Part shown: positions 1 to 64,000 of the stretch, piece after piece
How positions within the stretch are numbered: position 1 is the first letter of the stretch
How the letters are laid out: every line of letters begins with the position of its first letter
NCBI GenBank assembly: GCA_035935655.1
Contig: DASYWW010000040.1
Location: 62,001 to 126,000, forward strand
Length of the DNA: 64,000 nucleotides
Source: Candidatus Bathyarchaeia archaeon
GTDB taxonomy: Archaea > Thermoproteota > Bathyarchaeia > 40CM-2-53-6
Reading direction: 5' to 3'
Notes under the pieces: generated by a model
Database searches by the model: none
What the model saw: the letters and a program-made list of their open reading frames with translations, nothing else
Told to the model about the DNA's origin: nothing
Position numbers and translations under genes: made by a program

Positions 1-1916
1 ACGCAGTCAACCCGGCAACACGAACCGTGGTGGACCTGGGTTGTTCAGGAATCGGCGGAAACATTACTCGAACCGGGGGTGTTGCCAGCACGTTCATGGT
101 GGGGTGGACTTACACCGGCGAGCTCCTGAATACTCTCGCGTACCCGAAGCTCTCGATCTCCAACCCAGGCATCACAATCAAGTATGCCTACGACGGTCTA
201 GGGAGAGTTCTGAACGTAACAAATCAGGCTAGTCCGGCTTACTACGCAAGGTCCTTCACATATTACCCAAACGACAAAGTCAAAGGCCTCCAGTTCGGAA
301 ACAATCTAATCCAGAACTATACTTACGACGGCATGTCGAGACCCTCAGCCATCACATTGAGCGGCGCTACGATCATGAGCCTCAACTATGCACATAATAA
401 AACCGGGACCCTGGCTAGTGTCACAGGACAGGTTAACGGTGCGAATGTGAATGAGCAGTATCGCTACGACCCTCTACAACGATTGACCAATTCCAGCACT
501 ACAAGCGGCGGATCGACCACAATTTCATGGTACGAGTACGATAACCTTGGAAACCGAGTACGACAGAAACTTAACGACACAATCACCGCTTACACTTACA
601 ACTCTATCAATGAGCTCACTGCATCTTCTGCACCAGGGACAAGCATAGCCTATAGTTACGACGCCAACGGAAACCAACTCGCGCGCAATTCCACTACAAT
701 TGGGACGACTCACTGGACCTACATTTGGGATGCTTCCAGCCGTCTCCAGAAGGTGAAAAATGACGCCGGAGTGCTAGGGGTGTACGCGTACGATGGCCAT
801 GGGCGGAGAGTCGAGTCCTCAGAAGCCTCCACAACATTCTACGCGTACATCAGAACAGAGGTCATGTACGAGAACATCACCGGCGTTGGCGGGACAGACT
901 ACCTCTTCGCAGGAGCATTCAGAATCGCCAAGTTGACAAGTGCATCGGTTAACTATTATCACTCTGACTCACTGGGAAGCACGCGTCTAATCACAAGCTC
1001 GACGGCCGGCACAGTCTTCCGCAATGGCTACCAACCCTTCGGCCAGGATAACGGAACGCCAACCGGATCGGAAACTTATAGGTTCACGGGCAAGCCTTAC
1101 AGTTCGTCGACTGGTTTGTACTATGACTACCAGCGCTGGTCCGATCCGTCTACTGGAAGATTCATCTCATCCGATCCAATCCGAGGGCATCGACTAGCTC
1201 CTCAAAGCCTCAATCCTTACCTCTACACTCAGGATGATCCTACTTCAGTCACCGATCCCACAGGGTTAGACGGTGGTTTCGGCGCTGACAATAGGTGCGA
1301 GAAGCTCCACGCCTGCCCTCACCCAACTCTAGCGCAGATTCAACAGGAGGAGACCGTCATGTGGATCTTTCTGGGATTCGAGGCGGGTTTAGGGCTTGCG
1401 TTCGCTTGCGTGGTCGCCTGCCCAATAGTCATCGGCGCATTGAGCACCGCCGGGACTGGGTGTGAAGAAGATCCGGAGATCTGCACCCCAGCAACCGATC
1501 CGCCTCCACCGATTACCGACCCTACCCCGCCGACCGCTGTAGACCCTACTCTCCCCAGCATCGAGCCTAACCCTGTCGCAACAGAGGTGACTGATGGAGG
1601 TTTTTCTGCGACTCGTTCAGGAGTCGGCAGCTTTACAAACCTCGGTAAGGAAATTGGAGTCAAGCACCTTGACGCGATTTCCAAGGCTGGAGGATTTCAA
1701 AGGTACCTGGGGCTAATTCAAGATACGGTCGAAAACGGAGTTGACACTACCTCGATCGAGGGTACCAATCCATCTTATTTGACGCTGAGAAACATCGCGT
1801 CCAAGTTCTTTGTAGTTGCTGAGCCACAATCAGGGACCATAGTAACTGCGTTCTATAACACACCGTCCGGTCCGCTAGCTTCGCTCTGGAAAATGATGAT
1901 CCTAGTGCCGGATTGA
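1..1916 (+). CDS. RHS/YD-repeat protein with nuclease-like C-terminus (5' partial)
   Basis: The frame is open to the left edge, so the N-terminus lies outside the window. About eight YD repeats are visible (YAYDGLGRV, YTYDGMSRP, YRYDPLQRL, YEYDNLGNR, YSYDANGNQ, YAYDGHGRR), followed by an RHS core signature (YYHSDSLGSTRLI, GLYYDYQRWSDPSTGRFISS) ending at DPTG. After the core come a hydrophobic stretch, a Pro/Thr-rich linker and a C-terminal domain of about 100 residues with KHLDAISKAGG, QDTVENG and a late strand GTIVTAFYN. That pattern resembles barnase/EndoU/colicin/RelE-type nuclease domains of polymorphic toxins; the toxin call is inference. RHS cores usually encapsulate a variable C-terminal toxin. 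The next gene begins 2 nt after the stop and is the immunity candidate. The RHS assignment is secure. Confidence 0.85.
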   Translation, partial: AVNPATRTVVDLGCSGIGGNITRTGGVASTFMVGWTYTGELLNTLAYPKLSISNPGITIKYAYDGLGRVLNVTNQASPAYYARSFTYYPNDKVKGLQFGNNLIQNYTYDGMSRPSAITLSGATIMSLNYAHNKTGTLASVTGQVNGANVNEQYRYDPLQRLTNSSTTSGGSTTISWYEYDNLGNRVRQKLNDTITAYTYNSINELTASSAPGTSIAYSYDANGNQLARNSTTIGTTHWTYIWDASSRLQKVKNDAGVLGVYAYDGHGRRVESSEASTTFYAYIRTEVMYENITGVGGTDYLFAGAFRIAKLTSASVNYYHSDSLGSTRLITSSTAGTVFRNGYQPFGQDNGTPTGSETYRFTGKPYSSSTGLYYDYQRWSDPSTGRFISSDPIRGHRLAPQSLNPYLYTQDDPTSVTDPTGLDGGFGADNRCEKLHACPHPTLAQIQQEETVMWIFLGFEAGLGLAFACVVACPIVIGALSTAGTGCEEDPEICTPATDPPPPITDPTPPTAVDPTLPSIEPNPVATEVTDGGFSATRSGVGSFTNLGKEIGVKHLDAISKAGGFQRYLGLIQDTVENGVDTTSIEGTNPSYLTLRNIASKFFVVAEPQSGTIVTAFYNTPSGPLASLWKMMILVPD

Positions 1917-1918
1917 CG

Positions 1919-2578
1919 ATGACAACCATCACGTTTGCAGTAGATGGACCGGAATGGGACTCGCTCTACGAGGATCCCGAAGACAAGAATAGTCATCATC
2001 GCGTACATGAGGGTGTGACAATTGAAGCTCAGTTGAACTTATGGCCCAACCTCATTCTCTATCATTGGAACAAGCGTACCCTAATCGATGAGTTGGCGTT
2101 TTTAGGATTTGACCCAACGAGGCTGACACCAGAACGTAGTATTGTATCCCTCAAGGCGGGTTCAAATCTTTACCTTGTTTCTGGTATAGCACGCCAGGTC
2201 GTCAGACGCTCTTGGGCCACCGATTCTAAGAAACAACGCATCTACACCCTTCTCGATTGCGGATTGCCAGTCGTGATTTCCGAGGACGTGAAGGAAAGTA
2301 ACTCGAGCGCTTTTCTCGAAAGAGAGGGCGATTGCCTCGTCGCAATCTGCTTGCTCTTTGGTTCCATCGCGTTTTCCGGAGTGCCGTTCCGAACTCCTGT
2401 CACTTGCATGGTTAAGAAAATCACGCCTCTGAAGATAGTCCCTCGCTCTACAATCCTGGAGGCTGAGTTGCAACCCGGACAAGTCGTTCCCACTTTAAGA
2501 ATCTCCTACCACGGCGAGCAAACTAACACTGCGGAGTTCCTGAACTCTGACAAGAGACTAAGCAAAAGGCAAGGGTGA
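1919..2578 (+). CDS. Hypothetical protein, candidate immunity partner of the RHS protein
   Basis: ATG lies 2 nt after the TGA of the RHS gene, so the two are probably co-translated; an in-frame TTG at 1913 overlaps that stop but is less likely. The product is about 219 residues, soluble, mixed alpha/beta in look, with no signal peptide, membrane segment or family motif I recognise. It has an acidic N-terminus (EDPEDK) and a basic tail (SDKRLSKRQG). In polymorphic toxin loci the gene directly after the toxin normally encodes the cognate immunity protein; that position is the only evidence for the role. Confidence 0.6.
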   Translation: MTTITFAVDGPEWDSLYEDPEDKNSHHRVHEGVTIEAQLNLWPNLILYHWNKRTLIDELAFLGFDPTRLTPERSIVSLKAGSNLYLVSGIARQVVRRSWATDSKKQRIYTLLDCGLPVVISEDVKESNSSAFLEREGDCLVAICLLFGSIAFSGVPFRTPVTCMVKKITPLKIVPRSTILEAELQPGQVVPTLRISYHGEQTNTAEFLNSDKRLSKRQG

Positions 2579-2665
2579 AGGTGGCAGATGTAAGATTTCT
2601 TGTTCCTGGGCAGAAATTAGACATCAGAATTCCGGACTAGCCCCACCGATAGCGAGCTTGCCCTC

Positions 2666-2998
2666 GTGTCCGAGCAAATATTTGTTTACCGGGGAGCTAA
2701 TTTCGGGGGAAAGTCCAAGTTAAAGGGATCATATTCCCAAAGGAGACGTTTCTTTGCCGAAAGCATTACTTGTCGAGCACTGGACAAGGCCGATTTCGAA
2801 ACGAACCGTCTGAAATTTCGATATTCGTGGTATGAAGTCGTGAGGGTTCACGCATATCCCCCGGGCTACCATACACTTTCATTTTCGTGTCTCACGAGGG
2901 ACGGGGCGCGGGAAAAACAGACCCCCCTGGTGGGGGTCGAGGGTTTTCTTGGTGGTTTGGTTGAGAAACGTATGGAAATGTCGTTGTCAGACGTTTAA
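2666..2998 (+). CDS. Doubtful hypothetical ORF running through a repeat element
   Basis: A GTG-initiated frame of 110 codons between the immunity candidate and the leftward zinc-ribbon gene. The first 70 codons look moderately protein-like, but residues from about 73 on are encoded by the GC-rich hairpin element at 2881-2938, and the stop lies in a palindrome. No family is recognised. It may be a fragment of an older immunity or toxin gene, or not coding. Otherwise, 2579-3247 holds only the two DNA elements listed separately. Confidence 0.2.
   Translation: MSEQIFVYRGANFGGKSKLKGSYSQRRRFFAESITCRALDKADFETNRLKFRYSWYEVVRVHAYPPGYHTLSFSCLTRDGAREKQTPLVGVEGFLGGLVEKRMEMSLSDV
2881..2938. repeat. GC-rich hairpin repeat, copy A
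   Basis: A block of about 58 nt ends in a perfect 7-bp hairpin: GACCCCC at 2920-2926, loop CTGGT, GGGGGTC at 2932-2938. The block before it (tcacgaggg, then ggggcgcgggaaaaacag) recurs on the opposite strand at 54096-54153 with about 80-85% identity. Read on the minus strand it is a hairpin followed by TGTTTTT, like an intrinsic terminator, and could end transcripts from the leftward gene at 3248-3592. The conserved part extends well past the T run, so a simple terminator does not account for all of it. Confidence 0.7.
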
Positions 2999-3003
2999 CG
3001 TCT
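2989..3003. promoter_or_regulatory. 15-nt palindrome AGACGTT-T-AACGTCT
   Basis: Perfect 7-nt arms around one base, with a third AGACGTT at 3030-3036. It sits between the hairpin element and the leftward gene at 3248. An operator is possible; there is no direct evidence for a bound protein. Confidence 0.35.
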
Positions 3004-3247
3004 CATTGGTTTCATGGGATTTCAGGCTTAGACGTTTTTCTACGCTATGTCAGAAAACACTGGGCCAAAACTACCCCCTAAGATGCCTTAAGTGTAACGT
3101 GCACCCGCGTCTATCTGGCCGCTCTGGACATGCTGTGTTGCCATGGGCTCGATGCCTTGGCAAGAGACCACCGTGGGATCCAGAAAAGTATGCTTATTCT
3201 GTGAAGAAAGATCCGGCAAGCCAGCAATCCGGTGTTCTTGAATAGCT

Positions 3248-3592
3248 TCAGTATAGCCCTGGCTTTGGCAAGGGTCCACCGCAGTGGGCACATTTTTCTT
3301 TGAAAGGCTGACTCGTGTTACAATAGGGGCACACCACAAGTATCGTATCGGGAGGCGGAGGTGGCGGAAACGCGGTCTGACCGTTTAGAGGTCGCTGAAT
3401 TCTTGGGGCGCCTGCCCTCGCGGCCCTGGCAAGAGCGCCGACTGCTAAAGCAAGGAAGATAAGGAAAAGTGGTATTACGAGCACGGAACTGGCAGCTGCT
3501 CCACCATAGGCTGAGAGGTTGGCGAGGATGAAAATCAATAAGAAAACTAGGACAACTCCTCCTTGGAGAGCCTTTCGGGCTAGGGCGCTCAA
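3248..3592 (-). CDS. Small membrane protein with C-terminal zinc ribbon
   Basis: 114 residues. Two hydrophobic segments (about residues 12-27 and 33-55) are followed by a basic stretch, a Pro-rich linker (FPPPPPP) and a C-terminal CPYC...CAHC knuckle pair, which should bind one zinc on the cytoplasmic side. This layout is common among archaeal proteins of unknown function and recurs in this window at 25748-26308 and 32476-33032. No function can be assigned. Confidence 0.75.
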   Translation of the reverse strand: MSALARKALQGGVVLVFLLIFILANLSAYGGAAASSVLVIPLFLIFLALAVGALARAARAGAPRIQRPLNGQTAFPPPPPPDTILVVCPYCNTSQPFKEKCAHCGGPLPKPGLY

Positions 3593-3648
3593 CGATTAAC
3601 GGCGTTCAAGCTCTCGTTCTATTGCAATATTGGGAGTTTGTTACCCTG

Positions 3649-4693
3649 TCACCAAGATAATTGGGTCGGGGCAGAGTCCTCTTCGTGCCGGAAGAGTCCT
3701 CGATCGCCCCTCAAGACCAGCGAGTATTCGGTGAGAGGACCGTCGCAGAGAAAATATTCTTTTCTCAACCCCCATGACCCGAGGATACTCGATGAGAATT
3801 CTGCGCCGAGTCCCTTTGCAATTTCCTGAAGCTGTCCCTCCTCCATCGAACTCTTCGTTATCAGGCAAAGCTCGAAGCTTCGCATTATAGGATTCCAAAC
3901 ATTACTCGCAGCCCCCTCCTCTACCTCTACCTCCGTAATCATTTCCTCGGAAACATATTGTCCTATCGTGCGCTTCATTACTAGCGAGAGTTTCTTGAAT
4001 GGTCCTGCTGGGTTCGAAATCGTGGCTGATAAGCCTCCAGCCGAGCTAGGCGTGACCGTCGCACTGGCCACCACACCATCGGCGGTCACATTCAAGGTCT
4101 GCTTTGCCGGCGAGAGTTTGAGGGGGAACCAAGGCGATCGAAGGATGAAGATCCAGATGTCCTTTCCCATCGACACGTCAACGTGTATCGCAGACGCAAG
4201 CATAATGCCCTCCCACCGAGCCCGTAAAAGCCCCGTGGCAGGAACAAGTTCTCCCAGATTGAAGGTCAAGAGCTGGCCTCCGTCGTTAGTATTTACCTCC
4301 TCGGGCTGGATGCGCGTCGGGTCCTGTATTGAAGGATCAAACTGCCCATATCGAAGATTTTCCGGCAGAGACCCAATGGAACCAGAGGTTCGCTGTGCCG
4401 GTGTAGGCGGCTCTAAGCCTTATTCCATGCTCGGACCTGAGCTTGACGATGGGCTTGCCTCCGGCAATAGCGTACTCTGCATCAATTCCATTAACGAGGC
4501 TGAAGGCTGGCAAGTGTCCGTTTTGAGACCGATGATTCGCGTTTATTAGCCCTGCAGTACCTCCAGCAGAGAAAGTCAGTGAAGCCTCACCAATTATCGT
4601 GGTTTCCACGAGGTCGAACCTTAGCGGCACCACGCCTGTTGGATCAGGCGGATTTCTCGAACCTATTCTTGATGCTTCCAATAGAAAGTGCAT
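3649..4693 (-). pseudogene. Hypothetical protein gene interrupted by a frameshift
   Basis: Two adjacent reading frames read as one protein. The upstream part (ATG at 4693) is coherent through SEHGIRL; that frame then drifts to a stop at 4337. The second frame is open from about 4419 and reads EPPTPAQRTSGSIGS onward, continuing without an obvious start through 4269 to the stop at 3649. Dropping one A near 4411-4413 joins GIRL to EPPT and gives one protein of roughly 345 residues. I recognise no family; there is no clear signal peptide or membrane span. It may be real decay or a sequence error. Confidence 0.6.
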
Positions 4694-4806
4694 GCTGCTA
4701 ATCCTATCAGAACTCGTTGATTGGACGCGTTCAAACCGTTGGACCTTTAAGATGACTATCTGTCAATCGGTGCAGTGTTTTCATTACGCGAATTACAAAT
4801 GATGAA

Positions 4807-5174
4807 CTGATTAGGAAAGCGCGGTCTGTGATAAGGCCAAGAGAAAAACTAGGCATGGATTTGTTGTCGGGGAGGTGGGTTGTGCGCTAGTCACGGATAG
4901 TGGGAGTATCTATCTCGGTACTTGCATTGATACCAGTTCGGGAATGGGGTTTTGCGTTGAGCAAAATGCCATTGCAGCCATGATTACACACGGCAAGCGC
5001 AGGATAGAGAAGATCGTGGCAGTTTCGGAAATGGGAATACCTGCTACGCCTTGCCGAAGATGCCGGGAGTTCATCCACCAAATCCATGAGAAAAATTTGG
5101 CCACAGAAGTGATTCTCGGACAGAATAGAGTGATGAAACTAAGCAAACTGCTTCCATATCGGTGGGTTGAATAG
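4807..5174 (+). pseudogene. Cytidine deaminase-like protein, frameshifted near the N-terminus
   Basis: The intact part (GTG 4875 onward) has the deaminase fold signature: GCALVTDSGSIYLG, a zinc site CVEQNAIA (Cys plus catalytic Glu) and PCRRC, ending in LLPYRW. Upstream, another frame reads LIRKARSVIRPREKLG and LLSG, which fits the first helix of the family. One extra G in the run GGGG at 4869-4872 would join SG to EVGCALV. The true start is uncertain (CTG 4807 or further upstream). Family members deaminate cytidine or related bases such as blasticidin S. The family call is secure; whether the gene works is not. Confidence 0.7.
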
Positions 5175-5250
5175 ACCGCTTGCTTCTCGCGATGATCAAA
5201 CAGAGGGCCTCGCCCGAGGCTCTGTATAGTGTTCAGGAGGCGAGGGTATG

Positions 5251-5814
5251 CTATGCGCTCTTCAGTTTTTCCCGATAGTGCTCGCGTAGCTTTACGATCT
5301 TTGGCGCGATCACTACCTGGCAGTATGGCTGTCTCGCGTTATTCTTGAAATATTCTTGATGGTAGTCTTCGGCCTTGAAAAAGGCCTTGAAGGGGACAAC
5401 CTCGGTTACAATTGGCTTCTTCCAGACCTTCGCGGCGTTCGTTTCTTTGATGACCTCTTTTGCCACGGTCTCTTGTTCGGGATTATGGTAGAAGATTGCG
5501 GATCTGTATTGTGTTCCGACATCGGCTCCTTGCCGATTCAGCGTCGTTGGGTCATGTGTTGTGAAGAAGATCTGCAGGATCTCCTTGAACGAAATCTGGT
5601 TGGGATCGAAGGTTATCTGGATTGACTCCGCGTGTCCCGTTGTTCCAGTGCATACATCCTCGTAGGATGGGTCCGGAATTTTTCCGCCAGAATAGCCTGA
5701 TTCTACCATCTCAACGCCCTTCAATTGGTCGAAGATTGCTTCCGTACACCAGAAACATCCTCCACCTAGGGTTGCAACCTCTCGGTCGCTGCCAGAAGTC
5801 CTTGGTGAATCCAT
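5251..5814 (-). CDS. msrA: Peptide methionine sulfoxide reductase MsrA
   Basis: 187 residues, the usual length. The catalytic motif GCFWCTEA is at about residues 19-26, with [19 protein letters not shown] and EDYHQ all in place. It reduces methionine-S-sulfoxide in proteins and free methionine, using the first Cys of GCFW as nucleophile and later Cys residues or thioredoxin for recycling. An AGGAG Shine-Dalgarno precedes the ATG, and the gene lies 18 nt downstream of the aldo/keto reductase, so the pair is probably an operon with a repair or redox theme. Confidence 0.95.
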
Positions 5815-5832
5815 ACTCTTTTTTTCTCCTGG

Positions 5833-6879
5833 CTAATTCTTCCTAGTCCACGCCGGTTCCGATACGGGGAAAGTCCGCCCTGAACTCTGTCTTTCAATCA
5901 TCCAGTTCGGATACTGGATCCGATGTCTCGTGAGCTCGTCTAATTTCCCGATTTGGTCGCTAGAGAGGTTGACATCCAGTGCGCCTAGGTTCTCTTCGAA
6001 TTGCTCCATGTTCTTCGCTCCAACAATAACAATGTGGCCCTTTGACAGCAGCCAGGAAAGAGCTACTTGCGCTGGAGTTGCATCTTGTTCCTTGCCCACC
6101 TGCTTCACACGTTCTACGATATCGAAGCCTGTCTGTTCATCGAAGAAGGGAAAGAATAGTCCACGGTTGCCGGCCCTAGTCCCGGGAGGTTTCGTTTCCT
6201 TAGAGTATTTTCCGCTGAGGACGCCGCCATGTAGCGGGCTCCAGACAAGGAGGCTCATCTTGGTATAATTGAGAAACGGAAGAATCTCATGCTCAACGTC
6301 CCGGTTGAGAAGACTGTAGTTCATCTGGGCGGCTTCATACCTGGAGAAGCCGCGTTCTTGGGCTCTCGCTTGAACGGTGGCCATTTGCCAGGCAGTAAAG
6401 TTCGATATGCCTGGATAATTTACGAGGCCTTCTTCGACAAGGTCTTGCATTGTCTCGATTGATTCGTCCAGTGGGACGTGCGCATCCCAGGAATGGAACT
6501 GGTAAAGATCCACCCAACTCGTGCCGAGTCGAGCTAAACTTTGACGGATCGCTTGGCGAATATGATGTCTAGACAGGCCTATCTCGTTGATTCCAGTCCC
6601 GCTCTTTCCTCTGACCTTGGTCGCGATCAGAATCTTGTCCCGGTACGGTTGGAGGGCCTTTCCAAGGGTCTTCTCTGACTCTCCTTCGTCGTACACGTCC
6701 GCCGTGTCGAAGAAGTTGATGCCTGCATCAATGGCGCGGGACACCATTTTGTTGACTGTTCCCTGATCAAGTCCCCCGAGCTTCCAAGTGTCTTTCTCGC
6801 CAAAAGTCATCGCTCCAAGAGCAAGGACAGAGACGTCGACGCCCGTGCTGCCTAGTGAAGTGTAATTCATGTCCGCCAT
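5833..6879 (-). CDS. Aldo/keto reductase
   Basis: 348 residues with the family pattern: MNYTSLGSTGVDVSVLALG at the N-terminus, NFFDTADVYDEGESE (catalytic Asp and Tyr), KVRGKSG (catalytic Lys), DLYQFHSWD, and a C-terminal NADPH-binding part (VIVGAKNMEQFEENLGAL). It belongs to the AKR group that acts on aldehydes and ketones; the substrate is not predictable. It is transcribed leftward with msrA. MNYTSLGS is the conventional start, four residues into the reading frame (ATG about 6870). Confidence 0.9.
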   Translation of the reverse strand: MADMNYTSLGSTGVDVSVLALGAMTFGEKDTWKLGGLDQGTVNKMVSRAIDAGINFFDTADVYDEGESEKTLGKALQPYRDKILIATKVRGKSGTGINEIGLSRHHIRQAIRQSLARLGTSWVDLYQFHSWDAHVPLDESIETMQDLVEEGLVNYPGISNFTAWQMATVQARAQERGFSRYEAAQMNYSLLNRDVEHEILPFLNYTKMSLLVWSPLHGGVLSGKYSKETKPPGTRAGNRGLFFPFFDEQTGFDIVERVKQVGKEQDATPAQVALSWLLSKGHIVIVGAKNMEQFEENLGALDVNLSSDQIGKLDELTRHRIQYPNWMIERQSSGRTFPVSEPAWTRKN

Positions 6880-7373
6880 GTTCTCATCAAGGGCCAGAAA
6901 CGTTACTTAAATGTGAAAAATCCATCATCCCCTGAGAGGCAGGAACCAAGGTCAAGCCATACCCTAGTTTCTCATGTTGTTCCATGGATCGATGGCTGTC
7001 TAGACCTGTCGATTCGGAACGCAAGTCCAACGATATACTCCGAGGCGCAAGGGATCTATAGCTGGTCAGACTGCAATAGCGCGAGCCTGGAAGTTGTTGG
7101 GAGAGAAGAAGATAACTCCCGCAGATCGTGCGAAGCTTCCAGCTGATGTTCTCTCAGTTTGGAAGCAGCATAGGCCAAGGGTGCTAGAGGTCCTTCCTCG
7201 GAACAAAGCAATACGGTTCGCAGAAGAAGAGATCGACATCTCTCAAAAGTCACAAGACCACCGTTGCCACCATAATCACCTACTCCCATGAGTAGCGTCA
7301 AAAATATTCATATCGCACCCGAATTTGGGTACCTTTCAGGTATTGGCCGTTTCCCGAGTCCATCCCTGATCCC
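6880..7373. other. About 490 nt without a confident gene; one protein-like remnant
   Basis: On the plus strand a frame is open from 7004 to 7291 with no ATG. It reads SIAGQTAIARAWKLLG, then EKKITPADRAKLPADVLSVW, and has a TTG at 7094. The residue mix from GQTAIARAW to RFAEEEI looks coding, and the tail does not. I recognise no family. It may be a short gene or a decayed remnant. Confidence 0.3.
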
Positions 7374-8036
7374 ATCAAGGGAGTAATCTTCGACCTAGAC
7401 GGGACCATTGTGGACAGAGACCGTCTTGTTGTTCATTGCACTCTTGAAGTTGCCAAGAGGCTGCTCGGTAAGACCCTAAACCCTGATCGAATCTCTTGGG
7501 GCCTCCACGAGACAGATACCATTCTAAGATTGACGCGTCAACTCTCGCGGGATTGTTCCGAACAAGCACTCGACGCCTACACTGATTGCCTGAAGACTAA
7601 CCTGAAGATGTGGGAGGTGTTCCCAGGAATCCCAGGACTGTTAGAGAGGCTCAGAGAATCCGGCAAGCAGATTGCCTTGGTGACATCGGTTCCGAACAGA
7701 ACCCTAGTCCGTGAAGCTTTGGAGGGTCTAACCCTGAAGCAGTACTTTGCAGCGGTGGTGACAGGGGAGGATGTGACGCGTTACAAGCCGGACCCCGAAG
7801 GCATCCAGATGGTCCTTAAGAGAATGGAGGTTCGGCCGAGCAGGGTGATCATGGTTGGCGATTCGGCCTCCGATATTCAAGCCGGGAGGAAGGCGGGAGT
7901 AATCACTGGCGCAGCACTCTGGGGTTCGAAGGCGATGAGGGACTTGTGGGGCCACATAGCCTCACAGGCAAGGCCCGATTTCGAATTTCAAACAGTGGAA
8001 GAACTTGACCACTTTCTGTTTCCAGCTCGGGTCTGA
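7374..8036 (+). CDS. HAD-superfamily phosphatase, start unclear
   Basis: Motif I is IFDLDGTIVD, motif II VTSVPN, and motif III/IV KPDPEGI...MVGDSASDIQAG, which defines a phosphoglycolate phosphatase/beta-phosphoglucomutase-type HAD hydrolase with a helical cap. The first usual start codon (GTG 7410) falls after the catalytic Asp and would remove it. The frame is open upstream with no ATG, GTG or TTG nearby. The family normally begins M(I)KGVIFDLDGT, so initiation near ATC 7374, or a base error just upstream, is likely. Substrate unknown. Confidence 0.8.
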   Translation: MKGVIFDLDGTIVDRDRLVVHCTLEVAKRLLGKTLNPDRISWGLHETDTILRLTRQLSRDCSEQALDAYTDCLKTNLKMWEVFPGIPGLLERLRESGKQIALVTSVPNRTLVREALEGLTLKQYFAAVVTGEDVTRYKPDPEGIQMVLKRMEVRPSRVIMVGDSASDIQAGRKAGVITGAALWGSKAMRDLWGHIASQARPDFEFQTVEELDHFLFPARV

Positions 8037-8270
8037 TCAATCCGACCTACGAACGCCCCCAAAGTAGTGATGAACCGGCAAGAACTTGGGCCGGGAATCC
8101 ACGCTATCTTAGGAAAAATAGGCCTCGAACAGGCTTTAGCTGTAAATACTTGGTCGAGCTGTTCCAGTGGAAGTCAACATGACACTCCAATGTACGTTAC
8201 CTATTTTAGTAGAATAGCTCTAATACTCGCTACCCGATTTACGCAAAAAAGTAGGTCACCCAGCGCAACC

Positions 8271-9071
8271 ATGTCCCGGATCGACGAAAACCTCCATCGA
8301 ATACTCAAAGACCACGGGCTCACAGAATACGAGATCAAAACCTACCTCAAACTAGTCTTCGACGGACCCGCCACGCCCTTCGAGATCAGCGAAAGCGTAC
8401 AAATCCCCTACGCGCGAGTATATGGGACCCTTGAGGGATTGGAGAAAAGAAAGTGGATCAGAGCAAGACCAGGAAGACCAGTCGTATACGAAGCGAATCC
8501 ACCGAGGTCAGTTGCAGAACTAGAGCTGGAACAGAAACAGTCTGAAATGGTCGCTTTCACGAACTTGATGAAACAGGATCTCCAGGCAATCTACGAGCGT
8601 CGCGAAGTAGTCAAGAACATTAGCCTCTGGGTCATCCACGGTGGTGATAAAATCTCTGACAAGATTGGCGAGATCGTGTCGACCGCGAAGACGCGGGCCT
8701 ACCTCCAGTTCGCCACCCTGATCCCGAAAGATGTCGACGATCTTCGTGCGCCTTTGAAGGCCGCTCGTGAAAGAGGCGTATCGGTGAAAATCCTCTCGTT
8801 TCTCAATCCTCGTTTTGTTGATCAGAAGAGCCTGTCACTGCTTTCGGACGAGGCAGAGGTTGGGGTGATACAGGAGTCCAACGAAGAGGCTCCGAAACCC
8901 TACAATGTCTGCGCTGTTGATGGCAGGGACACTGTTCTCACCTATCTCTGGAATATTGAAACTCCCAACGAGCCAGGGTCGCGGATCGCTTTTCGATTAT
9001 CAGATGAAGAATTCGCCGGAGTCATGGACAGATATTTCGAATATTATTGGTTGAAAGCCCGTAGGATTTGA
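8271..9071 (+). CDS. TrmB-family transcriptional regulator
   Basis: ATG 8271 gives the typical start MSRIDENLHRILKDHG; longer upstream frames lack family similarity. Residues about 12-80 form the TrmB winged helix (LTEYEIKTYLKLV, ISESVQIPYARVYGTLEGLE). A coiled segment follows, then a C-terminal PLD/TrmB-type effector domain (AYLQFATLIPKD, RERGVSVKILSF). TrmB proteins sense sugars or other metabolites and repress or activate sugar and central metabolic genes in archaea. It lies about 5 kb from the Entner-Doudoroff cluster, so a regulatory link is possible but unproven. Confidence 0.85.
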   Translation: MSRIDENLHRILKDHGLTEYEIKTYLKLVFDGPATPFEISESVQIPYARVYGTLEGLEKRKWIRARPGRPVVYEANPPRSVAELELEQKQSEMVAFTNLMKQDLQAIYERREVVKNISLWVIHGGDKISDKIGEIVSTAKTRAYLQFATLIPKDVDDLRAPLKAARERGVSVKILSFLNPRFVDQKSLSLLSDEAEVGVIQESNEEAPKPYNVCAVDGRDTVLTYLWNIETPNEPGSRIAFRLSDEEFAGVMDRYFEYYWLKARRI

Positions 9072-9129
9072 TCTAGAATATCCAGAGCCTAGCGTGGTGC
9101 GTTGAGATATGAAGATGGATGGAAAGGAT

Positions 9130-9522
9130 CTAGTTTGTCGGGGAGGGAGGCCTTTGCGGACTCGGGGCTCCTGGCTGTCGTGAATCCAGCTGCGCCATAA
9201 GCATCATGAGTTTCCGGGTCTCGTCAAGTCGCCTCAGCATGCTTTGCATTTCGTTCTTGTAATAGTCCCGTTGCTGACTGTACTCTTGCTCGCTTAGTTC
9301 GCCGGAACTGTACTTGCCTTGCAACGCAAGATATCCACTCAATGTGGTTCCGCCGAGTTGTTCGCGAAGGTTCGACAAGCTCTTTCCGACTATGTCGTTG
9401 AGCTGGGCTGCGCGTTCGCCGAGTGCCCGGCTAACTTTCGCTATCTCTTCCTTGATCATTGCTGTTCGTTGTCGGAAGCCGTTAAGCTCCACGACTACTT
9501 TCTCTATAGGTATTTCACTCAC
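9130..9522 (-). CDS. Coiled-coil protein, paralogue of the gene at 54548-54955
   Basis: 130 residues, mostly helical: an N-terminal helix (IEKVVVELNGFRQRTAMIKE), a middle helix, a second coiled coil (LSEQEYSQQRDYYKNEMQ), MLMAQLDSR, then a Pro-rich disordered tail. It begins GTG AGT GAA; the stop of a tiny upstream frame (MWPVSKLVVTSYGALS) abuts the GTG, which may allow coupling. A TATA-like gataaaat lies about 120 nt upstream. Size and helix layout loosely recall small ESCRT or CdvA-like helical proteins, but no homology is claimed. Confidence 0.75.
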   Translation of the reverse strand: MSEIPIEKVVVELNGFRQRTAMIKEEIAKVSRALGERAAQLNDIVGKSLSNLREQLGGTTLSGYLALQGKYSSGELSEQEYSQQRDYYKNEMQSMLRRLDETRKLMMLMAQLDSRQPGAPSPQRPPSPTN

Positions 9523-9694
9523 GACAGAGCACCGTAACTAGTAACGACAAGCTTGGAGACGGGCCACATAGCCGCACCGTAACCGAAGACGGCGAGTAGA
9601 AGTGACCGGTCAAAGCCAATCTCCTATTGTATTCGTCATTTTATCGGTCCGTAGGAGACAAGTTTCGAATCTAAGGAGGGCCTTTGTTTATGGC

Positions 9695-10681
9695 CTAGAC
9701 TCTTCTCAGATAGGCTCTGGAGTATTCTCGTCTGCCGGCAGCGAGGAGGAAACCGAGGAGGATTAGGGCGGCGATGGATGATCCGATTATGAGACCGGTT
9801 GTGACTAAGGGTGTTGTTCCGAAGAGTACTCCGAGCAGCATGCCCTGACTGATCCTGTTTCCTATAGGATATGATAGACCGATGGTCACAGTGTTAGATG
9901 TAGTCTTTGTAGATGTCCTGACGGCTACCTGCTGATCGTTGACCGTGCCTGTAGGGGTCCATGAGACGAATTGCTGATTGCCACCGGACTTTACTGTTAC
10001 GCTATTGGAGCCTGTCGCGGGACCGTTTCCAGTGCTACCAGTCATAACATCGGTCATCAAAGCGATATGATCTGCTGGCTTGGGGAGGAGTGTCGAGTTG
10101 ATCGATACTCCGACTATGGTGGTTGTGGGAAGAACGGTGGCGCCGTTGACTTGGGCGGTCGTTGGGAAGGTTTCGGTTGTAACTGTGAGCAAACCGTCGG
10201 CAGAGCGCGAGACGAGCATGTATCCTTGCTTTCCATCTTGTGATTCTACGCTTCCCACGATCGGGCTTGCGTACTTTTCGGCCTGGAGATCGATTGTCTG
10301 GACTACCATATCGTGTCCGGGATCGTAGACTCCATTCCCGTCCGTATCGTTGAACAGGATGAGGCTTGCATACGAGATTCTGAGTGCTTGATTGGTCGGG
10401 TTCTCAATCTCTCTGACCTCATTGGTGCTTGATGATTCCATGTGCAACGATATTCCGTTGACGGAACTAAACAACAGCCCATAGTTGTTCTCTACAGTCC
10501 GGTTCTGGACCGTTGAGTGGATGAATATCGTCTGGTTTGCCTCGGCGATCGTGTCTTCTCTTTCCTGGCTGTTCAGGCCGTCTTCGCCGGTCTGATCGGC
10601 CGAGGCGTGAGGATAGGCTATCAAGAAAAGGGGTGTTGTCAAGAGCCCCAACAAAATGAGGCTCAGGCTGAGGGTTTTCAG
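9695..10681 (-). CDS. Exported, C-terminally membrane-anchored surface protein (CTG start)
   Basis: The first usual start (TTG 10654) cuts the signal peptide. A CTG at 10679-10681 overlaps the TGA of the upstream gene (CTGA) and gives (M)KTLSLSLILLGLLTTPLF, a standard signal peptide ending at about ASA. The ectodomain is beta-rich, with NRTVENNYG, a DTDGNGVYDPGHD calcium-binding loop and many Thr/Ser. A single C-terminal membrane span (about 290-310 of the long form) is followed by a basic tail RREYSRAYLRRV. Probably a cell-surface or sensory protein co-expressed with the Asp-rich protein. No family recognised. Confidence 0.75.
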   Translation of the reverse strand: MKTLSLSLILLGLLTTPLFLIAYPHASADQTGEDGLNSQEREDTIAEANQTIFIHSTVQNRTVENNYGLLFSSVNGISLHMESSSTNEVREIENPTNQALRISYASLILFNDTDGNGVYDPGHDMVVQTIDLQAEKYASPIVGSVESQDGKQGYMLVSRSADGLLTVTTETFPTTAQVNGATVLPTTTIVGVSINSTLLPKPADHIALMTDVMTGSTGNGPATGSNSVTVKSGGNQQFVSWTPTGTVNDQQVAVRTSTKTTSNTVTIGLSYPIGNRISQGMLLGVLFGTTPLVTTGLIIGSSIAALILLGFLLAAGRREYSRAYLRRV

Positions 10682-11052
10682 ATTCCTATCGCCTGCTCCA
10701 CTTTGGTTGCTACATCCGTCATTCCGGTACCAGCATCGCTTGTATCACCCGTATCGCCGACCTGGTCTCCGGTGGTGCTATCGTCGTCCGGTCCCGACTG
10801 GGAGTCTGCTGTATCATGAGCGCCTGTCTGGGCTGTGCTGCTGTCGTCCGTGTCGCCCACTTGGCCGTCGTCGTGGTCGCCCGCTTGAGTGTCACTATGG
10901 TCATCGTTTGCCTGGACATCATCGTTTTCCGGTACGTTGCTGGTCTTCGTGAGTTTGATAGGGGATGCGGCGTGCGCGAATATCAATGTGCCTGCTGTGA
11001 CGGCCATCAGTCCGAGTAGCAACAGTGGCAGTATATTCTTCGTCTCAAACAC
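10678..11052 (-). CDS. Exported Asp-rich low-complexity protein
   Basis: 124 residues. A signal peptide (about residues 8-28, LPLLLLGLMAVTAGTLIFAH, cut after ASA-like AHAA) precedes a region dominated by Asp, Gly, Thr and Ser with loose repeats of GDxDDGQVGDTDD and TGDQVGDTGD. Such acidic stretches often bind calcium or act as hydrated spacers. Its stop overlaps the CTG start of the anchored surface protein, so the two are translationally linked. Another 89 nt upstream is the membrane-bound regulator. Function unknown. Confidence 0.75.
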   Translation of the reverse strand: MFETKNILPLLLLGLMAVTAGTLIFAHAASPIKLTKTSNVPENDDVQANDDHSDTQAGDHDDGQVGDTDDSSTAQTGAHDTADSQSGPDDDSTTGDQVGDTGDTSDAGTGMTDVATKVEQAIGI

Positions 11053-11140
11053 CTCTATCGTGAAGATGGCGCTTGGAGGATAGATATTCGGTGTGTTCGA
11101 GAAGGGCCGAACTCGGGACTTTTGGCATGGTCTTCTCCTC

Positions 11141-12394
11141 TCAGACGCCTCTCAGATAGGCTACCAGTATGCTCGCATAGGCGACGGCCATGATGACTAC
11201 GGCTGCTCGTTCGAGTCTAAGCCCTTTGATCGTGCTGACTGCTCGTGCGAGCATTCCGAGGCTCCATGCTTGTAGGACTATGAGTATTGATCTGGAGAGA
11301 AGGAGGATCGAGACTGGTGGGTTGGGGAAGGAACCATTGAGCTGGAAGCTCCACCATAAGGCGAATCCGATAATCGGGATTAGCGTATAACCAGTTGCGA
11401 GGAAGAGGGCAATGTGCTCGCCTTTCCTTCGGTAGAGAATCGTGCTTCCCAGATCGGCGATGCCAAAGACCGCTATCCATGAAAGAATGTACTCAAGCGG
11501 AAGGAGTGTGGTCGCTGTTGGGACCGTGTTGAGGAATAGTAGGACAGTCTCGAGCCGGGCTTGATAGACTATTATCGCGCCTAGAGCGGCCAGTGCCAGT
11601 GCTCCAATTTTCGGAACGACATAGTTGGATGCTAGCCACGGCCAAACTGGGCCTAGACTGAGCATGTTGCCTAACTGGTCGAGCCTTCGCTTCTGCCCAG
11701 GTATTTCCTGGGCTCGCATTGTACTGTCGACGTATTCTCTGGATTGGAGTTTTGTGTAAGCGTCCGTTCCGACTGTGGTGAGCTGGTATCGCTTCTGCTC
11801 GTCTTGTGTGATGAGGCCCTTAAGCATATCGAGATGATAGTAGAGCGTTCCGACCTTCACGTCGACCCGCTTCTTGAGTACGGTGAAGCTAGTTGGGCCT
11901 TCGCCTAGGATCTCGACTATTTTCCGCCTTAGAGGATGAGAGACTATTCCGTAGAGATAGAACATGTCCTTGGACGCGGTCTTGGTCGCGATCCGTGGAG
12001 CTTGTTCTTTGGCAGGCTTGTCGAAGTGTAGGGTAGTTGGATCAAATCGTAGCGATGACTGATCCGCGATCTGGCCGAGGATTGTTATCAGATCATCTTT
12101 GCTCTGTTTCTTTCCTTCAGGGTCGACGAAGAGTTCTTGCTGATGGTCGGTCCGACCCGATGCGTATTGATGGAACGCGATTACCGTCGCATCTCGCAAC
12201 TTGACCCTCTTCGTTTGATCAATATCACGCTTGATGCGTAATGACTTTGATGGGCCGTCAACATCTGAGAGATCGAGACTCGAAAGATCAATCGCCTTGT
12301 CTTCGATGTCCATCGCAAGTAAGACCAGAAACCGGTCATGGGCGGTTCCAGCGTTCTCTAGGAGCTTTGCCAAGACTTCGCGGTTGATGGGCAT
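11141..12394 (-). CDS. Membrane-bound winged-helix regulator
   Basis: 417 residues in three parts. Residues 1-125 are polar, with a weak resemblance to a tyrosine-recombinase-like fold. Residues about 140-215 form an ArsR-type winged helix (IVSHPLRRKIVEILGEGP, VGTLYYHLDMLKGLI). The C-terminal 180 residues hold five or six membrane spans. A DNA-binding head fused to a membrane domain suggests a one-component sensor at the cytoplasmic membrane. It heads a leftward group with two exported proteins, its probable targets or partners. ATG start with a TATA box about 30 nt upstream, so the mRNA is probably leaderless. Confidence 0.8.
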   Translation of the reverse strand: MPINREVLAKLLENAGTAHDRFLVLLAMDIEDKAIDLSSLDLSDVDGPSKSLRIKRDIDQTKRVKLRDATVIAFHQYASGRTDHQQELFVDPEGKKQSKDDLITILGQIADQSSLRFDPTTLHFDKPAKEQAPRIATKTASKDMFYLYGIVSHPLRRKIVEILGEGPTSFTVLKKRVDVKVGTLYYHLDMLKGLITQDEQKRYQLTTVGTDAYTKLQSREYVDSTMRAQEIPGQKRRLDQLGNMLSLGPVWPWLASNYVVPKIGALALAALGAIIVYQARLETVLLFLNTVPTATTLLPLEYILSWIAVFGIADLGSTILYRRKGEHIALFLATGYTLIPIIGFALWWSFQLNGSFPNPPVSILLLSRSILIVLQAWSLGMLARAVSTIKGLRLERAAVVIMAVAYASILVAYLRGV

Positions 12395-12421
12395 CGGAGT
12401 CGCGCGATTTCCAATCGGCCG

Positions 12422-12430
12422 CTTTTATGG
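12422..12430 (-). promoter_or_regulatory. TATA box of the membrane-bound regulator
   Basis: The minus strand reads gcccataaaagcgg, centred about 32 nt upstream of the ATG at 12394. The spacing fits an archaeal TBP site with transcription starting at or near the start codon. Confidence 0.5.
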
Positions 12431-12523
12431 GCTCTGCAAGAAGAAAAGTCTGGGCTCGAAGGGGAATAATTATGATAGGTGATGCCTCCGGTCTAGGTGG
12501 TTCCGTTTGCCGTCTCGTAGCGA

Positions 12524-13192
12524 TTATGGGCGAATATTGCCACAGAACTGTGGGAGAAAGGGCGACTTCCGGGAGTGGTTCGGGTTACGATGGAAGATGG
12601 GATAGGCGTGGACTATCAAATTTTCGCGAAGGGCGGGGCGCGGGAAAGACAATAAACGGGCCTTCCTCAGGGCACTCCTCAGCATAGATCGATAGAACCG
12701 TTGGTTTCCATGCGAAGGGAAGGGGACCGGTCCAGAGTTCAATACCCGGGACCAAAGTCCGGACTCTCTTAAGGCGACTGCTACCGGATTGAAAATTGAG
12801 GATTTCACGACGAGAACTTGAAGGGGATTAGCGTTGATCACATCATTGACAAGACGAGGTATCTCTTGCAGAACAGCCCTTCTCCTCTTACCAGGCGGCA
12901 GCTTGTCCACTGGAAAGTTACAAGTGTCTAGGAGATAGAAACCCATCGATTGAAAACTTCGGAGCATCGACCGTTTGTCAACGCCTTTGCGCATAGGCTT
13001 GTTTTGGGGCCACAGATCGAGAGCTTTCATCGTCTCGCGAAAGAGATGGTCTTTGCCGATAGTGCTGGGGAAGTAGAAGAACCCTCCAGAGCTCGGAGGG
13101 GACTCTGCGATCAGGAGGAGTCTGATTTTTGGAGGCCGATATTTCCGTCTAGCACGACTGAACTCTGTCAGGCTAGTTCGCTTGGTGCTCAA
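12524..13192 (-). CDS. Uracil-DNA-glycosylase-superfamily-like protein
   Basis: Visible signatures are LLLIAESPPSSGGFFY near the N-terminus (resembling the UDG water-activating loop), LDTCNFPVDKLP, LVVKSSIF, and a late GPVPFPSHGNQ (resembling the HPSP/leucine-loop region). TTG at 13192 gives MSTKRTSLTEFSRAR; a longer ATG frame from 13264 adds poorly protein-like residues. The last 40 residues overlap a GC-rich stretch similar to the hairpin element core and may not be native. The glycosylase activity is inferred only from these motifs. Confidence 0.6.
   Translation of the reverse strand: MSTKRTSLTEFSRARRKYRPPKIRLLLIAESPPSSGGFFYFPSTIGKDHLFRETMKALDLWPQNKPMRKGVDKRSMLRSFQSMGFYLLDTCNFPVDKLPPGKRRRAVLQEIPRLVNDVINANPLQVLVVKSSIFNPVAVALRESGLWSRVLNSGPVPFPSHGNQRFYRSMLRSALRKARLLSFPRPALRENLIVHAYPIFHRNPNHSRKSPFLPQFCGNIRP
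12620..12650. repeat. Possible partial copy of the GC-rich repeat (copy C)
   Basis: The block attttcgcgaagggcggggc followed by gcgggaaagac matches the arm of copies A and B over about 22 nt but lacks the GACCCCC hairpin. It lies inside the 3' end of the glycosylase-like reading frame. Chance similarity cannot be excluded. Confidence 0.3.
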
Positions 13193-13325
13193 TGGGGATG
13201 CCAGATCTTGGTGTCGGTATGAATCTGCGTGATCTCGGTGGCACAACAGGATTTGTCTGCGCAACAGTCTTAAACCTCATTGAGCACAAAGAGATCATTA
13301 ATCCAAGATTTGGAGTCGAATTTCT

Positions 13326-13553
13326 TTGTCTACGTTTCATGGGTTGAAGGAGGGTGACGAAGCGGAACTGGAGATTACTGAGAAATCAAGGGACGGTCGG
13401 GGTCTCGCTCGTCTCAATGGACTGCTCGTTTTTGTTCCTGGAGTATCTCCCGGCGAGAGAGTGAGGGTGCGGATTGTAAAGCTCGGGATAAGACACGCCG
13501 AAGCCGAAGCTATCCAGGGTCAAAGAGCGGCTACCGCAAAGGCGAGAGCGTAG
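13326..13553 (+). CDS. Small TRAM-domain protein
   Basis: 75 residues, essentially one TRAM domain: EGDEAELEITEKSRDGRGLA, LNGLLVFVPGVSPGERVRVR, and a short tail. Stand-alone TRAM proteins are widespread in archaea; they bind RNA and some act as cold-responsive RNA chaperones. The start is TTG. The 3' end overlaps the convergent membrane-protein gene by 34 nt. Confidence 0.85.
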   Translation: MSTFHGLKEGDEAELEITEKSRDGRGLARLNGLLVFVPGVSPGERVRVRIVKLGIRHAEAEAIQGQRAATAKARA

Positions 13554-13945
13554 AAGAAGAGCGTAGCTATCGAGTTTACGAGATACCATTTTGGTAGCCA
13601 GTGCTTTTTCACATAGTATCCTCCTCCCCATGAAGTCCAGTCTTGTGGACCTGGCCACGCTCCCGCAAAATGATACCACGATATGTCCTCTCCCAGGGGC
13701 AGGAAGGCCCAGAGGCCAAAGGCGATCAAGACTCCGACCCATGAGGAGTCATAGATCAGCACTGCGAGCGGCAGGGCGGAGAACAAGCCGAGCATGATAA
13801 TGTGATAATTCGAGAAGTGATTGAAGAATCGAAGTACGAGGTGTTCAGCGGGAGGAATGTAACCATGCTCGATGAAGCCGTAGAGATACGCGAAGATCAG
13901 ACCCAGAGCTACTATCAGTCCGGCCCTAACAAACTCGATTAGCAC
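13520..13945 (-). CDS. Four-span membrane protein
   Basis: 141 residues, GTG start (MLIEFVRAGLIVALGLIFA). Hydrophobic spans lie at about 5-24, 48-64, 68-85 and 122-140. A loop between spans 3 and 4 is rich in Trp and aromatic residues (ISWYHFAGAWPGPQDWTSWG) and may bind a ligand or lipid. No family recognised; divergent from the KDG aldolase gene. Confidence 0.7.
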   Translation of the reverse strand: MLIEFVRAGLIVALGLIFAYLYGFIEHGYIPPAEHLVLRFFNHFSNYHIIMLGLFSALPLAVLIYDSSWVGVLIAFGLWAFLPLGEDISWYHFAGAWPGPQDWTSWGGGYYVKKHWLPKWYLVNSIATLFFYALAFAVAAL

Positions 13946-14075
13946 ATGCTTCCTCCTTGAATGTTGAGTATGACCCGCGACTCAGCTATGATGACTTTCG
14001 AACTTTGTTAAACCCTTCCTCAAAAGATCTTTCCTCTACAATTGTTAAATTGAATCCATTTTGAAGGGTTCAGGA

Positions 14076-14963
14076 ATGAAGCTGAAGCTAGAGGGAATCT
14101 GGACCCCGATTCCAACTCCTTTGACAAAGAGAGGAAAAGTTGACACAGATGTTACTGGAAGACTGGTTGACTTTCACATCGAGTCTGGAATAGACGGTCT
14201 CCTGCCATTGGGCACGTCAGGAGAGTTTGCTCTTCTCCAAAAGGAAGAACGAAAGGCGCTTGTCAATACAGTGGTCGAGCAGGCAGACGGTAGGGTCCCG
14301 GTTGTGGCAGGAGTTTCAGACCCATCTATCGAGAATGTCGTGGAGTTGTCAGAGGACGCGAAAGAGGCTGGAGCTGACGCTGTCATAGCCACGCCACCAT
14401 ACTACTTTACCACGACCGATGAGGGACATTATCAGCACTTCAAGACAATATCAGAATCTATCGACTTGCCGCTTATGATCTACAATATTCCAGAATGGAC
14501 CCACTCCCTTGTCACCCCCGAGATTGTTCAACGCTTGGCTGACGAAAACCTTGTCGTGGGAATGAAATACACAGAGTACAATTTCCTGAATCTTATCCGA
14601 TTTCTAAGAGCCAGTCGGAACAAGATAGCGATCTTCGCCGGGTCAGATGCTATGGCATATTCCAACCTAGAGTTCGGTGGAGCTGGAGCAATAATTGGCT
14701 CCGCAAACGTCGCCCCAAAGCTTGCCAGCAAAATATTCGATGACTACAAGAAAGGCAATCTAAGCGAAGCGAGAGAAGCTCAGGAAAAGCTCTTGCCAGT
14801 AATCATGGCTCTGGGGGTGGGAAAATATCCTGCCGCGCTAAAAGAGGCAATGAATCTAATTGGTATCCCGGTTGGACCATTGAAAGAACCCCTTCAGCCC
14901 CTGTCAACCATCGAGAAGAAGACAATGGCCGAGTTGCTCAGGGGTGGCGGGTTCCTTAGCTAG
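14076..14963 (+). CDS. 2-keto-3-deoxygluconate aldolase (DapA/NAL superfamily)
   Basis: ATG 14076 gives MKLKLEGIWTPIPTPLT; a TTG 15 nt upstream is less likely. It is a TIM barrel of about 295 residues with GTSGEF, the Tyr of IYNIPEW and the Schiff-base Lys in VVGMKYTEYN. The superfamily includes dihydrodipicolinate synthase and KDG aldolase. The nearby glucose dehydrogenase, gluconate dehydratase, glycerate kinase and enolase favour KDG cleavage to pyruvate and glyceraldehyde over lysine synthesis. Two TTGTTAAA boxes (about 14005 and 14042) lie upstream and may be promoter or operator elements. Confidence 0.8.
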   Translation: MKLKLEGIWTPIPTPLTKRGKVDTDVTGRLVDFHIESGIDGLLPLGTSGEFALLQKEERKALVNTVVEQADGRVPVVAGVSDPSIENVVELSEDAKEAGADAVIATPPYYFTTTDEGHYQHFKTISESIDLPLMIYNIPEWTHSLVTPEIVQRLADENLVVGMKYTEYNFLNLIRFLRASRNKIAIFAGSDAMAYSNLEFGGAGAIIGSANVAPKLASKIFDDYKKGNLSEAREAQEKLLPVIMALGVGKYPAALKEAMNLIGIPVGPLKEPLQPLSTIEKKTMAELLRGGGFLS

Positions 14964-15151
14964 ATAAGAGAAGGAAGCTCAAGGGTCACTTTAGAGTCGA
15001 GCTTTTGCGTCGCGAGTCGCGGATCCGAGCCCGTGTTTCACAGGTCCCGCTCAGCCCTGAGTTTTTCTATTAAGCCTAGCCAACGTCCAAGAATCTTCTA
15101 AAATCTTAACTTGGGCGACTGGTTTGACGGCAGACCAGCTGAGTTGAAAAA

Positions 15152-15832
15152 ATGGGAGAAAAAGTGAGTTCAAGCAGAAAGACCGCGAGAATTGTTGGAG
15201 TATTATTCATAATTGCGACGGTTGCAAGTATAGCAAGTTCGCCATTCTTGACATCTATCAGCTCTTCGAATTATCTTGTTGACGTTTCTGCGAATGGAAA
15301 CCAAGTACTAGCGGGAGCGTTTCTTGCGTTTATCGCCGCTATTGCATCCGCTAGTATTGCAATTTCGCTGTATCCAACACTGAAAAAATACAATGGAGCT
15401 CTAGCTCTTGGAGCCGTTGGTCTCAGACTCATTGAGGGAACGCTGTACATTGTGGGCATAACCGTCCTAGTAGTATTGTTGGCATTGAGCCAAGAATTTG
15501 TAAGGGCTGGAGCGCCGAGCTCATCGTATTTTCAGACCCTAGGCGTAGTGTTACTAGCGGGATATCACTGGGTGTACTATGTGGGAGCGGTGCTGGCTTT
15601 TTGCTTAGGAGCTCTGATGTATTACGTCATATTCTATCAGACAAGACTCGTTCCTCGATGGCTGTCAGGTTGGGGTCTTGTTGGAGTCATATTGCTCGCG
15701 GTAGCAGCCGTGTTAGTTATGTTAGGTGTTATCGTCCCCTTGTCAACGTCGCAGGCCGTCTTGGTTCTTCCAATAGCGGTTCAAGAAATGGTTCTTGCAG
15801 TATGGCTGATAGTCAAAGGATTCAAACCCTAG
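15152..15832 (+). CDS. DUF4386-type membrane protein
   Basis: 226 residues with six hydrophobic spans. It starts with a polar N-terminus and RIVGVLFIIATVASIASSP, followed by NGNQVLAGAFLAFIAAIASA and LYPTLKKYNGALALGAVGLR, the last a typical DUF4386 feature. Function unknown; these proteins occur in both archaea and bacteria. It stands alone between the aldolase and enolase genes. Confidence 0.75.
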   Translation: MGEKVSSSRKTARIVGVLFIIATVASIASSPFLTSISSSNYLVDVSANGNQVLAGAFLAFIAAIASASIAISLYPTLKKYNGALALGAVGLRLIEGTLYIVGITVLVVLLALSQEFVRAGAPSSSYFQTLGVVLLAGYHWVYYVGAVLAFCLGALMYYVIFYQTRLVPRWLSGWGLVGVILLAVAAVLVMLGVIVPLSTSQAVLVLPIAVQEMVLAVWLIVKGFKP

Positions 15833-15979
15833 ATTGTCTATGAAAAGGGGGTCGAAATGAAATCGTACCGACTTCGCAACTCGACGTAGATCGATGGGAA
15901 GTCGAGACTTCCATGTTCTGACTGGGCAACTGGTCTTCGAGTCTCCTCCACTAAGACAGGATAGCCGCCAACACACTTG

Positions 15980-17272
15980 CTACAAGTCAAGTCCCATGAA
16001 GAGAGCATTGCTCCCCAGTTCCTCCTCGATCCTGAGCAGCTCGTTGTATTTGGCCGTCCTCTCGCCTCTGGCTGGCGCGCCGGTTTTGATGAAGAGGCTC
16101 TCCTGAGAGGTTGCGAGGTGGGAGATGAAAGTGTCCTCTGTCTCCCCTGACCTGTGAGAGACTACGATGTCTAGGCCGGCGTCTTTGGACATCTTGATCG
16201 CATCCAAAGTCTCCGTCACAGTTCCTATCTGGTTAAGCTTGATCAGAATCGCGTTGGTCGCCTTTTTCTGAATCCCCTCTTTGATCCGTTCCGGGTTTGT
16301 CACGTAGAGATCATCTCCGATAATCTTGACTCGGCCACCAAGCTTACGAGTGATATGGACGAAAGCGTCGTAATCGTCTTCGTCGAACGGATCCTCCAAG
16401 GTCCTTAACGGAAACGTCCTAGTGAGTTCCTCGTAGTAGTCTTCCAGTTCTCCCGCGCTCAGTTTCTTCCCATCAAGCTGGTAGGTCGAGTCCTTGGTGT
16501 TGTAGAAGCTGGATGATGCTGCGTCGATGCCTATGTGAACTTTTGACTTGTCATAGCCTGCGTCTGATATTGCTTGAAGAATGACTTCTAATGCATCGCC
16601 TGTCATTTCTAATGGTGGAGCGTAGCCTCCTTCGTCTCCGACGTTGATCGCGCTGGGACCGTACTTGGCCTTGAGCACAGAGCTCAAACTGTGGTATACT
16701 TCATCGCCGATTCTGATAGCCTCGGAGCAACTGGAAGCTCCAACGGGTTCTATCTGGAACTCCTGAACGGCGAGCTTGTTGCCCGCGTGTTTTCCGCCGT
16801 TGATGACGTTCATCATCGGGACCGGGAGCTTGTAGTGGGATAGGTCTCTAAGGTACTTGTAGGCTGGTCTTCCCCGCGATAACGCTGCGACTCTCGTAAC
16901 TGCTATCGACACGGCGAGAATAGCGTTGGCTCCTAGCCTCTTCTTGTTAGGTGTCCCATCAAACGCGATCATCAGTTCGTCGATCTCTCGCTGGGCGCTG
17001 GCGTCTTTGCCGATGATACGGGATCTGATTCTATCATTCACATTAGAGACAGCCTTCAGGACTCCCTTGCCGTGAAACCGCTTCATGTCGCCATCACGCA
17101 GCTCCAGAGCTTCATGGATTCCGGTTGACGCTCCAGAGGGAACAGTTCCTCTTCCTCTACTTCCATCCCGGGTCCAAACGTCCACCTCGACAGTAGGGTT
17201 TCCTCTCGAATCGAGAACTTGTCTTGCCTTTAGATCTGTAATCTCGGAATCACCGGCTGTCCTCTTCGACAT
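15980..17272 (-). CDS. eno: Enolase (phosphopyruvate hydratase)
   Basis: 430 residues, the full family length. Visible are the N-terminal ARQVLDSRGNPTVEVDV, the loop SGASTG, metal ligands in HIGIDAASS, LEDPFDEDDYD and KIIGDDLYVTN, the catalytic Lys in LIKLNQIGTVTET and VVSHRSGETED. It interconverts 2-phosphoglycerate and phosphoenolpyruvate. It lies 5 nt after the glycerate 2-kinase gene, whose product it uses, so the two are surely co-transcribed. Confidence 0.97.
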   Translation of the reverse strand: MSKRTAGDSEITDLKARQVLDSRGNPTVEVDVWTRDGSRGRGTVPSGASTGIHEALELRDGDMKRFHGKGVLKAVSNVNDRIRSRIIGKDASAQREIDELMIAFDGTPNKKRLGANAILAVSIAVTRVAALSRGRPAYKYLRDLSHYKLPVPMMNVINGGKHAGNKLAVQEFQIEPVGASSCSEAIRIGDEVYHSLSSVLKAKYGPSAINVGDEGGYAPPLEMTGDALEVILQAISDAGYDKSKVHIGIDAASSSFYNTKDSTYQLDGKKLSAGELEDYYEELTRTFPLRTLEDPFDEDDYDAFVHITRKLGGRVKIIGDDLYVTNPERIKEGIQKKATNAILIKLNQIGTVTETLDAIKMSKDAGLDIVVSHRSGETEDTFISHLATSQESLFIKTGAPARGERTAKYNELLRIEEELGSNALFMGLDL

Positions 17273-17277
17273 CGTGT

Positions 17278-18726
17278 TCAGCGTTCCACGGATCGTCTTG
17301 TCGTATCACTCTTTTGATCTACGGATCCTACAGTAGCGATGAGAATATCGTTGACGTTGGTTCCCGTGGGGCCGGTAACGATGAGATCTTTGAGTTTCTT
17401 GAAGAACTCATGCGAATTGTTCTCTCTGAGATACGTGTCGGCGTTCAGACCCTTTCTCAAACCTCTCTCGACCGTGCTACCATCCGCAACTGCTCCAGCC
17501 GCGCGAGTTGGACCGTCCATTCCATCTGTTCCGATAGAGGAGAGGAGGACATTAGGCATCCCTCGAATTGACATGGCACCTGACAAAACTAGTTCTTGGT
17601 TTCTCCCGCCACGCCCTTTTCCGTGGACGGTGACCGTTGTCTCGCCGCCAGCCACTATCGCAGCGGGTGGATTGATCGGGAGTTGGTTTTCGCGGATGTC
17701 AGATATGATGCCCGACACCACCTTTCCAACCTCTCTTGCTTCGCCTTGAATCCTGGTCGACAGTAACAACGTATGATATCCTCTTCTCTTCAGGACTCTC
17801 GCTGCCGCTCTGCAAGATTCCGTGTTGGTGCCGACGAGAACGTTGTGGACCCGTTTGAAGATCTTGGACCCTTCCTTGGGAGTCTCAGACAACTTGTCTC
17901 CGATTCCCTTCCTGATATGATTCCGAACTGATCCGGGAATCCTGTGCCAGAGCCCGCGTTCGTTCAGGACGTTGTAAGCATCCGAATAGGTGGTGCTATC
18001 CGGCACGGTGGGTCCGGACGCGATAGAATCCAGTCTATCGCCTACAACATCAGAGATGATGAAAGAAATGACCGTTGCAGGGTAGAGTTTCTCGGCGAGA
18101 CGACCGCCCTTTATTTCCGACAAATGCTTTCTTACAGTGTTAATCTCGTCGATTTTCGCTCCTGATTTGAGGAGAAGTTGGGTCGTCTTCTGTTTGTTTG
18201 AGAGGCTCAGACCCCTGGATGGTAACGGCATTAGCGCGGACCCTCCACCCGAAATTAGGCAGATCACTAGGTCGTTTCGGGAGGGTTGTCCGACGAGTTT
18301 GAGCATGTCTCTGACTCCCTGACAACCCCGTTGACTGGGGACTGGGTGAGTGGCCTGGTTGAACTCGATCTTGGAGCTCTTGGGCCAAGGATTGGTGTAA
18401 ACCGGGATGTTCACGGAGCCGCCTGTTACCCAACCATCAAGAATTCGTTCAATCTCCAAAGCCATGCTTGCAGCTGCTTTTCCTCCACCAATGACCAGTA
18501 CTCTCTTGAACTCTGGGAGTTTGAAAGAGAGCGTTCCGATCTCCAGCTCGTTCATGCACACCTTCACTTTTTTCCTGAGTATCGTTCGAGGGTCAGCTGC
18601 CAGAAGCGCGTGACTTAGCGCTTCTACCAGGGCCCGGCGTGACGAAGATCCGTTTTCTCTCAGCCGGAGGCGCCAAGAGTGTCGTGGGAGGCCGTTACTC
18701 TTCCGGTTGCGAGCGGAGGGCGTCAA
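17278..18726 (-). CDS. Glycerate 2-kinase (MOFRL family)
   Basis: About 480 residues. The N-terminal part has VLVIGGGKAAASMA, the middle LISGGGSALMPLP, and the C-terminal MOFRL domain AIVAGGETTVTVHGKGRGGR with SIGTDGMDGPT. It phosphorylates D-glycerate to 2-phosphoglycerate, the step that separates the non-phosphorylative Entner-Doudoroff route from other variants. Its stop is 5 nt from the enolase ATG. The N-terminal 25 residues are basic and low-complexity; a later start is possible. Confidence 0.93.
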   Translation of the reverse strand: MTPSARNRKSNGLPRHSWRLRLRENGSSSRRALVEALSHALLAADPRTILRKKVKVCMNELEIGTLSFKLPEFKRVLVIGGGKAAASMALEIERILDGWVTGGSVNIPVYTNPWPKSSKIEFNQATHPVPSQRGCQGVRDMLKLVGQPSRNDLVICLISGGGSALMPLPSRGLSLSNKQKTTQLLLKSGAKIDEINTVRKHLSEIKGGRLAEKLYPATVISFIISDVVGDRLDSIASGPTVPDSTTYSDAYNVLNERGLWHRIPGSVRNHIRKGIGDKLSETPKEGSKIFKRVHNVLVGTNTESCRAAARVLKRRGYHTLLLSTRIQGEAREVGKVVSGIISDIRENQLPINPPAAIVAGGETTVTVHGKGRGGRNQELVLSGAMSIRGMPNVLLSSIGTDGMDGPTRAAGAVADGSTVERGLRKGLNADTYLRENNSHEFFKKLKDLIVTGPTGTNVNDILIATVGSVDQKSDTTRRSVER

Positions 18727-18840
18727 GCTCAGGTCTTCCCATGAAACGTTCTATTTGGGGATACTTTTCGCGTGAAGCCACGCCTCAGGGATAGGGAGCT
18801 GGATGCGATTAATTACCGAGTTAGTCCGATTAGTGCGGCC

Positions 18841-19436
18841 ATGGAACGATACAAGATTCCGCTTGTTAATGCATCCGAAAGGACAATCGGATATGGTGAT
18901 AGATGGCGGGCTCATAGGGTGAGAGATGGCCTTGACGGCTTGGTCCTTGGAGAGAAACACGTAGGAATAACAATCGCATTTCTAGATAACGACGGAAGGA
19001 TACTTGTTCAGCTCAGAAGACACAGGATATTCGACAAGGTTTGGAGCCTCTCGGGCGATACTCATCCCAGAAAGTATGACACTCAGAAGGTGGAAACCCT
19101 CTCTGAAGCTGCAAGAAGATGTGCCAAAGAGGATCTCGGGGCCGTGATCAAGCATTGGCGTAAGGCACTCAGAGTGTCGTATTCTGCCCGAGACCCTCGC
19201 GACCCAAGGTATTGTGAGAATGAGCTATTGCATGTTCTAGCCACGAAGCACGACGGGCTTGTGCATATGAACAGAAAGAACGCGTACGAGTTGCGGTGGG
19301 CCAAGTTCTCGGAGATCTTGAGAGACTCACAGAGGACTTGAGAAAGGAGCCAGATGATCGCAAGTACGCACCTTGGGTCCATTCTATGTTTTCCCTCCCG
19401 GTTGAAACGGTAGAAGAAGCCTTGCTAGGCAACTAG
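18841..19436 (+). pseudogene. Nudix protein resembling type 1 isopentenyl-diphosphate isomerase, frameshifted C-terminus
   Basis: ATG 18841 (MERYKIPLVNASERTIG) is the likely start. The body reads like type 1 IPP isomerase: GITIAFLDNDGRILVQLRRH, VWSLSGDTHPRK, SEAARRCAKEDLG, ELLHVLATKHDG, ELRWAKFSEILR. The frame then hits a stop at 19341, but another frame continues LTEDLRKEPDDRKYAPWVHS to 19436, exactly as the family requires. One missing base near 19321-19327 explains this. The segment SGDTHP replaces the usual TNTCCSHP, so the catalytic Cys is absent and isomerase activity is doubtful. Confidence 0.7.
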
Positions 19437-19501
19437 GAGTGTGATCAGACGGAGGAGAGGATTGACGTTGTTAACCCAGCGACGGATTGCTGATTGCTGG
19501 T

Positions 19502-20035
19502 TTAGAAGTTCCAACGGGTCGCCCCGTATGGCTCGGCTGTGCCTAGGGCGAAGATAGTCCCGGGCTTCACTTCGTACACGTGCCACGGGGGTGGTCCTGC
19601 GCTGGGCGCACTGTACTCCGCCGTGAGTCCTCCTTTGACGACTGTCGGTTTCCATCCTTGATGTGTGAACGCTTCTGCAATTCGCTTGAGTCGAGCGGAG
19701 TCTACTATTCTTCTAGCTGGACCCTCGACCACAAGGTCGAAGTCGTGGGTTGCGATCGTTATGACGCTGTTTGGGTTGCGTTCAATGTTCTTGGCTTTAC
19801 GGGTCTTTGGTCCGGCGGTGAAGTAGAAGGAGTCGTCTACGAACACTATTCCCACGGGCATGACATGTGGTTTCCCGTCCGGATTGGTGGTTGCCAGCCA
19901 GGCGGTGTGCCGGTCTGGTCCTCCTGTCTTTGGGGCCTGAGTGATTCTTTGATGTAAGCGCTTTTGGACTTTCTCCCATGGGATTATGGGCGCGCCGTAG
20001 CCGTCAAGATTCTTCTTAGAGATCGGATCTTTCAA
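19502..20035 (-). CDS. Pyridoxamine-5'-phosphate-oxidase-like flavin/F420-binding protein
   Basis: 177 residues with a split-barrel pattern: TAWLATTNPDGKPHVMPVG, DDSFYFTAGPKTRKAKNIER, and NSVITIATHDFDLVVEG. These proteins bind FMN or F420 and act as oxidoreductases or cofactor carriers. The substrate is unknown. The LLM-type oxidoreductase at 34042 suggests F420 is made in this cell. It is divergent from the aldehyde dehydrogenase gene, with about 100 nt between them. Confidence 0.8.
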   Translation of the reverse strand: MKDPISKKNLDGYGAPIIPWEKVQKRLHQRITQAPKTGGPDRHTAWLATTNPDGKPHVMPVGIVFVDDSFYFTAGPKTRKAKNIERNPNSVITIATHDFDLVVEGPARRIVDSARLKRIAEAFTHQGWKPTVVKGGLTAEYSAPSAGPPPWHVYEVKPGTIFALGTAEPYGATRWNF

Positions 20036-20141
20036 CCCAGATCCCTCCCTATCATAATGGTCGCAAGTTGGACAACAGTTGTGAGCCTGGGTCGTGTTGG
20101 AGAAACGATATTACAGGTCGGATCTCCGATTGGAGGATTCA

Positions 20142-21689
20142 ATGTCTCGTTACCGGGGAGACACGTCAGGTGCTGAGTATTTGAAGAAATCATCTTTGGA
20201 GACAAGAGTCCAGTCGTTTGGAATGTATATCGATGGAGAATGGGTTCATTCGAAAACCGGGGAGAAGATTGACGTTGTTAACCCGACGACCGAGTGTGTT
20301 ATCGGCCGAGTCCCTCGGGCGAACCGGGAGGAAGTCAAGCAGGCCCTGGAAGCTGCGAATGACGCGCAGCCGAAATGGGAGGACACGCCCCCGATCAAGA
20401 GGGCTTCTTTCCTGTTCAAGATTGCACAGCTGATTCGTAGGGATAAGGAGAGACTTGCGGAAACTCTGACGGCTGAACAGGGCAAGCCTCTCTTCGAGTC
20501 CAGGCTGGAGATAGAAGGGTCGGCGCAGAACTTCGAGTACTACGCGGAATACGCTCGCAGAATACAAGGAGACGTTCTCCCGAGCGACAATGCTCGTCAG
20601 TCTATCATGATTCTCAAGCTGCCCTTGGGAGTAGTCGCATCTATCACGCCCTGGAACTTCCCGTCAGCCACAGTTGCTAGGAAACTTGCTCCAGCGCTGA
20701 TAACTGGGAATACCGTGGTTACCAAGCCATCCAGCAATACGCCGCTGAGTACAGTCGAACTGGTTAGACTCGGGGAAGAAGCGGGATTGCCGAAGGGCGT
20801 CTTGAACATGGTGACAGGGAGTGGAGAACTGGTCGGGGACGAGCTTGTCTCCAACAAGATCACCTCGCTAGTCACGATGACGGGCAGTACGGAGGCTGGT
20901 CAGAAAATAATGGAAAGGGCATCCAATCATGTCGCAAAACTCATACTCGAGCTTGGCGGAAAGGCGCCATTCATCGTCTGGAACGACGCTGATCTGTCAT
21001 GGGCGCTCCGCTGCGCAATCTGGGCCAGGTTCTGGAACTGCGGGCAAACATGCATCTGCTCAGAGAGAGTCTATCTTGACGAGAAAGTGAAGAATCGGTT
21101 TCTTCCAGCATTCGTGAAAATGGCCAAAGCGCTTCGGATAGGCGACCCAAGGAACAATGGGACGGACATCGGGCCCATGGTAAGCGAGCAAGAAAGAGAG
21201 ACAAGCATCAAGTTTGTCGAACTTGCCAGAGATGAGGGTGGGAAAGTGATCATCGGAGGAGAGAAACCGAAAGATCTGGGTAAAGGATGGTTCTTTGAGC
21301 CGACAGTCATAGAAGACGTCGGCCAGAAGTCATCGCTAGTCCAAAACGAAATATTCGGACCTGTCGTACCGGTCCTTACCGTGGACAGCTTTGACCGGGC
21401 GATCGAGTATGCGAACGACTCGAAATACGGTCTAGCATCCTACGTCTTCACCAAAGATAACGCTCGAGTCTTCAAGGCAATGCACAAGATCAAGTTCGGG
21501 GAATGCTACATCAACCAGGTGGGACCCGAACAACTTCAAGGAGCGCATACAGGTTTCCGACAATCCGGGCTAGGTGCCGAAGGATCACGATATGGCCTGG
21601 AACAGTACACCCAGCTCAAGACGTGCTACGTTGACTGGAACGACAAACCAAATCTGCCCTACCTCTTTCCATACGGACCTAGGGAATAG
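20142..21689 (+). CDS. Aldehyde dehydrogenase, probable glyceraldehyde dehydrogenase
   Basis: ATG 20142 gives MSRYRGDTSGAEYLKK; an upstream GTG/TTG frame is poorly protein-like. About 515 residues with all ALDH marks: ITPWNFPSATVARKLAPAL, TGSTEAGQKI, general base Glu in LELGGKAPFIVWNDAD, nucleophile Cys in FWNCGQTCICSERV, and EIFGPVVPVL. In the adjoining pathway it would oxidise D-glyceraldehyde to glycerate. The gluconate dehydratase starts 15 nt downstream, then glucose dehydrogenase, forming an operon. Confidence 0.88.
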   Translation: MSRYRGDTSGAEYLKKSSLETRVQSFGMYIDGEWVHSKTGEKIDVVNPTTECVIGRVPRANREEVKQALEAANDAQPKWEDTPPIKRASFLFKIAQLIRRDKERLAETLTAEQGKPLFESRLEIEGSAQNFEYYAEYARRIQGDVLPSDNARQSIMILKLPLGVVASITPWNFPSATVARKLAPALITGNTVVTKPSSNTPLSTVELVRLGEEAGLPKGVLNMVTGSGELVGDELVSNKITSLVTMTGSTEAGQKIMERASNHVAKLILELGGKAPFIVWNDADLSWALRCAIWARFWNCGQTCICSERVYLDEKVKNRFLPAFVKMAKALRIGDPRNNGTDIGPMVSEQERETSIKFVELARDEGGKVIIGGEKPKDLGKGWFFEPTVIEDVGQKSSLVQNEIFGPVVPVLTVDSFDRAIEYANDSKYGLASYVFTKDNARVFKAMHKIKFGECYINQVGPEQLQGAHTGFRQSGLGAEGSRYGLEQYTQLKTCYVDWNDKPNLPYLFPYGPRE

Positions 21690-21704
21690 CCAGGTCATTA
21701 CCGA

Positions 21705-22892
21705 TTGAAGATTAGCAACGTCGAAATCTACCAGCTGGGAGAGCAATCCTCGCCGGGGAGTGCAACCTGGGCCAGCAATTCCATCCTGCTAAGGCTGACG
21801 ACCTCGGATGGGCTCGTAGGTTTTGGAGAGGCCGTCCCGACCCTTCGCGTGCAACCGGTCATCCAGGCGTTGCGCGAAGTTGAACGGGTCTACAAGGGAA
21901 AGGATCCGCTTGATGTCGAGAAGAACATGCATGAGTGGCACAAGCACGACTTTTACATGCCAATGTCCTTCGAGTCGACAACAGCCGCCAGCGCGTTCGA
22001 CATAGCCTGCTGGGACATTATCGGGAAACATTTCGGAGCACCAATTCACGATTTGATAGGTGGTACTTTCCGATCTCGAGTCCGATTATATCTCAACGGC
22101 TGGTACAACGACTGCGTCACACCCACTCAGTTTGGTGAAGCCGCAAGAAAATCGGCGGCTCAGGGCTACACGGCCCTGAAGTTCGACCCCTTTGGAGATT
22201 CATACGACTATATCGAAAAACCGGACCTCAACCTCGCCCGTTCACGCGTGAAAGCGGTCCAAGAAGCAACTCAGGGCAAGATCGATTTATTGATCGAACA
22301 CCATGGAAGATTCAATCCCACCTCAGCGATCATGGCTGCGAAGATGCTGGAAGAGTTCTCTCCCCTCTTCGCAGAAGAACCAATACATCCAGACAATATT
22401 GACGGCTTGAAGAAGTATCGAGCAGCGACAAGTCTTCGAGTCGCGCTCGGAGAACGCCTGCTCACAAAGGAGCAAGTCATTCATGTACTCTCGAACAATC
22501 TAGCAGACTTCCTCCAAGTTGACCTCACCAACATCGGCGGAATCACGCAGGCTCGAAAGATCAGCGCAATCGCTGAGTCGTACGGTGTTGAGATGGCATT
22601 CCACAACGCGTTCGGTCCCATCCAGAACGCGGCAACGATTCAGCTGGACGCCACAATTCCGAATTTCCTAATCCAAGAATCCTTCTACGACTGCTTCTCG
22701 GAGTGGAAAAGACAGCTAGTAAACAGCGAGCCCAAGATTGAGCGTGGTTACAGTACGATTCCGAACAAGCCTGGGATCGGGGTGGATGTCAACGAGAAAA
22801 TTCTCGACAAGTACAAGGTCGAGGGCCAAGAATACTTCAACCCTGCAGAGCCTGTCTGGGTCGTCAAGAACACCTGGAAGAATCCCAGGTAG
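21705..22892 (+). CDS. Gluconate (galactonate) dehydratase, enolase superfamily
   Basis: 395 residues, TTG start (MKISNVEIYQL). The mandelate racemase/muconate lactonising barrel shows ALKFDPFGDSYDYIEKP, LLIEHHGRFNPTSA, LFAEEPIHPDN (metal ligands), VALGERLLTKEQ and AFHNAFGPIQNAA. The sequence is close in style to characterised archaeal gluconate dehydratases, which dehydrate gluconate and often galactonate to the 2-keto-3-deoxy acid. It sits between aldehyde dehydrogenase and glucose dehydrogenase; the gaps are 15 and 23 nt. Confidence 0.88.
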   Translation: MKISNVEIYQLGEQSSPGSATWASNSILLRLTTSDGLVGFGEAVPTLRVQPVIQALREVERVYKGKDPLDVEKNMHEWHKHDFYMPMSFESTTAASAFDIACWDIIGKHFGAPIHDLIGGTFRSRVRLYLNGWYNDCVTPTQFGEAARKSAAQGYTALKFDPFGDSYDYIEKPDLNLARSRVKAVQEATQGKIDLLIEHHGRFNPTSAIMAAKMLEEFSPLFAEEPIHPDNIDGLKKYRAATSLRVALGERLLTKEQVIHVLSNNLADFLQVDLTNIGGITQARKISAIAESYGVEMAFHNAFGPIQNAATIQLDATIPNFLIQESFYDCFSEWKRQLVNSEPKIERGYSTIPNKPGIGVDVNEKILDKYKVEGQEYFNPAEPVWVVKNTWKNPR

Positions 22893-22915
22893 CTTGGAAG
22901 TCCAGCTCGATCTAT

Positions 22916-23974
22916 ATGCGAGCCCTCGTCGTAACCCCAGGCGTCAAAAATAGTATCAAATTAGCACAAATCGACCCGCCGAGTCCAACTGCATCGCAAG
23001 CACTGCTTCGCGTCCGAGAGATCGGTGTATGCGGAACGGATATGGATCTCAACCAGGGCTTCTACGGTGAGGCCCCTCCAGGATCTAGTTATCTCGTAAC
23101 AGGGCATGAGTCTCTCTCAACAGTAGAGAGTATTCCCAAAAACAATCAGGGAATTTCAAAGGGCGACCTGGTGGTTCCAACCGTTCGTCGGCCCGACGAT
23201 TGCATTAACTGTCAGCACGGCGAGTCCGACATGTGCCTGACCGGAAATTACAAGGAGCATGGAATCAAGGGATTGCACGGGTTCGGCTCTGACTACGCGG
23301 TTTCTGACTTCAACTACATGGTCAAGGTCCCATCAGAGCTTGCGGATGTCGCGGTTCTACTCGAACCTATGAGTGTCGGAGAGAAAGGCGTCTACCAAGC
23401 CTTCAAGATCCAAGAACGAATGCTCTGGAAACCCCAGAGAGCACTCATTCTAGGAGCCGGCCCGGTAGGACTCCTGACCACCTATCTGCTGAGACTCAAA
23501 GGCCTCGACGTAGTTGTGACCGCTACTCGAACCAAAGACAGCATCAAAGCACTGCTTGCTCAACGCGTCGGCGGAACCTATGTCAACACGATCGAGCAAC
23601 CGCTACAGACGCTTGGCAAGTTCGACCTGATAATGGAAGAAACAGGGTCAGCACAGGTCGCGATGCAAGCAACCGGAATGCTCAACACAAACGGCATCAT
23701 GTGTTTTCTCGGAATCTACGCACCAACAGAAGCGCCCGAGGACATAGGCTCGTTCTACAAGGATGTTGTCTTGGGCAACAAGACCTTCTTCGGATCGGTC
23801 AACGCCAACATCAACTACTTCCGCATGGGTTTGAAGGATCTTGCTGAGATTCAGAGACGATTCCCTGAGGTCTTGAGGGATACGATTAGCATGAGAATAG
23901 CACCTGAGGATTTTCAAAAGGCGTACAGTCCGAACAAAGACAACATCAAAACTGTTATCAAATTCCAGAACTAG
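22916..23974 (+). CDS. Glucose 1-dehydrogenase (zinc MDR family)
   Basis: 352 residues. The N-terminal catalytic domain has EIGVCGTDMDLNQGFYGEAP and TGHES (catalytic zinc ligands), and a lobe with DDCINCQHGESDMC. The nucleotide-binding domain shows ALILGAGPVGLLTTYLL, followed by VTATR, consistent with NAD(P). A late HNIN-type loop (NANINYFRMG) is typical of archaeal glucose dehydrogenases. It oxidises glucose, and commonly galactose, to the lactone as the first step of the local Entner-Doudoroff pathway. Confidence 0.9.
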   Translation: MRALVVTPGVKNSIKLAQIDPPSPTASQALLRVREIGVCGTDMDLNQGFYGEAPPGSSYLVTGHESLSTVESIPKNNQGISKGDLVVPTVRRPDDCINCQHGESDMCLTGNYKEHGIKGLHGFGSDYAVSDFNYMVKVPSELADVAVLLEPMSVGEKGVYQAFKIQERMLWKPQRALILGAGPVGLLTTYLLRLKGLDVVVTATRTKDSIKALLAQRVGGTYVNTIEQPLQTLGKFDLIMEETGSAQVAMQATGMLNTNGIMCFLGIYAPTEAPEDIGSFYKDVVLGNKTFFGSVNANINYFRMGLKDLAEIQRRFPEVLRDTISMRIAPEDFQKAYSPNKDNIKTVIKFQN

Positions 23975-24034
23975 CCCGATGGGTCGTCAACAATCCTGAA
24001 ATACGCCAACAAGCGGGTTTCAGATGATCTTTCA

Positions 24035-24454
24035 TTGGCTCCTGATGATTGTTCCAGGCACACGCTCGTCTCCCATGTCGCCGTCCTTCATCACAACTCC
24101 GCTCTCCTTGTGAAGTACCGAGAAATGCCTGATGGCCAAAAGGGCTGGTTCCTCCCAAACGACGACTTGAAACACGTTGAGCATCCTGAAGAAGGAGCTA
24201 AGAGAATATTGAGAGAACAGGTGGGAATTGAACCTTCGACCCTGAAGCTCGCTCAGATAGAATCTTTTGTAGGCAACAACAAGACCTGGCACTTGATCTT
24301 TGACTTTCTAGCCTTTCCATTATCCATGAAAATCACCAAGGCTCCGAGCCTACTGGACGCTCAATGGTTCGAAATCGACAAACTCCCACCCGCCTCCGAG
24401 TTCGCTCATCACGGATGGGGCCACTCAGCCCTACTCAAACTCGCGAAACCCTAG
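24035..24454 (+). CDS. Nudix-fold protein with degenerate Nudix box
   Basis: 139 residues, TTG start. The fold is recognisable (LVSHVAVLHHNSALLVKY, GWFLPNDDLKHVEHPEEGAK, DAQWFEIDKLP), but the box reads RILREQVGI where REUxEExGU is expected; two metal-binding Glu positions are changed to Ile and Gln. It may not hydrolyse nucleoside diphosphates, or may use other ligands. It follows glucose dehydrogenase by 60 nt on the same strand and could be a regulator or housekeeping add-on of that operon. Confidence 0.65.
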   Translation: MAPDDCSRHTLVSHVAVLHHNSALLVKYREMPDGQKGWFLPNDDLKHVEHPEEGAKRILREQVGIEPSTLKLAQIESFVGNNKTWHLIFDFLAFPLSMKITKAPSLLDAQWFEIDKLPPASEFAHHGWGHSALLKLAKP

Positions 24455-24481
24455 CTCTAGGCCTGGAAAAGCCGGTCGAAG

Positions 24482-24709
24482 TTGGGAATTCGCGAGGACG
24501 TCTCCTATGGCGCTGGCATTGTAGGTGCGGCTGCGTTTGGAGGCCTCGTCTGGTTTCTCAATTCTCCTCTATTAGGAGTCATTGCAAGGGTCCTCCTCGG
24601 CACCGGGTTGGCCCTGCTAACTCAGTCCAGAACGCAGAAACGGATTTGGAGACGGGAACTTGGACTCAAGAACATTGAAACGATCTACGGACTCTCTACC
24701 GAGAGATAA
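24482..24709 (+). CDS. Small membrane protein
   Basis: 75 residues, TTG start, 27 nt after the Nudix gene. One or two hydrophobic segments (GIVGAAAFGGLVWFLNSPLL and VIARVLLGTGLALL) precede a basic C-terminus (QKRIWRRELGL). No family recognised. Confidence 0.5.
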   Translation: MGIREDVSYGAGIVGAAAFGGLVWFLNSPLLGVIARVLLGTGLALLTQSRTQKRIWRRELGLKNIETIYGLSTER

Positions 24710-24760
24710 CCGCGAACCTGGCGAAGGGCTCGCCCACAGCGAAGACATCGTTTCAAATGC

Positions 24761-25468
24761 TCAACACCACGGAATGGCAGAGGAAGGCAGTTTCTTGCCA
24801 TGCCATCTTCCTCTGATCACCTCAACCGAGTAAGGAACGTCAGAGTTTGCATAACCGGCGTATCGTCCGCTTTCCCTGAGAAAGTAAACGCCAGTAGCTA
24901 GGAGCAAGAGGAGACCCAGCGCGATCGAAGGGCTGAAGTTCCGTATGGTGGCGACATTGGAACCAACGCCCGCAAACAGGATCGCTGACATTGCCGTCAT
25001 GAGGGCGGCTCGGGCAATGACTTTCGAACTTGATTCGCCTAGGACTTTGAGGATGAACTTGTGGAATCTTCGGGCTATTACGTACGCCAGCAAAACAGCG
25101 ACTACGGCCACAGGGACATTAGTGACATAGGCCCCACGACCCACATAAGCTGGAAGAACCTCGTTCATCCAGGCGACCGTAATGCTGTAACCGTAGGCTC
25201 CTAATCCTACGAGGAAGAAAATCCATCCACGATACCGGTCGACCGTCGACGATCTCACGAGGGCTCCTCTGACGTAGCCGTAATAGAATGGAAGCACCAT
25301 CCCCAAGACGATTAGAGGAATTGCCGTAACTAAGCTCGCAGATGGGTTGATCGATGCGCGTATCACAGCGAACATAACACCCACAGTGGAGGAAAGGAAG
25401 AGCAGGGCAGAGTCGAGTTTCCCCACTCGAAGCCTTCCATCAAAATAACGCTTGGAGAGTCGTGTCAA
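24761..25468 (-). CDS. Multi-span membrane protein
   Basis: 235 residues with about six hydrophobic spans separated by short basic loops (RYFDGRLRVGKL, RSSTVDRYRGW, VIARRFHKFILK). ATG or GTG start near 25468. Its 3' end faces the small membrane gene on the plus strand. No known family or catalytic motif. Confidence 0.7.
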   Translation of the reverse strand: MTRLSKRYFDGRLRVGKLDSALLFLSSTVGVMFAVIRASINPSASLVTAIPLIVLGMVLPFYYGYVRGALVRSSTVDRYRGWIFFLVGLGAYGYSITVAWMNEVLPAYVGRGAYVTNVPVAVVAVLLAYVIARRFHKFILKVLGESSSKVIARAALMTAMSAILFAGVGSNVATIRNFSPSIALGLLLLLATGVYFLRESGRYAGYANSDVPYSVEVIRGRWHGKKLPSSAIPWC

Positions 25469-25747
25469 CCTATTAATTTGGTTCTAGTCCGCCCGTACTA
25501 AGTCTTACAATTAGGTTGTAGAAGAAAGTGACGAAACGGTCGAGTGTGACGCATTTTGTCGAAGGAAGGATCCAGTAAGAATTAGAAACATGTCCCCGCT
25601 AGAGCCATGAGCAATGAATGTCAGTCCCCATCTTCGTACGCTCTGGGGTCAATACTTAAATCGAATGTGGAACAAGAAGCGTAGGCCGAACCGTAACTGT
25701 TCAGAGTCGGCTGGCGGCCAAACGCTTGGGTCTTCGAAGAGAATGGG

Positions 25748-26308
25748 TTAGGCCCGTGAGGAGATCTGGCCGAGTTTTGTTCCGCAGCTCTTACAGAATA
25801 GCGCGTCGGCAGGATTCGCTGTCTTGCAGTTTTCGCAGATCTTTGGCCCTTGCACGGGTCCAGTTCGTGGAGTGTCGTCCGGCCATGGCAGAACAGCATT
25901 CTCTAGTGAGCTTCCTTCTATTGTCCGATGAGCGAGCATGGAGCCATAGCCTCCTAGAAATCCCCAGATCGGAATGGTGAGGATGAGAAAGAGAACCTGT
26001 TCTCCTCCTACCGAGTTGCCAAGTCGAAGCCCGTTCAGTATCCCGTACACAAGTCCTATGACGACTCCGACGATAGCACCGTTTTGCCTTGACTGGCCAG
26101 CGGATGTGAATCCGGCAATTGCGCCTGCAAGAGCAGGAACTGCAAAGAAGATGACTAGATCAATGGGTTGAAAATTTGATAATGGGTTTTCAGATGCAAA
26201 GACAACCAGTAGTGTTCCAGATAGTATTCCAACTAGGATTGAGAGATCTCGGTGTTGGAATCTTGCTGCTGTTACGGAGATCGATTGCTCCATTAAGGTT
26301 GGATTCAA
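25748..26308 (-). CDS. Membrane protein with C-terminal zinc ribbon
   Basis: 186 residues. Four hydrophobic spans (ILVGILSGTLLVVFA, LVIFFAVPALAGAIAGF, GAIVGVVIGLVYGILNGL, VLFLILTIPIWGFLGGYG) are followed by a linker and a ribbon CENC...CKSC at about 157-178. Same design as the genes at 3248 and 32476. Upstream 25469-25747 shows nothing convincing. Function unknown. Confidence 0.75.
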   Translation of the reverse strand: MNPTLMEQSISVTAARFQHRDLSILVGILSGTLLVVFASENPLSNFQPIDLVIFFAVPALAGAIAGFTSAGQSRQNGAIVGVVIGLVYGILNGLRLGNSVGGEQVLFLILTIPIWGFLGGYGSMLAHRTIEGSSLENAVLPWPDDTPRTGPVQGPKICENCKTANPADALFCKSCGTKLGQISSRA

Positions 26309-26662
26309 AGATCGTTGAGTTCTTATTCCTTGCTTTTGTGGAAAACCAAAATGCGAAAAGACACAAATTTACAGAAAAAAGTATACTGCAACATTCAATA
26401 TTTCCATCTCTCGCGCTTTTTTCGACTGAAGTTCGGCTTCAAGAACCGAGGGTCGAGCTCGTCTGACTTCGATCGAATATTCGGGTCTTTTCCATCTTTA
26501 CGCTTGCACAGGATTCTCAGAGTCCACTTTAGAATGGATACGGCACGCCTATGGTGCCCAGTCCTCGTGAGTTTCTGAATCCTTCATAGGTCTCCATTGG
26601 TTACAGGGCCCCTTTGTTGGCAAAATCGAGAAAGCTAGCTTAGCGTATTGGTGGCTTGATCG
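26309..26662. other. Intergenic, 350 nt, no gene seen
   Basis: A-rich near 26340-26400 (likely promoter area for the leftward gene at 26308) and otherwise featureless. Several open frames exist but have no protein character. Confidence 0.4.
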
Positions 26663-27097
26663 TTGGTTGATTTTCTAGGAAGCTTACGAGTTACGAAGGC
26701 GCGCGTCTTCCACTCGAACATTCAGTATGCGATGCTCTTTCAACCGGGAAATTTGACTTTTGTGAAAATTGGAGGACAATTTGCTGACCCACGCCAGATC
26801 CATAAATTAGATGCCTTACTGGAAAAAGGGCTGAGCGTTGATGACCTTTTGCGGCTTGACAAGGACAACTTCCAGTTAGCCGGGGCAGACATCTCCGAAG
26901 TTGAAGTTCACAAAACTTCGAAGAACTTCGCCTCGCCACGAACGGGCTACGTGGAAACCCCTGCGATCAAGATCAGAGGCAACCGCAACGAGTACGTAGA
27001 AATGGTGCCTGACAAGGATCTCCCGGATCAAAACCTCCAGAAGTGCGTTGAGCTTCTAAACCGGGCCCTGCCGGGCAAGGTCAGATTGAAACAGTAG
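26663..27097 (+). CDS. Hypothetical protein, possibly PH-like
   Basis: 144 residues, TTG start. The N-terminal half (KARVFHSNIQYAMLFQ, NLTFVKIGGQFADP) resembles the first strands of small archaeal PH-like proteins in which a response to the cell surface is encoded as strands plus a helix. The later part has EVEVHKTSKNF and a C-terminal helix QNLQKCVELLNRALP. The similarity is only in pattern. An internal ATG at 26729 is possible but would remove the first strand. Confidence 0.55.
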   Translation: MVDFLGSLRVTKARVFHSNIQYAMLFQPGNLTFVKIGGQFADPRQIHKLDALLEKGLSVDDLLRLDKDNFQLAGADISEVEVHKTSKNFASPRTGYVETPAIKIRGNRNEYVEMVPDKDLPDQNLQKCVELLNRALPGKVRLKQ

Positions 27098-27273
27098 GAA
27101 GACTCGCTATCCACTGAGACGGACCAGCGAGTCGATTTGATTTAGACGTTCAGATTTACATGCCTATTAGACTGCATACCCAAAAGAAATCATCCTACAG
27201 CTTCAACGTGAAACCATGGAAACTACCTCAACCTGTGCCATGTTTCCAGGCATTTCGTCTAAGATGAATTCGT

Positions 27274-27293
27274 TGAAAAATCCTATTCAAATT
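27274..27293 (+). repeat. Direct repeat, copy 1
   Basis: TGAAAAATCCTATTCAAATT matches 27817-27836 at 18 of 20 positions, with weaker similarity about 20 nt further to the left. The two copies flank the leftward gene at 27380-27688. Confidence 0.45.
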
Positions 27294-27379
27294 TACCGTT
27301 GTCCAAGAGCTCTGCAACCTTAGCTAGGAGGGGTCAGCCCATCGCGAAAGCTGCGTTCGTAGCCGCTATGATGCCTCTT

Positions 27380-27688
27380 CTAGTCGATTTGTTTGCGCGG
27401 TAATTGGTCTTCTCCTTCAGCTTCTTCATCAGGTTTGAATGACTCGTCGTCTCCCCACGGGCTAAGTCGAGAGTCAAGCCACGAGTCGTTTGGGGCGACA
27501 ATCTTCCCAACAACATATAGTGCCCCACCAATTGCCGCCAAACCAACCGTGATCAAGATACTCAAAACGAGGTCCGAGGGGCCTATTCCTAGGGGTACAA
27601 TAAAGAAGAAGAGGAGTACAAAAGGAGCGACGAGAAGAAGTCCGACAACCTTTAGACCCCTTCCCAAAAGCAAAGAGAAGCGCCCCAT
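27380..27688 (-). CDS. Small membrane protein with acidic tail
   Basis: ATG 27688 (MGRFSLLLGRGLKVVGLL) gives about 102 residues; a longer frame to 27766 adds an unlikely N-terminus. Two hydrophobic spans (VVGLLLVAPFVLLFFFIVPL and LILVSILITVGLAA-type) precede an acidic tail (DDESFKPDEEAEGED). Flanked by a 20-nt direct repeat. Function unknown. Confidence 0.6.
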   Translation of the reverse strand: MGRFSLLLGRGLKVVGLLLVAPFVLLFFFIVPLGIGPSDLVLSILITVGLAAIGGALYVVGKIVAPNDSWLDSRLSPWGDDESFKPDEEAEGEDQLPRKQID

Positions 27689-27816
27689 CTTACCCGCCTT
27701 CCCAACTTTCTTACTTGACGTAGTGTGATCATAACGCCGAAAGAAAACATTGACGGAACCGTCCAAGCCTCAGCGTAGGAAAAACCTCGGCAGCATGATC
27801 TCTAAGGTAGTTTCAA

Positions 27817-27836
27817 TGAAAAATCCCTTTCAAATT
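27817..27836 (+). repeat. Direct repeat, copy 2
   Basis: TGAAAAATCCCTTTCAAATT, the partner of 27274-27293. It lies upstream of the leftward membrane gene, so it could also be a duplicated promoter-associated sequence. Confidence 0.45.
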
Positions 27837-28011
27837 GCCATATTGATAATCCAAGTCTGATAACTTGCTGGGAAAACCGAAACGCTGTAGTGATGAATGG
27901 TCAAAGCCACTAACAGAGTTTTCTTGATTCAACAAATTATTCCTCGGAACAACTCGCGGGTCCTGTGTAGTATTGTCTACTATCTAGACTACTGCTGCGT
28001 ACGACGTCGAG

Positions 28012-28017
28012 AAAAAA
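28012..28017 (-). terminator. Oligo-T terminator of the beta-propeller gene
   Basis: The minus strand reads CCACCCTTTTTTCTCG about 20 nt after the stop at 28036. A short T run is the usual archaeal termination signal. Confidence 0.5.
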
Positions 28018-28035
28018 GGGTGGAGGTTGGAGGGG

Positions 28036-29115
28036 TTATGGACGTGTTAGACCCGTGTAGTCGCCGATGACATAGGCGCTGTAAGGCGCGTTCATGACAC
28101 TGGCGTTGGTCGGATTGAAGCCTGGAGTGTTGATTGTGCCATAACTGGCTACGATGACAGGATTGATGGTGCTCATGATCTCGATTACTCGATCGTTGAA
28201 TTGATCACTGATCAACGTATGCCCATTGGCCAACCTTACCGCTCGGGTGGGTAGAGGCAGGGGATTGCTGCCCGCGGTCGTGTTGGTGATGTATTGCCAT
28301 ACCGGATTGTCATGGGAGTCAACCTCGACGATACGCGCGTTGTTGGAATCTGTGATGAGCGTGTGTCCGTTCGAGAGCCGGCTGGCGAAGGCTACACCGC
28401 TCGCGGTGCCCTGGACGGTGAATGTTGCGACGATCTTGCTGGGATTCGTATGAGTAACTTCAATCGCGCGGTTGTTGTTCTCGTCGGAGATGAGAATGTT
28501 ACCGTTCTTGAGGAGTTCTGCGGCGTTGGGATTGTTCAGCTGGTTCTCTCCGTTACCGATGACGCCGTTTTGTCCGTATTGCCAGACGATGGCGTTGTCT
28601 GAGCGTCGAACTTCGATTATTCGCTCGTTGCCTTGGTCTGTGATGAGGACGTGCCCGTTTGGTAGGAAGGTGTTCTGGACGGGAGTGTTGAGCTGGTTGG
28701 GCCCGGACCCGGTTACGCCGAACGTGCCGTACTGCCATACGATTTTTCCGGCCTCGTTGACGAGAATCACGCGGTTATCGAAGCATCCATTCAGGCAGTT
28801 GGTTGTCGCGCCGGCGGGTATGCCGGTGCCTGACATGAGAGTGAGGTCGCCGACTCGCTCAGCATCGTTGGTGCCGAGGATCGAGCTCGCGGTGAGGTCG
28901 TTGGGGCCTAGTCCGAACTGCCAGACGATCTGGCGGGAGTGATTGATCTCTATGACTCGATTGTTGAACTGGTCAGTGATTAGGATATTGCCAGGATTGT
29001 TGAAGCCTCCCTCGTCTGCGTGGGCGGCCTTCACGGCGATCATGGTTGGGAAAGCAGCTAGTGCCATGCAGAGTAGTGCGATTACGACAGTCTTGCTCAT
29101 TTTCAAAGTGGTCAT
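28036..29115 (-). CDS. Exported NHL/PQQ-like beta-propeller protein
   Basis: 359 residues. The signal peptide covers about residues 6-33 (VVIALLCMALAAFPTMIAV, cut after AHA). The rest is made of repeating blades of the form NGNILISDENNNRAIEV, GHTLITDSNNARIVEV, GHTLISDQFNDRVIEI, each followed by IVWQYG or similar. Six or so blades suggest a closed propeller outside the cell, for ligand or protein binding. No catalytic motif is seen. The promoter carries a strong palindrome at 29156-29175. Confidence 0.85.
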   Translation of the reverse strand: MTTLKMSKTVVIALLCMALAAFPTMIAVKAAHADEGGFNNPGNILITDQFNNRVIEINHSRQIVWQFGLGPNDLTASSILGTNDAERVGDLTLMSGTGIPAGATTNCLNGCFDNRVILVNEAGKIVWQYGTFGVTGSGPNQLNTPVQNTFLPNGHVLITDQGNERIIEVRRSDNAIVWQYGQNGVIGNGENQLNNPNAAELLKNGNILISDENNNRAIEVTHTNPSKIVATFTVQGTASGVAFASRLSNGHTLITDSNNARIVEVDSHDNPVWQYITNTTAGSNPLPLPTRAVRLANGHTLISDQFNDRVIEIMSTINPVIVASYGTINTPGFNPTNASVMNAPYSAYVIGDYTGLTRP

Positions 29116-29155
29116 GCTTGGATCCTCTTAGAATCTTCGAAGCTTCTATGCCCGT

Positions 29156-29175
29156 AATACTACTATAATAGTATT
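29156..29175 (-). promoter_or_regulatory. Palindromic operator over the promoter of the beta-propeller gene
   Basis: AATACTA-CTATAA-TAGTATT: perfect 7-nt arms about a TATA-like core, 41-60 nt upstream of the ATG. A repressor bound here would block TBP access. Confidence 0.6.
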
Positions 29176-29279
29176 TTCCGGACATCCACCATGAGTTTGT
29201 GGGTCGAGCCTGTCTGAATGTCAGAGGAACCCAGCTAGAGAAATATATTCACGGGTCTCTGGCTTAGACCGTTCAGAAG

Positions 29280-29981
29280 ATGCAAACGAACTTGACGGGA
29301 TTGAAGGGAAACATTGTAGAGTTCAAAGTCGGAGATGGAGTGGGACGCGGCTACCTATCAGTACCCAAGACTTCTCGAGGTGGGGTGATGGTTCTTCATG
29401 CATGGTGGGGGCTGAACGATTTCTTCAAGAGCCTGTGCGACCGGCTCGCAGCTGAAGGATACTCAGCCTTCGCTCCAGATCTTCGCGAGGGCAAAGTGGC
29501 GCGGACGATCGACGAGGCGAAGGAGAACATGAAGAAAGAGAACCAAGAACTTGTCGAAAAGACCGTCCTCGGCGGGCACGAGTATCTGCACGCTCATCCT
29601 TCGATCAAGGAACACAAGATAGGGGTCGTCGGGTTCTCTATGGGAGCGGCCTGGGCACTATGGTTGAGCACCAAGGAACCAGATGTTGCAGCCGTGACGG
29701 CTTTCTACGGGACATACGATCTAGACTTTTCAAAAAGCCAAGCATCCTACCTAGGCCACTTTGCCCCGAACGATGAGTGGGAACCAGAAGAAAGTATTCG
29801 CGGTCTGGAGGAAAAAATCCGCCAGTCCAGTCGGCCTGTAACGTGCCACATGTATCCCGGAACGAAACACTGGTTCTTCGAGAGTGATCGACCTGAATAC
29901 GTTCCACAGGCAGCACGCCTGGCTTGGACGCGAACGCTAGAATTCATTCATTCGAGCATCGGCCGGTCAAGCTCAACATAG
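29280..29981 (+). CDS. Dienelactone hydrolase family alpha/beta hydrolase
   Basis: 233 residues: GGVMVLHAWWGLNDFFK (oxyanion region), YSAFAPDLREG, nucleophile elbow GVVGFSMGAAWAL, acid Asp in GHFAPNDEWEP and His in YPGTKHWFFE. The nucleophile is Ser, whereas classical dienelactone hydrolases use Cys. Substrate unknown. TATA box gaaatatatt at 29239-29248 fits a leaderless transcript. Confidence 0.9.
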   Translation: MQTNLTGLKGNIVEFKVGDGVGRGYLSVPKTSRGGVMVLHAWWGLNDFFKSLCDRLAAEGYSAFAPDLREGKVARTIDEAKENMKKENQELVEKTVLGGHEYLHAHPSIKEHKIGVVGFSMGAAWALWLSTKEPDVAAVTAFYGTYDLDFSKSQASYLGHFAPNDEWEPEESIRGLEEKIRQSSRPVTCHMYPGTKHWFFESDRPEYVPQAARLAWTRTLEFIHSSIGRSSST

Positions 29982-30086
29982 AACCCGACATCGATATCCC
30001 GTTCGAGATTCAAAACGCGATCTGCGTTTTTGTCGAATCAATTTTGACTTATATTCTCAAGCATGAATTAATCGGCGAAGATTTCT

Positions 30087-31611
30087 TTGCGAAAACCATT
30101 TGCAGCAACAACCGCAATCACCATACTACTAGCATCAACATTCATGGCGATTCCACTCTATGCAACCGGCGTGGCGATCGCAAGCGCCAGCCCTCTCTTT
30201 CATCCGGCAGTCGGTGAGTGGTACTATCTCTCCAGCGGGGGTACGCCTCCCACCCGAAGCTGCCTGCAATGCCGTGGGAATTCGTTGTTTCAATCCCGCA
30301 GCGATGGCGGTCTCCTACAATTACGCCTCAGTCCTGTCAGCAGGCAACGAAGGTCAAGGTACCACAATCGCGGTCGTTGATTCCTTCGGCAGCAGCACGA
30401 TCCGCACTGACTTGAAAATCTTCGACAATGCGTTCGGTCTTCAGCATCTATGCGGCGAAGACGGAGTAGCCTGCACCACTGGAATGCCCACCTTCAACAT
30501 TCTAGAAGTCCAGGGTTCCCCGCCTCCGAATCCACCTCCACCGAACAGTGGGACAGGTATTCAGAACCATAACCTCTGGGCTCTGGAAGTCTCACTCGAT
30601 GTTGAATGGGCCCATGCCACTGCCCCCAAGGCCAACATACTTCTCGTGACAACGCCGACAGCGGAAACGCTTGGTGTACCCGGTCTACCGCAAATGATGA
30701 ACGCGATAAAGTTCGTGGCCGATAATCATCTCGCCGACGTAATTAGCATGAGCTTCGGCACGGGAGAAGGCGCTTTCCACAGCGGCCTTCCAGCACTTCT
30801 ACAACTTCGCCAAGCTTTCGTAGACGCTCAAGCAAATCACATCACCCTACTTGCATCATCAGGCGACAGCGGTACTGCCAACCACATGTTAACGCCGATA
30901 AAGAACCCAGACTTGATTCCATATCCCAGTGTCGGTTGGCCAGCTTCGGACCCTCTCGTGACAGGTGTCGGAGGAACTTACCTCTGCACCAACCCAGTCA
31001 CAGGATCGATGACCGCAGATGATTCAATGCCTCCTGTCCAGTGCACGAGACACCCAGGTGTTCGTGAGGCTGGATGGGTAGCCTCAGGTGGAGGCTACAG
31101 CATTCTCTTCCCGAGGCCAGACTACCAGAACGTCCTACCCTCAGGCAGCACTTACATCGGTAGCTCCGTAGGTGCACCCGGTCCCAACAGTAACATGCGG
31201 GGCGTGCCAGATATGGCGTATCAAGCAAGCGCTAGGACAGGCGTGCTCGTTTACATGTCTGAAGGTGCGACCACTACGTCAGGAACAGGCTGTGGCGGAG
31301 CGAACCCGTGTAGTGTCGGCTGGTACACTGTCGGTGGAACAAGCGCTAGCTCACCACAATGGGCCGGGCTCATCGCGCTCGCCGATCAAATAGCAGGCCA
31401 CAATCTCGGCTTCATCAACCCAGCACTTTACAGTATCGCAAACCAGCCAGCCCACTATGTTGCTGATTTCAACGATATTACGGTCAATTGCAACCAGCAA
31501 GATCCTTCCATACCAGGATATTGCGCGTCGACGGGATGGGATGCCGTAACCGGACTCGGCAGCCCCAACGTTGCCAATCTACTGCCCGACCTGATCGCTG
31601 CGAGCAGCTAG
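30087..31611 (+). pseudogene. S53 family (sedolisin) peptidase, frameshifted after the signal peptide
   Basis: The signal peptide is in one frame (TTG 30087, RKPFAATTAITILLASTFM) and the mature enzyme in the next. Removing one G from the run 30237-30241 joins YYLSSG to VRLPPEAACNAVG. The catalytic set is present: Glu/Asp in WALEVSLDVEWAH, Asp in ASSGDSG, Ser in VGGTSASSPQWAG, and the calcium site in GWDAVTGLGSPN. Sedolisins are acid endopeptidases; the usual 150-200-residue propeptide is missing. TATA box cttatatt at about 30048. Confidence 0.85.
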
Positions 31612-31636
31612 AACCGAAACTCTCCCCTCAACTCCC

Positions 31637-31642
31637 TTTTTT
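31637..31642 (+). terminator. Oligo-T terminator after the S53 gene
   Basis: ctcccTTTTTTgttatcc begins 26 nt after the stop codon. Confidence 0.5.
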
Positions 31643-31723
31643 GTTATCCTTCTCTCGGTCCTAACGAATTGCCATCCCAACGCGAGAAAGGCAGATATGA
31701 GAAACTCAGTCTAAGACAATCCA

Positions 31724-32275
31724 ATGAGTGAGCTTGTCGTCAAAGAACTTACGCCGTCTCTGAGAGACGACTTCTTGTTGTTCTTCGACCACATTGCCTT
31801 CGCGGAGAATCCTGAATGGGCTGATTGTTACTGTTATCCGTACCATTTCTCAGACAGGGGAAAAGTTGAGAATCGTCGCGAGGCCTCAAACCAGATCGAG
31901 GAGAGAAGGATCCAAGGGTTCCTCGCCTACCACGACGGAAATCCTGTTGGCTGGTGTAATGCAGCCAACCGCGACAACTACCCCGCGCTACACCGACTGA
32001 TGCGTTCTGGTCAAGACCAAGTGGAGCGCGTCGGCTCAATCGTCTGCTTCGTAGTAGCACCCTCGCACCGTAGCAAGAGAGTAGCGTCCCGTTTACTGAA
32101 CGCTGCCTGCGAAAAATTTTCCAACGAAGGTCTAGAGTATGCTGAAGCATATCCCGTCAACAAACCGACGTCAGCTGCTGACAACTTTCCGGGCCCCCTC
32201 TCAATGTATACCAGGAATGGCTTCACGACTCACCGCAACGCAGGCTGGTATGTGGTTGTCCGAAAGCTACTGTAG
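31724..32275 (+). CDS. GNAT-family N-acetyltransferase
   Basis: 183 residues. GNAT core: LAYHDGNPVGWCNAANR, then VCFVVAPSHRSKRVASRLLN (acetyl-CoA loop), EYAEAYPVN, and MYTRNGFTTHRNAG. The N-terminal ADCYCYPYHF is shared in style with the leftward GNAT at 36324 (CWCMHYQRE), so they belong to one subfamily. Substrate unknown. Confidence 0.85.
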   Translation: MSELVVKELTPSLRDDFLLFFDHIAFAENPEWADCYCYPYHFSDRGKVENRREASNQIEERRIQGFLAYHDGNPVGWCNAANRDNYPALHRLMRSGQDQVERVGSIVCFVVAPSHRSKRVASRLLNAACEKFSNEGLEYAEAYPVNKPTSAADNFPGPLSMYTRNGFTTHRNAGWYVVVRKLL

Positions 32276-32475
32276 ACGATTTGAGGCATCTCTTGGCATC
32301 ATCCGTCCTCACTTGAGTTCCATCATCCTATGAAGCATCACAGTGGCTGATTCGAAGACTATGATTATTAGATCGCGATGAGAAGTAGCTCCGTCGAAAT
32401 TGTCAGCAAGGCTGAGGGTGCTCAGAGCATTGCCTGCTGGGGTCGGCGGCAAAGTGATGAGTAGCTAACGTTAAT

Positions 32476-33032
32476 CTAGTTATCGACTGCTTCGCGTCGG
32501 AACTCTTCATCCTCTTCGCGTCGCTGTGCTCTTGTTAGTCTCCAGCCGGACCAGCCTCGAAAGCCCCACAACCGGCCCGCCTCGTAGGGAGCGTCTTTGA
32601 ACAATTGAGTAGTCGCACCGAGGACGATGAATGCGGTGAACATGAGAAACACTCCAAGAACCAAGTTTTCGAGAACGAAGAATAGGTCAAGCCCCCGACA
32701 AGGAAAGCGAGCCCGATTCCTAGCGCGACAAGAATAGGTGCGCGACTCCTCACCCTCTTAGGCTGCGTCTTGTGTTCGAGCTCAATCCGCTTCTCGATCT
32801 CGACCGCCTCACCCACTCCAACACTCTGAACTCTCGATAGTGATGCAGCGCATCCATCGCAGAATGTGGACTCATCATGGTTGATCTTGCCGCAGTCTGG
32901 GCAGACCTTCAATATCGGCCGTTCCCTATGGTCTTTGGCGTCGAGCCCGGATTTAAGCGATTCCTGCACTGACTTGGAGAATTGGAGGGCGAGATCAGCG
33001 AGTCGTCGATTGTTTTCAGCCGGCGACCTCAA
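32476..33032 (-). pseudogene. Zinc-ribbon membrane protein, frameshifted in the middle
   Basis: The first frame gives an N-terminal polar region, a zinc ribbon VCPDCGKINHDESTFCDGC, a coiled region and the start of a membrane span (GIGLAFLVGGL), then decays. The next frame continues NLVLGVFLMFTAFIVLG and a basic tail to 32476. The switch lies in the run CCCCC at 32692-32696; one more base gives a continuous protein with two spans. Same design as 3248 and 25748. Confidence 0.65.
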
Positions 33033-33047
33033 TCTCTCTTCAATCTC

Positions 33048-33149
33048 ATGACCCGCCTTGTTGAAGAAGCTCTAAAGGAAACCGTGAAGAAAATGAAAGA
33101 CGAGTCGAAGAAACCCAGCGGCGAAGCCTCGAACCTGAAACTTGACTAG
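33048..33149 (+). CDS. Possible 33-residue microprotein
   Basis: ATG to TAG encodes MTRLVEEALKETVKKMKDES and a Ser/Lys tail, a plausible amphipathic helix. It lies between the divergent start of the zinc-ribbon gene and the convergent end of the NIPSNAP gene. Codon choice looks coding, but length alone gives little support. Confidence 0.3.
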   Translation: MTRLVEEALKETVKKMKDESKKPSGEASNLKLD

Positions 33150-33484
33150 CGTGCCACATTGATAGTGGGATAATAACTTGTCGGGATTAGCATTCTATCC
33201 TGGATTTCTCCGACAAGGTCGCCGTGTCGAGCATTGGTGGTTTTCTTGATCTCCTTCCACTCTTCGTTGGCCCGGAACTGTTCCCAGGCGTGTCGCATTG
33301 TCTTTTCATCCGGCCAGGCGAGCAGGTAGACGAACTCGGTCCTGTCTCCCAGTCTCGTCTCCCACGTACCGAGGATGTTGAACCCGTAAGATCGCATGAT
33401 CCTCCAGGCGTGGTCGCGGAACCTGTTGTGAAACGCTTGCTTGTTCTGGTCGAAAATCTCGTAGATCCTAAGCTGATGAATCAT
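33146..33484 (-). CDS. NIPSNAP-family protein
   Basis: 112 residues: MIHQLRIYEIF, the central helix region HNRFRDHAWRIM, GFNILGTWETRLGDRTEFVYLLAWPD, and HAWEQFRANEEWKE. A ferredoxin-like dimeric alpha/beta barrel protein of unknown catalytic role. Divergent from the thioesterase gene, with about 80 nt of shared promoter. Confidence 0.85.
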   Translation of the reverse strand: MIHQLRIYEIFDQNKQAFHNRFRDHAWRIMRSYGFNILGTWETRLGDRTEFVYLLAWPDEKTMRHAWEQFRANEEWKEIKKTTNARHGDLVGEIQDRMLIPTSYYPTINVAR

Positions 33485-33563
33485 ATCTCCATCAGACGTG
33501 ATGGGCGATCTTTTTTCTGTTACGCTGTAGAAGCCTCCTATCTATCCGTGAGAGGAATCACAA

Positions 33564-33986
33564 GTGAAGTTCAGCATTGAGTTGCCAGTCCAGTTCCGTG
33601 ACATCGACGTAATGGGCCATGTCAACCACGCGACGTATCTCCAGTACATGGAGACCGCTCGTGTGGAGCTTGCAAGAAGCCTCGGGCTGGTAACGAGAGG
33701 GTTCCGTTCCGGTTTCATCCTCGCTTCGGCTCGAGGCGAATTCAAAAAGCCAATCATAGACGAACGGCGCATAACCGTCTTAGTATGGGTGAGCCGGATA
33801 GGAGATCGCTCATGGGACCTCGACTACTCCATCCGCGGACCTAGCCGAGTAGAATACGCAGTTGGTAGAACTACACAGGTAGCCTACGACTACAAGACCA
33901 GATCAGCGGTTCATATCTCCGGAAAACTGAAGAAAGGATTGGCGAAGTATCTTGGAACGCCTCTTAAGTTCAGAGAGACATGCTAA
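33564..33986 (+). CDS. Acyl-CoA thioesterase (hotdog fold, 4HBT-like)
   Basis: 140 residues, GTG start. The N-terminal motif VQFRDIDVMGHVNHATYLQY includes the catalytic Asp of 4-hydroxybenzoyl-CoA thioesterase relatives. It hydrolyses acyl-CoA thioesters; chain preference cannot be read from sequence. It may serve with the acetoacetyl-CoA and acyl-CoA carboxylase genes in the same region. Confidence 0.9.
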   Translation: MKFSIELPVQFRDIDVMGHVNHATYLQYMETARVELARSLGLVTRGFRSGFILASARGEFKKPIIDERRITVLVWVSRIGDRSWDLDYSIRGPSRVEYAVGRTTQVAYDYKTRSAVHISGKLKKGLAKYLGTPLKFRETC

Positions 33987-34041
33987 GGCCCGTTCACCGC
34001 CGGCTATGCTCTTAAATTGAAGTTTTGAGAACCAGAGCCAA

Positions 34042-34998
34042 GTGCCAAGCTCGATCAATCGATCAGATGAATCGAACGTCGTTGTGGGGGTCGCCCTCCC
34101 TCAATATGGAATGATTGCTTCCCCTGAAACAATCCTGCGCGTCGCGGTGGAGGCTGAGAAGATGGGGTTGGCTTCTTTGTGGGTTAGCGACCGGCTGCTT
34201 CTCCCAACTAGGCCGAAGGATACGTTTGATGGCGATCCCTGGCCCGAGATTTTTGCTACGGTCTATGATCCGATTGAGATGCTGACCTTCGTCGCGGCGA
34301 GGACGAGGAAGGTTAAGCTCGGCACGAGCGTGATGCAGGCTCTCTTCCAGAATCCCGTGACACTCGCCCGGCGTTTCGCAACCCTGGACAGGCTGAGCGG
34401 TGGAAGAGCAATTGCCGGCGTTGGCCAGGGCGACCTTAGAGACGAGTTCGAAACTGCCAACATCCCGATAAAGAGGCGTGGAAGAGGATTTGAGGAATTT
34501 GCTATGGCAATGCGCGCGGTCTGGGGCCCGGACCCAGTCAGCTTCACCGGAGACTTCTACAACATCCCAGAATCAAGAATCGGACCGAAACCCGTTCAGC
34601 CAGGGGGCATTCCGATGTTGCTAGGTGCCTTCGCACCCGCATCAATGGAGCGGGCGGCAAGAATCGCCGACGGGATCATGCCGGCTGCCGGAAGAAACAC
34701 CACGATTGAGAAATTGAGTCAAACTATCAACAACTTTCGCGATATGGTACGAAGAGCAGGTCGCAACCCCCATCAGATGAAGTGGATCCTGAGAGTTCAC
34801 AACACCCTGGACGAGGAGAAAGCCAAAGAGCCCCGAGCGTTATTGGGAGGTACACCTCAACAAGCCGCAGAGGACCTGCCAAGACTCAAGCATCTGGGGA
34901 TAGATCACGTATTCTACGACATGAATCATCCCGCCCATGTTCCAATAGACACTCAACTGTTGCTGCTTAGAAAGCTCATGCGGCTGATCAAAAAATAG
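34042..34998 (+). CDS. LLM-class (F420-dependent type) oxidoreductase
   Basis: 318 residues, GTG start. Luciferase-like TIM barrel: VGVALPQYGMIASPETILRV, LASLWVSDRLLLP, LGTSVMQALFQNPVTLARRF, DRLSGGRAIAGVGQG, and FYNIPESRIGPKPVQPGGIP. Archaeal members mostly use coenzyme F420; the substrate is unknown. Confidence 0.88.
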   Translation: MPSSINRSDESNVVVGVALPQYGMIASPETILRVAVEAEKMGLASLWVSDRLLLPTRPKDTFDGDPWPEIFATVYDPIEMLTFVAARTRKVKLGTSVMQALFQNPVTLARRFATLDRLSGGRAIAGVGQGDLRDEFETANIPIKRRGRGFEEFAMAMRAVWGPDPVSFTGDFYNIPESRIGPKPVQPGGIPMLLGAFAPASMERAARIADGIMPAAGRNTTIEKLSQTINNFRDMVRRAGRNPHQMKWILRVHNTLDEEKAKEPRALLGGTPQQAAEDLPRLKHLGIDHVFYDMNHPAHVPIDTQLLLLRKLMRLIKK

Positions 34999-35014
34999 GA
35001 ATGATTCCAAAAAA

Positions 35015-35191
35015 CTATGGGAGTAGTTTCTCTCTACTGATCAGTCGGCCTGAAAGGGAGTAGGTGAACGACGCAAGTCCAATGATGACTCCTGCCAGAA
35101 CCAAGTCGGTCCAAAAAGCGATTGAAGGTACAATGAGTGGAAGCAGGTGGAAAGGCAAGACCCCCAAACTTCCTTGCTGATTGAAACGCAA
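35015..35191 (-). CDS. Small membrane protein (58 residues)
   Basis: TTG 35191 gives MRFNQQGSLGVLPFHLLPL, then IVPSIAFWTDLVLAGVIIGL and a short basic tail ending SREKLLP. Two hydrophobic segments. It lies 22 nt after the GNAT gene on the same strand, with a TATA-like cttaagtg about 20 nt upstream. No family recognised. Confidence 0.5.
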   Translation of the reverse strand: MRFNQQGSLGVLPFHLLPLIVPSIAFWTDLVLAGVIIGLASFTYSLSGRLISREKLLP

Positions 35192-35213
35192 GGAATGAAC
35201 TCGTGAAAAGCAC

Positions 35214-36107
35214 TTAAGTTGTCGCGACTAGGCCCCGCCTCTCGTAATGGTTGTAAGCACGAACGGTCCTGAAGCTATATTTCCGGTTCAACGCCTGAAC
35301 CTTGGCGTTTTGGAGCCAATAGTCAGCTACTGCTGTCTCGCACCCCATTTCGATCAGGTCGTTCAATCCTCTCTCCATCAACGCAGATCCTATTCCTCTT
35401 CCGTGGAACTTGGGCTCCACTGCTATGTTGAAGTCCCCATACCCACCGTCACGCCGTTTTTCTGCTGTCAAGAAACCGACAGCCGCTCCTTGCAACACCG
35501 CCAGCGTTGTCTTACAGTTGGGTTTCGTGGCCCACTCGAGATATTCCTTGGGTGGATGTGGGATATGGAAGGCCGTATTGTGAATTCGTGACATATCCTT
35601 CTCATCGCCTTTTCGGAATCTGCGAAGCTTGAAGCCCGCGGGCACTTTGACCGTCAATCTGCGGCTTAATCTTCGAGTAGCCAAAAGATAGCCTCCACAC
35701 CACTTGGCCCCAACTTCTCGAGCGATAATGTTGGCGAAGGGATTGTCTACTGGAGCTCTAATGAGAATTCGAGACCTCTGCTGGGACAGAAGCTTCTGGA
35801 ATTGCTGAGCCCTCCACCGATCTTGCTTTCCTGTGCGGGTTGGGAGTTCGGAACTTCCTTCGCAGGGTCCCCAGAGCTCTTCGAACTGCCACCAGCGTCG
35901 CAGCTCGTACGGACGCCCGAGGGCAAATCCTGCTAGCTGATTGTCCTCATAATAGAACCAGCCTCTCGCGTTCCTCTCGCGAAGAGTGGTAGGGGTGAGA
36001 GTGTACTCCCAGAGAATCTCGTAAAATCGGCCCTTATTCCATTGAATGCATAAGTCCGTAAGTGCAGCTGGGTCTCGGGCGGGAATCCATCCAGATTTCT
36101 TCGACAA
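35214..36107 (-). CDS. GNAT acetyltransferase with extended N-terminal domain
   Basis: 297 residues. The C-terminal third is a clear GNAT domain: AAVGFLTAEKRRDGGYGDFN, IAVEPKFHGRGIGSALMERG, EMGCETAVADYWLQNAK. The N-terminal half (GRFYEILWEYTLTP, DNQLAGFALGRPYELRRWWQ) looks like a second, degenerate GNAT fold. Substrate unknown. Confidence 0.8.
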   Translation of the reverse strand: MSKKSGWIPARDPAALTDLCIQWNKGRFYEILWEYTLTPTTLRERNARGWFYYEDNQLAGFALGRPYELRRWWQFEELWGPCEGSSELPTRTGKQDRWRAQQFQKLLSQQRSRILIRAPVDNPFANIIAREVGAKWCGGYLLATRRLSRRLTVKVPAGFKLRRFRKGDEKDMSRIHNTAFHIPHPPKEYLEWATKPNCKTTLAVLQGAAVGFLTAEKRRDGGYGDFNIAVEPKFHGRGIGSALMERGLNDLIEMGCETAVADYWLQNAKVQALNRKYSFRTVRAYNHYERRGLVATT

Positions 36108-36323
36108 GTCTCACAGAGACCCCTCCGCGCTCGGAGAATCCACAGAACATGATTGAATCACCGATTTAACTCCTTTGAGTCTGGCTTACGTCATGATCGG
36201 CCATTGAGAAGCACAGTGACTAGTAGGGGCGTTAATCGACGGCCAAAGTACGAATAGTTCGCGCCAATCGAACGGTCGATCGTAGTACCTGAACACGTGC
36301 ATTACGTGAAGGGAAGTATTGCT

Positions 36324-36905
36324 CTATGGCAGAACGGTCTTTCGCATCAAAACCCAGGTTGTTCCGAGCGGTCCAACCTGTTTGAACCCTTCTCTCTCGA
36401 ACATCCCCGGTGTTCCGAACCATCGCCATTCCGGTACCGCCGCCATCCTCTCGGAGACAACAGGGTAAGATTCGACAATTCCTCCACCTTGATTCTTGAT
36501 AGATTCAAGGGCAGCTCTGAGTGCGACCTTCGACACTCCTTTGCCACGATAGGCTCGATCAACGAAGAAACATGTAATTCGCCAGAGTTTCTTGTCCCCG
36601 TATTCGATGTTGAGCCTCTTGTAGCCTCTGCCCGCATCTATACGTGGAAGCTCTTCACGTGGACCGTACTGACACCAGCCCACTGGTATCTTGCCCGAGT
36701 AAACTAGTATGGCGTGAGACCTGCCCTTGTTGACAAGAGCTTTCTTGTCTCTTCTGTTGATCTTCTTCCATTCCTCACCCTGCACGCCTCGAAGGGGTTT
36801 TTCCCGTTGATAGTGCATGCACCAACAACCTCCCTGTTTCAGCGCTAATTGTTCAAAATCCGAATACGTGCTGACAGTAAGCTCGCGTACCGTGTACGCA
36901 GTCAT
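36324..36905 (-). CDS. GNAT-family N-acetyltransferase
   Basis: 193 residues: AILVYSGKIPVGWCQYGPRE, WRITCFFVDRAYRGKGVSKV (acetyl-CoA loop), GGGIVESYPVVSE, and MFEREGFKQVGPLG. It shares the Cys-rich N-terminal feature (GGCWCMHYQRE) with the gene at 31724. The 200 nt between it and the preceding GNAT show nothing further. Confidence 0.85.
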   Translation of the reverse strand: MTAYTVRELTVSTYSDFEQLALKQGGCWCMHYQREKPLRGVQGEEWKKINRRDKKALVNKGRSHAILVYSGKIPVGWCQYGPREELPRIDAGRGYKRLNIEYGDKKLWRITCFFVDRAYRGKGVSKVALRAALESIKNQGGGIVESYPVVSERMAAVPEWRWFGTPGMFEREGFKQVGPLGTTWVLMRKTVLP

Positions 36906-37144
36906 TGGTTTCCTCTGTTAGGGCCAGGGGAGATAAGGTTGGGGGAGTATCTGGATAATGGTCGATCTGTCTTCCTGAACCACTCCTCACGAGTTGGAAC
37001 TAGTTACATTCCCGCCTCAGCTGTCGATCTGGGAAATCGCGTAGTCTCAAAATACACTGCGCCCCTTTGGAACAATCCAACGCAAGATCTTGAACCTCCA
37101 TTGATTGCTCGCGAACGGGGGCATTACTGGAAAGTAGACTAGAT

Positions 37145-38554
37145 CTAGTGAGCTCTGGGAAGTTCCCGGAGACTTTCTTCAGCCGCTGCGAGAACTCTTT
37201 CAACATCTAGCTCGTCGTGTGCTGTAGAGATCATTATCCTCTCCATACCGTCTGGATGGAAGTAAACTCCTCTCTGCAGCATTAGGTTGCGAAATGTCCT
37301 GAATCTCTCCGTGTTTGCATTGAGGGTCTGTCGATAACCTGTTATCTTGTGTTCCTTGGTGAAGAATAGTTGGAACATGGGTCCGAGGCCTTGAACGATT
37401 CCCTCGTGATCGTATCGTTCCATTAGTTCTCGTAGTCCCTCCATGATTCTTGCTCCCATAAAGTGCATGCGCCTGAACGCTTCATCATCGTTCCTAGTAA
37501 GCTCCCGCAAAGTTGCTTTTGCCGCGGCGAGGCACATCGAGTTCCCATTGTAAGTTCCACCGTAGCCAATTCGTCCGGGCCCGATCATGCCCATGACATC
37601 TCTTCGTCCTGTGACCACAGCGATCGGTGCTCCGCCACCTAGCGCCTTTGCAAAGCAAGACAAATCGGGCTTGACACCATAGAATTCTTGAGCGCCACCG
37701 GGAGCTAGACGGAACCCGGTCAGAACCTCATCGAAAATGAGGAGCACATCGTTATTGTCAGCGATCTCTCTAACAGATTTGAGATATTCTTCGTCCGGCA
37801 GAATCACGCCTGAGCTTCCGAGAACTGGCTCCATGATTATCGCCGCGAGGTCCGCGGCGTTCTTCTTGACGACCTTCTCAACAGCCGTAGTATCGTTCCA
37901 TTTTGCGATCACAACCGTTCTTGCTATCTCCTCCGGGATTCCAGGATAGAAGGGAAGTTTCGAGGGTGACTGTTCCAGCCCAGCGACAACCGACGGTGAT
38001 TCCACGCTGAAGAGGACGTAGTCGTGGTGTCCGTGATAGTGGCCCTCAAACTTGAGAAGTTTCTCCCTGCCGGTGAACGCGCGGGCAATCCGGACAGCCT
38101 CCATCGTAGCCTCTGTGCCCGTATTCGAGAAGCTTACCATTTCTGCAGAGGGCACCATCGATTGAATTTTCTTCGCAACCTCAACCTCTAACTCGGTGGT
38201 GGTTCCGAGCATGGACCCGTTCTGTACCTGTTCAGCAATAGCGGTCACCACTGCTGGGTGAGCGTGTCCCAGGATTAGCGCTCCATATGCGATTAGGAGG
38301 TCCACGTACTCGTTCTCGTCAAGGTCGCGAACTCGGGATCCCAGACCGTTCTTGAAGAGGATCGGGAAGGGATCGTGAGCGTGGACGCGGATGTTCGAGG
38401 ATGCTCCGGAGGGGAGATGTTTCCTTGCCTCCTCATACGTGGCATAGGATCGGGAGAAGTTCGTGAGGAGGGGTAGTGAGGGGCGGGCTACTCGTCGTTC
38501 GGCCTCGGCCCGTGCTTGGCTGAGGGCGTTCTCTGCTTCGAGCTTTGTGAACAA
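37145..38554 (-). CDS. Class III aminotransferase, glutamate-1-semialdehyde-aminomutase-like
   Basis: 469 residues, PLP-dependent: SNTGTEATMEAVRIARAFTG, EGHYHGHHDYV, LLIFDEVLTGFRLAPGGAQ, catalytic Lys in LSCFAKALGGGAPIAVVTG, and GGTYNGNSM. GSAM is the nearest well-known enzyme, but relatives serve as general beta- or omega-aminotransferases, and no other haem genes are near. A GGGAGGAG Shine-Dalgarno precedes the TTG start. Confidence 0.85.
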   Translation of the reverse strand: MFTKLEAENALSQARAEAERRVARPSLPLLTNFSRSYATYEEARKHLPSGASSNIRVHAHDPFPILFKNGLGSRVRDLDENEYVDLLIAYGALILGHAHPAVVTAIAEQVQNGSMLGTTTELEVEVAKKIQSMVPSAEMVSFSNTGTEATMEAVRIARAFTGREKLLKFEGHYHGHHDYVLFSVESPSVVAGLEQSPSKLPFYPGIPEEIARTVVIAKWNDTTAVEKVVKKNAADLAAIIMEPVLGSSGVILPDEEYLKSVREIADNNDVLLIFDEVLTGFRLAPGGAQEFYGVKPDLSCFAKALGGGAPIAVVTGRRDVMGMIGPGRIGYGGTYNGNSMCLAAAKATLRELTRNDDEAFRRMHFMGARIMEGLRELMERYDHEGIVQGLGPMFQLFFTKEHKITGYRQTLNANTERFRTFRNLMLQRGVYFHPDGMERIMISTAHDELDVERVLAAAEESLRELPRAH

Positions 38555-38597
38555 CGGCTTACTCCTCCCATGTCTAATAGTCTATTCGGCTTGGCCG

Positions 38598-38607
38598 GTA
38601 TAAAAAG
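38598..38607 (-). promoter_or_regulatory. TATA box of the aminotransferase gene
   Basis: The minus strand reads ctTTTTATAcc about 48 nt upstream of the TTG start; the Shine-Dalgarno GGGAGGAG lies between, so this message has a short leader. Confidence 0.5.
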
Positions 38608-38764
38608 ATGTATTTTTTCGGTGTTTTTGTTAGGGTTTCGAACTTTTTATCCGCTGTACGTACTCGCGCCCCACAAAATCATCTCCAACTGTACAGTCCG
38701 TATAGCGCACAGCGGAACGGTCCTGACTAAATATTTTTAGAGCCTCTCCAACCGGCTGAGAATT

Positions 38765-39151
38765 GTGAAGATCAAACTAACCAGCGTATTCGTCAACGAC
38801 CAGAACAAAGCGCTTGACTTCTACACCAAGACACTAGGCTTCGTCAAGAAGACAGATATCAGCGCGGGAAGCTACAGATGGCTTACAGTCGTCTCGGCAG
38901 AGGATCCGAACGGGTCCCAGCTTCTTCTCGAGCCAAATGCCAACCCCGCCGCAAGAACATACCAGGAATCCATCCTCAAACAAGGCATTCCTGCAACCAT
39001 GTTCTTCGTCGACGATATTCAGAAAGAGTCTCAAAGACTAAAGAAGCTCGGCGTCCACTTCACTATGGAGCCAACAAGAACACCCGGCTCAACCATAGCC
39101 CAATTCCACGACACGGTAGGCAATCTGATCCAGATCACTCAGCTTAGCTAG
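38765..39151 (+). CDS. VOC/glyoxalase-superfamily protein
   Basis: 128 residues, GTG start: KLTSVFVNDQNKALDFYTKT, a second half with TMFFVDDIQKESQRLKKLG and QFHDTVGNLIQITQLS. The metal-binding positions of glyoxalase I and dioxygenases are partly kept. TATA box aaatattttt about 33 nt upstream, so leaderless. Substrate unknown. Confidence 0.85.
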   Translation: MKIKLTSVFVNDQNKALDFYTKTLGFVKKTDISAGSYRWLTVVSAEDPNGSQLLLEPNANPAARTYQESILKQGIPATMFFVDDIQKESQRLKKLGVHFTMEPTRTPGSTIAQFHDTVGNLIQITQLS

Positions 39152-39174
39152 CTCACCGATCTGAATTCTCGAAG

Positions 39175-39510
39175 TTAGGCTATGGGCAGGGCTGCTCGGT
39201 TCTGCCTTTCAAACGTCTCATTCGAAATTCCCAGGAGTATTCTGATTTCCTCTGCTTCTCGCGGGGTCGCCGAAGGCAGGGAGTTGAAGTATTCCTGGAA
39301 ACCGGTCCGAGAAAGACAAGCGGAGCACAGGTCCCATTCGACAATATCGACCCCGAAAACTATCTCGGCCACACGGGTCTGAGAAGCGCCGCAACCCGAC
39401 TCGCAAGTCCCGTCACGGGAGCGCAAGGCGTAGAAAACGCTTTGAGCGGCGACTTTGAACCTAGGTTCGAGCGGCGTCACAGCCACCCCGGGAGTTTTCC
39501 GAGCCTGCAT
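39175..39510 (-). CDS. Small cysteine-containing protein, possibly zinc-binding
   Basis: 111 residues with CESGCG and CSACLS pairs that could bind a metal, and a C-terminal helix (REAEEIRILLGISNETF). No family recognised. Convergent with the VOC gene. Confidence 0.5.
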   Translation of the reverse strand: MQARKTPGVAVTPLEPRFKVAAQSVFYALRSRDGTCESGCGASQTRVAEIVFGVDIVEWDLCSACLSRTGFQEYFNSLPSATPREAEEIRILLGISNETFERQNRAALPIA

Positions 39511-39715
39511 GGCATCTGTTCATTGTGTTGGCGATCCTTTTCTCCTCATTGAGTTGTCATTGATAAAATAGGATGAGACTATGACGGTTCAAATAGCTAC
39601 GGGGCAGGCCTATTCCTTCATCCGCGACAAGAAAGAGATTCATATTCTGTAAACATGACGAAATAGTGGCGAGGTAGAATTCCTTCAGCCCTCTGAGGCC
39701 GGAGACGTGTTCAGC

Positions 39716-39982
39716 TTATCCGGATTTTTCCTCGGCCTTCAAAGCCATAGCTTGTTTGTGTTCGATCTGTTTCTGTTTTATCTCCTCGTAGAGGTTGCAC
39801 CAGTCGCGGCCAGAAACGACAAGCTGGTAGGCTTTGAGCTTGGGATGAATGCACATTGCCCTGTCAAACAGATCAGCGTTGAGCGGATCGGTTGTCGCAA
39901 ACCAGATGCAGGAGAGACAATTTTGACCCTGCCACTGTATACCCTTCAAACGCTTCTGCAGTTCGGACTCAGTTCCAGACAT
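39716..39982 (-). CDS. Small four-cysteine protein
   Basis: 88 residues: NCLSCIWFATTDPLNADLF, CIHPKLKAYQLVVSGRDWCN. Four Cys in two pairs suggest a zinc or iron-sulfur site. The C-terminus is a charged helix (KQKQIEHKQAMALKAEEK). No family recognised. Between 39511 and 39715 nothing else is seen. Confidence 0.55.
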   Translation of the reverse strand: MSGTESELQKRLKGIQWQGQNCLSCIWFATTDPLNADLFDRAMCIHPKLKAYQLVVSGRDWCNLYEEIKQKQIEHKQAMALKAEEKSG

Positions 39983-40044
39983 GATGCTTCAGCAGGAAAC
40001 AGCTCTTGAAAAGTATTTAGGCACTGAAGAAAAAATAGAATCCC

Positions 40045-40476
40045 ATGAAAACTGCGCAGAAGAGCACTCAGAAGTCCAAGGGACTCACAGAGGGGGAGAT
40101 AGCTGCGATGAGGGAGACTCTCCAGGAACGGAAGGCGGGCAAAGAAAACGACGAGAGCGCCGTGCTTGCGAAAATCGCCGAGATGCGAGAGCCAGACCGA
40201 AGCATCGCCAAGAAGCTCCACGCCATCATCAAAGCAACCGCGCCAGTCCTCTCTCCGAGAACCTGGTATGGGATGCCCGCGTATGCCAAGGACGACAAAG
40301 TCGTCTGCTTCTTCCAAGCAGCGCAGAAATTCAAAGCGAGGTACTCGACGTTCGGCTTCAGCGACAAGGCGAACTTCGACGAAGGCCAGATGTGGCCAAC
40401 CTCCTTCGCGTTAAAGGGATTGACTGCCGCCGAAGAGTCACGGATCGCTGCACTCGTGAAGAAAGCGGTGAGCTAA
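40045..40476 (+). CDS. DUF1801 (YdhG-like) protein
   Basis: 143 residues. The DUF1801 core is clear: [40 protein letters not shown] and a C-terminal helix. The N-terminus carries an extra basic helix ([19 protein letters not shown]). The fold is like frataxin/YdhG; function unknown, sometimes linked to stress or iron. Confidence 0.8.
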
Positions 40477-40581
40477 GAACCAGTTCGCCTAGCTACCTGG
40501 AATCCCGTGTCTACTTTTCAGGAACCGTATTCACAAGGAAGGCTATTTTAGTGAAGGGTCGCTCTTTGATTTCAGATTTAG

Positions 40582-41766
40582 TTGCGCAGGCCGCGTAGGG
40601 TCAAGCCGCTCGCTACAATAATCTCCGCGGGCCTCTCTAAATTCGGACGGCGAGATGGCGTCTACGCTCGTGAGCTATTCGCCGAAGCTGCTCTAGAGGC
40701 CTTTCACCGGGTTGAGGAGTTGGACCCTGGCAAGGATATCAAGGCCGCATTCATTGGCCAGATGAGCGAGGCTTACGAGCATCAAGCGCATGATGCCCCG
40801 ATAAACGCAAGCTGGGCCGGTCTACTGCCCGCTCCTGCAACGAGGATAGAGAATGCCTGTGCCTCTTCGGGATCGGCTCTTCGCGCCGGGATAATGGCGA
40901 TCAAGTCCGGCATGTACGACATCGTGTTGGTTGGTGGCGTTGAGAAGATGACTAATCAGCCTACGCCAGAAGTGACTGGAATTCTTGCCACGGCCTCGGA
41001 CTATCCCTTCGAACAATGGAACGGGATGACTTTCCCCGGACTATTCGCCTTGATGGCAACCGTTCACATGCACGAGTACGGAACAACGGAGGAACAAATG
41101 GCCGCCGTGGCGGTGAAGAATCACAAGAATGGGGCCTTGAATCCCAAGGCCCACATGCAGAAAGAAGTGACCCTCGACGAGGTTATGAAATCCCGTATGG
41201 TCGCATGGCCTCTCAAACTGTATGATTGCTCCCTCATAACCGACGGAGCCAGTTGTCTAATCCTGACGAACCCGAAACTCGCGAAGAAGCTCAGCGACAA
41301 TTACGTTCACATTATCGGTTCGGGACAATCCCAGGACACCTTCTGCCTCCACGAACGCGACAGCCTCACCACCATCAACGCCGCAAAGCAAGCAGCGCAG
41401 GAGGCCTACAAGATGGCTGATGTCAAGCCGAAAGACATCGACGTTGCCGAAGTCCACGATTGCTTCACAATCGCTGAGATCATCGCATGCGAGGACTTGG
41501 GTTTCTGCAGGCCTGGCCAGGGAGGCAAGTTCGTTGAGAGCGGCGCCTCAAACATCGGTGGAACTATCCCGATTAACACGAGTGGTGGGCTCAAATCGAA
41601 AGGACACCCCGTAGGCGCCACAGGAACTGCCCAAATCCACGAACTATATTTGCAGCTGACAGGACAGGCTGACCGGAGACAAGTCGCCGATGCCGAAATT
41701 GCCCTTGCACATAATCTAGGTGGATCCGGAGCCACCGGTGTAGTTCACATATTGAGGAGCGTTTGA
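40582..41766 (+). CDS. Thiolase (SCP-x/acetyl-CoA acetyltransferase type)
   Basis: 394 residues, TTG start. Active-site Cys in ENACASSGSALRAG, HDCFTIAEIIA, and the C-terminal GHPVGATGTAQIHE. Archaeal thiolases of this type work with a DUF35 zinc-ribbon/OB partner, the next gene, which overlaps it by 4 nt. In many archaea the pair sits with HMG-CoA synthase and feeds mevalonate synthesis; no HMG-CoA synthase is seen here. Acetoacetyl-CoA synthetase lies 3.4 kb downstream. Confidence 0.9.
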   Translation: MRRPRRVKPLATIISAGLSKFGRRDGVYARELFAEAALEAFHRVEELDPGKDIKAAFIGQMSEAYEHQAHDAPINASWAGLLPAPATRIENACASSGSALRAGIMAIKSGMYDIVLVGGVEKMTNQPTPEVTGILATASDYPFEQWNGMTFPGLFALMATVHMHEYGTTEEQMAAVAVKNHKNGALNPKAHMQKEVTLDEVMKSRMVAWPLKLYDCSLITDGASCLILTNPKLAKKLSDNYVHIIGSGQSQDTFCLHERDSLTTINAAKQAAQEAYKMADVKPKDIDVAEVHDCFTIAEIIACEDLGFCRPGQGGKFVESGASNIGGTIPINTSGGLKSKGHPVGATGTAQIHELYLQLTGQADRRQVADAEIALAHNLGGSGATGVVHILRSV

Positions 41767-42176
41767 AAAATTTGAGCGAGCTGCCGCCCCCTACGATCGA
41801 AGAGTTCTATCGGCAGTGCGCTGAGCGGAAATTAATGGCGGTGAGGTGCGTTCGATGCAAGCACATTATGGTTCCACCCAGATCGATCTGTCCAAAGTGT
41901 CGATCCTCGAGGGTCGAGTGGGTTCAGCTGGGAACCAAAGGCAAGCTCGTAACTTACACAGTCGTCCATGTTTCGCCACCACAGTTCAAACACATGACTC
42001 CATACGCTGTCGGAATTGTGAACATGGAGGAGGGGGTCAAGTTGCCTAGCATTATCCGAACGTCGCGACTGGAATCCTTGAAAATTGGAATGGAGCTAGA
42101 GGTTGATTTCAGTCCGAAATCACAAGAGACGAGCTGGCCCCACTGGCCACGATACTTCTTCAAAGAAACCGAATAG
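41763..42176 (+). CDS. DUF35 zinc-ribbon/OB-fold acyl-CoA-binding protein
   Basis: 137 residues. The rubredoxin-like ribbon CVRCKHIMVPPRSICPKC is followed by an OB fold (WVQLGTKGKLVTYTVVHVSP, PYAVGIVNMEEG). In archaea this protein scaffolds thiolase and channels acetoacetyl-CoA. The overlap with thiolase supports a complex. Confidence 0.9.
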   Translation: MKNLSELPPPTIEEFYRQCAERKLMAVRCVRCKHIMVPPRSICPKCRSSRVEWVQLGTKGKLVTYTVVHVSPPQFKHMTPYAVGIVNMEEGVKLPSIIRTSRLESLKIGMELEVDFSPKSQETSWPHWPRYFFKETE

Positions 42177-42203
42177 CCAGCGCTTAAATAAGCGGTTCCT
42201 AGT

Positions 42204-42330
42204 TCCCTCTAGCAACGGGGAGCTGGGATAAACCCGGCTGAGAGGATGGCTTCGTCGCCATCGACCCTTAAGAAAGTTCGGTTAAATTAACTGAGCTTTT
42301 CACCTGATCCGGGTAATGCCGGCGGAGGGA
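42204..42330 (+). promoter_or_regulatory. TPP (thi-box) riboswitch
   Basis: The conserved TPP aptamer is easily read: P1 strands TCCCTC (42204-42209) and GAGGGA (42325-42330) pair perfectly; GGGGAGC, CGGCTGAGAGGATGGC and GACCCTTAAG follow, then CACCTGATCCGGGTAATGCC with GGCGGAGGGA. The spacing and helices match RF00059-type aptamers. The insert between the P3 and P4 arms is long. It lies 61 nt upstream of the thiamine transporter gene. Confidence 0.9.
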
Positions 42331-42390
42331 CGATAGGAAGCCTGATTCTTCAGCCGTTTCTCAGCCACCTCAACAAAATGAACAAGAGGC

Positions 42391-42960
42391 ATGTTGGAAA
42401 CGTTCGAGGCATCAGAACAGCCCGTATTGCCAAAGAGGATCACGTTTCGGCAAGCTGTCCCAGTCAAGATTCTCGCGGAGATGGCTAGCGCGATCGCACT
42501 GTCGGGAGTACTTAGTCTCATTGCGATTTTCACTCTGCCTCAAGGGGGATCGATTACGTTGGCATCCATGGTGCCAGTTCTTTTGTTCGCCTTGAGACGA
42601 GGACCAAAGTTGGGAGCGATTGCGGGAACCCTTTTGGGCCTCGTCGTTCTTGTCGAGATGCCCCTAGTCGTCCACCCAGCACAGCTCCTTCTTGACTATC
42701 CATTCGCATTTGGAGCGTTAGGTCTCGCCGGGTTGTTTCGAAACAGACCGTTGATCGGCGTAGCAGTTGGCATAACCGGTCGTTTCATCATGCATTTCAT
42801 TTCGGGAGTCATTTTCTTCGCATCATACGCTTGGGCCGGATGGGACCCTATCATATATTCCGCGGCTTACAATGCTGGCTATCTCATACCAGAAATGGTC
42901 ATAAGCGGGTTCATTATTGTGATTCTGGTTCGCCTCAAAGCACTTCAACTATGTCTCTAG
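42391..42960 (+). CDS. ThiT-like thiamine ECF transporter S component
   Basis: 189 residues, six membrane spans. Features include LAEMASAIALSGVLSLIAIF, SITLASMVPVLLFALRRGPK, GLVVLVEMPLVVHPAQLLLDY, FIMHFISGVIFFASYAWAG, and SAAYNAGYLIPEMVISGFII, as in ThiT (YuaJ). It would bind thiamine and dock to a shared ECF energy module encoded elsewhere. The TPP riboswitch directly upstream supports the assignment. Confidence 0.88.
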   Translation: MLETFEASEQPVLPKRITFRQAVPVKILAEMASAIALSGVLSLIAIFTLPQGGSITLASMVPVLLFALRRGPKLGAIAGTLLGLVVLVEMPLVVHPAQLLLDYPFAFGALGLAGLFRNRPLIGVAVGITGRFIMHFISGVIFFASYAWAGWDPIIYSAAYNAGYLIPEMVISGFIIVILVRLKALQLCL

Positions 42961-43002
42961 CCGATCTATTCTCCCTCGCTTGCCTTAGGACCCAGAGAGC
43001 CC

Positions 43003-44052
43003 ATGAGATTTGGAAAGCCCAACGCCCAATACATGTCACAGACAGTGTACCGACTGAAAGGTAAGAAACGCTCGGAGGTTCTCAAGGGTCCGCAGCATGG
43101 CCTTGATGTTTCAGTAGTCCGACTCGGAAAAGGAAAGGTAATGGTGGCGACATCAGATCCTCTCTCCTACATCCCCCAGGTTGGACCCGAGGCCTCAGCA
43201 TGGCTGTCCATTCATCTCTTGGCCTCGGACCTCACAACCACCGGGTTCTCACCCGTATACGGTCTATTCGACTTCAACCTCCCACCTGCGTTGGGAGACT
43301 CTCAATTCGCGACATTCTGGAAGGCTTTTCACAACGAATGCAAAAAACTGGGAATATCAATAATCGGAGGTCACACAGGAAAATACCCTGGAATTGACTA
43401 CAGCGTCATTGGGGGAGGGGTGCTCCTCGCTACTGGTCCTGAGAAATCGTACCTGACTTCAAGCATGGCCCATTCTGGAGATGACGTCATCCTGACCAAG
43501 GGTGTCGCCATTGAGACGACCGCGGTCCTAACTCGGACGTTCCCAAGAACAGTGAAGAAAGCTCTGGGCTCCAAATTGTTCGCAAGGGCCTGGGATTATC
43601 TGGGAAAAGTGAGTACTGTTAGAGACGCTTTGACAGCTTCGTCGATAGGGGTCAGACGTGACGGGGTAACGGCGATGCATGATGCCACGGAAGGCGGAGT
43701 AATCGCAGGGATGATCGAACTAGCGAGCGCGTCCGACCTGGGCATAATCGTTGACCTAGAGTCGATTCCGGTAAGCGAAGAGACTCGTGCGTTGTGTGAC
43801 CATTTCAGGATCGACCCACTAGTCTCCCTGAGTGAAGGCAGTCTCATCATCGCTTCGAGACCAGCAAAGACAGACAAGATTCGATCCAAATTGACTTCAG
43901 CTGAGATCCCTTCAAATGTTGTCGGAAAGCTGACTTCGAAGTTTCGAGGTTGCAAAGCAACGACACGCATGGGGATGCGAAACCTCGGCTACCCCGACGC
44001 TGACCCTTACTGGACGGCCTACTCAAAAGGGATCGAGCGAGGCTGGTCATGA
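43003..44052 (+). CDS. AIR-synthase/HypE-like protein
   Basis: 349 residues: ATSDPLSYIPQVGPEASAWL, LASDLTTTGFSPVYGLFDFN, LGISIIGGHTGKYPGIDYS, and AMHDATEGGVIAGMIELASA. PurM-superfamily ATP-binding protein, nearest to the archaeal HypE-like group that lacks known hydrogenase links. It follows the thiamine transporter by 42 nt, so a role in thiamine metabolism (ThiL is in the same superfamily) is conceivable but not shown. ATG 43003 or 43033. Confidence 0.75.
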   Translation: MRFGKPNAQYMSQTVYRLKGKKRSEVLKGPQHGLDVSVVRLGKGKVMVATSDPLSYIPQVGPEASAWLSIHLLASDLTTTGFSPVYGLFDFNLPPALGDSQFATFWKAFHNECKKLGISIIGGHTGKYPGIDYSVIGGGVLLATGPEKSYLTSSMAHSGDDVILTKGVAIETTAVLTRTFPRTVKKALGSKLFARAWDYLGKVSTVRDALTASSIGVRRDGVTAMHDATEGGVIAGMIELASASDLGIIVDLESIPVSEETRALCDHFRIDPLVSLSEGSLIIASRPAKTDKIRSKLTSAEIPSNVVGKLTSKFRGCKATTRMGMRNLGYPDADPYWTAYSKGIERGWS

Positions 44053-44131
44053 ATTGCCGCAGCTGCTAATTATCGGCCCTTAGCGTTCGCTCGCCTCTCC
44101 TACCAATCAAGTCCCGCGCCTCACTTTTGCT

Positions 44132-44311
44132 ATGGAATCGGGTTGTCACTACGATGATTGCAAGAGCGAAACTATCCTGTTCTGTGGCAACTGTCGCAAA
44201 TGGTTCTGCAAGAAGCACTTCGGTGAACATAGAGAGCTTATCCGTCAACTGAGGGCCAGGGCAATCTTCCCCGCGCTAGAGGCGCATTTACCCAAGCAGG
44301 CTAAGAGGTAG
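44132..44311 (+). CDS. 59-residue zinc-finger protein
   Basis: ATG to TAG, too short for many gene callers. It encodes MESGCHYDDCKSETILFCGN, then CRKWFCKKHFGEH and a basic C-terminal helix. The ligand pattern CxxxxC-x7-CxxC-x4-CxxHxxxH resembles an AN1- or B-box-type finger. Probably binds two zinc ions; partner unknown. It sits between the AIR-synthase-like gene and the leftward lactonase gene. Confidence 0.7.
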   Translation: MESGCHYDDCKSETILFCGNCRKWFCKKHFGEHRELIRQLRARAIFPALEAHLPKQAKR

Positions 44312-44388
44312 ACTTCGATATCCTTTTCGCACGACGCCTACTTCGAATTGCCGAGGGTCGATACGAACTCCGGTTGAGCTTACGAATG

Positions 44389-45102
44389 CTATGTAGGAAT
44401 TTTCAGTTGTTCGTTCTCGTGTGAGTAAATGTAAACTGGATTCTCTATCCGTCGCAATAGATCGATTGATTCCAATCCTTGGGCGGTACTGTATATCATT
44501 CCGGTGATGTTTCGTTTCTCGATGTTTTCTGGCAGAGGAGCAGCATCCCCCGCATAGACCAGGTTCCGGTTCTTCCACTTCACAACAACCGACTGGTGCC
44601 CTACGGTGTGGCCTGGTGTTGGGACGATCTCCACCCCGTCCTCAATCGTGTATTTTCCCCGTAGTGGCACGATTTCTCCGTCGGTGTCAAAGAATTCTCG
44701 CAGGTAACTTACACGCATGAATCTGTCTGGGAAGTATGCGTACCGGACCTCGTCCGTTTGTTCAAGAAACTTTGCGTTGGGAAAGAGAAGATTGTTTCCA
44801 CAGTGATCAAAATGCAGATGAGTATTCACCACCAAAGTAATGTCGCTGGGTTCCAGTCCAGCCTTCTTCAACGATAATCGTAATTGTTCTTCTTTGGTCC
44901 TGATTACCTCGTGGAATTTCTCGTATTTCGGTGGCAGGGTCCCGATTCCGGTGTCGACTAGAATATTGTCTTTGTCTGTTCGTATCAGCAGCGGTTTGAG
45001 TGCTGCCTTGTACTTTATTCCTTGATATTTGCCGAATACGAGAAAGCTCTTGTCGAGCGTGAAATATCCATCTGTGAGCAGTCTTACGTCGATGACGGTC
45101 AA
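44389..45102 (-). CDS. Metallo-beta-lactamase-fold hydrolase, lactonase-like
   Basis: 237 residues. Motif HxHxDH in VVNTHLHFDHCGNNLLF, with VPTPGHTVGHQSVV and LVYAGDAAPLPEN. The order and length fit N-acyl-homoserine lactonase relatives (dinuclear zinc). It could open lactones such as gluconolactone or homoserine lactones; the latter would be quorum quenching. No nearby gene settles the substrate. Confidence 0.85.
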   Translation of the reverse strand: MTVIDVRLLTDGYFTLDKSFLVFGKYQGIKYKAALKPLLIRTDKDNILVDTGIGTLPPKYEKFHEVIRTKEEQLRLSLKKAGLEPSDITLVVNTHLHFDHCGNNLLFPNAKFLEQTDEVRYAYFPDRFMRVSYLREFFDTDGEIVPLRGKYTIEDGVEIVPTPGHTVGHQSVVVKWKNRNLVYAGDAAPLPENIEKRNITGMIYSTAQGLESIDLLRRIENPVYIYSHENEQLKIPT

Positions 45103-45193
45103 CCGGACTCGTGTCTGGAGTCTGATTCAAAGGCTATAAATTATCCAGGTCGAAATCCTTCAAATCTGGTCCGGACAAGTTATCAAGAGATTC

Positions 45194-47203
45194 TTGGAGC
45201 AGTTGGCCGACTTGGTTGGAACGAGTCTCAGGCGAAAGCCTCTCTGGATTCCTTCTAGTGAACGAGTAAAACAGGCCAATCTCACCCGCTTTCTAGCACA
45301 CGCCAACAAAAAGTATGCCCTGAGCCTCAGATCCTATCCTGAACTCTACAGATGGTCAATAGAGAAACCGACGGACTTTTGGTCCGCGATGTGGGACTAT
45401 GGAGAGATCGCATCCACGAAAAAATTTCAGGCAGTTGTTGATGATCTCCGCAAGTTCCCGGGGGCCAACTGGTTTCCTGGGGCCAGACTCAACTTTGCCG
45501 AGAATCTTCTGAGATTCAGAGATGAAAGGATCGCCCTCATCTCACGGTCAGAGGGACGAGATCGTTCGAGTCTTACCTACTCCGGCCTATACACGCGAGT
45601 CGCGCGAGTAGCGAACGGTCTACGTGAGACAGGAGTACGAGCTGGTGACCGAGTAGGAGGCTACTTGCCGAACATAGAGGAAGCGGCGATCGCAATGTTG
45701 GCCACTACCAGTATCGGAGCCGTCTGGGCGTGCTGCGGCGCGGAACTCGGCTCAGGCGCCGTGTTGGATAGGTTTGGTCAGATCAAACCGAAAGTACTGT
45801 TCGCCGTTGATGGCTACGTCTACAAGGGCAAGAAATTCGACATTTCGCCTAACGTCAAGAATGTGGCGGACGGCGTCCCTTCGCTCGAAAAGATAGTTAT
45901 GGTCCCCAACTCGGGAGCCGAATCTGGCATCGGCCAACCTGTCAACTCTGTTAGGTTCGATGAATTCGGATCGGGCAACGCGACAGGCAACATTCGGTTT
46001 GAGCAATTACCCTCAGATCATCCCGTGTACATCATGTTCACATCTGGGACGACAGGGAAGCCGAAGTGCATGGTTCAAGGTGCTGCAGGGGTCTTGCTAA
46101 ATCAGTTGAAGGAGACGCAACTCCACGCTGATGTGAAGAAGGGCGATATGATCACATACATTAGCTCGCCGAGTTGGATGATGTGGAACTGGCTGATGAG
46201 CTGCTTGGCGACCGGTGCGACTCTGGTTTTGCACGATGGAAATCCTCTCTACCCTGAATGGGACACAATGTGGAAGCTGGTTCAGGAAGAAAAGCTCACG
46301 ATCCTGGGATGCAGTGCCAGTTATCTCAATCATCTCAGAGGAATCGGCGCGAAACCAAGCAAGGATTACGACTTATCATCGCTTAGAGAGATTTCCCAAA
46401 CCGGTTCCCCTCTGTCCACGGAGGGGTTCGAATGGGTCTACAAGGAAGTCAAGGCCGACCTGCATCTCAACTCGATCAGCGGAGGTACAGACATCAATGG
46501 TTGTTTCGCTGGCGGAGTCCCAGTTCTCCCCGTCTTTGGAGGTGAGCTGCAGGCGCCGGGGCTCGGGATGAAGATCAGCGTGTACGACGAGAATGGGGAG
46601 CCCGTTGTTGATAGGATGGGCGAGCTGGTCTGCGAGGCTCCAACCCCCTCTATGCCGTTATACTTCTGGGACGACCCTAAAGGTGAGAAATACCGCGAGG
46701 CCTACTTCGAGTACTATCGCGCTAAGGGGAAGAATGTTTGGAGGCACGGCGACTACGTGATGGTCCACGGCGACACGGGTGGTTACACGTTCTATGGACG
46801 TTCTGACGCGGTGATAAAGGCCTCCGGGGTTCGGGTTGGTACATCGGAAATCTACAATGTTGTTGAGAAACTACCTGAAGTCGCCGACAGTCTCGCAGTA
46901 GGCCAGAACTGGGCAGGAGATCAGAGAATCATCCTCTTCGTCAAGCTCTCCCCGAACCACAAGCTTACGGAGGACCTGAAGGAGAAGATCAAGAGAGCGA
47001 TTCGGGCTGAGGCTTCACCGAAGCATGTTCCTGCTCTGATCTTGGAAGTGCCCGATATTCCCTACACTCTCAACATGAAGAAAGTTGAGGTTGCCGTCGC
47101 GAATATTGTAAACAATAGACCTGTCACAAATCGCGATGCTCTAGCGAACCCCGAATCCCTCGACTTCTATACACAGCTACTTCCACAACTGCGCGGAGGA
47201 TAG
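45194..47203 (+). CDS. Acetoacetyl-CoA synthetase
   Basis: 669 residues, TTG start. PLWIPSSERVKQANLTRFLA and SYPELYRWSIEKPTDFW are specific to this enzyme within the acyl-CoA synthetase family. The P-loop is YIMFTSGTTGKPKCMVQG, and FYGRSDAVIKASGVRVGTSE completes the site. It activates acetoacetate to acetoacetyl-CoA with ATP. Together with the thiolase it could support ketone body or polyhydroxybutyrate turnover or feed sterol/isoprenoid precursors. Confidence 0.92.
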   Translation: MEQLADLVGTSLRRKPLWIPSSERVKQANLTRFLAHANKKYALSLRSYPELYRWSIEKPTDFWSAMWDYGEIASTKKFQAVVDDLRKFPGANWFPGARLNFAENLLRFRDERIALISRSEGRDRSSLTYSGLYTRVARVANGLRETGVRAGDRVGGYLPNIEEAAIAMLATTSIGAVWACCGAELGSGAVLDRFGQIKPKVLFAVDGYVYKGKKFDISPNVKNVADGVPSLEKIVMVPNSGAESGIGQPVNSVRFDEFGSGNATGNIRFEQLPSDHPVYIMFTSGTTGKPKCMVQGAAGVLLNQLKETQLHADVKKGDMITYISSPSWMMWNWLMSCLATGATLVLHDGNPLYPEWDTMWKLVQEEKLTILGCSASYLNHLRGIGAKPSKDYDLSSLREISQTGSPLSTEGFEWVYKEVKADLHLNSISGGTDINGCFAGGVPVLPVFGGELQAPGLGMKISVYDENGEPVVDRMGELVCEAPTPSMPLYFWDDPKGEKYREAYFEYYRAKGKNVWRHGDYVMVHGDTGGYTFYGRSDAVIKASGVRVGTSEIYNVVEKLPEVADSLAVGQNWAGDQRIILFVKLSPNHKLTEDLKEKIKRAIRAEASPKHVPALILEVPDIPYTLNMKKVEVAVANIVNNRPVTNRDALANPESLDFYTQLLPQLRGG

Positions 47204-47210
47204 GGCAACC

Positions 47211-47762
47211 ATGAAAGACGCCATCGATGTTTCAATCCGACCGTATACTGAAGGAGACCTCTGGCTGTTGGAGAGCACACTCGGAAACCCAGGTCAAATG
47301 GTGCATTTGAACGGGCCGGAAAGTATGGAACAGATCCGGAAGCGTCACAACAAATTCCTTGCGATGTCTGTGGACCCGCACGCTGGATGCCAGTTCACGA
47401 TTTTGGCCGGCTCTCTTAATTCCCCGGCCGGTAATGTTGGATATTGGGAAAGCGAATGGAAAGGCAAGACTGGGTGGGAGATGGGGTGGTTCGTGCTACC
47501 CCAATTTCAAGGGCGTGGAATCGCAACTGTGGCGACTAGACTGGTCATAGACTTGATTACCAAGCTTGAGAGTCATAAATTCGTCTTCGCATTTCCTTCG
47601 GTGGAGAATCACCAATCTAATGCCATCTGTAGAAAGCTCGGATTCATACTAACCGATCAAGTTAGTTCCGAGTATCCGCCGGGTAGCAAACGCTTGTTGC
47701 GCTGCAATATTTGGATACTCACTCTTCCGGTCAGTGGAATGGATGCGTCGGCGACGAGTTAG
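47211..47762 (+). CDS. GNAT-family N-acetyltransferase
   Basis: 183 residues: DVSIRPYTEGDLWLLESTLG, WEMGWFVLPQFQGRGIATVA (acetyl-CoA loop), and NHQSNAICRKLGFILTDQ, the ribosomal-protein/aminoglycoside-type GNAT pattern. It starts 7 nt after acetoacetyl-CoA synthetase, so it is probably co-transcribed. Substrate unknown. Confidence 0.87.
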   Translation: MKDAIDVSIRPYTEGDLWLLESTLGNPGQMVHLNGPESMEQIRKRHNKFLAMSVDPHAGCQFTILAGSLNSPAGNVGYWESEWKGKTGWEMGWFVLPQFQGRGIATVATRLVIDLITKLESHKFVFAFPSVENHQSNAICRKLGFILTDQVSSEYPPGSKRLLRCNIWILTLPVSGMDASATS

Positions 47763-47881
47763 GAGGAGGGACGTTCTCAGGGTCGGCTTGAATTCCCGTG
47801 GGGGCAAAATGACGCGGGAGAGTGAAAGAGAATCAACCGAGTTTTTGTAGTTGGAAGATTACGTCTTCTCAACTGAAGACG

Positions 47882-48628
47882 TTACAGAACCCGAAAGAGG
47901 TAGATTGCCCAGCCGAGGGCGTCCCTTCCCCATTTGAGATAGGATTCTCTCTCCTTCGAATCGCGTGCCAGCAGTTCTTCGCGATCTCGGTCCTCGGGAT
48001 GAGCAAGCGCGTATTCGGCTGCAGTGGACCAATGAAGCCCTTCTGTCCGGTCCCAATCTTCCTGGCTGCTGACGATTGTGTAGACAAGCCTCAGTCCCTC
48101 CGACTCTCCGGTTGAAACATTTCCGTGATGTGTGTCGAAAGCGTCAGCCAACAATCCTTCAGACCGAAGGTATTCTTGTGGAGGATTTGTACGCCAGAAC
48201 GGTTCGCCGACCATTACGAATCCGGATGGCCTCGTCATTCCGCCAAGAGCTCTGACAGTGTTTCTGTAGCCATCGTAAATCCATGTGGCCCCTATGCACA
48301 TGGCTAGGTCTGAGGATTCTCGACTCTCAGGCTTGTACTGGGCCCCGTCCATTTCCAGGAACCTCAGGTCCGCCTGCGGAACGCGCTGACGTTTCCGCTT
48401 CTCAGCTTCTCGTACACAATATGGAGATTTGTCGATTCCTATGCCTTTGATGTGGTACTTCTCGGCTAGCCTGATCAGCATCTCTCCCTTCCCGCATCCG
48501 ATGTCTATGACCCTAGCATTCGGCTTCAGTTCCAGCAGATCATACAAACGCTCGAGTTTATTCTCATCTACAGGGTTCATCACGGAGTGGCGCTTGTGTA
48601 TGATATCGTAGTACTTCCAGCGGTCCAT
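47882..48628 (-). CDS. Class I SAM-dependent methyltransferase
   Basis: 248 residues: NARVIDIGCGKGEMLIRLAE (SAM loop), GIGIDKSPYCVREAEKR, FLEMDGAQYKPE, LAMCIGATWIYDGY. The N-terminal motif MNPVDENKLERLYDLLELKP is often seen in small-molecule methyltransferases. Substrate unknown. The region 47763-47881 is short and empty. Confidence 0.88.
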   Translation of the reverse strand: MDRWKYYDIIHKRHSVMNPVDENKLERLYDLLELKPNARVIDIGCGKGEMLIRLAEKYHIKGIGIDKSPYCVREAEKRKRQRVPQADLRFLEMDGAQYKPESRESSDLAMCIGATWIYDGYRNTVRALGGMTRPSGFVMVGEPFWRTNPPQEYLRSEGLLADAFDTHHGNVSTGESEGLRLVYTIVSSQEDWDRTEGLHWSTAAEYALAHPEDRDREELLARDSKERESYLKWGRDALGWAIYLFRVL

Positions 48629-48654
48629 GACAGGAATAACCTCTTGATTCTACG

Positions 48655-49188
48655 CTATTCTAAGAAGCATAGCTTGTCTCCCGCCTTCACCAACGCGCCC
48701 GATTGAACGTAGACCTCTTTCACGATTCCAGTCTTTGGCGCCGCGATCTCGTTTTCCATCTTCATCGCCTCCAGAGTAGCTAGCGGCTGGCCCTTGTTTA
48801 CCGATGTGTTGGGAGACACTTTCAAGGAGACGATTCTCCCACTCATAGGCGCAGTTATCACAACAGGCCCAAGAACTGTTTCAGTCTCTCCCGCATTTCG
48901 AACTGATTGCTCTCTTCCGACTATGCTGACCTTGATCAGTCTTCCGTTTAGTCGAATAAGATAGCTGCTTCCATCGCGCTCTTCTTCCTTTCTAGCGATC
49001 AGGACCTTTCCATTGATACTCGCAACGAGATCTGGTTGGTCAATTGTCGGCTCACGGAGCATGCGAACGCTCAGCTCTTGATCGTTGATTTTGATCTCTT
49101 GAGTTGAACCCCGCTCTTCGAGCTGTGCAACGAGCCAGGTTTTTCCGCTGACCGTGAGTTCGTTGATCTGCTTAGAGTCCTTCGACAA
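48655..49188 (-). CDS. Biotin carboxyl carrier protein of acyl-CoA carboxylase
   Basis: 177 residues. The C-terminal biotinyl domain carries the lysine of LATLEAMKMENEIAAPKTG, preceded by APMSGRIVSLKVSPNTSVNK. The N-terminal part (residues 1-100) has beta strands and matches the linker/BCCP-like domain of archaeal carriers. It overlaps the biotin carboxylase gene by 17 nt. Biotin is attached by the BirA encoded three genes upstream. Confidence 0.93.
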   Translation of the reverse strand: MSKDSKQINELTVSGKTWLVAQLEERGSTQEIKINDQELSVRMLREPTIDQPDLVASINGKVLIARKEEERDGSSYLIRLNGRLIKVSIVGREQSVRNAGETETVLGPVVITAPMSGRIVSLKVSPNTSVNKGQPLATLEAMKMENEIAAPKTGIVKEVYVQSGALVKAGDKLCFLE

Positions 49189-50686
49189 ACAAGGGTTGCC
49201 TCAGTGTTGGTTCTTTCTGGAACGTGTTTCGCCATCTTGTCTGACTGTTCTGCAATGGTGATTTGCTTGTTCCAAAGAGTGGGTAGTTTGCAGTCAAATA
49301 CAGCATAGCAATTTCCTCCATTGACAGCCGTGGCTTGAAGTTCCACGCGGAGAACTTGTTGTCGAGGAGTTGAGTATGGTAGTCACCGCGGACAAAGGCT
49401 TTGTCTTGAAGTATGGTTTGATGGAGAGGAATCGTAGTTTCGACCCCGGTTATGATAGTCTCGCTCAAGGCGCCTTTGAGTCTTTGAATCGCCTCTTCTC
49501 TGGTTCGGCCATGTGAAGCAATTTTCGCGATGAGTGAATCATAGTATTCCGGGATGACAGCTCCGTCGATCATGGCTGTGTCGACCCTGATACCAGGGCC
49601 TCCTGGTGGGACAAACTCTTCTATGCGACCGGGCGAGGGAGCAAAGTTTCTCGACGGATCTTCTGCATTGATTCTGCAGTTCATCGCCGCACCGTTGAAC
49701 TCGACCTCTTTTTGCGAGAGCCTGAGACTCTCTCCGTCTGCGATTCGGATTTGCTGCTCTACAATGTCTACTCCGGTAACCATTTCTGTGATGAGGTGTT
49801 CTACCTGGATTCGTTTGTTTATCTCGAGATAATAGAACTCGCCACGCGATGATCGGACAAACTCTACCGTTCCCGCATTTTCATACTTCGTTGCTTTAGC
49901 GATTTTCAAGGCCAGCGAAACTAGCTTTTTCCTTGATGCAGAATCGAGCCGGGGCGCGGGAGTCTCTTCAAGGATTTTCTGGTGTCGTCTCTGAAGCGAG
50001 CATTCTCGCTCACCTAGGTGGACGAGTTGTCCTCTCGGCCCGGCAATTATTTGGACTTCAATATGTCGAGGGTTGACCAGATGCTTTTCCAGATACAGTT
50101 CTGAACGGCCGAAGGCTCCCTTCGCCTCGGAAGCAGCAAGATCGAAGGATCCTCGCAATTCACTCGCTGCCTTGACAATGCGCATGCCTCTCCCGCCGCC
50201 TCCAAAGGAGGCTTTGACCAACACGGGGAAGCCCAATCGGCGGGCTTCATCTTCAGCCTCGTCAGCCGTCTCTAGCTGACGTTTCGACCCGGGAATCGTA
50301 GGCACGCCAGCCCGATCTGCGGCCTCCCTTGACTCGAACTTGTTCGCAGCCGAAGCCAGAATCTTACTTCTAGGTCCAATGAAAACGAGCCCTGCTTCCT
50401 CGCATTCCCGTGCAAACTGGGGATTTTCAGCCAGGAATCCATACCCGGGATGCACTGCTCCCGCTTTGGAGGCCTTCGCAACCTTGACTATCTTGGGAAT
50501 ATTGAGGTAGCTTTCAGAGGGCCGTCCAGGCCCGATGTTGTAAGCCTCGTCGGCAAGAATTACGTGCTGAGATTCGAGATCACTATCTGAGTAGACTGCA
50601 ACAGTCTTGATTCCGAGTTTCCTACAAGTGCGTATGATTCTGACGGCGATTTCTCCACGGTTCGCGATGAGGATCTTTCTGAACAT
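49172..50686 (-). CDS. Biotin carboxylase subunit of acyl-CoA carboxylase
   Basis: 504 residues. ATP-grasp enzyme: KILIANRGEIAVRIIRTCRK, VHPGYGFLAENPQFARECEE, ASFGGGGRGMRIVKAASELR (ATP loop), RHIEVQIIAGPRGQLVHLGE, ECSLQRRHQKILEETPAP, and EINKRIQVEHLITE. It carboxylates the biotin of the carrier with bicarbonate and ATP. Organised as separate BC, BCCP and CT proteins, as in other archaea. Confidence 0.95.
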   Translation of the reverse strand: MFRKILIANRGEIAVRIIRTCRKLGIKTVAVYSDSDLESQHVILADEAYNIGPGRPSESYLNIPKIVKVAKASKAGAVHPGYGFLAENPQFARECEEAGLVFIGPRSKILASAANKFESREAADRAGVPTIPGSKRQLETADEAEDEARRLGFPVLVKASFGGGGRGMRIVKAASELRGSFDLAASEAKGAFGRSELYLEKHLVNPRHIEVQIIAGPRGQLVHLGERECSLQRRHQKILEETPAPRLDSASRKKLVSLALKIAKATKYENAGTVEFVRSSRGEFYYLEINKRIQVEHLITEMVTGVDIVEQQIRIADGESLRLSQKEVEFNGAAMNCRINAEDPSRNFAPSPGRIEEFVPPGGPGIRVDTAMIDGAVIPEYYDSLIAKIASHGRTREEAIQRLKGALSETIITGVETTIPLHQTILQDKAFVRGDYHTQLLDNKFSAWNFKPRLSMEEIAMLYLTANYPLFGTSKSPLQNSQTRWRNTFQKEPTLRQPLFVEGL

Positions 50687-50701
50687 CGGTCCGGGTCCAG
50701 G

Positions 50702-52249
50702 CTAGAGTGGAATGTTACCGTGCTTTCGTGGAGGGCGCGCTTCCCTCTTTGTCTTCACCGATTCGAGATATTTGATCAATACTTCCCGAGTCTCCGAGGG
50801 CTCGATGACATCGTCAACGTATCCCCTTCCAGCAGCAATGTACGGGTTGCTGAATCTTTCACGATATTCCTTGACAAGCTTCCGTTTCTCTGCGACGACG
50901 TCTTTCGCTTTGGCGATTTCGTTGCGGAAGATTATGTTGATCGCTGCATCAGGACCCATTACAGCTATCTCGGCAGATGGCCAAGCAAGATTCACATCAG
51001 CTCTGATGTGCTTGCTTCCAAGCACGTCATATGCACCACCATACGCCTTTCTTATGATGACGGTAAGTTTTGGAACAGACGCTTCGCAGTAGGCATAGAG
51101 GAGCTTGGATCCGTGGCGAATTATCCCGTCGTGCTCCTGGTCTATCCCAGGCAAGAACCCAGGCACATCAACGAGAGTTAGTATCGGGATGTTGAAAGCA
51201 TCACTGAACCTGACAAAACGTGCAGCCTTGACGGAGGAATCAATGTCAAGAGTCCCTGCGTTAACTTTAGGCTGGTTCGCAACGACTCCAATCGAGTATC
51301 CGTTGAGTCGGGCGAGTCCGATGACGATGTTCTGAGCCCAGAGAGGTTGTATCTCGAACAGTTCACTGCCGTCAACTATCCGGGTTATGACATCCCGGAT
51401 ATCGTACGCCCTATCCGGATTGTCAGGCAGAACATCGTTGAGCTCACTCTTGTCCCCGACAGGGGGTCTAGGCTTGGCTCTAGGGGGGTCTTCGGTGTTG
51501 TTGGATGGGATGAAGCTCAATAATTTCCGGATTTGCTGTAATCCTTCCTGTTCGTTCTGTGCGAAAAAGTGCGCGACTCCACTCTTCGTGTTGTGAAGTC
51601 TCGCCCCTCCAAGCTCTTCGAAGCTAACGTCCTCGTTTAGAACAGCCTTGATCACATCGGGTCCGGTTATGAACATGTAACTCGTCTTGTCGACCATGAT
51701 CGTGAAATCGGTCATGGCAGGAGAATACACGGCGCCTCCCGCGCAGGGGCCCATTACAGCTGAAATCTGGGGTATGACTCCGGACGCCAGAACGTTTCGG
51801 AAGAAAATCTCAGCATAACCACCCAGACTGACGACCCCCTCTTGGATTCTGGCCCCGCCCGAGTCGTTAATCCCGATAACCGGGACCCCGGTCTTGAGCG
51901 CTAGATCCATGATCTTCGTGACCTTCCTCGCGAACATTTCTCCCAGAGAGCCACCGAAGACGGTGAAGTCGTGAGAAAAAACGTATACAGTTCTAGCATC
52001 AATCTTTGCGTGACCCGTAACAACTCCATCGCCGAGAATCTTCTTCTCAGCCATGCCGAAGTCAGAGGTCTGATGGACTACGAACCGGTCCATCTCCACA
52101 AAACTGCCGGGATCGACCAGAGCGACAATTCTCTCTCTGGCGGTCATTTTTCCCTTAGAATGCTGATCCTCGACCTTGTCCCTGCCGCCGCCTTCTTCAG
52201 ATTTTTCCCGGAGGTCGTTGAGCTCTTTCGACATTTCCTTCATCGTCAT
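50702..52249 (-). CDS. Carboxyltransferase subunit of acetyl/propionyl-CoA carboxylase
   Basis: About 515 residues from ATG 52249 ([17 protein letters not shown]). Features: [79 protein letters not shown], and [20 protein letters not shown]. It transfers CO2 from biotin to acetyl- or propionyl-CoA. Such enzymes serve autotrophic 3-hydroxypropionate cycles or propionate metabolism in archaea; which applies here is not decided by sequence. A start at 52306 is less likely. Confidence 0.93.
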
Positions 52250-52302
52250 GGTCGATTGGAACCCGCTGGAGAGGCCTCTCGTATTAAAGCACGGAAGCAG
52301 GT

Positions 52303-53013
52303 TCAAGCGTGTAGTCGCAAAGTTCCATCAGCAACTCTCACGTTCCCCGTCAACGTTCGGATAATGATGCTCCCGTCCGGGTTGACTCCAACCGATTTTC
52401 CACGGACGATGCCACTGCCGGTATCGATTGTCACCGGGTTCAGTCGATGGGCACAGTGCTGCCACCAATCTGCTATAACCGCTTTTTCGTCCCGGAGACT
52501 CTCGTGCCGCCCTTCCAAAACAGTCAGAATCGAGCTAAGCATCCTTTCCAAATTGAATCGCTTCCCGGTAGCCAGGAAAATCGAGGTTGCTCCAGTAGGG
52601 AGCTCTTTGGAAGTTAAGTTCACGTTAAGGCCGACGCCAACGATTGCGTATTCTAGGTCTGGACCATTGATCTTCGTCTCGATGAGTATACCCGCCAGTT
52701 TTTTCCATCGGACCACAAGGTCGTTTGGCCACTTTACATCTGATTGGACCCCGCACGCCTCCTCGATTCCTTTTCGAAGCCCATTGGCGAACAAGAACTG
52801 GAGAAGTGGGATCCGATTAACAGGCATCCTTGGTCTGATGATAATCGAGAACCATAAGCCGCCTTTAGGCGATTTCCAGGTTCGTCCAGATCGGCCTCTG
52901 CCTTGTGTCTGAAGCCCTGAGATTACTATGGTCCATTCCGGGGCCCCTTCTTCGGCGAGGGTCCTGGCCTTATTGTTAGTTGAGGAGACTCGTTTGTATC
53001 TGATTATCTTCAG
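52303..53013 (-). CDS. birA: Biotin-protein ligase BirA (CTG start)
   Basis: The frame is open upstream of ATG 52827 and covers the essential N-terminal motif: [39 protein letters not shown], then [20 protein letters not shown] and VGVGLNVNL. The first usual start would delete the GRGRxGR loop. CTG 53011-53013 gives (M)[10 protein letters not shown], the normal family start, with about 236 residues. No ATG, GTG or TTG lies between it and the previous stop. It biotinylates the carrier encoded downstream, and is in the same transcription unit. Confidence 0.9.
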
Positions 53014-53049
53014 GCCGCAACCCCGTAGGGTCTGGCCTTTGACCCGGTT

Positions 53050-53733
53050 TTAGGTGTAATTCGTGCAGAGTGGTCTTAGGGCTTGCGGGAAGGGTAGCCA
53101 TCTGGTGTATATGTTATCGGCAAAATTAAGCGTTCTCATCTCGACCGATAATGCTCCCTCGTTGTCTTGATCACGGAACTCCAAGACGATGTCGGCGAAT
53201 CGCTTGACCATTTCGACCATCGACTTTTCATGAATATCCTCTTTTATCACGAGGATCGCAGTCCTCTTCCTAAGACGCATCCTCGAGGCGAACTGGCAGA
53301 AGAACGAGTAGAAGCTCTCAGGAGAACCGATGCTCTTGATGATATTGTCGAGAAAATCCCCCAGAATTACTTGCGCTCCCTCTCCCTGGGCAGCTTTTTC
53401 GATGAACAAATTAATCTCTAACAAGTTATCAGGAGAGATAATCTCTACATCAGTCGAGGGATGGGCCATGGAAGTTCCGTCAACGAAGGTGATCCATCCT
53501 ACCTTTCCAGTCCAGTCGGTGGAGAGCTCTTCCGGTGCAGTTGGTCCCAAAACGAGAGTGGGACAAGGGCCCTCAGGTCCGATTGCCTCTTTGAGGATCA
53601 GACTCATTGTTTCCTTGACGCTAACATTACCACGGACGCACACTACTACCAGCCGATACTGGTCGAGCGTTCCACGGTTGAGGAGTGGTTTTCCCTGGTC
53701 GAATCGCGTGAAGCTGAGTTTCCTTGCCGCCAT
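53050..53733 (-). CDS. RecA/KaiC-like fold protein without Walker A
   Basis: 227 residues: LVVVCVRGNVSVKETMSLIL, LVLGPTAPEELSTDWTGKVG, then strand-helix repeats (VQVILGDFLDNIIKSIG-like, FADIVLEFRDQDNEGALSVE). The topology resembles KaiC/GvpD-like domains but the phosphate-binding loop is absent, so ATPase activity is unlikely. It lies 37 nt upstream of birA and leads the carboxylase operon. Possibly a regulator of the operon; unproven. Confidence 0.6.
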   Translation of the reverse strand: MAARKLSFTRFDQGKPLLNRGTLDQYRLVVVCVRGNVSVKETMSLILKEAIGPEGPCPTLVLGPTAPEELSTDWTGKVGWITFVDGTSMAHPSTDVEIISPDNLLEINLFIEKAAQGEGAQVILGDFLDNIIKSIGSPESFYSFFCQFASRMRLRKRTAILVIKEDIHEKSMVEMVKRFADIVLEFRDQDNEGALSVEMRTLNFADNIYTRWLPFPQALRPLCTNYT

Positions 53734-53884
53734 TTTTTTTCTGACCTTCCTTGGGAAGCTACCTTTTTCTCGGAATCCAAGTAACTAGAGCTACCTTTTT
53801 CGACCTTTTCGATAGTCTATGTGTCCTTATTACCGGATTCCGTAGATTTGGTAGTTTCATAGTCTCCCCTTCGGCAAAGGCTAT

Positions 53885-54119
53885 GCATATAAGACTTTAC
53901 CATCTCTCGGTAATCCAGTAGGGAACTTTCCTACGAGAAAAAGTATGAAGCTAGACCCGCTCAGGAAACGGGCGGGTCACCCCTCATTTTCGAGGACGCG
54001 TGAAGATTAAAGTCCCCGGCTCTACCTAAAGGAAGAGTACTCCTTTCCGCCAACCTTTCTTTTTCTGTAAATATTTTTCCTGTTAACTAAACCATGACCC
54101 CCGGGGGGGGTCTGTTTTT
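53885..54119 (+). ncRNA. Candidate structured non-coding RNA with terminator
   Basis: A TATA box (gcatataag, 53885-53893) is followed at the right distance by four successive hairpins: GTAGG/CCTAC (53918-53934), GACCCGC/GCGGGTC (53954-53978), CCTC/GAGG (53982-53995) and AAAGGA/TCCTTT (54028-54046). The GC-rich hairpin plus TGTTTTT at 54096-54118 would end the transcript, giving about 200 nt. There is a 21-codon frame at 53944 (MKLDPLRKRAGHPSFSRTRE), so a short peptide is an alternative. No known RNA family is recognised. Confidence 0.4.
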
Positions 54120-54153
54120 CTCGCGCCCGCGCCCTTCGTGAAACCCTGAAAAT
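54096..54153. repeat. GC-rich hairpin repeat, copy B
   Basis: The inverted counterpart of copy A: hairpin GACCCCC-GGG-GGGGGTC at 54096-54112, then TGTTTTTCTCGCGCCCGCGC and the tail ccttcgtgaaaccctgaaaat. Identity to copy A is about 80-85% including the sequence beyond the T run, with one indel. Confidence 0.7.
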
Positions 54154-54547
54154 CCCACGTTCACCGATCTATGCCTAGCCCATCTCCCTTCGTGGCCCCA
54201 ACTATTCCTGGAAATCGCCCATTATCAGCCCTGATCTCGCCTCTGAAAGCCGGTCGCCAGATTTCCAGGCAAACCCTTCTTGGCGGGCGCCATAAGCCGA
54301 CTTGGGATAAGCCTAGTCCACGGCCAGAATCCCCCGTCTCGCCTATTGTCTCCAGGAGAAAGCGAAAAACCATTCCAGCGAAGGGGATACAAGCAGAACA
54401 CCCGGCGAGGCGAGAGTGGTCGAAGGAGAGTTCTAACTCGACCCGACTACACGAAACGGTGCTTAGCATGGCGTGGCGACCCTTTTGGGTACCACAAAAT
54501 CCACAGAATCAAAGGAGGGAGAATCGTGTTGGTGAGTCGTAGGGAAG
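54154..54547. other. Intergenic, about 390 nt, no gene seen
   Basis: Open frames on both strands here lack protein character. I see no tRNA, RNase P or SRP RNA signature. It may belong to the same RNA or regulatory region as the adjoining repeat. Confidence 0.4.
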
Positions 54548-54955
54548 CTAGTCGGTCGGCGAGGGTCGTGGAGACATCCCGCCCTGGCCAGCACTGCTGC
54601 CTCCGGTGCCGGGCCGCATCTCGAGCTGGCTCATGACCATGAGCAGGCTGCGAATCTCGTCGATGCTTCGAAGGTTGGTCTGAAGCTGGTTACGGTACTC
54701 CTCCCTTGTCGACTTGTACTCTTGCTCGGGAATGTCCCCGGACATGAAACGGCTCTCCAGGCCCAGCAGGTTCTGAGGAGCATTAGTAACTTGATCCCTG
54801 AGATCTCGTACTCTCCTTGTTAGAGTTTCACCTAGTTGGGCCATCTTGTCAGCCATAGCACGGTTGGCCCTGGAGTACTCCTCCTTCAACATCGCTAATC
54901 GCTGGCGGAAACCGTTGATCTCAGTAACTACCTTTTCTATCGCTACCTCACTCAT
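54548..54955 (-). CDS. Coiled-coil protein, paralogue of the gene at 9130-9522
   Basis: 135 residues with the same plan and clear identity to the first copy: MSEVAIEKVVTEINGFRQRL, PEQEYKSTREEYRNQL, IRSLLMVMSQLE, then a Gly/Pro/Ser-rich tail. Shared core IEKVV.E.NGFRQR.AM.KE. An upstream frame again ends at the start codon (GANR, stop overlapping ATG). 98 nt separate it from the upstream two-span membrane gene. Confidence 0.75.
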   Translation of the reverse strand: MSEVAIEKVVTEINGFRQRLAMLKEEYSRANRAMADKMAQLGETLTRRVRDLRDQVTNAPQNLLGLESRFMSGDIPEQEYKSTREEYRNQLQTNLRSIDEIRSLLMVMSQLEMRPGTGGSSAGQGGMSPRPSPTD

Positions 54956-55053
54956 CTGTTTGCACCGAAGAATAGGCTGAGAGACGGTGCAGCCGCAATT
55001 ACAGCTGTTGTAACCTGAAACTGTGAGAAACAGTAACCCAGAATCGAAGAGAG

Positions 55054-55308
55054 CTAAGGCTTGTCTTCGGTCTTCGAACCGGTCCCCGTAGTGCTGGGCT
55101 CAGCCTCCAAAGGCGCCGGAGGCGGGGTCGTCAACATCGTCCAGCCAATCCATCCCGTAATCCCCAATATTCCCAGGACTCCGAGGACGACAGGTATCTC
55201 GATAGCATAGGTCCGCCACGGATCACCTGTCAACGAGATCAGATATACGATGAAGACTATTGCGGACACTGCAAATATCAGACCGCCATACGATTGGTCT
55301 TTGTTCAA
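55054..55308 (-). CDS. Small two-span membrane protein
   Basis: 84 residues: LIFAVSAIVFIVYLISLTG, IEIPVVLGVLGILGITGWIG, and a disordered Pro/Thr/Glu-rich tail. It is upstream of and codirectional with the coiled-coil gene and could be its membrane partner. No family recognised. Confidence 0.6.
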   Translation of the reverse strand: MNKDQSYGGLIFAVSAIVFIVYLISLTGDPWRTYAIEIPVVLGVLGILGITGWIGWTMLTTPPPAPLEAEPSTTGTGSKTEDKP

Positions 55309-55378
55309 ATTCAGCTATCCCTTATCGCGAGGGGCTATCAAGGGCTGCATATAAATTACTTATTCTGCACAAATTATC

Positions 55379-57232
55379 TCACATTCTCTTGTAGCCAGGC
55401 CGCTGAGAGAGCAGCGTTGGATAAGTGAGCATCTTTGTCGGGAATCCGTCAACCTCAGCATTTACTCTTTTCACGAACGCGGCTAACGAAATCTTGCTTT
55501 CCCTCGAATCAGCTCTCGACCGGATCGACAGCTCCTTCGTCTCAATCTCTTTTTCTCCATAGATGATCGTGAATGGAACCCAGCTTAGCTCTGAATCTCG
55601 TACTTTGCTCTGCATCGTATCGTCTCTGTCATCTAGATCGGCTCGAATCCCCGCCTTCTCCAGTGACTCGAGCAGTTCCATTCCTTGTTTGACAAACTGT
55701 TTCGCGATAGGGATGATTCGAACTTGTACCGGTGAAATCCATACTGGAAGCATCGGCTTCTTACCCTGTCTCTCTAAACGGACCGCCGAATCTAGAAGAG
55801 TGAAGAGGTATCTTTCCAATCCGCCTATAACAGCGGTATGGATGATGACCGGGAATTGCTTCTCGCCCTTTTCATCGGTGTATGCTATTCCGAACCGTTT
55901 CGCGTTGCCAATGTCTATCTGGAAAGTTCCGATTTCTCTAGGCCTGTCCAGATCATCGATGATGTTATACTCCACATTGAGTACCCAGTAATACAGGCCC
56001 TCTGGAACGAAGTTGAGCAAGATAGGTTTCTTCTCAACCTTCACAAGTTCCATGAAAGAGTCTTTGTTCGCTTCAAAGAACGATCGTGTGGTATTGTAGA
56101 GGGAGACGTATTCTCTGTTCAGCTTCCTGATCTCTTCGTAGATCGTGCGATGGATCTTGTCTCCGATACGTATCGCTTCTGCAACGCTCTTGAGATAGAT
56201 GTGGAGATCAGGCATGAGGAATTTTCTAAGCCTGAAAGAGAGAAGCAGCTCGCCGCTCTGCTCCATCCGGTAACTATCCGCGACCTCGAAGGTCCCAAAG
56301 GGCAGCGTCTTGTAACTTAGAGTCCAGTCTTTGACCATCGAGAATTGCTGGAAACATGCTGCGTATCTGAGAACAAATGTTCTCTCGTCCCCCTTTACCT
56401 CGTAGGCTCTGGACCCGAACAGTTGGAGGTGTTCTTTTATCGGTTTGACTGCGACATCGAACATGTTGGTTCCCTTCACGTTCAGTATCGGGATACCAAT
56501 CCGTCGGATTACTTGTCCAGCGTAGTCTGCCAGTAGATCCATTATCAGGTTGGCTTCGGGTCCAAACCTCATCTGTCCAACGTCTGCGAAGGATTCCCAC
56601 TCGATTCCGAATCGGCGCGCATAGTCGAGGAAATGCGGTTCACCCCCTGTCAGTCCCTTCTTGAGAGCTTCTTTTTCCACAAGAGACTTGAACTCGGCGT
56701 CGTGCGGCCCGAATGCGAAATCTTCAGGTGAGTGGAGGTTTCCCTTCTGATCCATAATGATGTATTCAGTCTTGACCGAAGGAGCTGCTTGTCGTGATTT
56801 TGTGTCTACCGTTATCGTTCTTGACAGCTCAGATAGGGGATGTCCCTTAGCGGTTATCGTGAAACTCTTGTACCATCCGAACGGGCTCCTAGTAACCTCG
56901 TAGCCCTTCTTGGCAAGTTTTTCTTCCAAAGCCTTGAGGATTGAAATCGCTGGCTCGCGGGAGGCCAAGTTCGTGGACAAATGGGCGTAGGGGTAGACCA
57001 TCACTTTCTTTGTCTTCAGCCATCCAAGAACCTCCTCGATTGAGGCGGCTGAGTTCGATACGATCTGTTCAGGTTCCTGTTCGTCATTCTTCTCGACCGT
57101 TGAGAATACAACGAGCCCGTTTTCTAGGGCTCCCCTCTTGTGCGATTCATCAAGAGGCTCGGGTTCCTTGACCGCCTTGTCCCTGGTCTCGTATTCGAAT
57201 CGATCCGCATGAATCAGAAGTAGTCTCATCGT
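55379..57232 (-). CDS. thrS: Threonyl-tRNA synthetase, archaeal type
   Basis: About 617 residues from ATG 57232 (MRLLLIHADRFEYETRDKAV), which begins the archaeal D-Tyr-deacylase-like editing domain. The class II core has LRYAACFQQFSMVKDWTLSY, SYRMEQSGELLLSFRLRKF, and MPDLHIYLKSVAEA; the anticodon-binding domain ends the protein (VRIIPIAKQFVKQGMELLES). It charges tRNA-Thr. It overlaps the upstream zinc-binding gene by 7 nt. Confidence 0.95.
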   Translation of the reverse strand, partial: TMRLLLIHADRFEYETRDKAVKEPEPLDESHKRGALENGLVVFSTVEKNDEQEPEQIVSNSAASIEEVLGWLKTKKVMVYPYAHLSTNLASREPAISILKALEEKLAKKGYEVTRSPFGWYKSFTITAKGHPLSELSRTITVDTKSRQAAPSVKTEYIIMDQKGNLHSPEDFAFGPHDAEFKSLVEKEALKKGLTGGEPHFLDYARRFGIEWESFADVGQMRFGPEANLIMDLLADYAGQVIRRIGIPILNVKGTNMFDVAVKPIKEHLQLFGSRAYEVKGDERTFVLRYAACFQQFSMVKDWTLSYKTLPFGTFEVADSYRMEQSGELLLSFRLRKFLMPDLHIYLKSVAEAIRIGDKIHRTIYEEIRKLNREYVSLYNTTRSFFEANKDSFMELVKVEKKPILLNFVPEGLYYWVLNVEYNIIDDLDRPREIGTFQIDIGNAKRFGIAYTDEKGEKQFPVIIHTAVIGGLERYLFTLLDSAVRLERQGKKPMLPVWISPVQVRIIPIAKQFVKQGMELLESLEKAGIRADLDDRDDTMQSKVRDSELSWVPFTIIYGEKEIETKELSIRSRADSRESKISLAAFVKRVNAEVDGFPTKMLTYPTLLSQRPGYKRM

Positions 57233-57468
57233 TTCATGCGCCACTGTTCTATCTGTTTGTCTTTCTTGAGTTTCTTCTTGAGTTCCTTGTAGTGGTTCTT
57301 GCAGAGATAGCCTCGGCCTGAAGCAGAGGCCTTCAAACCGGCCCGTGACACTTCTTCAAGTGAGATGGAACGTACAGCGTCTTCCTTGCATCCGACAATT
57401 GAGCATTTGACGCCCTTGGCAACCTTACCCATACGCGGAGACCTTGTGTCAACGCCTCGTTGCGCCAT
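57226..57468 (-). CDS. Small basic, probably zinc-binding protein
   Basis: 80 residues: VKCSIVGCKEDAVRSISLEE, GRGYLCKNHYKELKKKLKKD, QIEQWRMKR. The CxxxxC and CxxH pairs form one site; the Lys-rich C-terminus suggests RNA or ribosome binding. Its 3' end overlaps thrS by 7 nt, so it is translationally linked to it. ATG at 57433 (MGKVAKGVKC) is an alternative start. Confidence 0.65.
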   Translation of the reverse strand: MAQRGVDTRSPRMGKVAKGVKCSIVGCKEDAVRSISLEEVSRAGLKASASGRGYLCKNHYKELKKKLKKDKQIEQWRMKR

Positions 57469-57535
57469 AATAGAAGCTTTTGTGAAGGGAAAGACAATAC
57501 TCTAATGCCGGTCTCAAGGGGGATGTCCAAGTCAC

Positions 57536-58147
57536 ATGCTTTCGAAAATACAGTATCTCGTAGAAGGGCATTTTCAATTGGCGGCGGGAGCATTCAAGAA
57601 GGTTGGATTCAATCCGAACTCGATAACCCTAATCGGTTTCGTCTTGACCATAATCGCTTCACTGTTCTACTCAACAGGATTGGGAACTGTCTGGCTGGTT
57701 TCGGGAACCGTCCTAGCGCTTTTGATTGGCACGTATTTCGATGCGATCGATGGGGCCATGGCCCGCCGGTATCATCAGATTTCCAAAATGGGAGGAATAC
57801 TGGACAGCGTTCTAGATCGCGTAGGCGAGACAGCGCTCTTCGTGGGCCTCTTCGTCGGAGGGCTAGTCCCAGGATGGCTGTCCCTTTGGGCCCTATCATC
57901 TTCTTTGATGGTCAGCTACGTGAGGGCTCGGGTCGATGTGGAAGGTGTAAAGTTGAAAGGCGTCGGATTAGCCGAGCGCCCAGAGCGGCTTTTGATTCTT
58001 CTGATCGCAACAATCCTTGCCATATTCAATTCGTTGTCAATAGTGTTCGGTGTCACGCTTGTCGCGTTGCTTTCTACGATAACCGTCGTCGAGCGACTTT
58101 ACCGAACTGGCGTTGTGCTCTCAGGTTCGAGGAGAGATTCCGCTTAG
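57536..58147 (+). CDS. CDP-alcohol phosphotransferase, archaetidylinositol-phosphate-synthase-like
   Basis: 203 residues with six membrane spans and the CDP-AP motif D-x2-DG-x2-AR-x8-G-x3-D-x3-D, readable as DAIDGAMARRYHQI and GGILDSVLDR. The N-terminal FNPNSITLIGFVLTIIA and LAERPERLLI match the archaeal inositol-phosphate subgroup. It would make archaetidyl-myo-inositol phosphate, a precursor of membrane lipids. Convergent with the S26e gene, overlapping by 4 nt. Confidence 0.88.
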   Translation: MLSKIQYLVEGHFQLAAGAFKKVGFNPNSITLIGFVLTIIASLFYSTGLGTVWLVSGTVLALLIGTYFDAIDGAMARRYHQISKMGGILDSVLDRVGETALFVGLFVGGLVPGWLSLWALSSSLMVSYVRARVDVEGVKLKGVGLAERPERLLILLIATILAIFNSLSIVFGVTLVALLSTITVVERLYRTGVVLSGSRRDSA

Positions 58148-58416
58148 AGACGTCGGTCTTCTGCGGATCTGACCTTGGAGACCCCGAAATGTACGGCGCA
58201 GGAAACACAGAGATTCTTCATGACTCTCTGTCTTGCAATGTAGGCTCCTCGAGCTCTCAATTCCTTTGCGAGAGACGGCTCGACCAGGGACACCCAACTA
58301 GTCACCCTCTTTACCTTGTCACGTGGCGTAAGCATTCCACAATTCGCGCATTGGACAAGCTCGCTTCTTCCCTTGCCTCCCTTGCTTCGTCCCCTGGACC
58401 GTCTTTTCTTAGGCAC
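58144..58416 (-). CDS. rps26e: Ribosomal protein S26e
   Basis: 90 residues: MPKKRRSRGRSKGGKGRSEL, VQCANCGMLTPRDKVKRVTS, KNLCVSCAVHFGVSKVRS. The zinc ribbon CANC...CVSC is conserved. This protein is known from eukaryotes and the TACK/Asgard archaea and absent from euryarchaea, so it is a useful lineage marker. Confidence 0.93.
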   Translation of the reverse strand: MPKKRRSRGRSKGGKGRSELVQCANCGMLTPRDKVKRVTSWVSLVEPSLAKELRARGAYIARQRVMKNLCVSCAVHFGVSKVRSAEDRRL

Positions 58417-58503
58417 TATCTAACAATCCTACCCCTTCAGGGAGTGCCATCAGTACATAATCTCTTCCCGGAGACCGAATCTGGTCAGCGGAGGAGCTAG
58501 CCT

Positions 58504-59406
58504 TTGAAGATCGGTCTTTATGGCAACCTTACCCTCGACGAACTTGACCAAGACGGCAAGAGTCTAGTCCGTCCTGGAGGATCCGCCTTCTACTCGTCGC
58601 TTGCCGCTAGTCACCTCGGTGCGAGAGTGTCAATTGTCTCCAACGTAGGTCGCGATTTTCCGAGAAACGCTCTCTCTTTTATCAACAAGCGTGGAATAGA
58701 CGTTTCTGGTGTCAAGAAGCTCGACGGCCATACCACTCGCTTCAGGATATCTTACCGCGGAGAATCGCGCAAGTTAGAGCTTGTTCATTCTGGCGAAAAA
58801 CTCACGCCAAAGCGTACTCTTGGTTCTTTCCAGGCAATTCACCTGGGCCCGGTCTTTCTAGAAGTTGGACTGGAGACACTGAGTTATGCTCGGCAACACT
58901 CCAAATTCCTTTCAGTCGATGTTCAGGGTCTCTTGCGGGCTGAAGGACCAAGAGGGGTTGTTCGTCTGCAGAGAAGAAGGATCGAACCGTTCTTGTCAAA
59001 GTGTAATCTTGTGAAAGCGACAGAGGACGAGGCTCGAGTTATTGCCCCGGATGCGACCATAGTTTCCGTTGCAAGGCGAATTTTGCACAAGGGACCTCAG
59101 TACGTGATAATTACCAGAGGTCAATCGGGGTCTCTTTTGGTTGAAAAAGGTGGCGATGCGCGCCAGATACCTTCGGTTCCCGAAGCAAGGATCGTGGATC
59201 GGACTGGGGCAGGAGACATTTTCGTAGGCAGTTGGCTCGCGACTTTCTTGTCTCTGGGGGATGCTTCTTGGGCTGGGGCTGTGGGTAGTGCCTTTGCCTC
59301 TCTTTCAATTCGCGCCATAGGGATTGCGAAGTTCCGATTCACTAGGGAAGAACTGTTCCGGCGGGCCGCCCGAGCTTACGATAACTTGAGAATAGTCAAG
59401 GGCTAG
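58504..59406 (+). CDS. PfkB-family carbohydrate kinase
   Basis: 300 residues, TTG start. PfkB signatures GGSAFYSSLAASHLGARVSI and DRTGAGDIFVGSWLAT (catalytic Asp). The C-terminal part (RKFRFTREELF) is not typical of KDG kinase. Substrate unknown: ribokinase-, adenosine- or sugar-kinase-like. Convergent overlap of 4 nt with proS. Confidence 0.85.
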   Translation: MKIGLYGNLTLDELDQDGKSLVRPGGSAFYSSLAASHLGARVSIVSNVGRDFPRNALSFINKRGIDVSGVKKLDGHTTRFRISYRGESRKLELVHSGEKLTPKRTLGSFQAIHLGPVFLEVGLETLSYARQHSKFLSVDVQGLLRAEGPRGVVRLQRRRIEPFLSKCNLVKATEDEARVIAPDATIVSVARRILHKGPQYVIITRGQSGSLLVEKGGDARQIPSVPEARIVDRTGAGDIFVGSWLATFLSLGDASWAGAVGSAFASLSIRAIGIAKFRFTREELFRRAARAYDNLRIVKG

Positions 59407-60845
59407 TAGGAGCGCGCGAAGTAAACTTCGGTCGAATTGTCTGCGCCGCAGTATACGCACTTGCCTTTTTTCGACATTTTCATGGGCACGACTCGTACAG
59501 TAGCTCCGGTCTCGATTTTGATCTTCTCTTCACAAGAGTCGTCAGAGAGAAAGGCCTTGATGAATCCTCCCTTTTCTTCCAAGACTCTCTTGAAAGACTG
59601 CATATCAGATGCTGTGGCGGTTAGGCCTTCGAGAGACTTCTTTGCTCGTTCGAATAGGTGATCCTGAATCTCGCTGAGTATCTTGTTGATTCGGTCTCTT
59701 GCGTCGGATCTGTTGATCGCAATTTTTTCCCTACTATCCCGTCTGACTACGGTAACCTGTTTCGATTGGACGTCCTTAGGTCCTATCTCGACGCGGAGAG
59801 GAACTCCTTTCATTTCCCATTCGTGATACTTCCAGCCAGGGGTATACTGAACTCGATCGTCGATGAGGGTTCTTATCCCAATCTGTTCTAGCTGAGACGA
59901 GAGGTGTCTTACCGCGTCGGAGATATCTTTCTGGTCTGTCTCTTTGTAGAAGATCGGAATGATTACGACTTGTATGGGGGCGATCTTGGGCGGAAGGATT
60001 AGTCCACGGTCATCGCCATGACTAAGGATGGCGGCTCCGATGAGTCGCCACGATATTCCCCAAGATGTTGTCCAGCCGTAGTGTTCCTTCTCATCCTTCC
60101 CAAGGTACTTGATTTCGAAAGGTATTGAGAACTTTTGTCCAAGGTGATGCGATGTTCCCATCTGTACTGCCTTGCCATCAGGCATCATAGCCTCCATTGT
60201 CGTCGTGTAAACGGCGCCCTTGAACTTCTCTCTCTCCGTCTTCCTTCCTACAATAATCGGGATTGCTAACTCCTCCTCGACCAACTTCGTATAGATGCCT
60301 AAGATTGTCATCACTTCCTCCTCGGCCTCTTGTTCCGTTTCGTGTACAGTGTGTCCCTCCTGCCAGAGAAATTCTGTTGTTCGGAGGAAGGGTCGCGTAG
60401 AGGTTATCTCTGCTCTGACTACCGAGTTCCACACGTTGATGAGAATGGGTAGGTCTCGCCAACTCTTAACCCACTTGCGGTACGACTCATAGATGATTGT
60501 CTCAGAAGTCGGCCTGACGGCGAGCTTCTCCGCCAACTCTGTGTCTCCCGAGTGCGTGACCCAGAAGACGTCAGGTGTAAAACCTGCGAAATGTTCAGTT
60601 TCCGTTTTCAGCAGCCGCTCGGGAATGAGCAGCGGGAAGTACGCGTTCTTGTGACCTATCGCCTTTATCTTCTTGTCAAAATCCTCTTTGATCCTTTCCC
60701 AAATAGAGTAGCCGTAAGGCATCAGTACCATGAAGCCCTTAGCGCTAGAATAGTCCGCGAGTTGGGCCTTGGTGACTACTTGGGTATACCATTCTGAAAG
60801 ATCTTGGTCTTTCTTTACAGTAATCCCTATCTCCTTACCGCTCAT
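59403..60845 (-). CDS. proS: Prolyl-tRNA synthetase, archaeal/eukaryotic type
   Basis: 480 residues. Features: DLSEWYTQVVTKAQLADYS, GYSIWERIKEDFDKKIKAIG, RPTSETIIYESYRKWVKSWR, NVWNSVVRAEITSTRPFLRT, FLWQEGHTVHETEQEAEEE, and TTSWGISWRLIGAAILSHGD. Zinc-like C-terminus KCVYCGADNSTEVYFARSY. It charges tRNA-Pro. No bacterial insertion domain. Confidence 0.95.
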   Translation of the reverse strand: MSGKEIGITVKKDQDLSEWYTQVVTKAQLADYSSAKGFMVLMPYGYSIWERIKEDFDKKIKAIGHKNAYFPLLIPERLLKTETEHFAGFTPDVFWVTHSGDTELAEKLAVRPTSETIIYESYRKWVKSWRDLPILINVWNSVVRAEITSTRPFLRTTEFLWQEGHTVHETEQEAEEEVMTILGIYTKLVEEELAIPIIVGRKTEREKFKGAVYTTTMEAMMPDGKAVQMGTSHHLGQKFSIPFEIKYLGKDEKEHYGWTTSWGISWRLIGAAILSHGDDRGLILPPKIAPIQVVIIPIFYKETDQKDISDAVRHLSSQLEQIGIRTLIDDRVQYTPGWKYHEWEMKGVPLRVEIGPKDVQSKQVTVVRRDSREKIAINRSDARDRINKILSEIQDHLFERAKKSLEGLTATASDMQSFKRVLEEKGGFIKAFLSDDSCEEKIKIETGATVRVVPMKMSKKGKCVYCGADNSTEVYFARSY

Positions 60846-61048
60846 GGGAAAAATCTCCCGGTTGAACGTTCACGAGAATTGTTACAGCACGACAGGTGAT
60901 TCTGGAAGTAAATCGCCCATTTTTCCAACCCTCGAAAAGCAACCGCGTGAAAGCTTCCCAACAGTATTTAGTCTTTCTTTTCCTCACGGAGCTAGCCATA
61001 GCATAATTCAAAGGCCAGCAAGTCCCTAGATTAGCGGCTCTCTAATCG

Positions 61049-61321
61049 CTACTCAGCGACTGGTCTTCGATCGCGTTTATGCGTATAGAGAACTATTGAC
61101 GAGACAGTACTCTTTACGCCCGGTATCCTGAGGATCTTATTCTTGAGAACCCCACGAAAGGCGAGTATGCTTTCTGTTGTGAGTAGGCAGACAATATCGT
61201 ACTCGCCGGTGACTTCGTAAACGTCTGTAACCTCGGAGAGTTTCACGAGGCTCTCAGTGACCATTTCTAGTTCCTTTGATTCTACGAATAAGTTTAGGAT
61301 GACTCGGACTTCGTTCGGCAC
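61049..61321 (-). CDS. Stand-alone Lrp/AsnC RAM (ligand-binding) domain protein
   Basis: GTG 61321 gives MPNEVRVILNLFVESKELEM, about 90 residues. The RAM pattern KLSEVTDVYEVTGEYDIVCL and VLKNKILRIPGVKSTVSSIV is plain; there is no helix-turn-helix. Such proteins pair with full Lrp regulators and bind amino acids. A longer TTG frame to 61384 has no RAM similarity. A palindrome over its promoter suggests autoregulation. Confidence 0.85.
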   Translation of the reverse strand: MPNEVRVILNLFVESKELEMVTESLVKLSEVTDVYEVTGEYDIVCLLTTESILAFRGVLKNKILRIPGVKSTVSSIVLYTHKRDRRPVAE

Positions 61322-61353
61322 GGAGCTATCCTCGGCCAACGTGTGATGGTTTT

Positions 61354-61378
61354 CAACCGCTAATAAAGCGGACGGTTG
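61354..61378. promoter_or_regulatory. Nested palindrome between the RAM and EndoQ genes
   Basis: CAACCG (61354-59) and CGGTTG (61373-78) enclose CCGCT-AATAA-AGCGG (61357-61371), whose centre tttattag is the likely TATA box of the leftward RAM gene. Such an operator could control one or both divergent genes. Confidence 0.45.
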
Positions 61379-61436
61379 TTGCAAACGTTGTCTTATAGAT
61401 ACGGGAAGCCAATAGGGAGATCGCAGGGCATTCGTT

Positions 61437-62705
61437 ATGCGCGTTTTTGCCGACCTTCAACTCCACAGTCCTTACAGCAGGGCGACAAGCAAGAACATGA
61501 ACTTGAAAGAACTTGCTCGCTTTGCTTCGATGAAAGGACTAAACGTTGTCGGAACAGGCGATTGCACCCATCCCAATTGGAGGAAAGAGAACCGGATTGA
61601 CCTTCAAGATTCCACTGGCTCCGGGCTCTACCAGTTGAGGGACAGTACCTCTCAAGTACAGTTTATCGTCACAGGCGAGGTCAATACCACTTTTCAATTC
61701 GGGGAGAAGTCGCGAAGAATACATCATTGTCTTCTCGTTCCTTCAATAGAGTCGGCGGACGCCGTAAGCGATCGATTGGCGAAGTATGGAAACCTATTGA
61801 GTGATGGTCGGCCCACGCTCCGCGTGACCGCTCCGGAGCTAGTGGATGAGGTGCTTGAAGCCGACCGACAATGTGTGATTTTTCCCGCGCACGCCTGGAC
61901 CCCTTGGTTCAGCCTCTTTGGTGCAAACAGTGGGTTCGACAGCGTGGTTGATTGCTATCAGGACCGATCTGACAAGATCTTCGCGCTTGAGACTGGAATG
62001 TCCTCTGATCCTCCGATGAACTGGCGGCTATCGCAGCTCGATCGCTTGTGTCTCGTTTCCAATTCCGACGCGCACTCGGCATGGCCATGGCGTTTGGGAA
62101 GAGAGGCGAATGTCTTCGATCTGGAACACGTATCCTACCACAATCTTGTCGGGGCGATTAGAGGCAAGGATCCTACCCGCTTCCTGTTTACGATAGAGAC
62201 CTCGCCTGCTTATGGCAAATACCATTGGACTGGCCATCGTGAATGCCAGGTTTCAATGTCCGCGAGAGACGCTCGCGGATTCGACGATAAGTGTCCCAAA
62301 TGCGGAAAGAAGATGACTCGAGGCGTCGAAGAACGAGTAGAACAGCTGGCGGACCGACCGGAGGGCTACGCGCCCAAAAACGCAATTGGCTACCGCCATT
62401 TGCTCCCTCTCTCTGAGATTATCGCCCTCGTAACAGGAGACACGAATCTCGCGTCGCCAAAAGTATCGGACAAATACTATGTGCTTGTTGGACAATTCGG
62501 GTCAGAATATTCTGTGATGCTGGACGCGCCTGAAGACAGGCTGTTGGCCGTAGCTGGACCAGAGATCTCAAGCGCAATTCTTCGAGTGCGCAATGACGAC
62601 ATTTTTGTCGCGCCAGGCTACGACGGCGTCTACGGAAAACTCGATCTCAGTAGACATCCTCTTGTCAAGAAATCTGTGGGCTTGGGACTTGAGCAGTTTG
62701 TCTAG
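61437..62705 (+). CDS. endoQ: Endonuclease Q (PHP-domain DNA repair nuclease)
   Basis: 422 residues. The PHP domain has MRVFADLQLHSPYSRATSKN, GTGDCTHPNWRKENR, FPAHAWTPWFSLFGANSG, and SNSDAHSAWPWRLGREAN. A zinc ribbon follows (HRECQVSM, DDKCPKCGKKMTRG) and a C-terminal domain after it. EndoQ nicks DNA 5' to uracil, hypoxanthine and other deaminated bases. Convergent with top6A, overlapping by 4 nt. Confidence 0.92.
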   Translation: MRVFADLQLHSPYSRATSKNMNLKELARFASMKGLNVVGTGDCTHPNWRKENRIDLQDSTGSGLYQLRDSTSQVQFIVTGEVNTTFQFGEKSRRIHHCLLVPSIESADAVSDRLAKYGNLLSDGRPTLRVTAPELVDEVLEADRQCVIFPAHAWTPWFSLFGANSGFDSVVDCYQDRSDKIFALETGMSSDPPMNWRLSQLDRLCLVSNSDAHSAWPWRLGREANVFDLEHVSYHNLVGAIRGKDPTRFLFTIETSPAYGKYHWTGHRECQVSMSARDARGFDDKCPKCGKKMTRGVEERVEQLADRPEGYAPKNAIGYRHLLPLSEIIALVTGDTNLASPKVSDKYYVLVGQFGSEYSVMLDAPEDRLLAVAGPEISSAILRVRNDDIFVAPGYDGVYGKLDLSRHPLVKKSVGLGLEQFV

Positions 62706-63817
62706 TTCGACTTGATTTTCAGCTTCTTCGGTAGATACTCGTCAACAATGTATGTGAGACCGTATCTGCTGAATGCCTCTTGCTCCGATTTCTTCTTGAC
62801 CTTACGAAAAGTATCGATCTCCCTCTGCCAGAGTCCACCTGCATATCGGGGATCTTTCTCCAACTCGTTCAACCTTTTGACATCCAGGTCCGTCAGAGGA
62901 TCGCTCGGGAGTTTATAGTCGACGATGTCTGTTGCCCAGACTCCGCCCCATATTGCGTCTGGAGTGTTCAGCTCGCGAAGGTGAGCCGCGTTTGCTGATC
63001 CTGAGATAATAACCATTGCAATGTGCATTCCCCACGGGTCCCCGTCTGTGAATATGTAGACTGGGATGTCTAGCTCTTGGTTGAGCCTTCGAAGAAGGAA
63101 CCTTGTTGCTCTAGGCGCCTGTCCCGCGGTATGGATAAGGACGGCCTTGAAACGCTGGTGGACGCGTTCTTCTATAAACCTGGTAAATAGGCCACCCTTC
63201 TCGATCGCAATTACCTTGTCAACCTTACGGCTGTCGGGTTGGATGAACTCCGAAGTTGTCAGGGCGGGTCCAATCATAACGCCGTCAGGGTGAGAGGCTA
63301 GGTTCAGCCTCCGTCCTTCGTATCCAGGAACCGTGTATTCGATAGTCAAATCCCCGAATATTGCGCTTCTTTCCTCAGGGTAGACGTTGAAGTCTTCTCT
63401 AGAATATCCGGTCACAGTCTCTAGGTCGGTTATGAGATTGTCGCTTTCCTGCTGGTCTTGGAAGTCCATCTCGTAGGCTTGAGCCGAGTAGAACACGTCT
63501 CTCAACGTGCTAGTCTTGTTCTGTTCAGTCAGTTCGTCCGCGAACATCGCCGTCCAGAGGAGTTGGGTAAAGGGTCGAAGATGCCTTACGTTTCGGGCGC
63601 TCCTCTTGACGGTTCGTTTTCCTAGGATGTACTGCCTTGTTTTGGAGTCGTAAAGTATGTTGGCTATGGATCGGCTGGGCATACGGAAGGTTGGAAATTC
63701 CTTCCTGTCGAGCTGGCTGTAGACCTGTCCGCCAAGGTCCCGCATAGCTGATAGAACCTTTTCCTTCCGCTCTTTGATAACGCCCTTACTCTTGCTCTTC
63801 TTCCTCTTCTGCACCAT
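62702..63817 (-). CDS. top6A: DNA topoisomerase VI subunit A
   Basis: 371 residues. The catalytic Tyr is in STLRDVFYSAQAYEMDF; the Toprim domain shows VIAIEKGGLFTRFIEERVHQ and VYIFTDGDPWGMHIAMVIIS. The N-terminal basic region RKKSKSKGVIKERKEKVLSA is typical. It cleaves and rejoins duplex DNA with subunit B. The start overlaps the 3' end of top6B, so the two are co-translated. Confidence 0.95.
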   Translation of the reverse strand: MVQKRKKSKSKGVIKERKEKVLSAMRDLGGQVYSQLDRKEFPTFRMPSRSIANILYDSKTRQYILGKRTVKRSARNVRHLRPFTQLLWTAMFADELTEQNKTSTLRDVFYSAQAYEMDFQDQQESDNLITDLETVTGYSREDFNVYPEERSAIFGDLTIEYTVPGYEGRRLNLASHPDGVMIGPALTTSEFIQPDSRKVDKVIAIEKGGLFTRFIEERVHQRFKAVLIHTAGQAPRATRFLLRRLNQELDIPVYIFTDGDPWGMHIAMVIISGSANAAHLRELNTPDAIWGGVWATDIVDYKLPSDPLTDLDVKRLNELEKDPRYAGGLWQREIDTFRKVKKKSEQEAFSRYGLTYIVDEYLPKKLKIKSN

Positions 63818-64000
63818 ATTTGATCACTCCTTTAAGAAGCGGTTTGATGTCTGGCTCTCTCTTCTCCTTTGCAAGCTTTGTCGAAAATTGCGCTACCTTT
63901 GGCAGATACTTCTCGAACACGTCTAGACGTCTTTTCTCTTGGGTAAGATGCTCGCGTTTTGACAAGTAGAGCCTGAGGTTTCGACCGACTTCTCGGATTG
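63786..64000 (-). CDS. top6B: DNA topoisomerase VI subunit B, C-terminal end (partial)
   Basis: Read leftward from the window edge: IREVGRNLRLYLSKREHL, KYLPKVAQFSTKLAKEK, and an acidic end EEEEEQE to TAA at 63786-63788. This is the expected C-terminal tail of top6B. The remainder lies beyond 64000. It overlaps the start of top6A by 32 nt in another frame, a usual layout for this pair. Confidence 0.85.
   Translation of the reverse strand, partial: IREVGRNLRLYLSKREHLTQEKRRLDVFEKYLPKVAQFSTKLAKEKREPDIKPLLKGVIKYGAEEEEEQE

What the first reader, a model, noticed from the sequence alone, without database searches (positions are those of the whole stretch)
1..2578. RHS polymorphic-toxin-like locus in an archaeal chromosome with a linked putative immunity gene
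Seen: YD repeats, an RHS core ending DPTG, a Pro/Thr linker, then a domain of about 100 residues unlike the repeats, and a second gene 2 nt later. Known: RHS proteins in bacteria encapsulate variable C-terminal toxins paired with downstream immunity genes; archaeal cases are rarer. Inference: the C-terminal domain (KHLDAISKAGG ... GTIVTAFYN) resembles BECR-type nucleases and the next gene is its immunity protein.
Basis: partly seen in the sequence, partly recalled or inferred. Interest (0 to 1): 0.7.

Follow-up and report, generated by a model that had tools for sequence, protein, structure and literature searches.

The report
Archaeal RHS toxin with candidate immunity gene
A soil archaeon related to Bathyarchaeota carries the end of a huge secreted RHS protein whose tip looks like a swappable toxin, followed 2 bases later by a gene that probably protects the cell; the toxin type is unknown, and neither protein matches any family searched.

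Summary
The sequence observation is right. Window 3-1916 is the last 637 codons of an RHS gene: YD repeats, an RHS core ending DPTGL, a hydrophobic stretch, a Pro/Thr linker and a unique C-terminal domain of about 110 residues. A second ORF starts 2 nt after the stop (1919-2578). The gene begins about 6.7 kb upstream of the window. It is split there by a one-base frameshift in this assembly.

The strongest support for "polymorphic toxin" comes from relatives. 13 of 21 genomes of the family carry the same core with different tips. The nearest relatives keep the core and the first ~70 post-core residues and then diverge completely. Among 23 loci, all 4 pairs with related tips also have related downstream genes (0 of 100,000 shuffles). 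Some of these tips match known nuclease-toxin families (LHH, DUF2380; Tox-REase-7 just below cut-off).

The BECR-nuclease claim is not supported: no profile, sequence or fold match. "Immunity" is likely by analogy but not shown. The three homologues of the downstream gene lie without an adjacent RHS tip, although one sits near a contig end and orphan immunity genes are usual in such systems.

Verdict: a new member of a known kind, with an unclassified toxin-immunity pair.

The parts
3..1253 (+). 3' part of the RHS/YD-repeat shell, including the RHS-associated core (about 1029-1268); the gene continues upstream of the window
   Evidence: PF05593 9.7e-15; TIGR03696 2.1e-17, residues 343-422; upstream ORFs
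1173..1268 (+). core-end motif with two DP motifs (SSDPIRG ... TDPTGL); resembles the region where bacterial Rhs proteins cut off their toxin
   Evidence: Conserved in most of the 27 cores compared; motif PxxxxDPxGL and Asp autoproteolysis described in PMC8636562. Cleavage itself not tested
1356..1442 (+). hydrophobic segment VMWIFLGFEAGLGLAFACVVACPIVIGAL (possible membrane-translocation segment)
   Evidence: Read from sequence; first ~70 post-core residues conserved with G019:C11, 46% identity
1485..1574 (+). Pro/Thr/Asp-rich linker
   Evidence: Sequence
1584..1916 (+). variable C-terminal domain (candidate toxin), about 110 aa, stop codon at 1914-1916; no relative found
1919..2578 (+). candidate immunity gene, 219 aa (ATG 1919; alternative TTG 1913 would overlap the RHS stop)
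   Evidence: ORF; homologues in 3 genomes of the same genus at 49% and 35-37% identity

Best explanation
This is the business end of an archaeal RHS polymorphic toxin and its partner gene. A giant protein exported by an N-terminal signal sequence carries an RHS shell, a core-end motif, a hydrophobic segment and a linker, and ends in an exchangeable toxin domain. By analogy with bacterial Rhs proteins the domain is cut at the core end and enters a neighbouring cell. The protein from the gene 2 nt downstream binds the domain in the producer's cytoplasm and blocks it. Shown here: the architecture, the exchange of tips on a common core, and the joint inheritance of tip and downstream gene in other loci of the same archaeal family. 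Inferred: that this particular tip is toxic, most likely an enzyme acting on nucleic acid, since the other assignable tips are nucleases, and that this particular downstream gene is its immunity gene.
For: RHS core and repeats. RHS cores in 13 of 21 genomes of the family. Against G019:C11, identity is 42-72% through the core, 50-55% through the first post-core residues, then 8-22% in the tip. Related tips always have related downstream genes: 4 of 4 pairs among 23 loci, 0 of 100,000 shuffles. Example: G006:C125 and G008:C37 share tip and downstream gene (56% identity) but not linker. Other tips match toxin-type families: LHH nuclease 1.7e-8, DUF2380 6.2e-15, Tox-REase-7 3.8e-5 just below cut-off. 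Extra displaced core+tip copies occur in tandem in G006:C125 and G018:C213, as in bacterial Rhs loci. A hydrophobic N-terminal signal-like segment is present in G000, G013 and G019. The candidate immunity gene starts 2 nt after the RHS stop.
Against: No relative of this tip was found, so its joint inheritance with this downstream gene could not be tested. The downstream gene's homologues in G002, G012 and G016 are not preceded by a detectable RHS tip. The RHS reading frame is broken upstream of the window in this assembly, so this copy may be inactive. No delivery apparatus was sought.
Confidence: 0.72

Rival explanations
1. Polymorphic toxin with a BECR-fold RNase tip and cognate immunity protein.
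For: Low-confidence model order helix-helix-strand-strand-strand, a KH on helix 1 and a TIVTAFYN strand; BECR toxins occur in archaeal polymorphic toxins (PMC3482391).
Against: No profile match at E<=10. PBECR2, DUF4258 and Ntox50 profiles do not hit the locus. Fold search not significant; RelE appears only at probability 0.06-0.08.
Confidence: 0.2
2. The tip is a toxin, but the downstream gene is an unrelated or resident gene (for example a nucleic-acid-binding beta-barrel protein) and not its immunity gene.
For: Homologues stand away from RHS tips, two of them in the C-terminal half of a 363-residue ORF next to an orc1/cdc6-like gene. The weak model has strands 94-170 in an order like an OB fold.
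Against: 2-nt spacing in the same operon. In the other loci the gene at this position varies with the tip. The OB reading has no sequence or fold support. Immunity genes commonly occur alone.
Confidence: 0.2
3. A decayed RHS gene or a cell-surface RHS protein with a non-toxic variable end; the frameshift marks a dying copy.
For: One-base frameshift upstream. The copy on C60 has an in-frame TAG and further frameshifts, and fragments remain on C39 and C12.
Against: The 3' 1484 codons, including the tip, are open. Relatives have intact ORFs of 2582 and 2885 codons. Related tips are nuclease-like.
Confidence: 0.15

Closest known systems
Bacterial Rhs polymorphic toxins (YD shell, DPxGL core end, variable CT, downstream immunity gene)
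   Same: Shell, core-end motif, abrupt divergence after the core, partner gene immediately downstream, displaced core+tip copies
   Different: Host is an archaeon; no PAAR or T6SS link seen; N-terminus is a signal-like segment; tip and partner match no known family
Archaeal polymorphic toxin systems (Zhang et al. 2012; Makarova et al. 2019, the latter known only through citation)
   Same: Multidomain exported protein with variable toxin end and linked immunity gene in archaea
   Different: In the passages I read, the 2012 tables name only Euryarchaeota for archaea. This lineage groups with MAGs named Bathyarchaeota/Crenarchaeota; I found no paper describing RHS toxins there
VARTIG modules of Thermococcales (PMC8416519)
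   Same: Long protein with hypervariable end and variable downstream genes
   Different: Ig domains, no recognised toxin domain; the loci here have RHS shells and nuclease-like tips

Membership tests
RHS polymorphic toxin | YD/RHS repeats and RHS-associated core | tested here: met
   PF05593 9.7e-15; TIGR03696 63.4 bits, cut-off 32.5
RHS polymorphic toxin | core ends in PxxxxDPxGL with aspartyl autoproteolysis | tested here: inconclusive
   PTSVTDPTGL present; cleavage cannot be tested here
RHS polymorphic toxin | same core joined to different C-terminal domains in relatives | tested here: met
   Identity 50-55% through residues 321-400 then 8-22% against G019:C11; tips
RHS polymorphic toxin | tip and downstream gene inherited together | tested here: met
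   4 of 4 related-tip pairs, 0 of 100,000 shuffles. Met for the system, not testable for this pair (no homologue of the tip)
RHS polymorphic toxin | tip is toxic and partner protects | not testable with these tools
   Needs experiment
BECR-fold nuclease | profile similarity to a BECR family | tested here: not met
   No match at E<=10
BECR-fold nuclease | N-terminal helices followed by four-stranded meander | tested here: inconclusive
   Model order HHEEE but pLDDT 37; fold search not significant
Known immunity protein family | profile match to a described immunity family | tested here: not met
   No match in Pfam, NCBIfam, PADLOC, PHROGs

The most novel reading that the evidence does not exclude
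This soil archaeal family carries a working, lineage-wide RHS toxin arsenal exported by signal sequences, with tip-immunity cassettes that recombine on one core. This locus holds a toxin family and an immunity family that have not been described, and the immunity family also persists as orphan, fused genes in neighbouring species.
Probability: 0.4. Interest if true: 0.55.

Novelty: new member of a known kind. Interest (0 to 1): 0.42.

Why it matters
Polymorphic toxins are well studied in bacteria but were described as rare in archaea and, according to a 2021 paper, those predicted there had not been characterised by experiment (PMC8416519). A family of uncultured soil archaea in which most genomes carry RHS cores with swapped tip-partner cassettes gives a comparative test bed for archaeal antagonism. 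It also gives a candidate toxin-immunity pair that can be tested directly in laboratory strains.

Tried and rejected
Searching for relatives of the tip in viral contigs, plasmids, phages, 85k species genomes and 398 genomes of the phylum gave only chance-level matches; the best-looking ones in the order lay in unrelated proteins such as prephenate-dehydrogenase-like and ATPase ORFs. PPR-protein hits in PDB are repeat-summing artefacts, with no stretch passing on its own. Reading the partner as an OB fold: the strand order and a LDCGLP...GDxLxAxGxLFG pattern suggested it, but no sequence or fold search supports it. Naming partner genes of the REase-like tips as Imm52: not supported by Pfam or NCBIfam. 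A relation between the N-half of the fused 363-aa ORF and the partner gene: not supported. A third gene at 2666-2998: no homologue in the other genomes of the family, and its 3' half overlaps a dispersed DNA repeat, so probably not part of the system.

Full report
WHAT IS THERE. The window begins inside a long open frame that ends at 1916. Its product has PF05593 RHS repeats (9.7e-15) and the RHS-associated core TIGR03696 (63.4 bits against a cut-off of 32.5). The core ends in PTSVTDPTGL. Then come a hydrophobic segment (1356-1442), a Pro/Thr/Asp-rich linker (1485-1574) and a C-terminal domain of about 110 residues (1584-1913). The stop codon is at 1914-1916 and an ATG opens the next ORF (219 residues) at 1919, 2 nt later.

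THE WHOLE GENE. The window lies at C40:62001-126000 of a 2.5-Mb, 65-contig assembly. Upstream, two overlapping ORFs of 1378 and 1561 codons together make one RHS protein: a signal-like hydrophobic N-terminus, a long extracellular-looking region, a weak DUF6531 match, and the repeats. The frames join at ...ATAACAGGAACGGGTTTTCCAATTCATTC. The relative G013 reads ...ITGSGFSNSFIQSGAPGP without interruption, so this copy has a one-base frameshift. Whether it is a real mutation or an assembly error cannot be told here. G019 and G013 have uninterrupted ORFs of 2582 and 2885 codons.

THE ORGANISM. Records matching the homologues of the downstream gene, whose genomes are in the same genus as the window's assembly, are named Crenarchaeota archaeon 13_1_40CM_3_52_17 and Candidatus Bathyarchaeota archaeon BA_22 and BA_4. 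From general knowledge these names point to soil samples. I did not run separate tests for contamination of contig C40.

THE SYSTEM IN RELATIVES. RHS cores occur in 24 of 257 genomes of the class, of which 13 are among the 21 genomes of the window's family. I read the tips and downstream ORFs of 27 cores in that family. The window core is 60% identical to that of G019:C11 over 335 residues. Identity stays at 50-55% through the first ~70 post-core residues and then falls to 8-22%. G008:C37 shares the first 16 post-core residues at 94% and then also differs. Conversely G006:C125 and G008:C37 share tip and downstream gene (44% and 56%) but not the linker, and G006:C125 copies 10307 and 8685 share linker but not tip. 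Among 23 loci with both parts, four pairs have related tips and all four have related downstream genes; no shuffle in 100,000 reached this. Relatedness among genomes is not controlled in that shuffle, but unrelated tips within the same genomes argue against a simple phylogenetic effect. Tips in the family include an LHH nuclease, a DUF2380 domain and a sub-threshold Tox-REase-7. Tandem extra cores with their own tips occur in G006:C125 and G018:C213. This is the pattern of polymorphic toxins.

THE TIP. No relative of the window's tip was found anywhere searched. AlphaFold on the single sequence gave pLDDT 37 with the order helix, helix, strand, strand, strand; the fold search was not significant. 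PBECR2 and Ntox50 profiles found nothing in the genome, and DUF4258 found only two weak places elsewhere. The BECR assignment is thus a resemblance without support. A nucleic-acid-acting enzyme remains my best guess, because the tips that can be assigned in the family are nucleases.

THE DOWNSTREAM GENE. It matches no profile library. Homologues: G002:C51 (49% identity over about 200 residues; contig starts 448 nt upstream, and no tip is visible there), and the C-terminal half of a 363-residue ORF in G012:C83 and G016:C25, beside an orc1/cdc6-like gene (named by eye, no profile run). The N-terminal half of that ORF recurs at 79% identity in G019:C19, at the contig's end. I count it only as weakening: these genomes carry RHS cores elsewhere, and stand-alone or fused immunity genes are a known feature (poly-immunity, PMC3482391). 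The model for this protein is of low confidence and mostly beta.

HOW IT MOST LIKELY WORKS. By analogy with bacterial Rhs proteins, where the toxin is enclosed by the shell and cut at the DPxGL motif (PMC8636562), the archaeal protein would be exported, the tip released at the core end and moved across a membrane with the help of the hydrophobic segment, and would then act in a neighbour, while the downstream protein protects the producer. Export, cleavage, entry, toxicity and protection are all inferred.

COMPARISON AND NOVELTY. RHS polymorphic toxins are long known; archaeal cases were described as rare (PMC3482391), and a 2021 paper states that those predicted in archaea had not been characterised by experiment (PMC8416519). 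I found no paper describing them in this lineage, but the library does not hold Makarova et al. 2019. I therefore file this as a new member of a known kind with an unclassified tip and partner.

Noticed in passing
L010 (G000:C60:15000-34000), RHS ORF 4333-10197 and 10258-11121: A second RHS gene in the same genome has an in-frame TAG at a conserved Tyr position, frameshifts near its N-terminus and in its tip, and an inserted stretch of about 150 residues (AAGTLITMADHSLVPVQNLKVGD...YDVYDTAPGDYIANGY) that looks like a Hint/intein-type domain but matched no Pfam family.
   Followed up: partly
L009 about 11,460 (contig C40 about 59,460): The frameshift in the window's RHS gene falls on GGGTTTT, which has the form of a -1 slippery heptamer; the relative G013 reads through in frame, so a one-base deletion or assembly error is the simpler reading.
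   Followed up: partly
window 2880-3260: Dispersed repeat: 11 other partial copies in the same genome (contigs C15, C46, C12 and others), 74-90% identical, apparently intergenic.
   Followed up: partly
L066 5850-6938 (-), L067 2392-3480, L116 6389-6910: 363-residue ORF beside an orc1/cdc6-like gene joins an unknown N-terminal half, also found in G019, to a homologue of the candidate immunity protein.
   Followed up: partly
L071 (G006:C125:1-14000), L084 (G018:C213): Arrays of several RHS core ends in a row with their own tips and downstream genes (up to four cores in G006:C125), like displaced toxin cassettes.
   Followed up: partly
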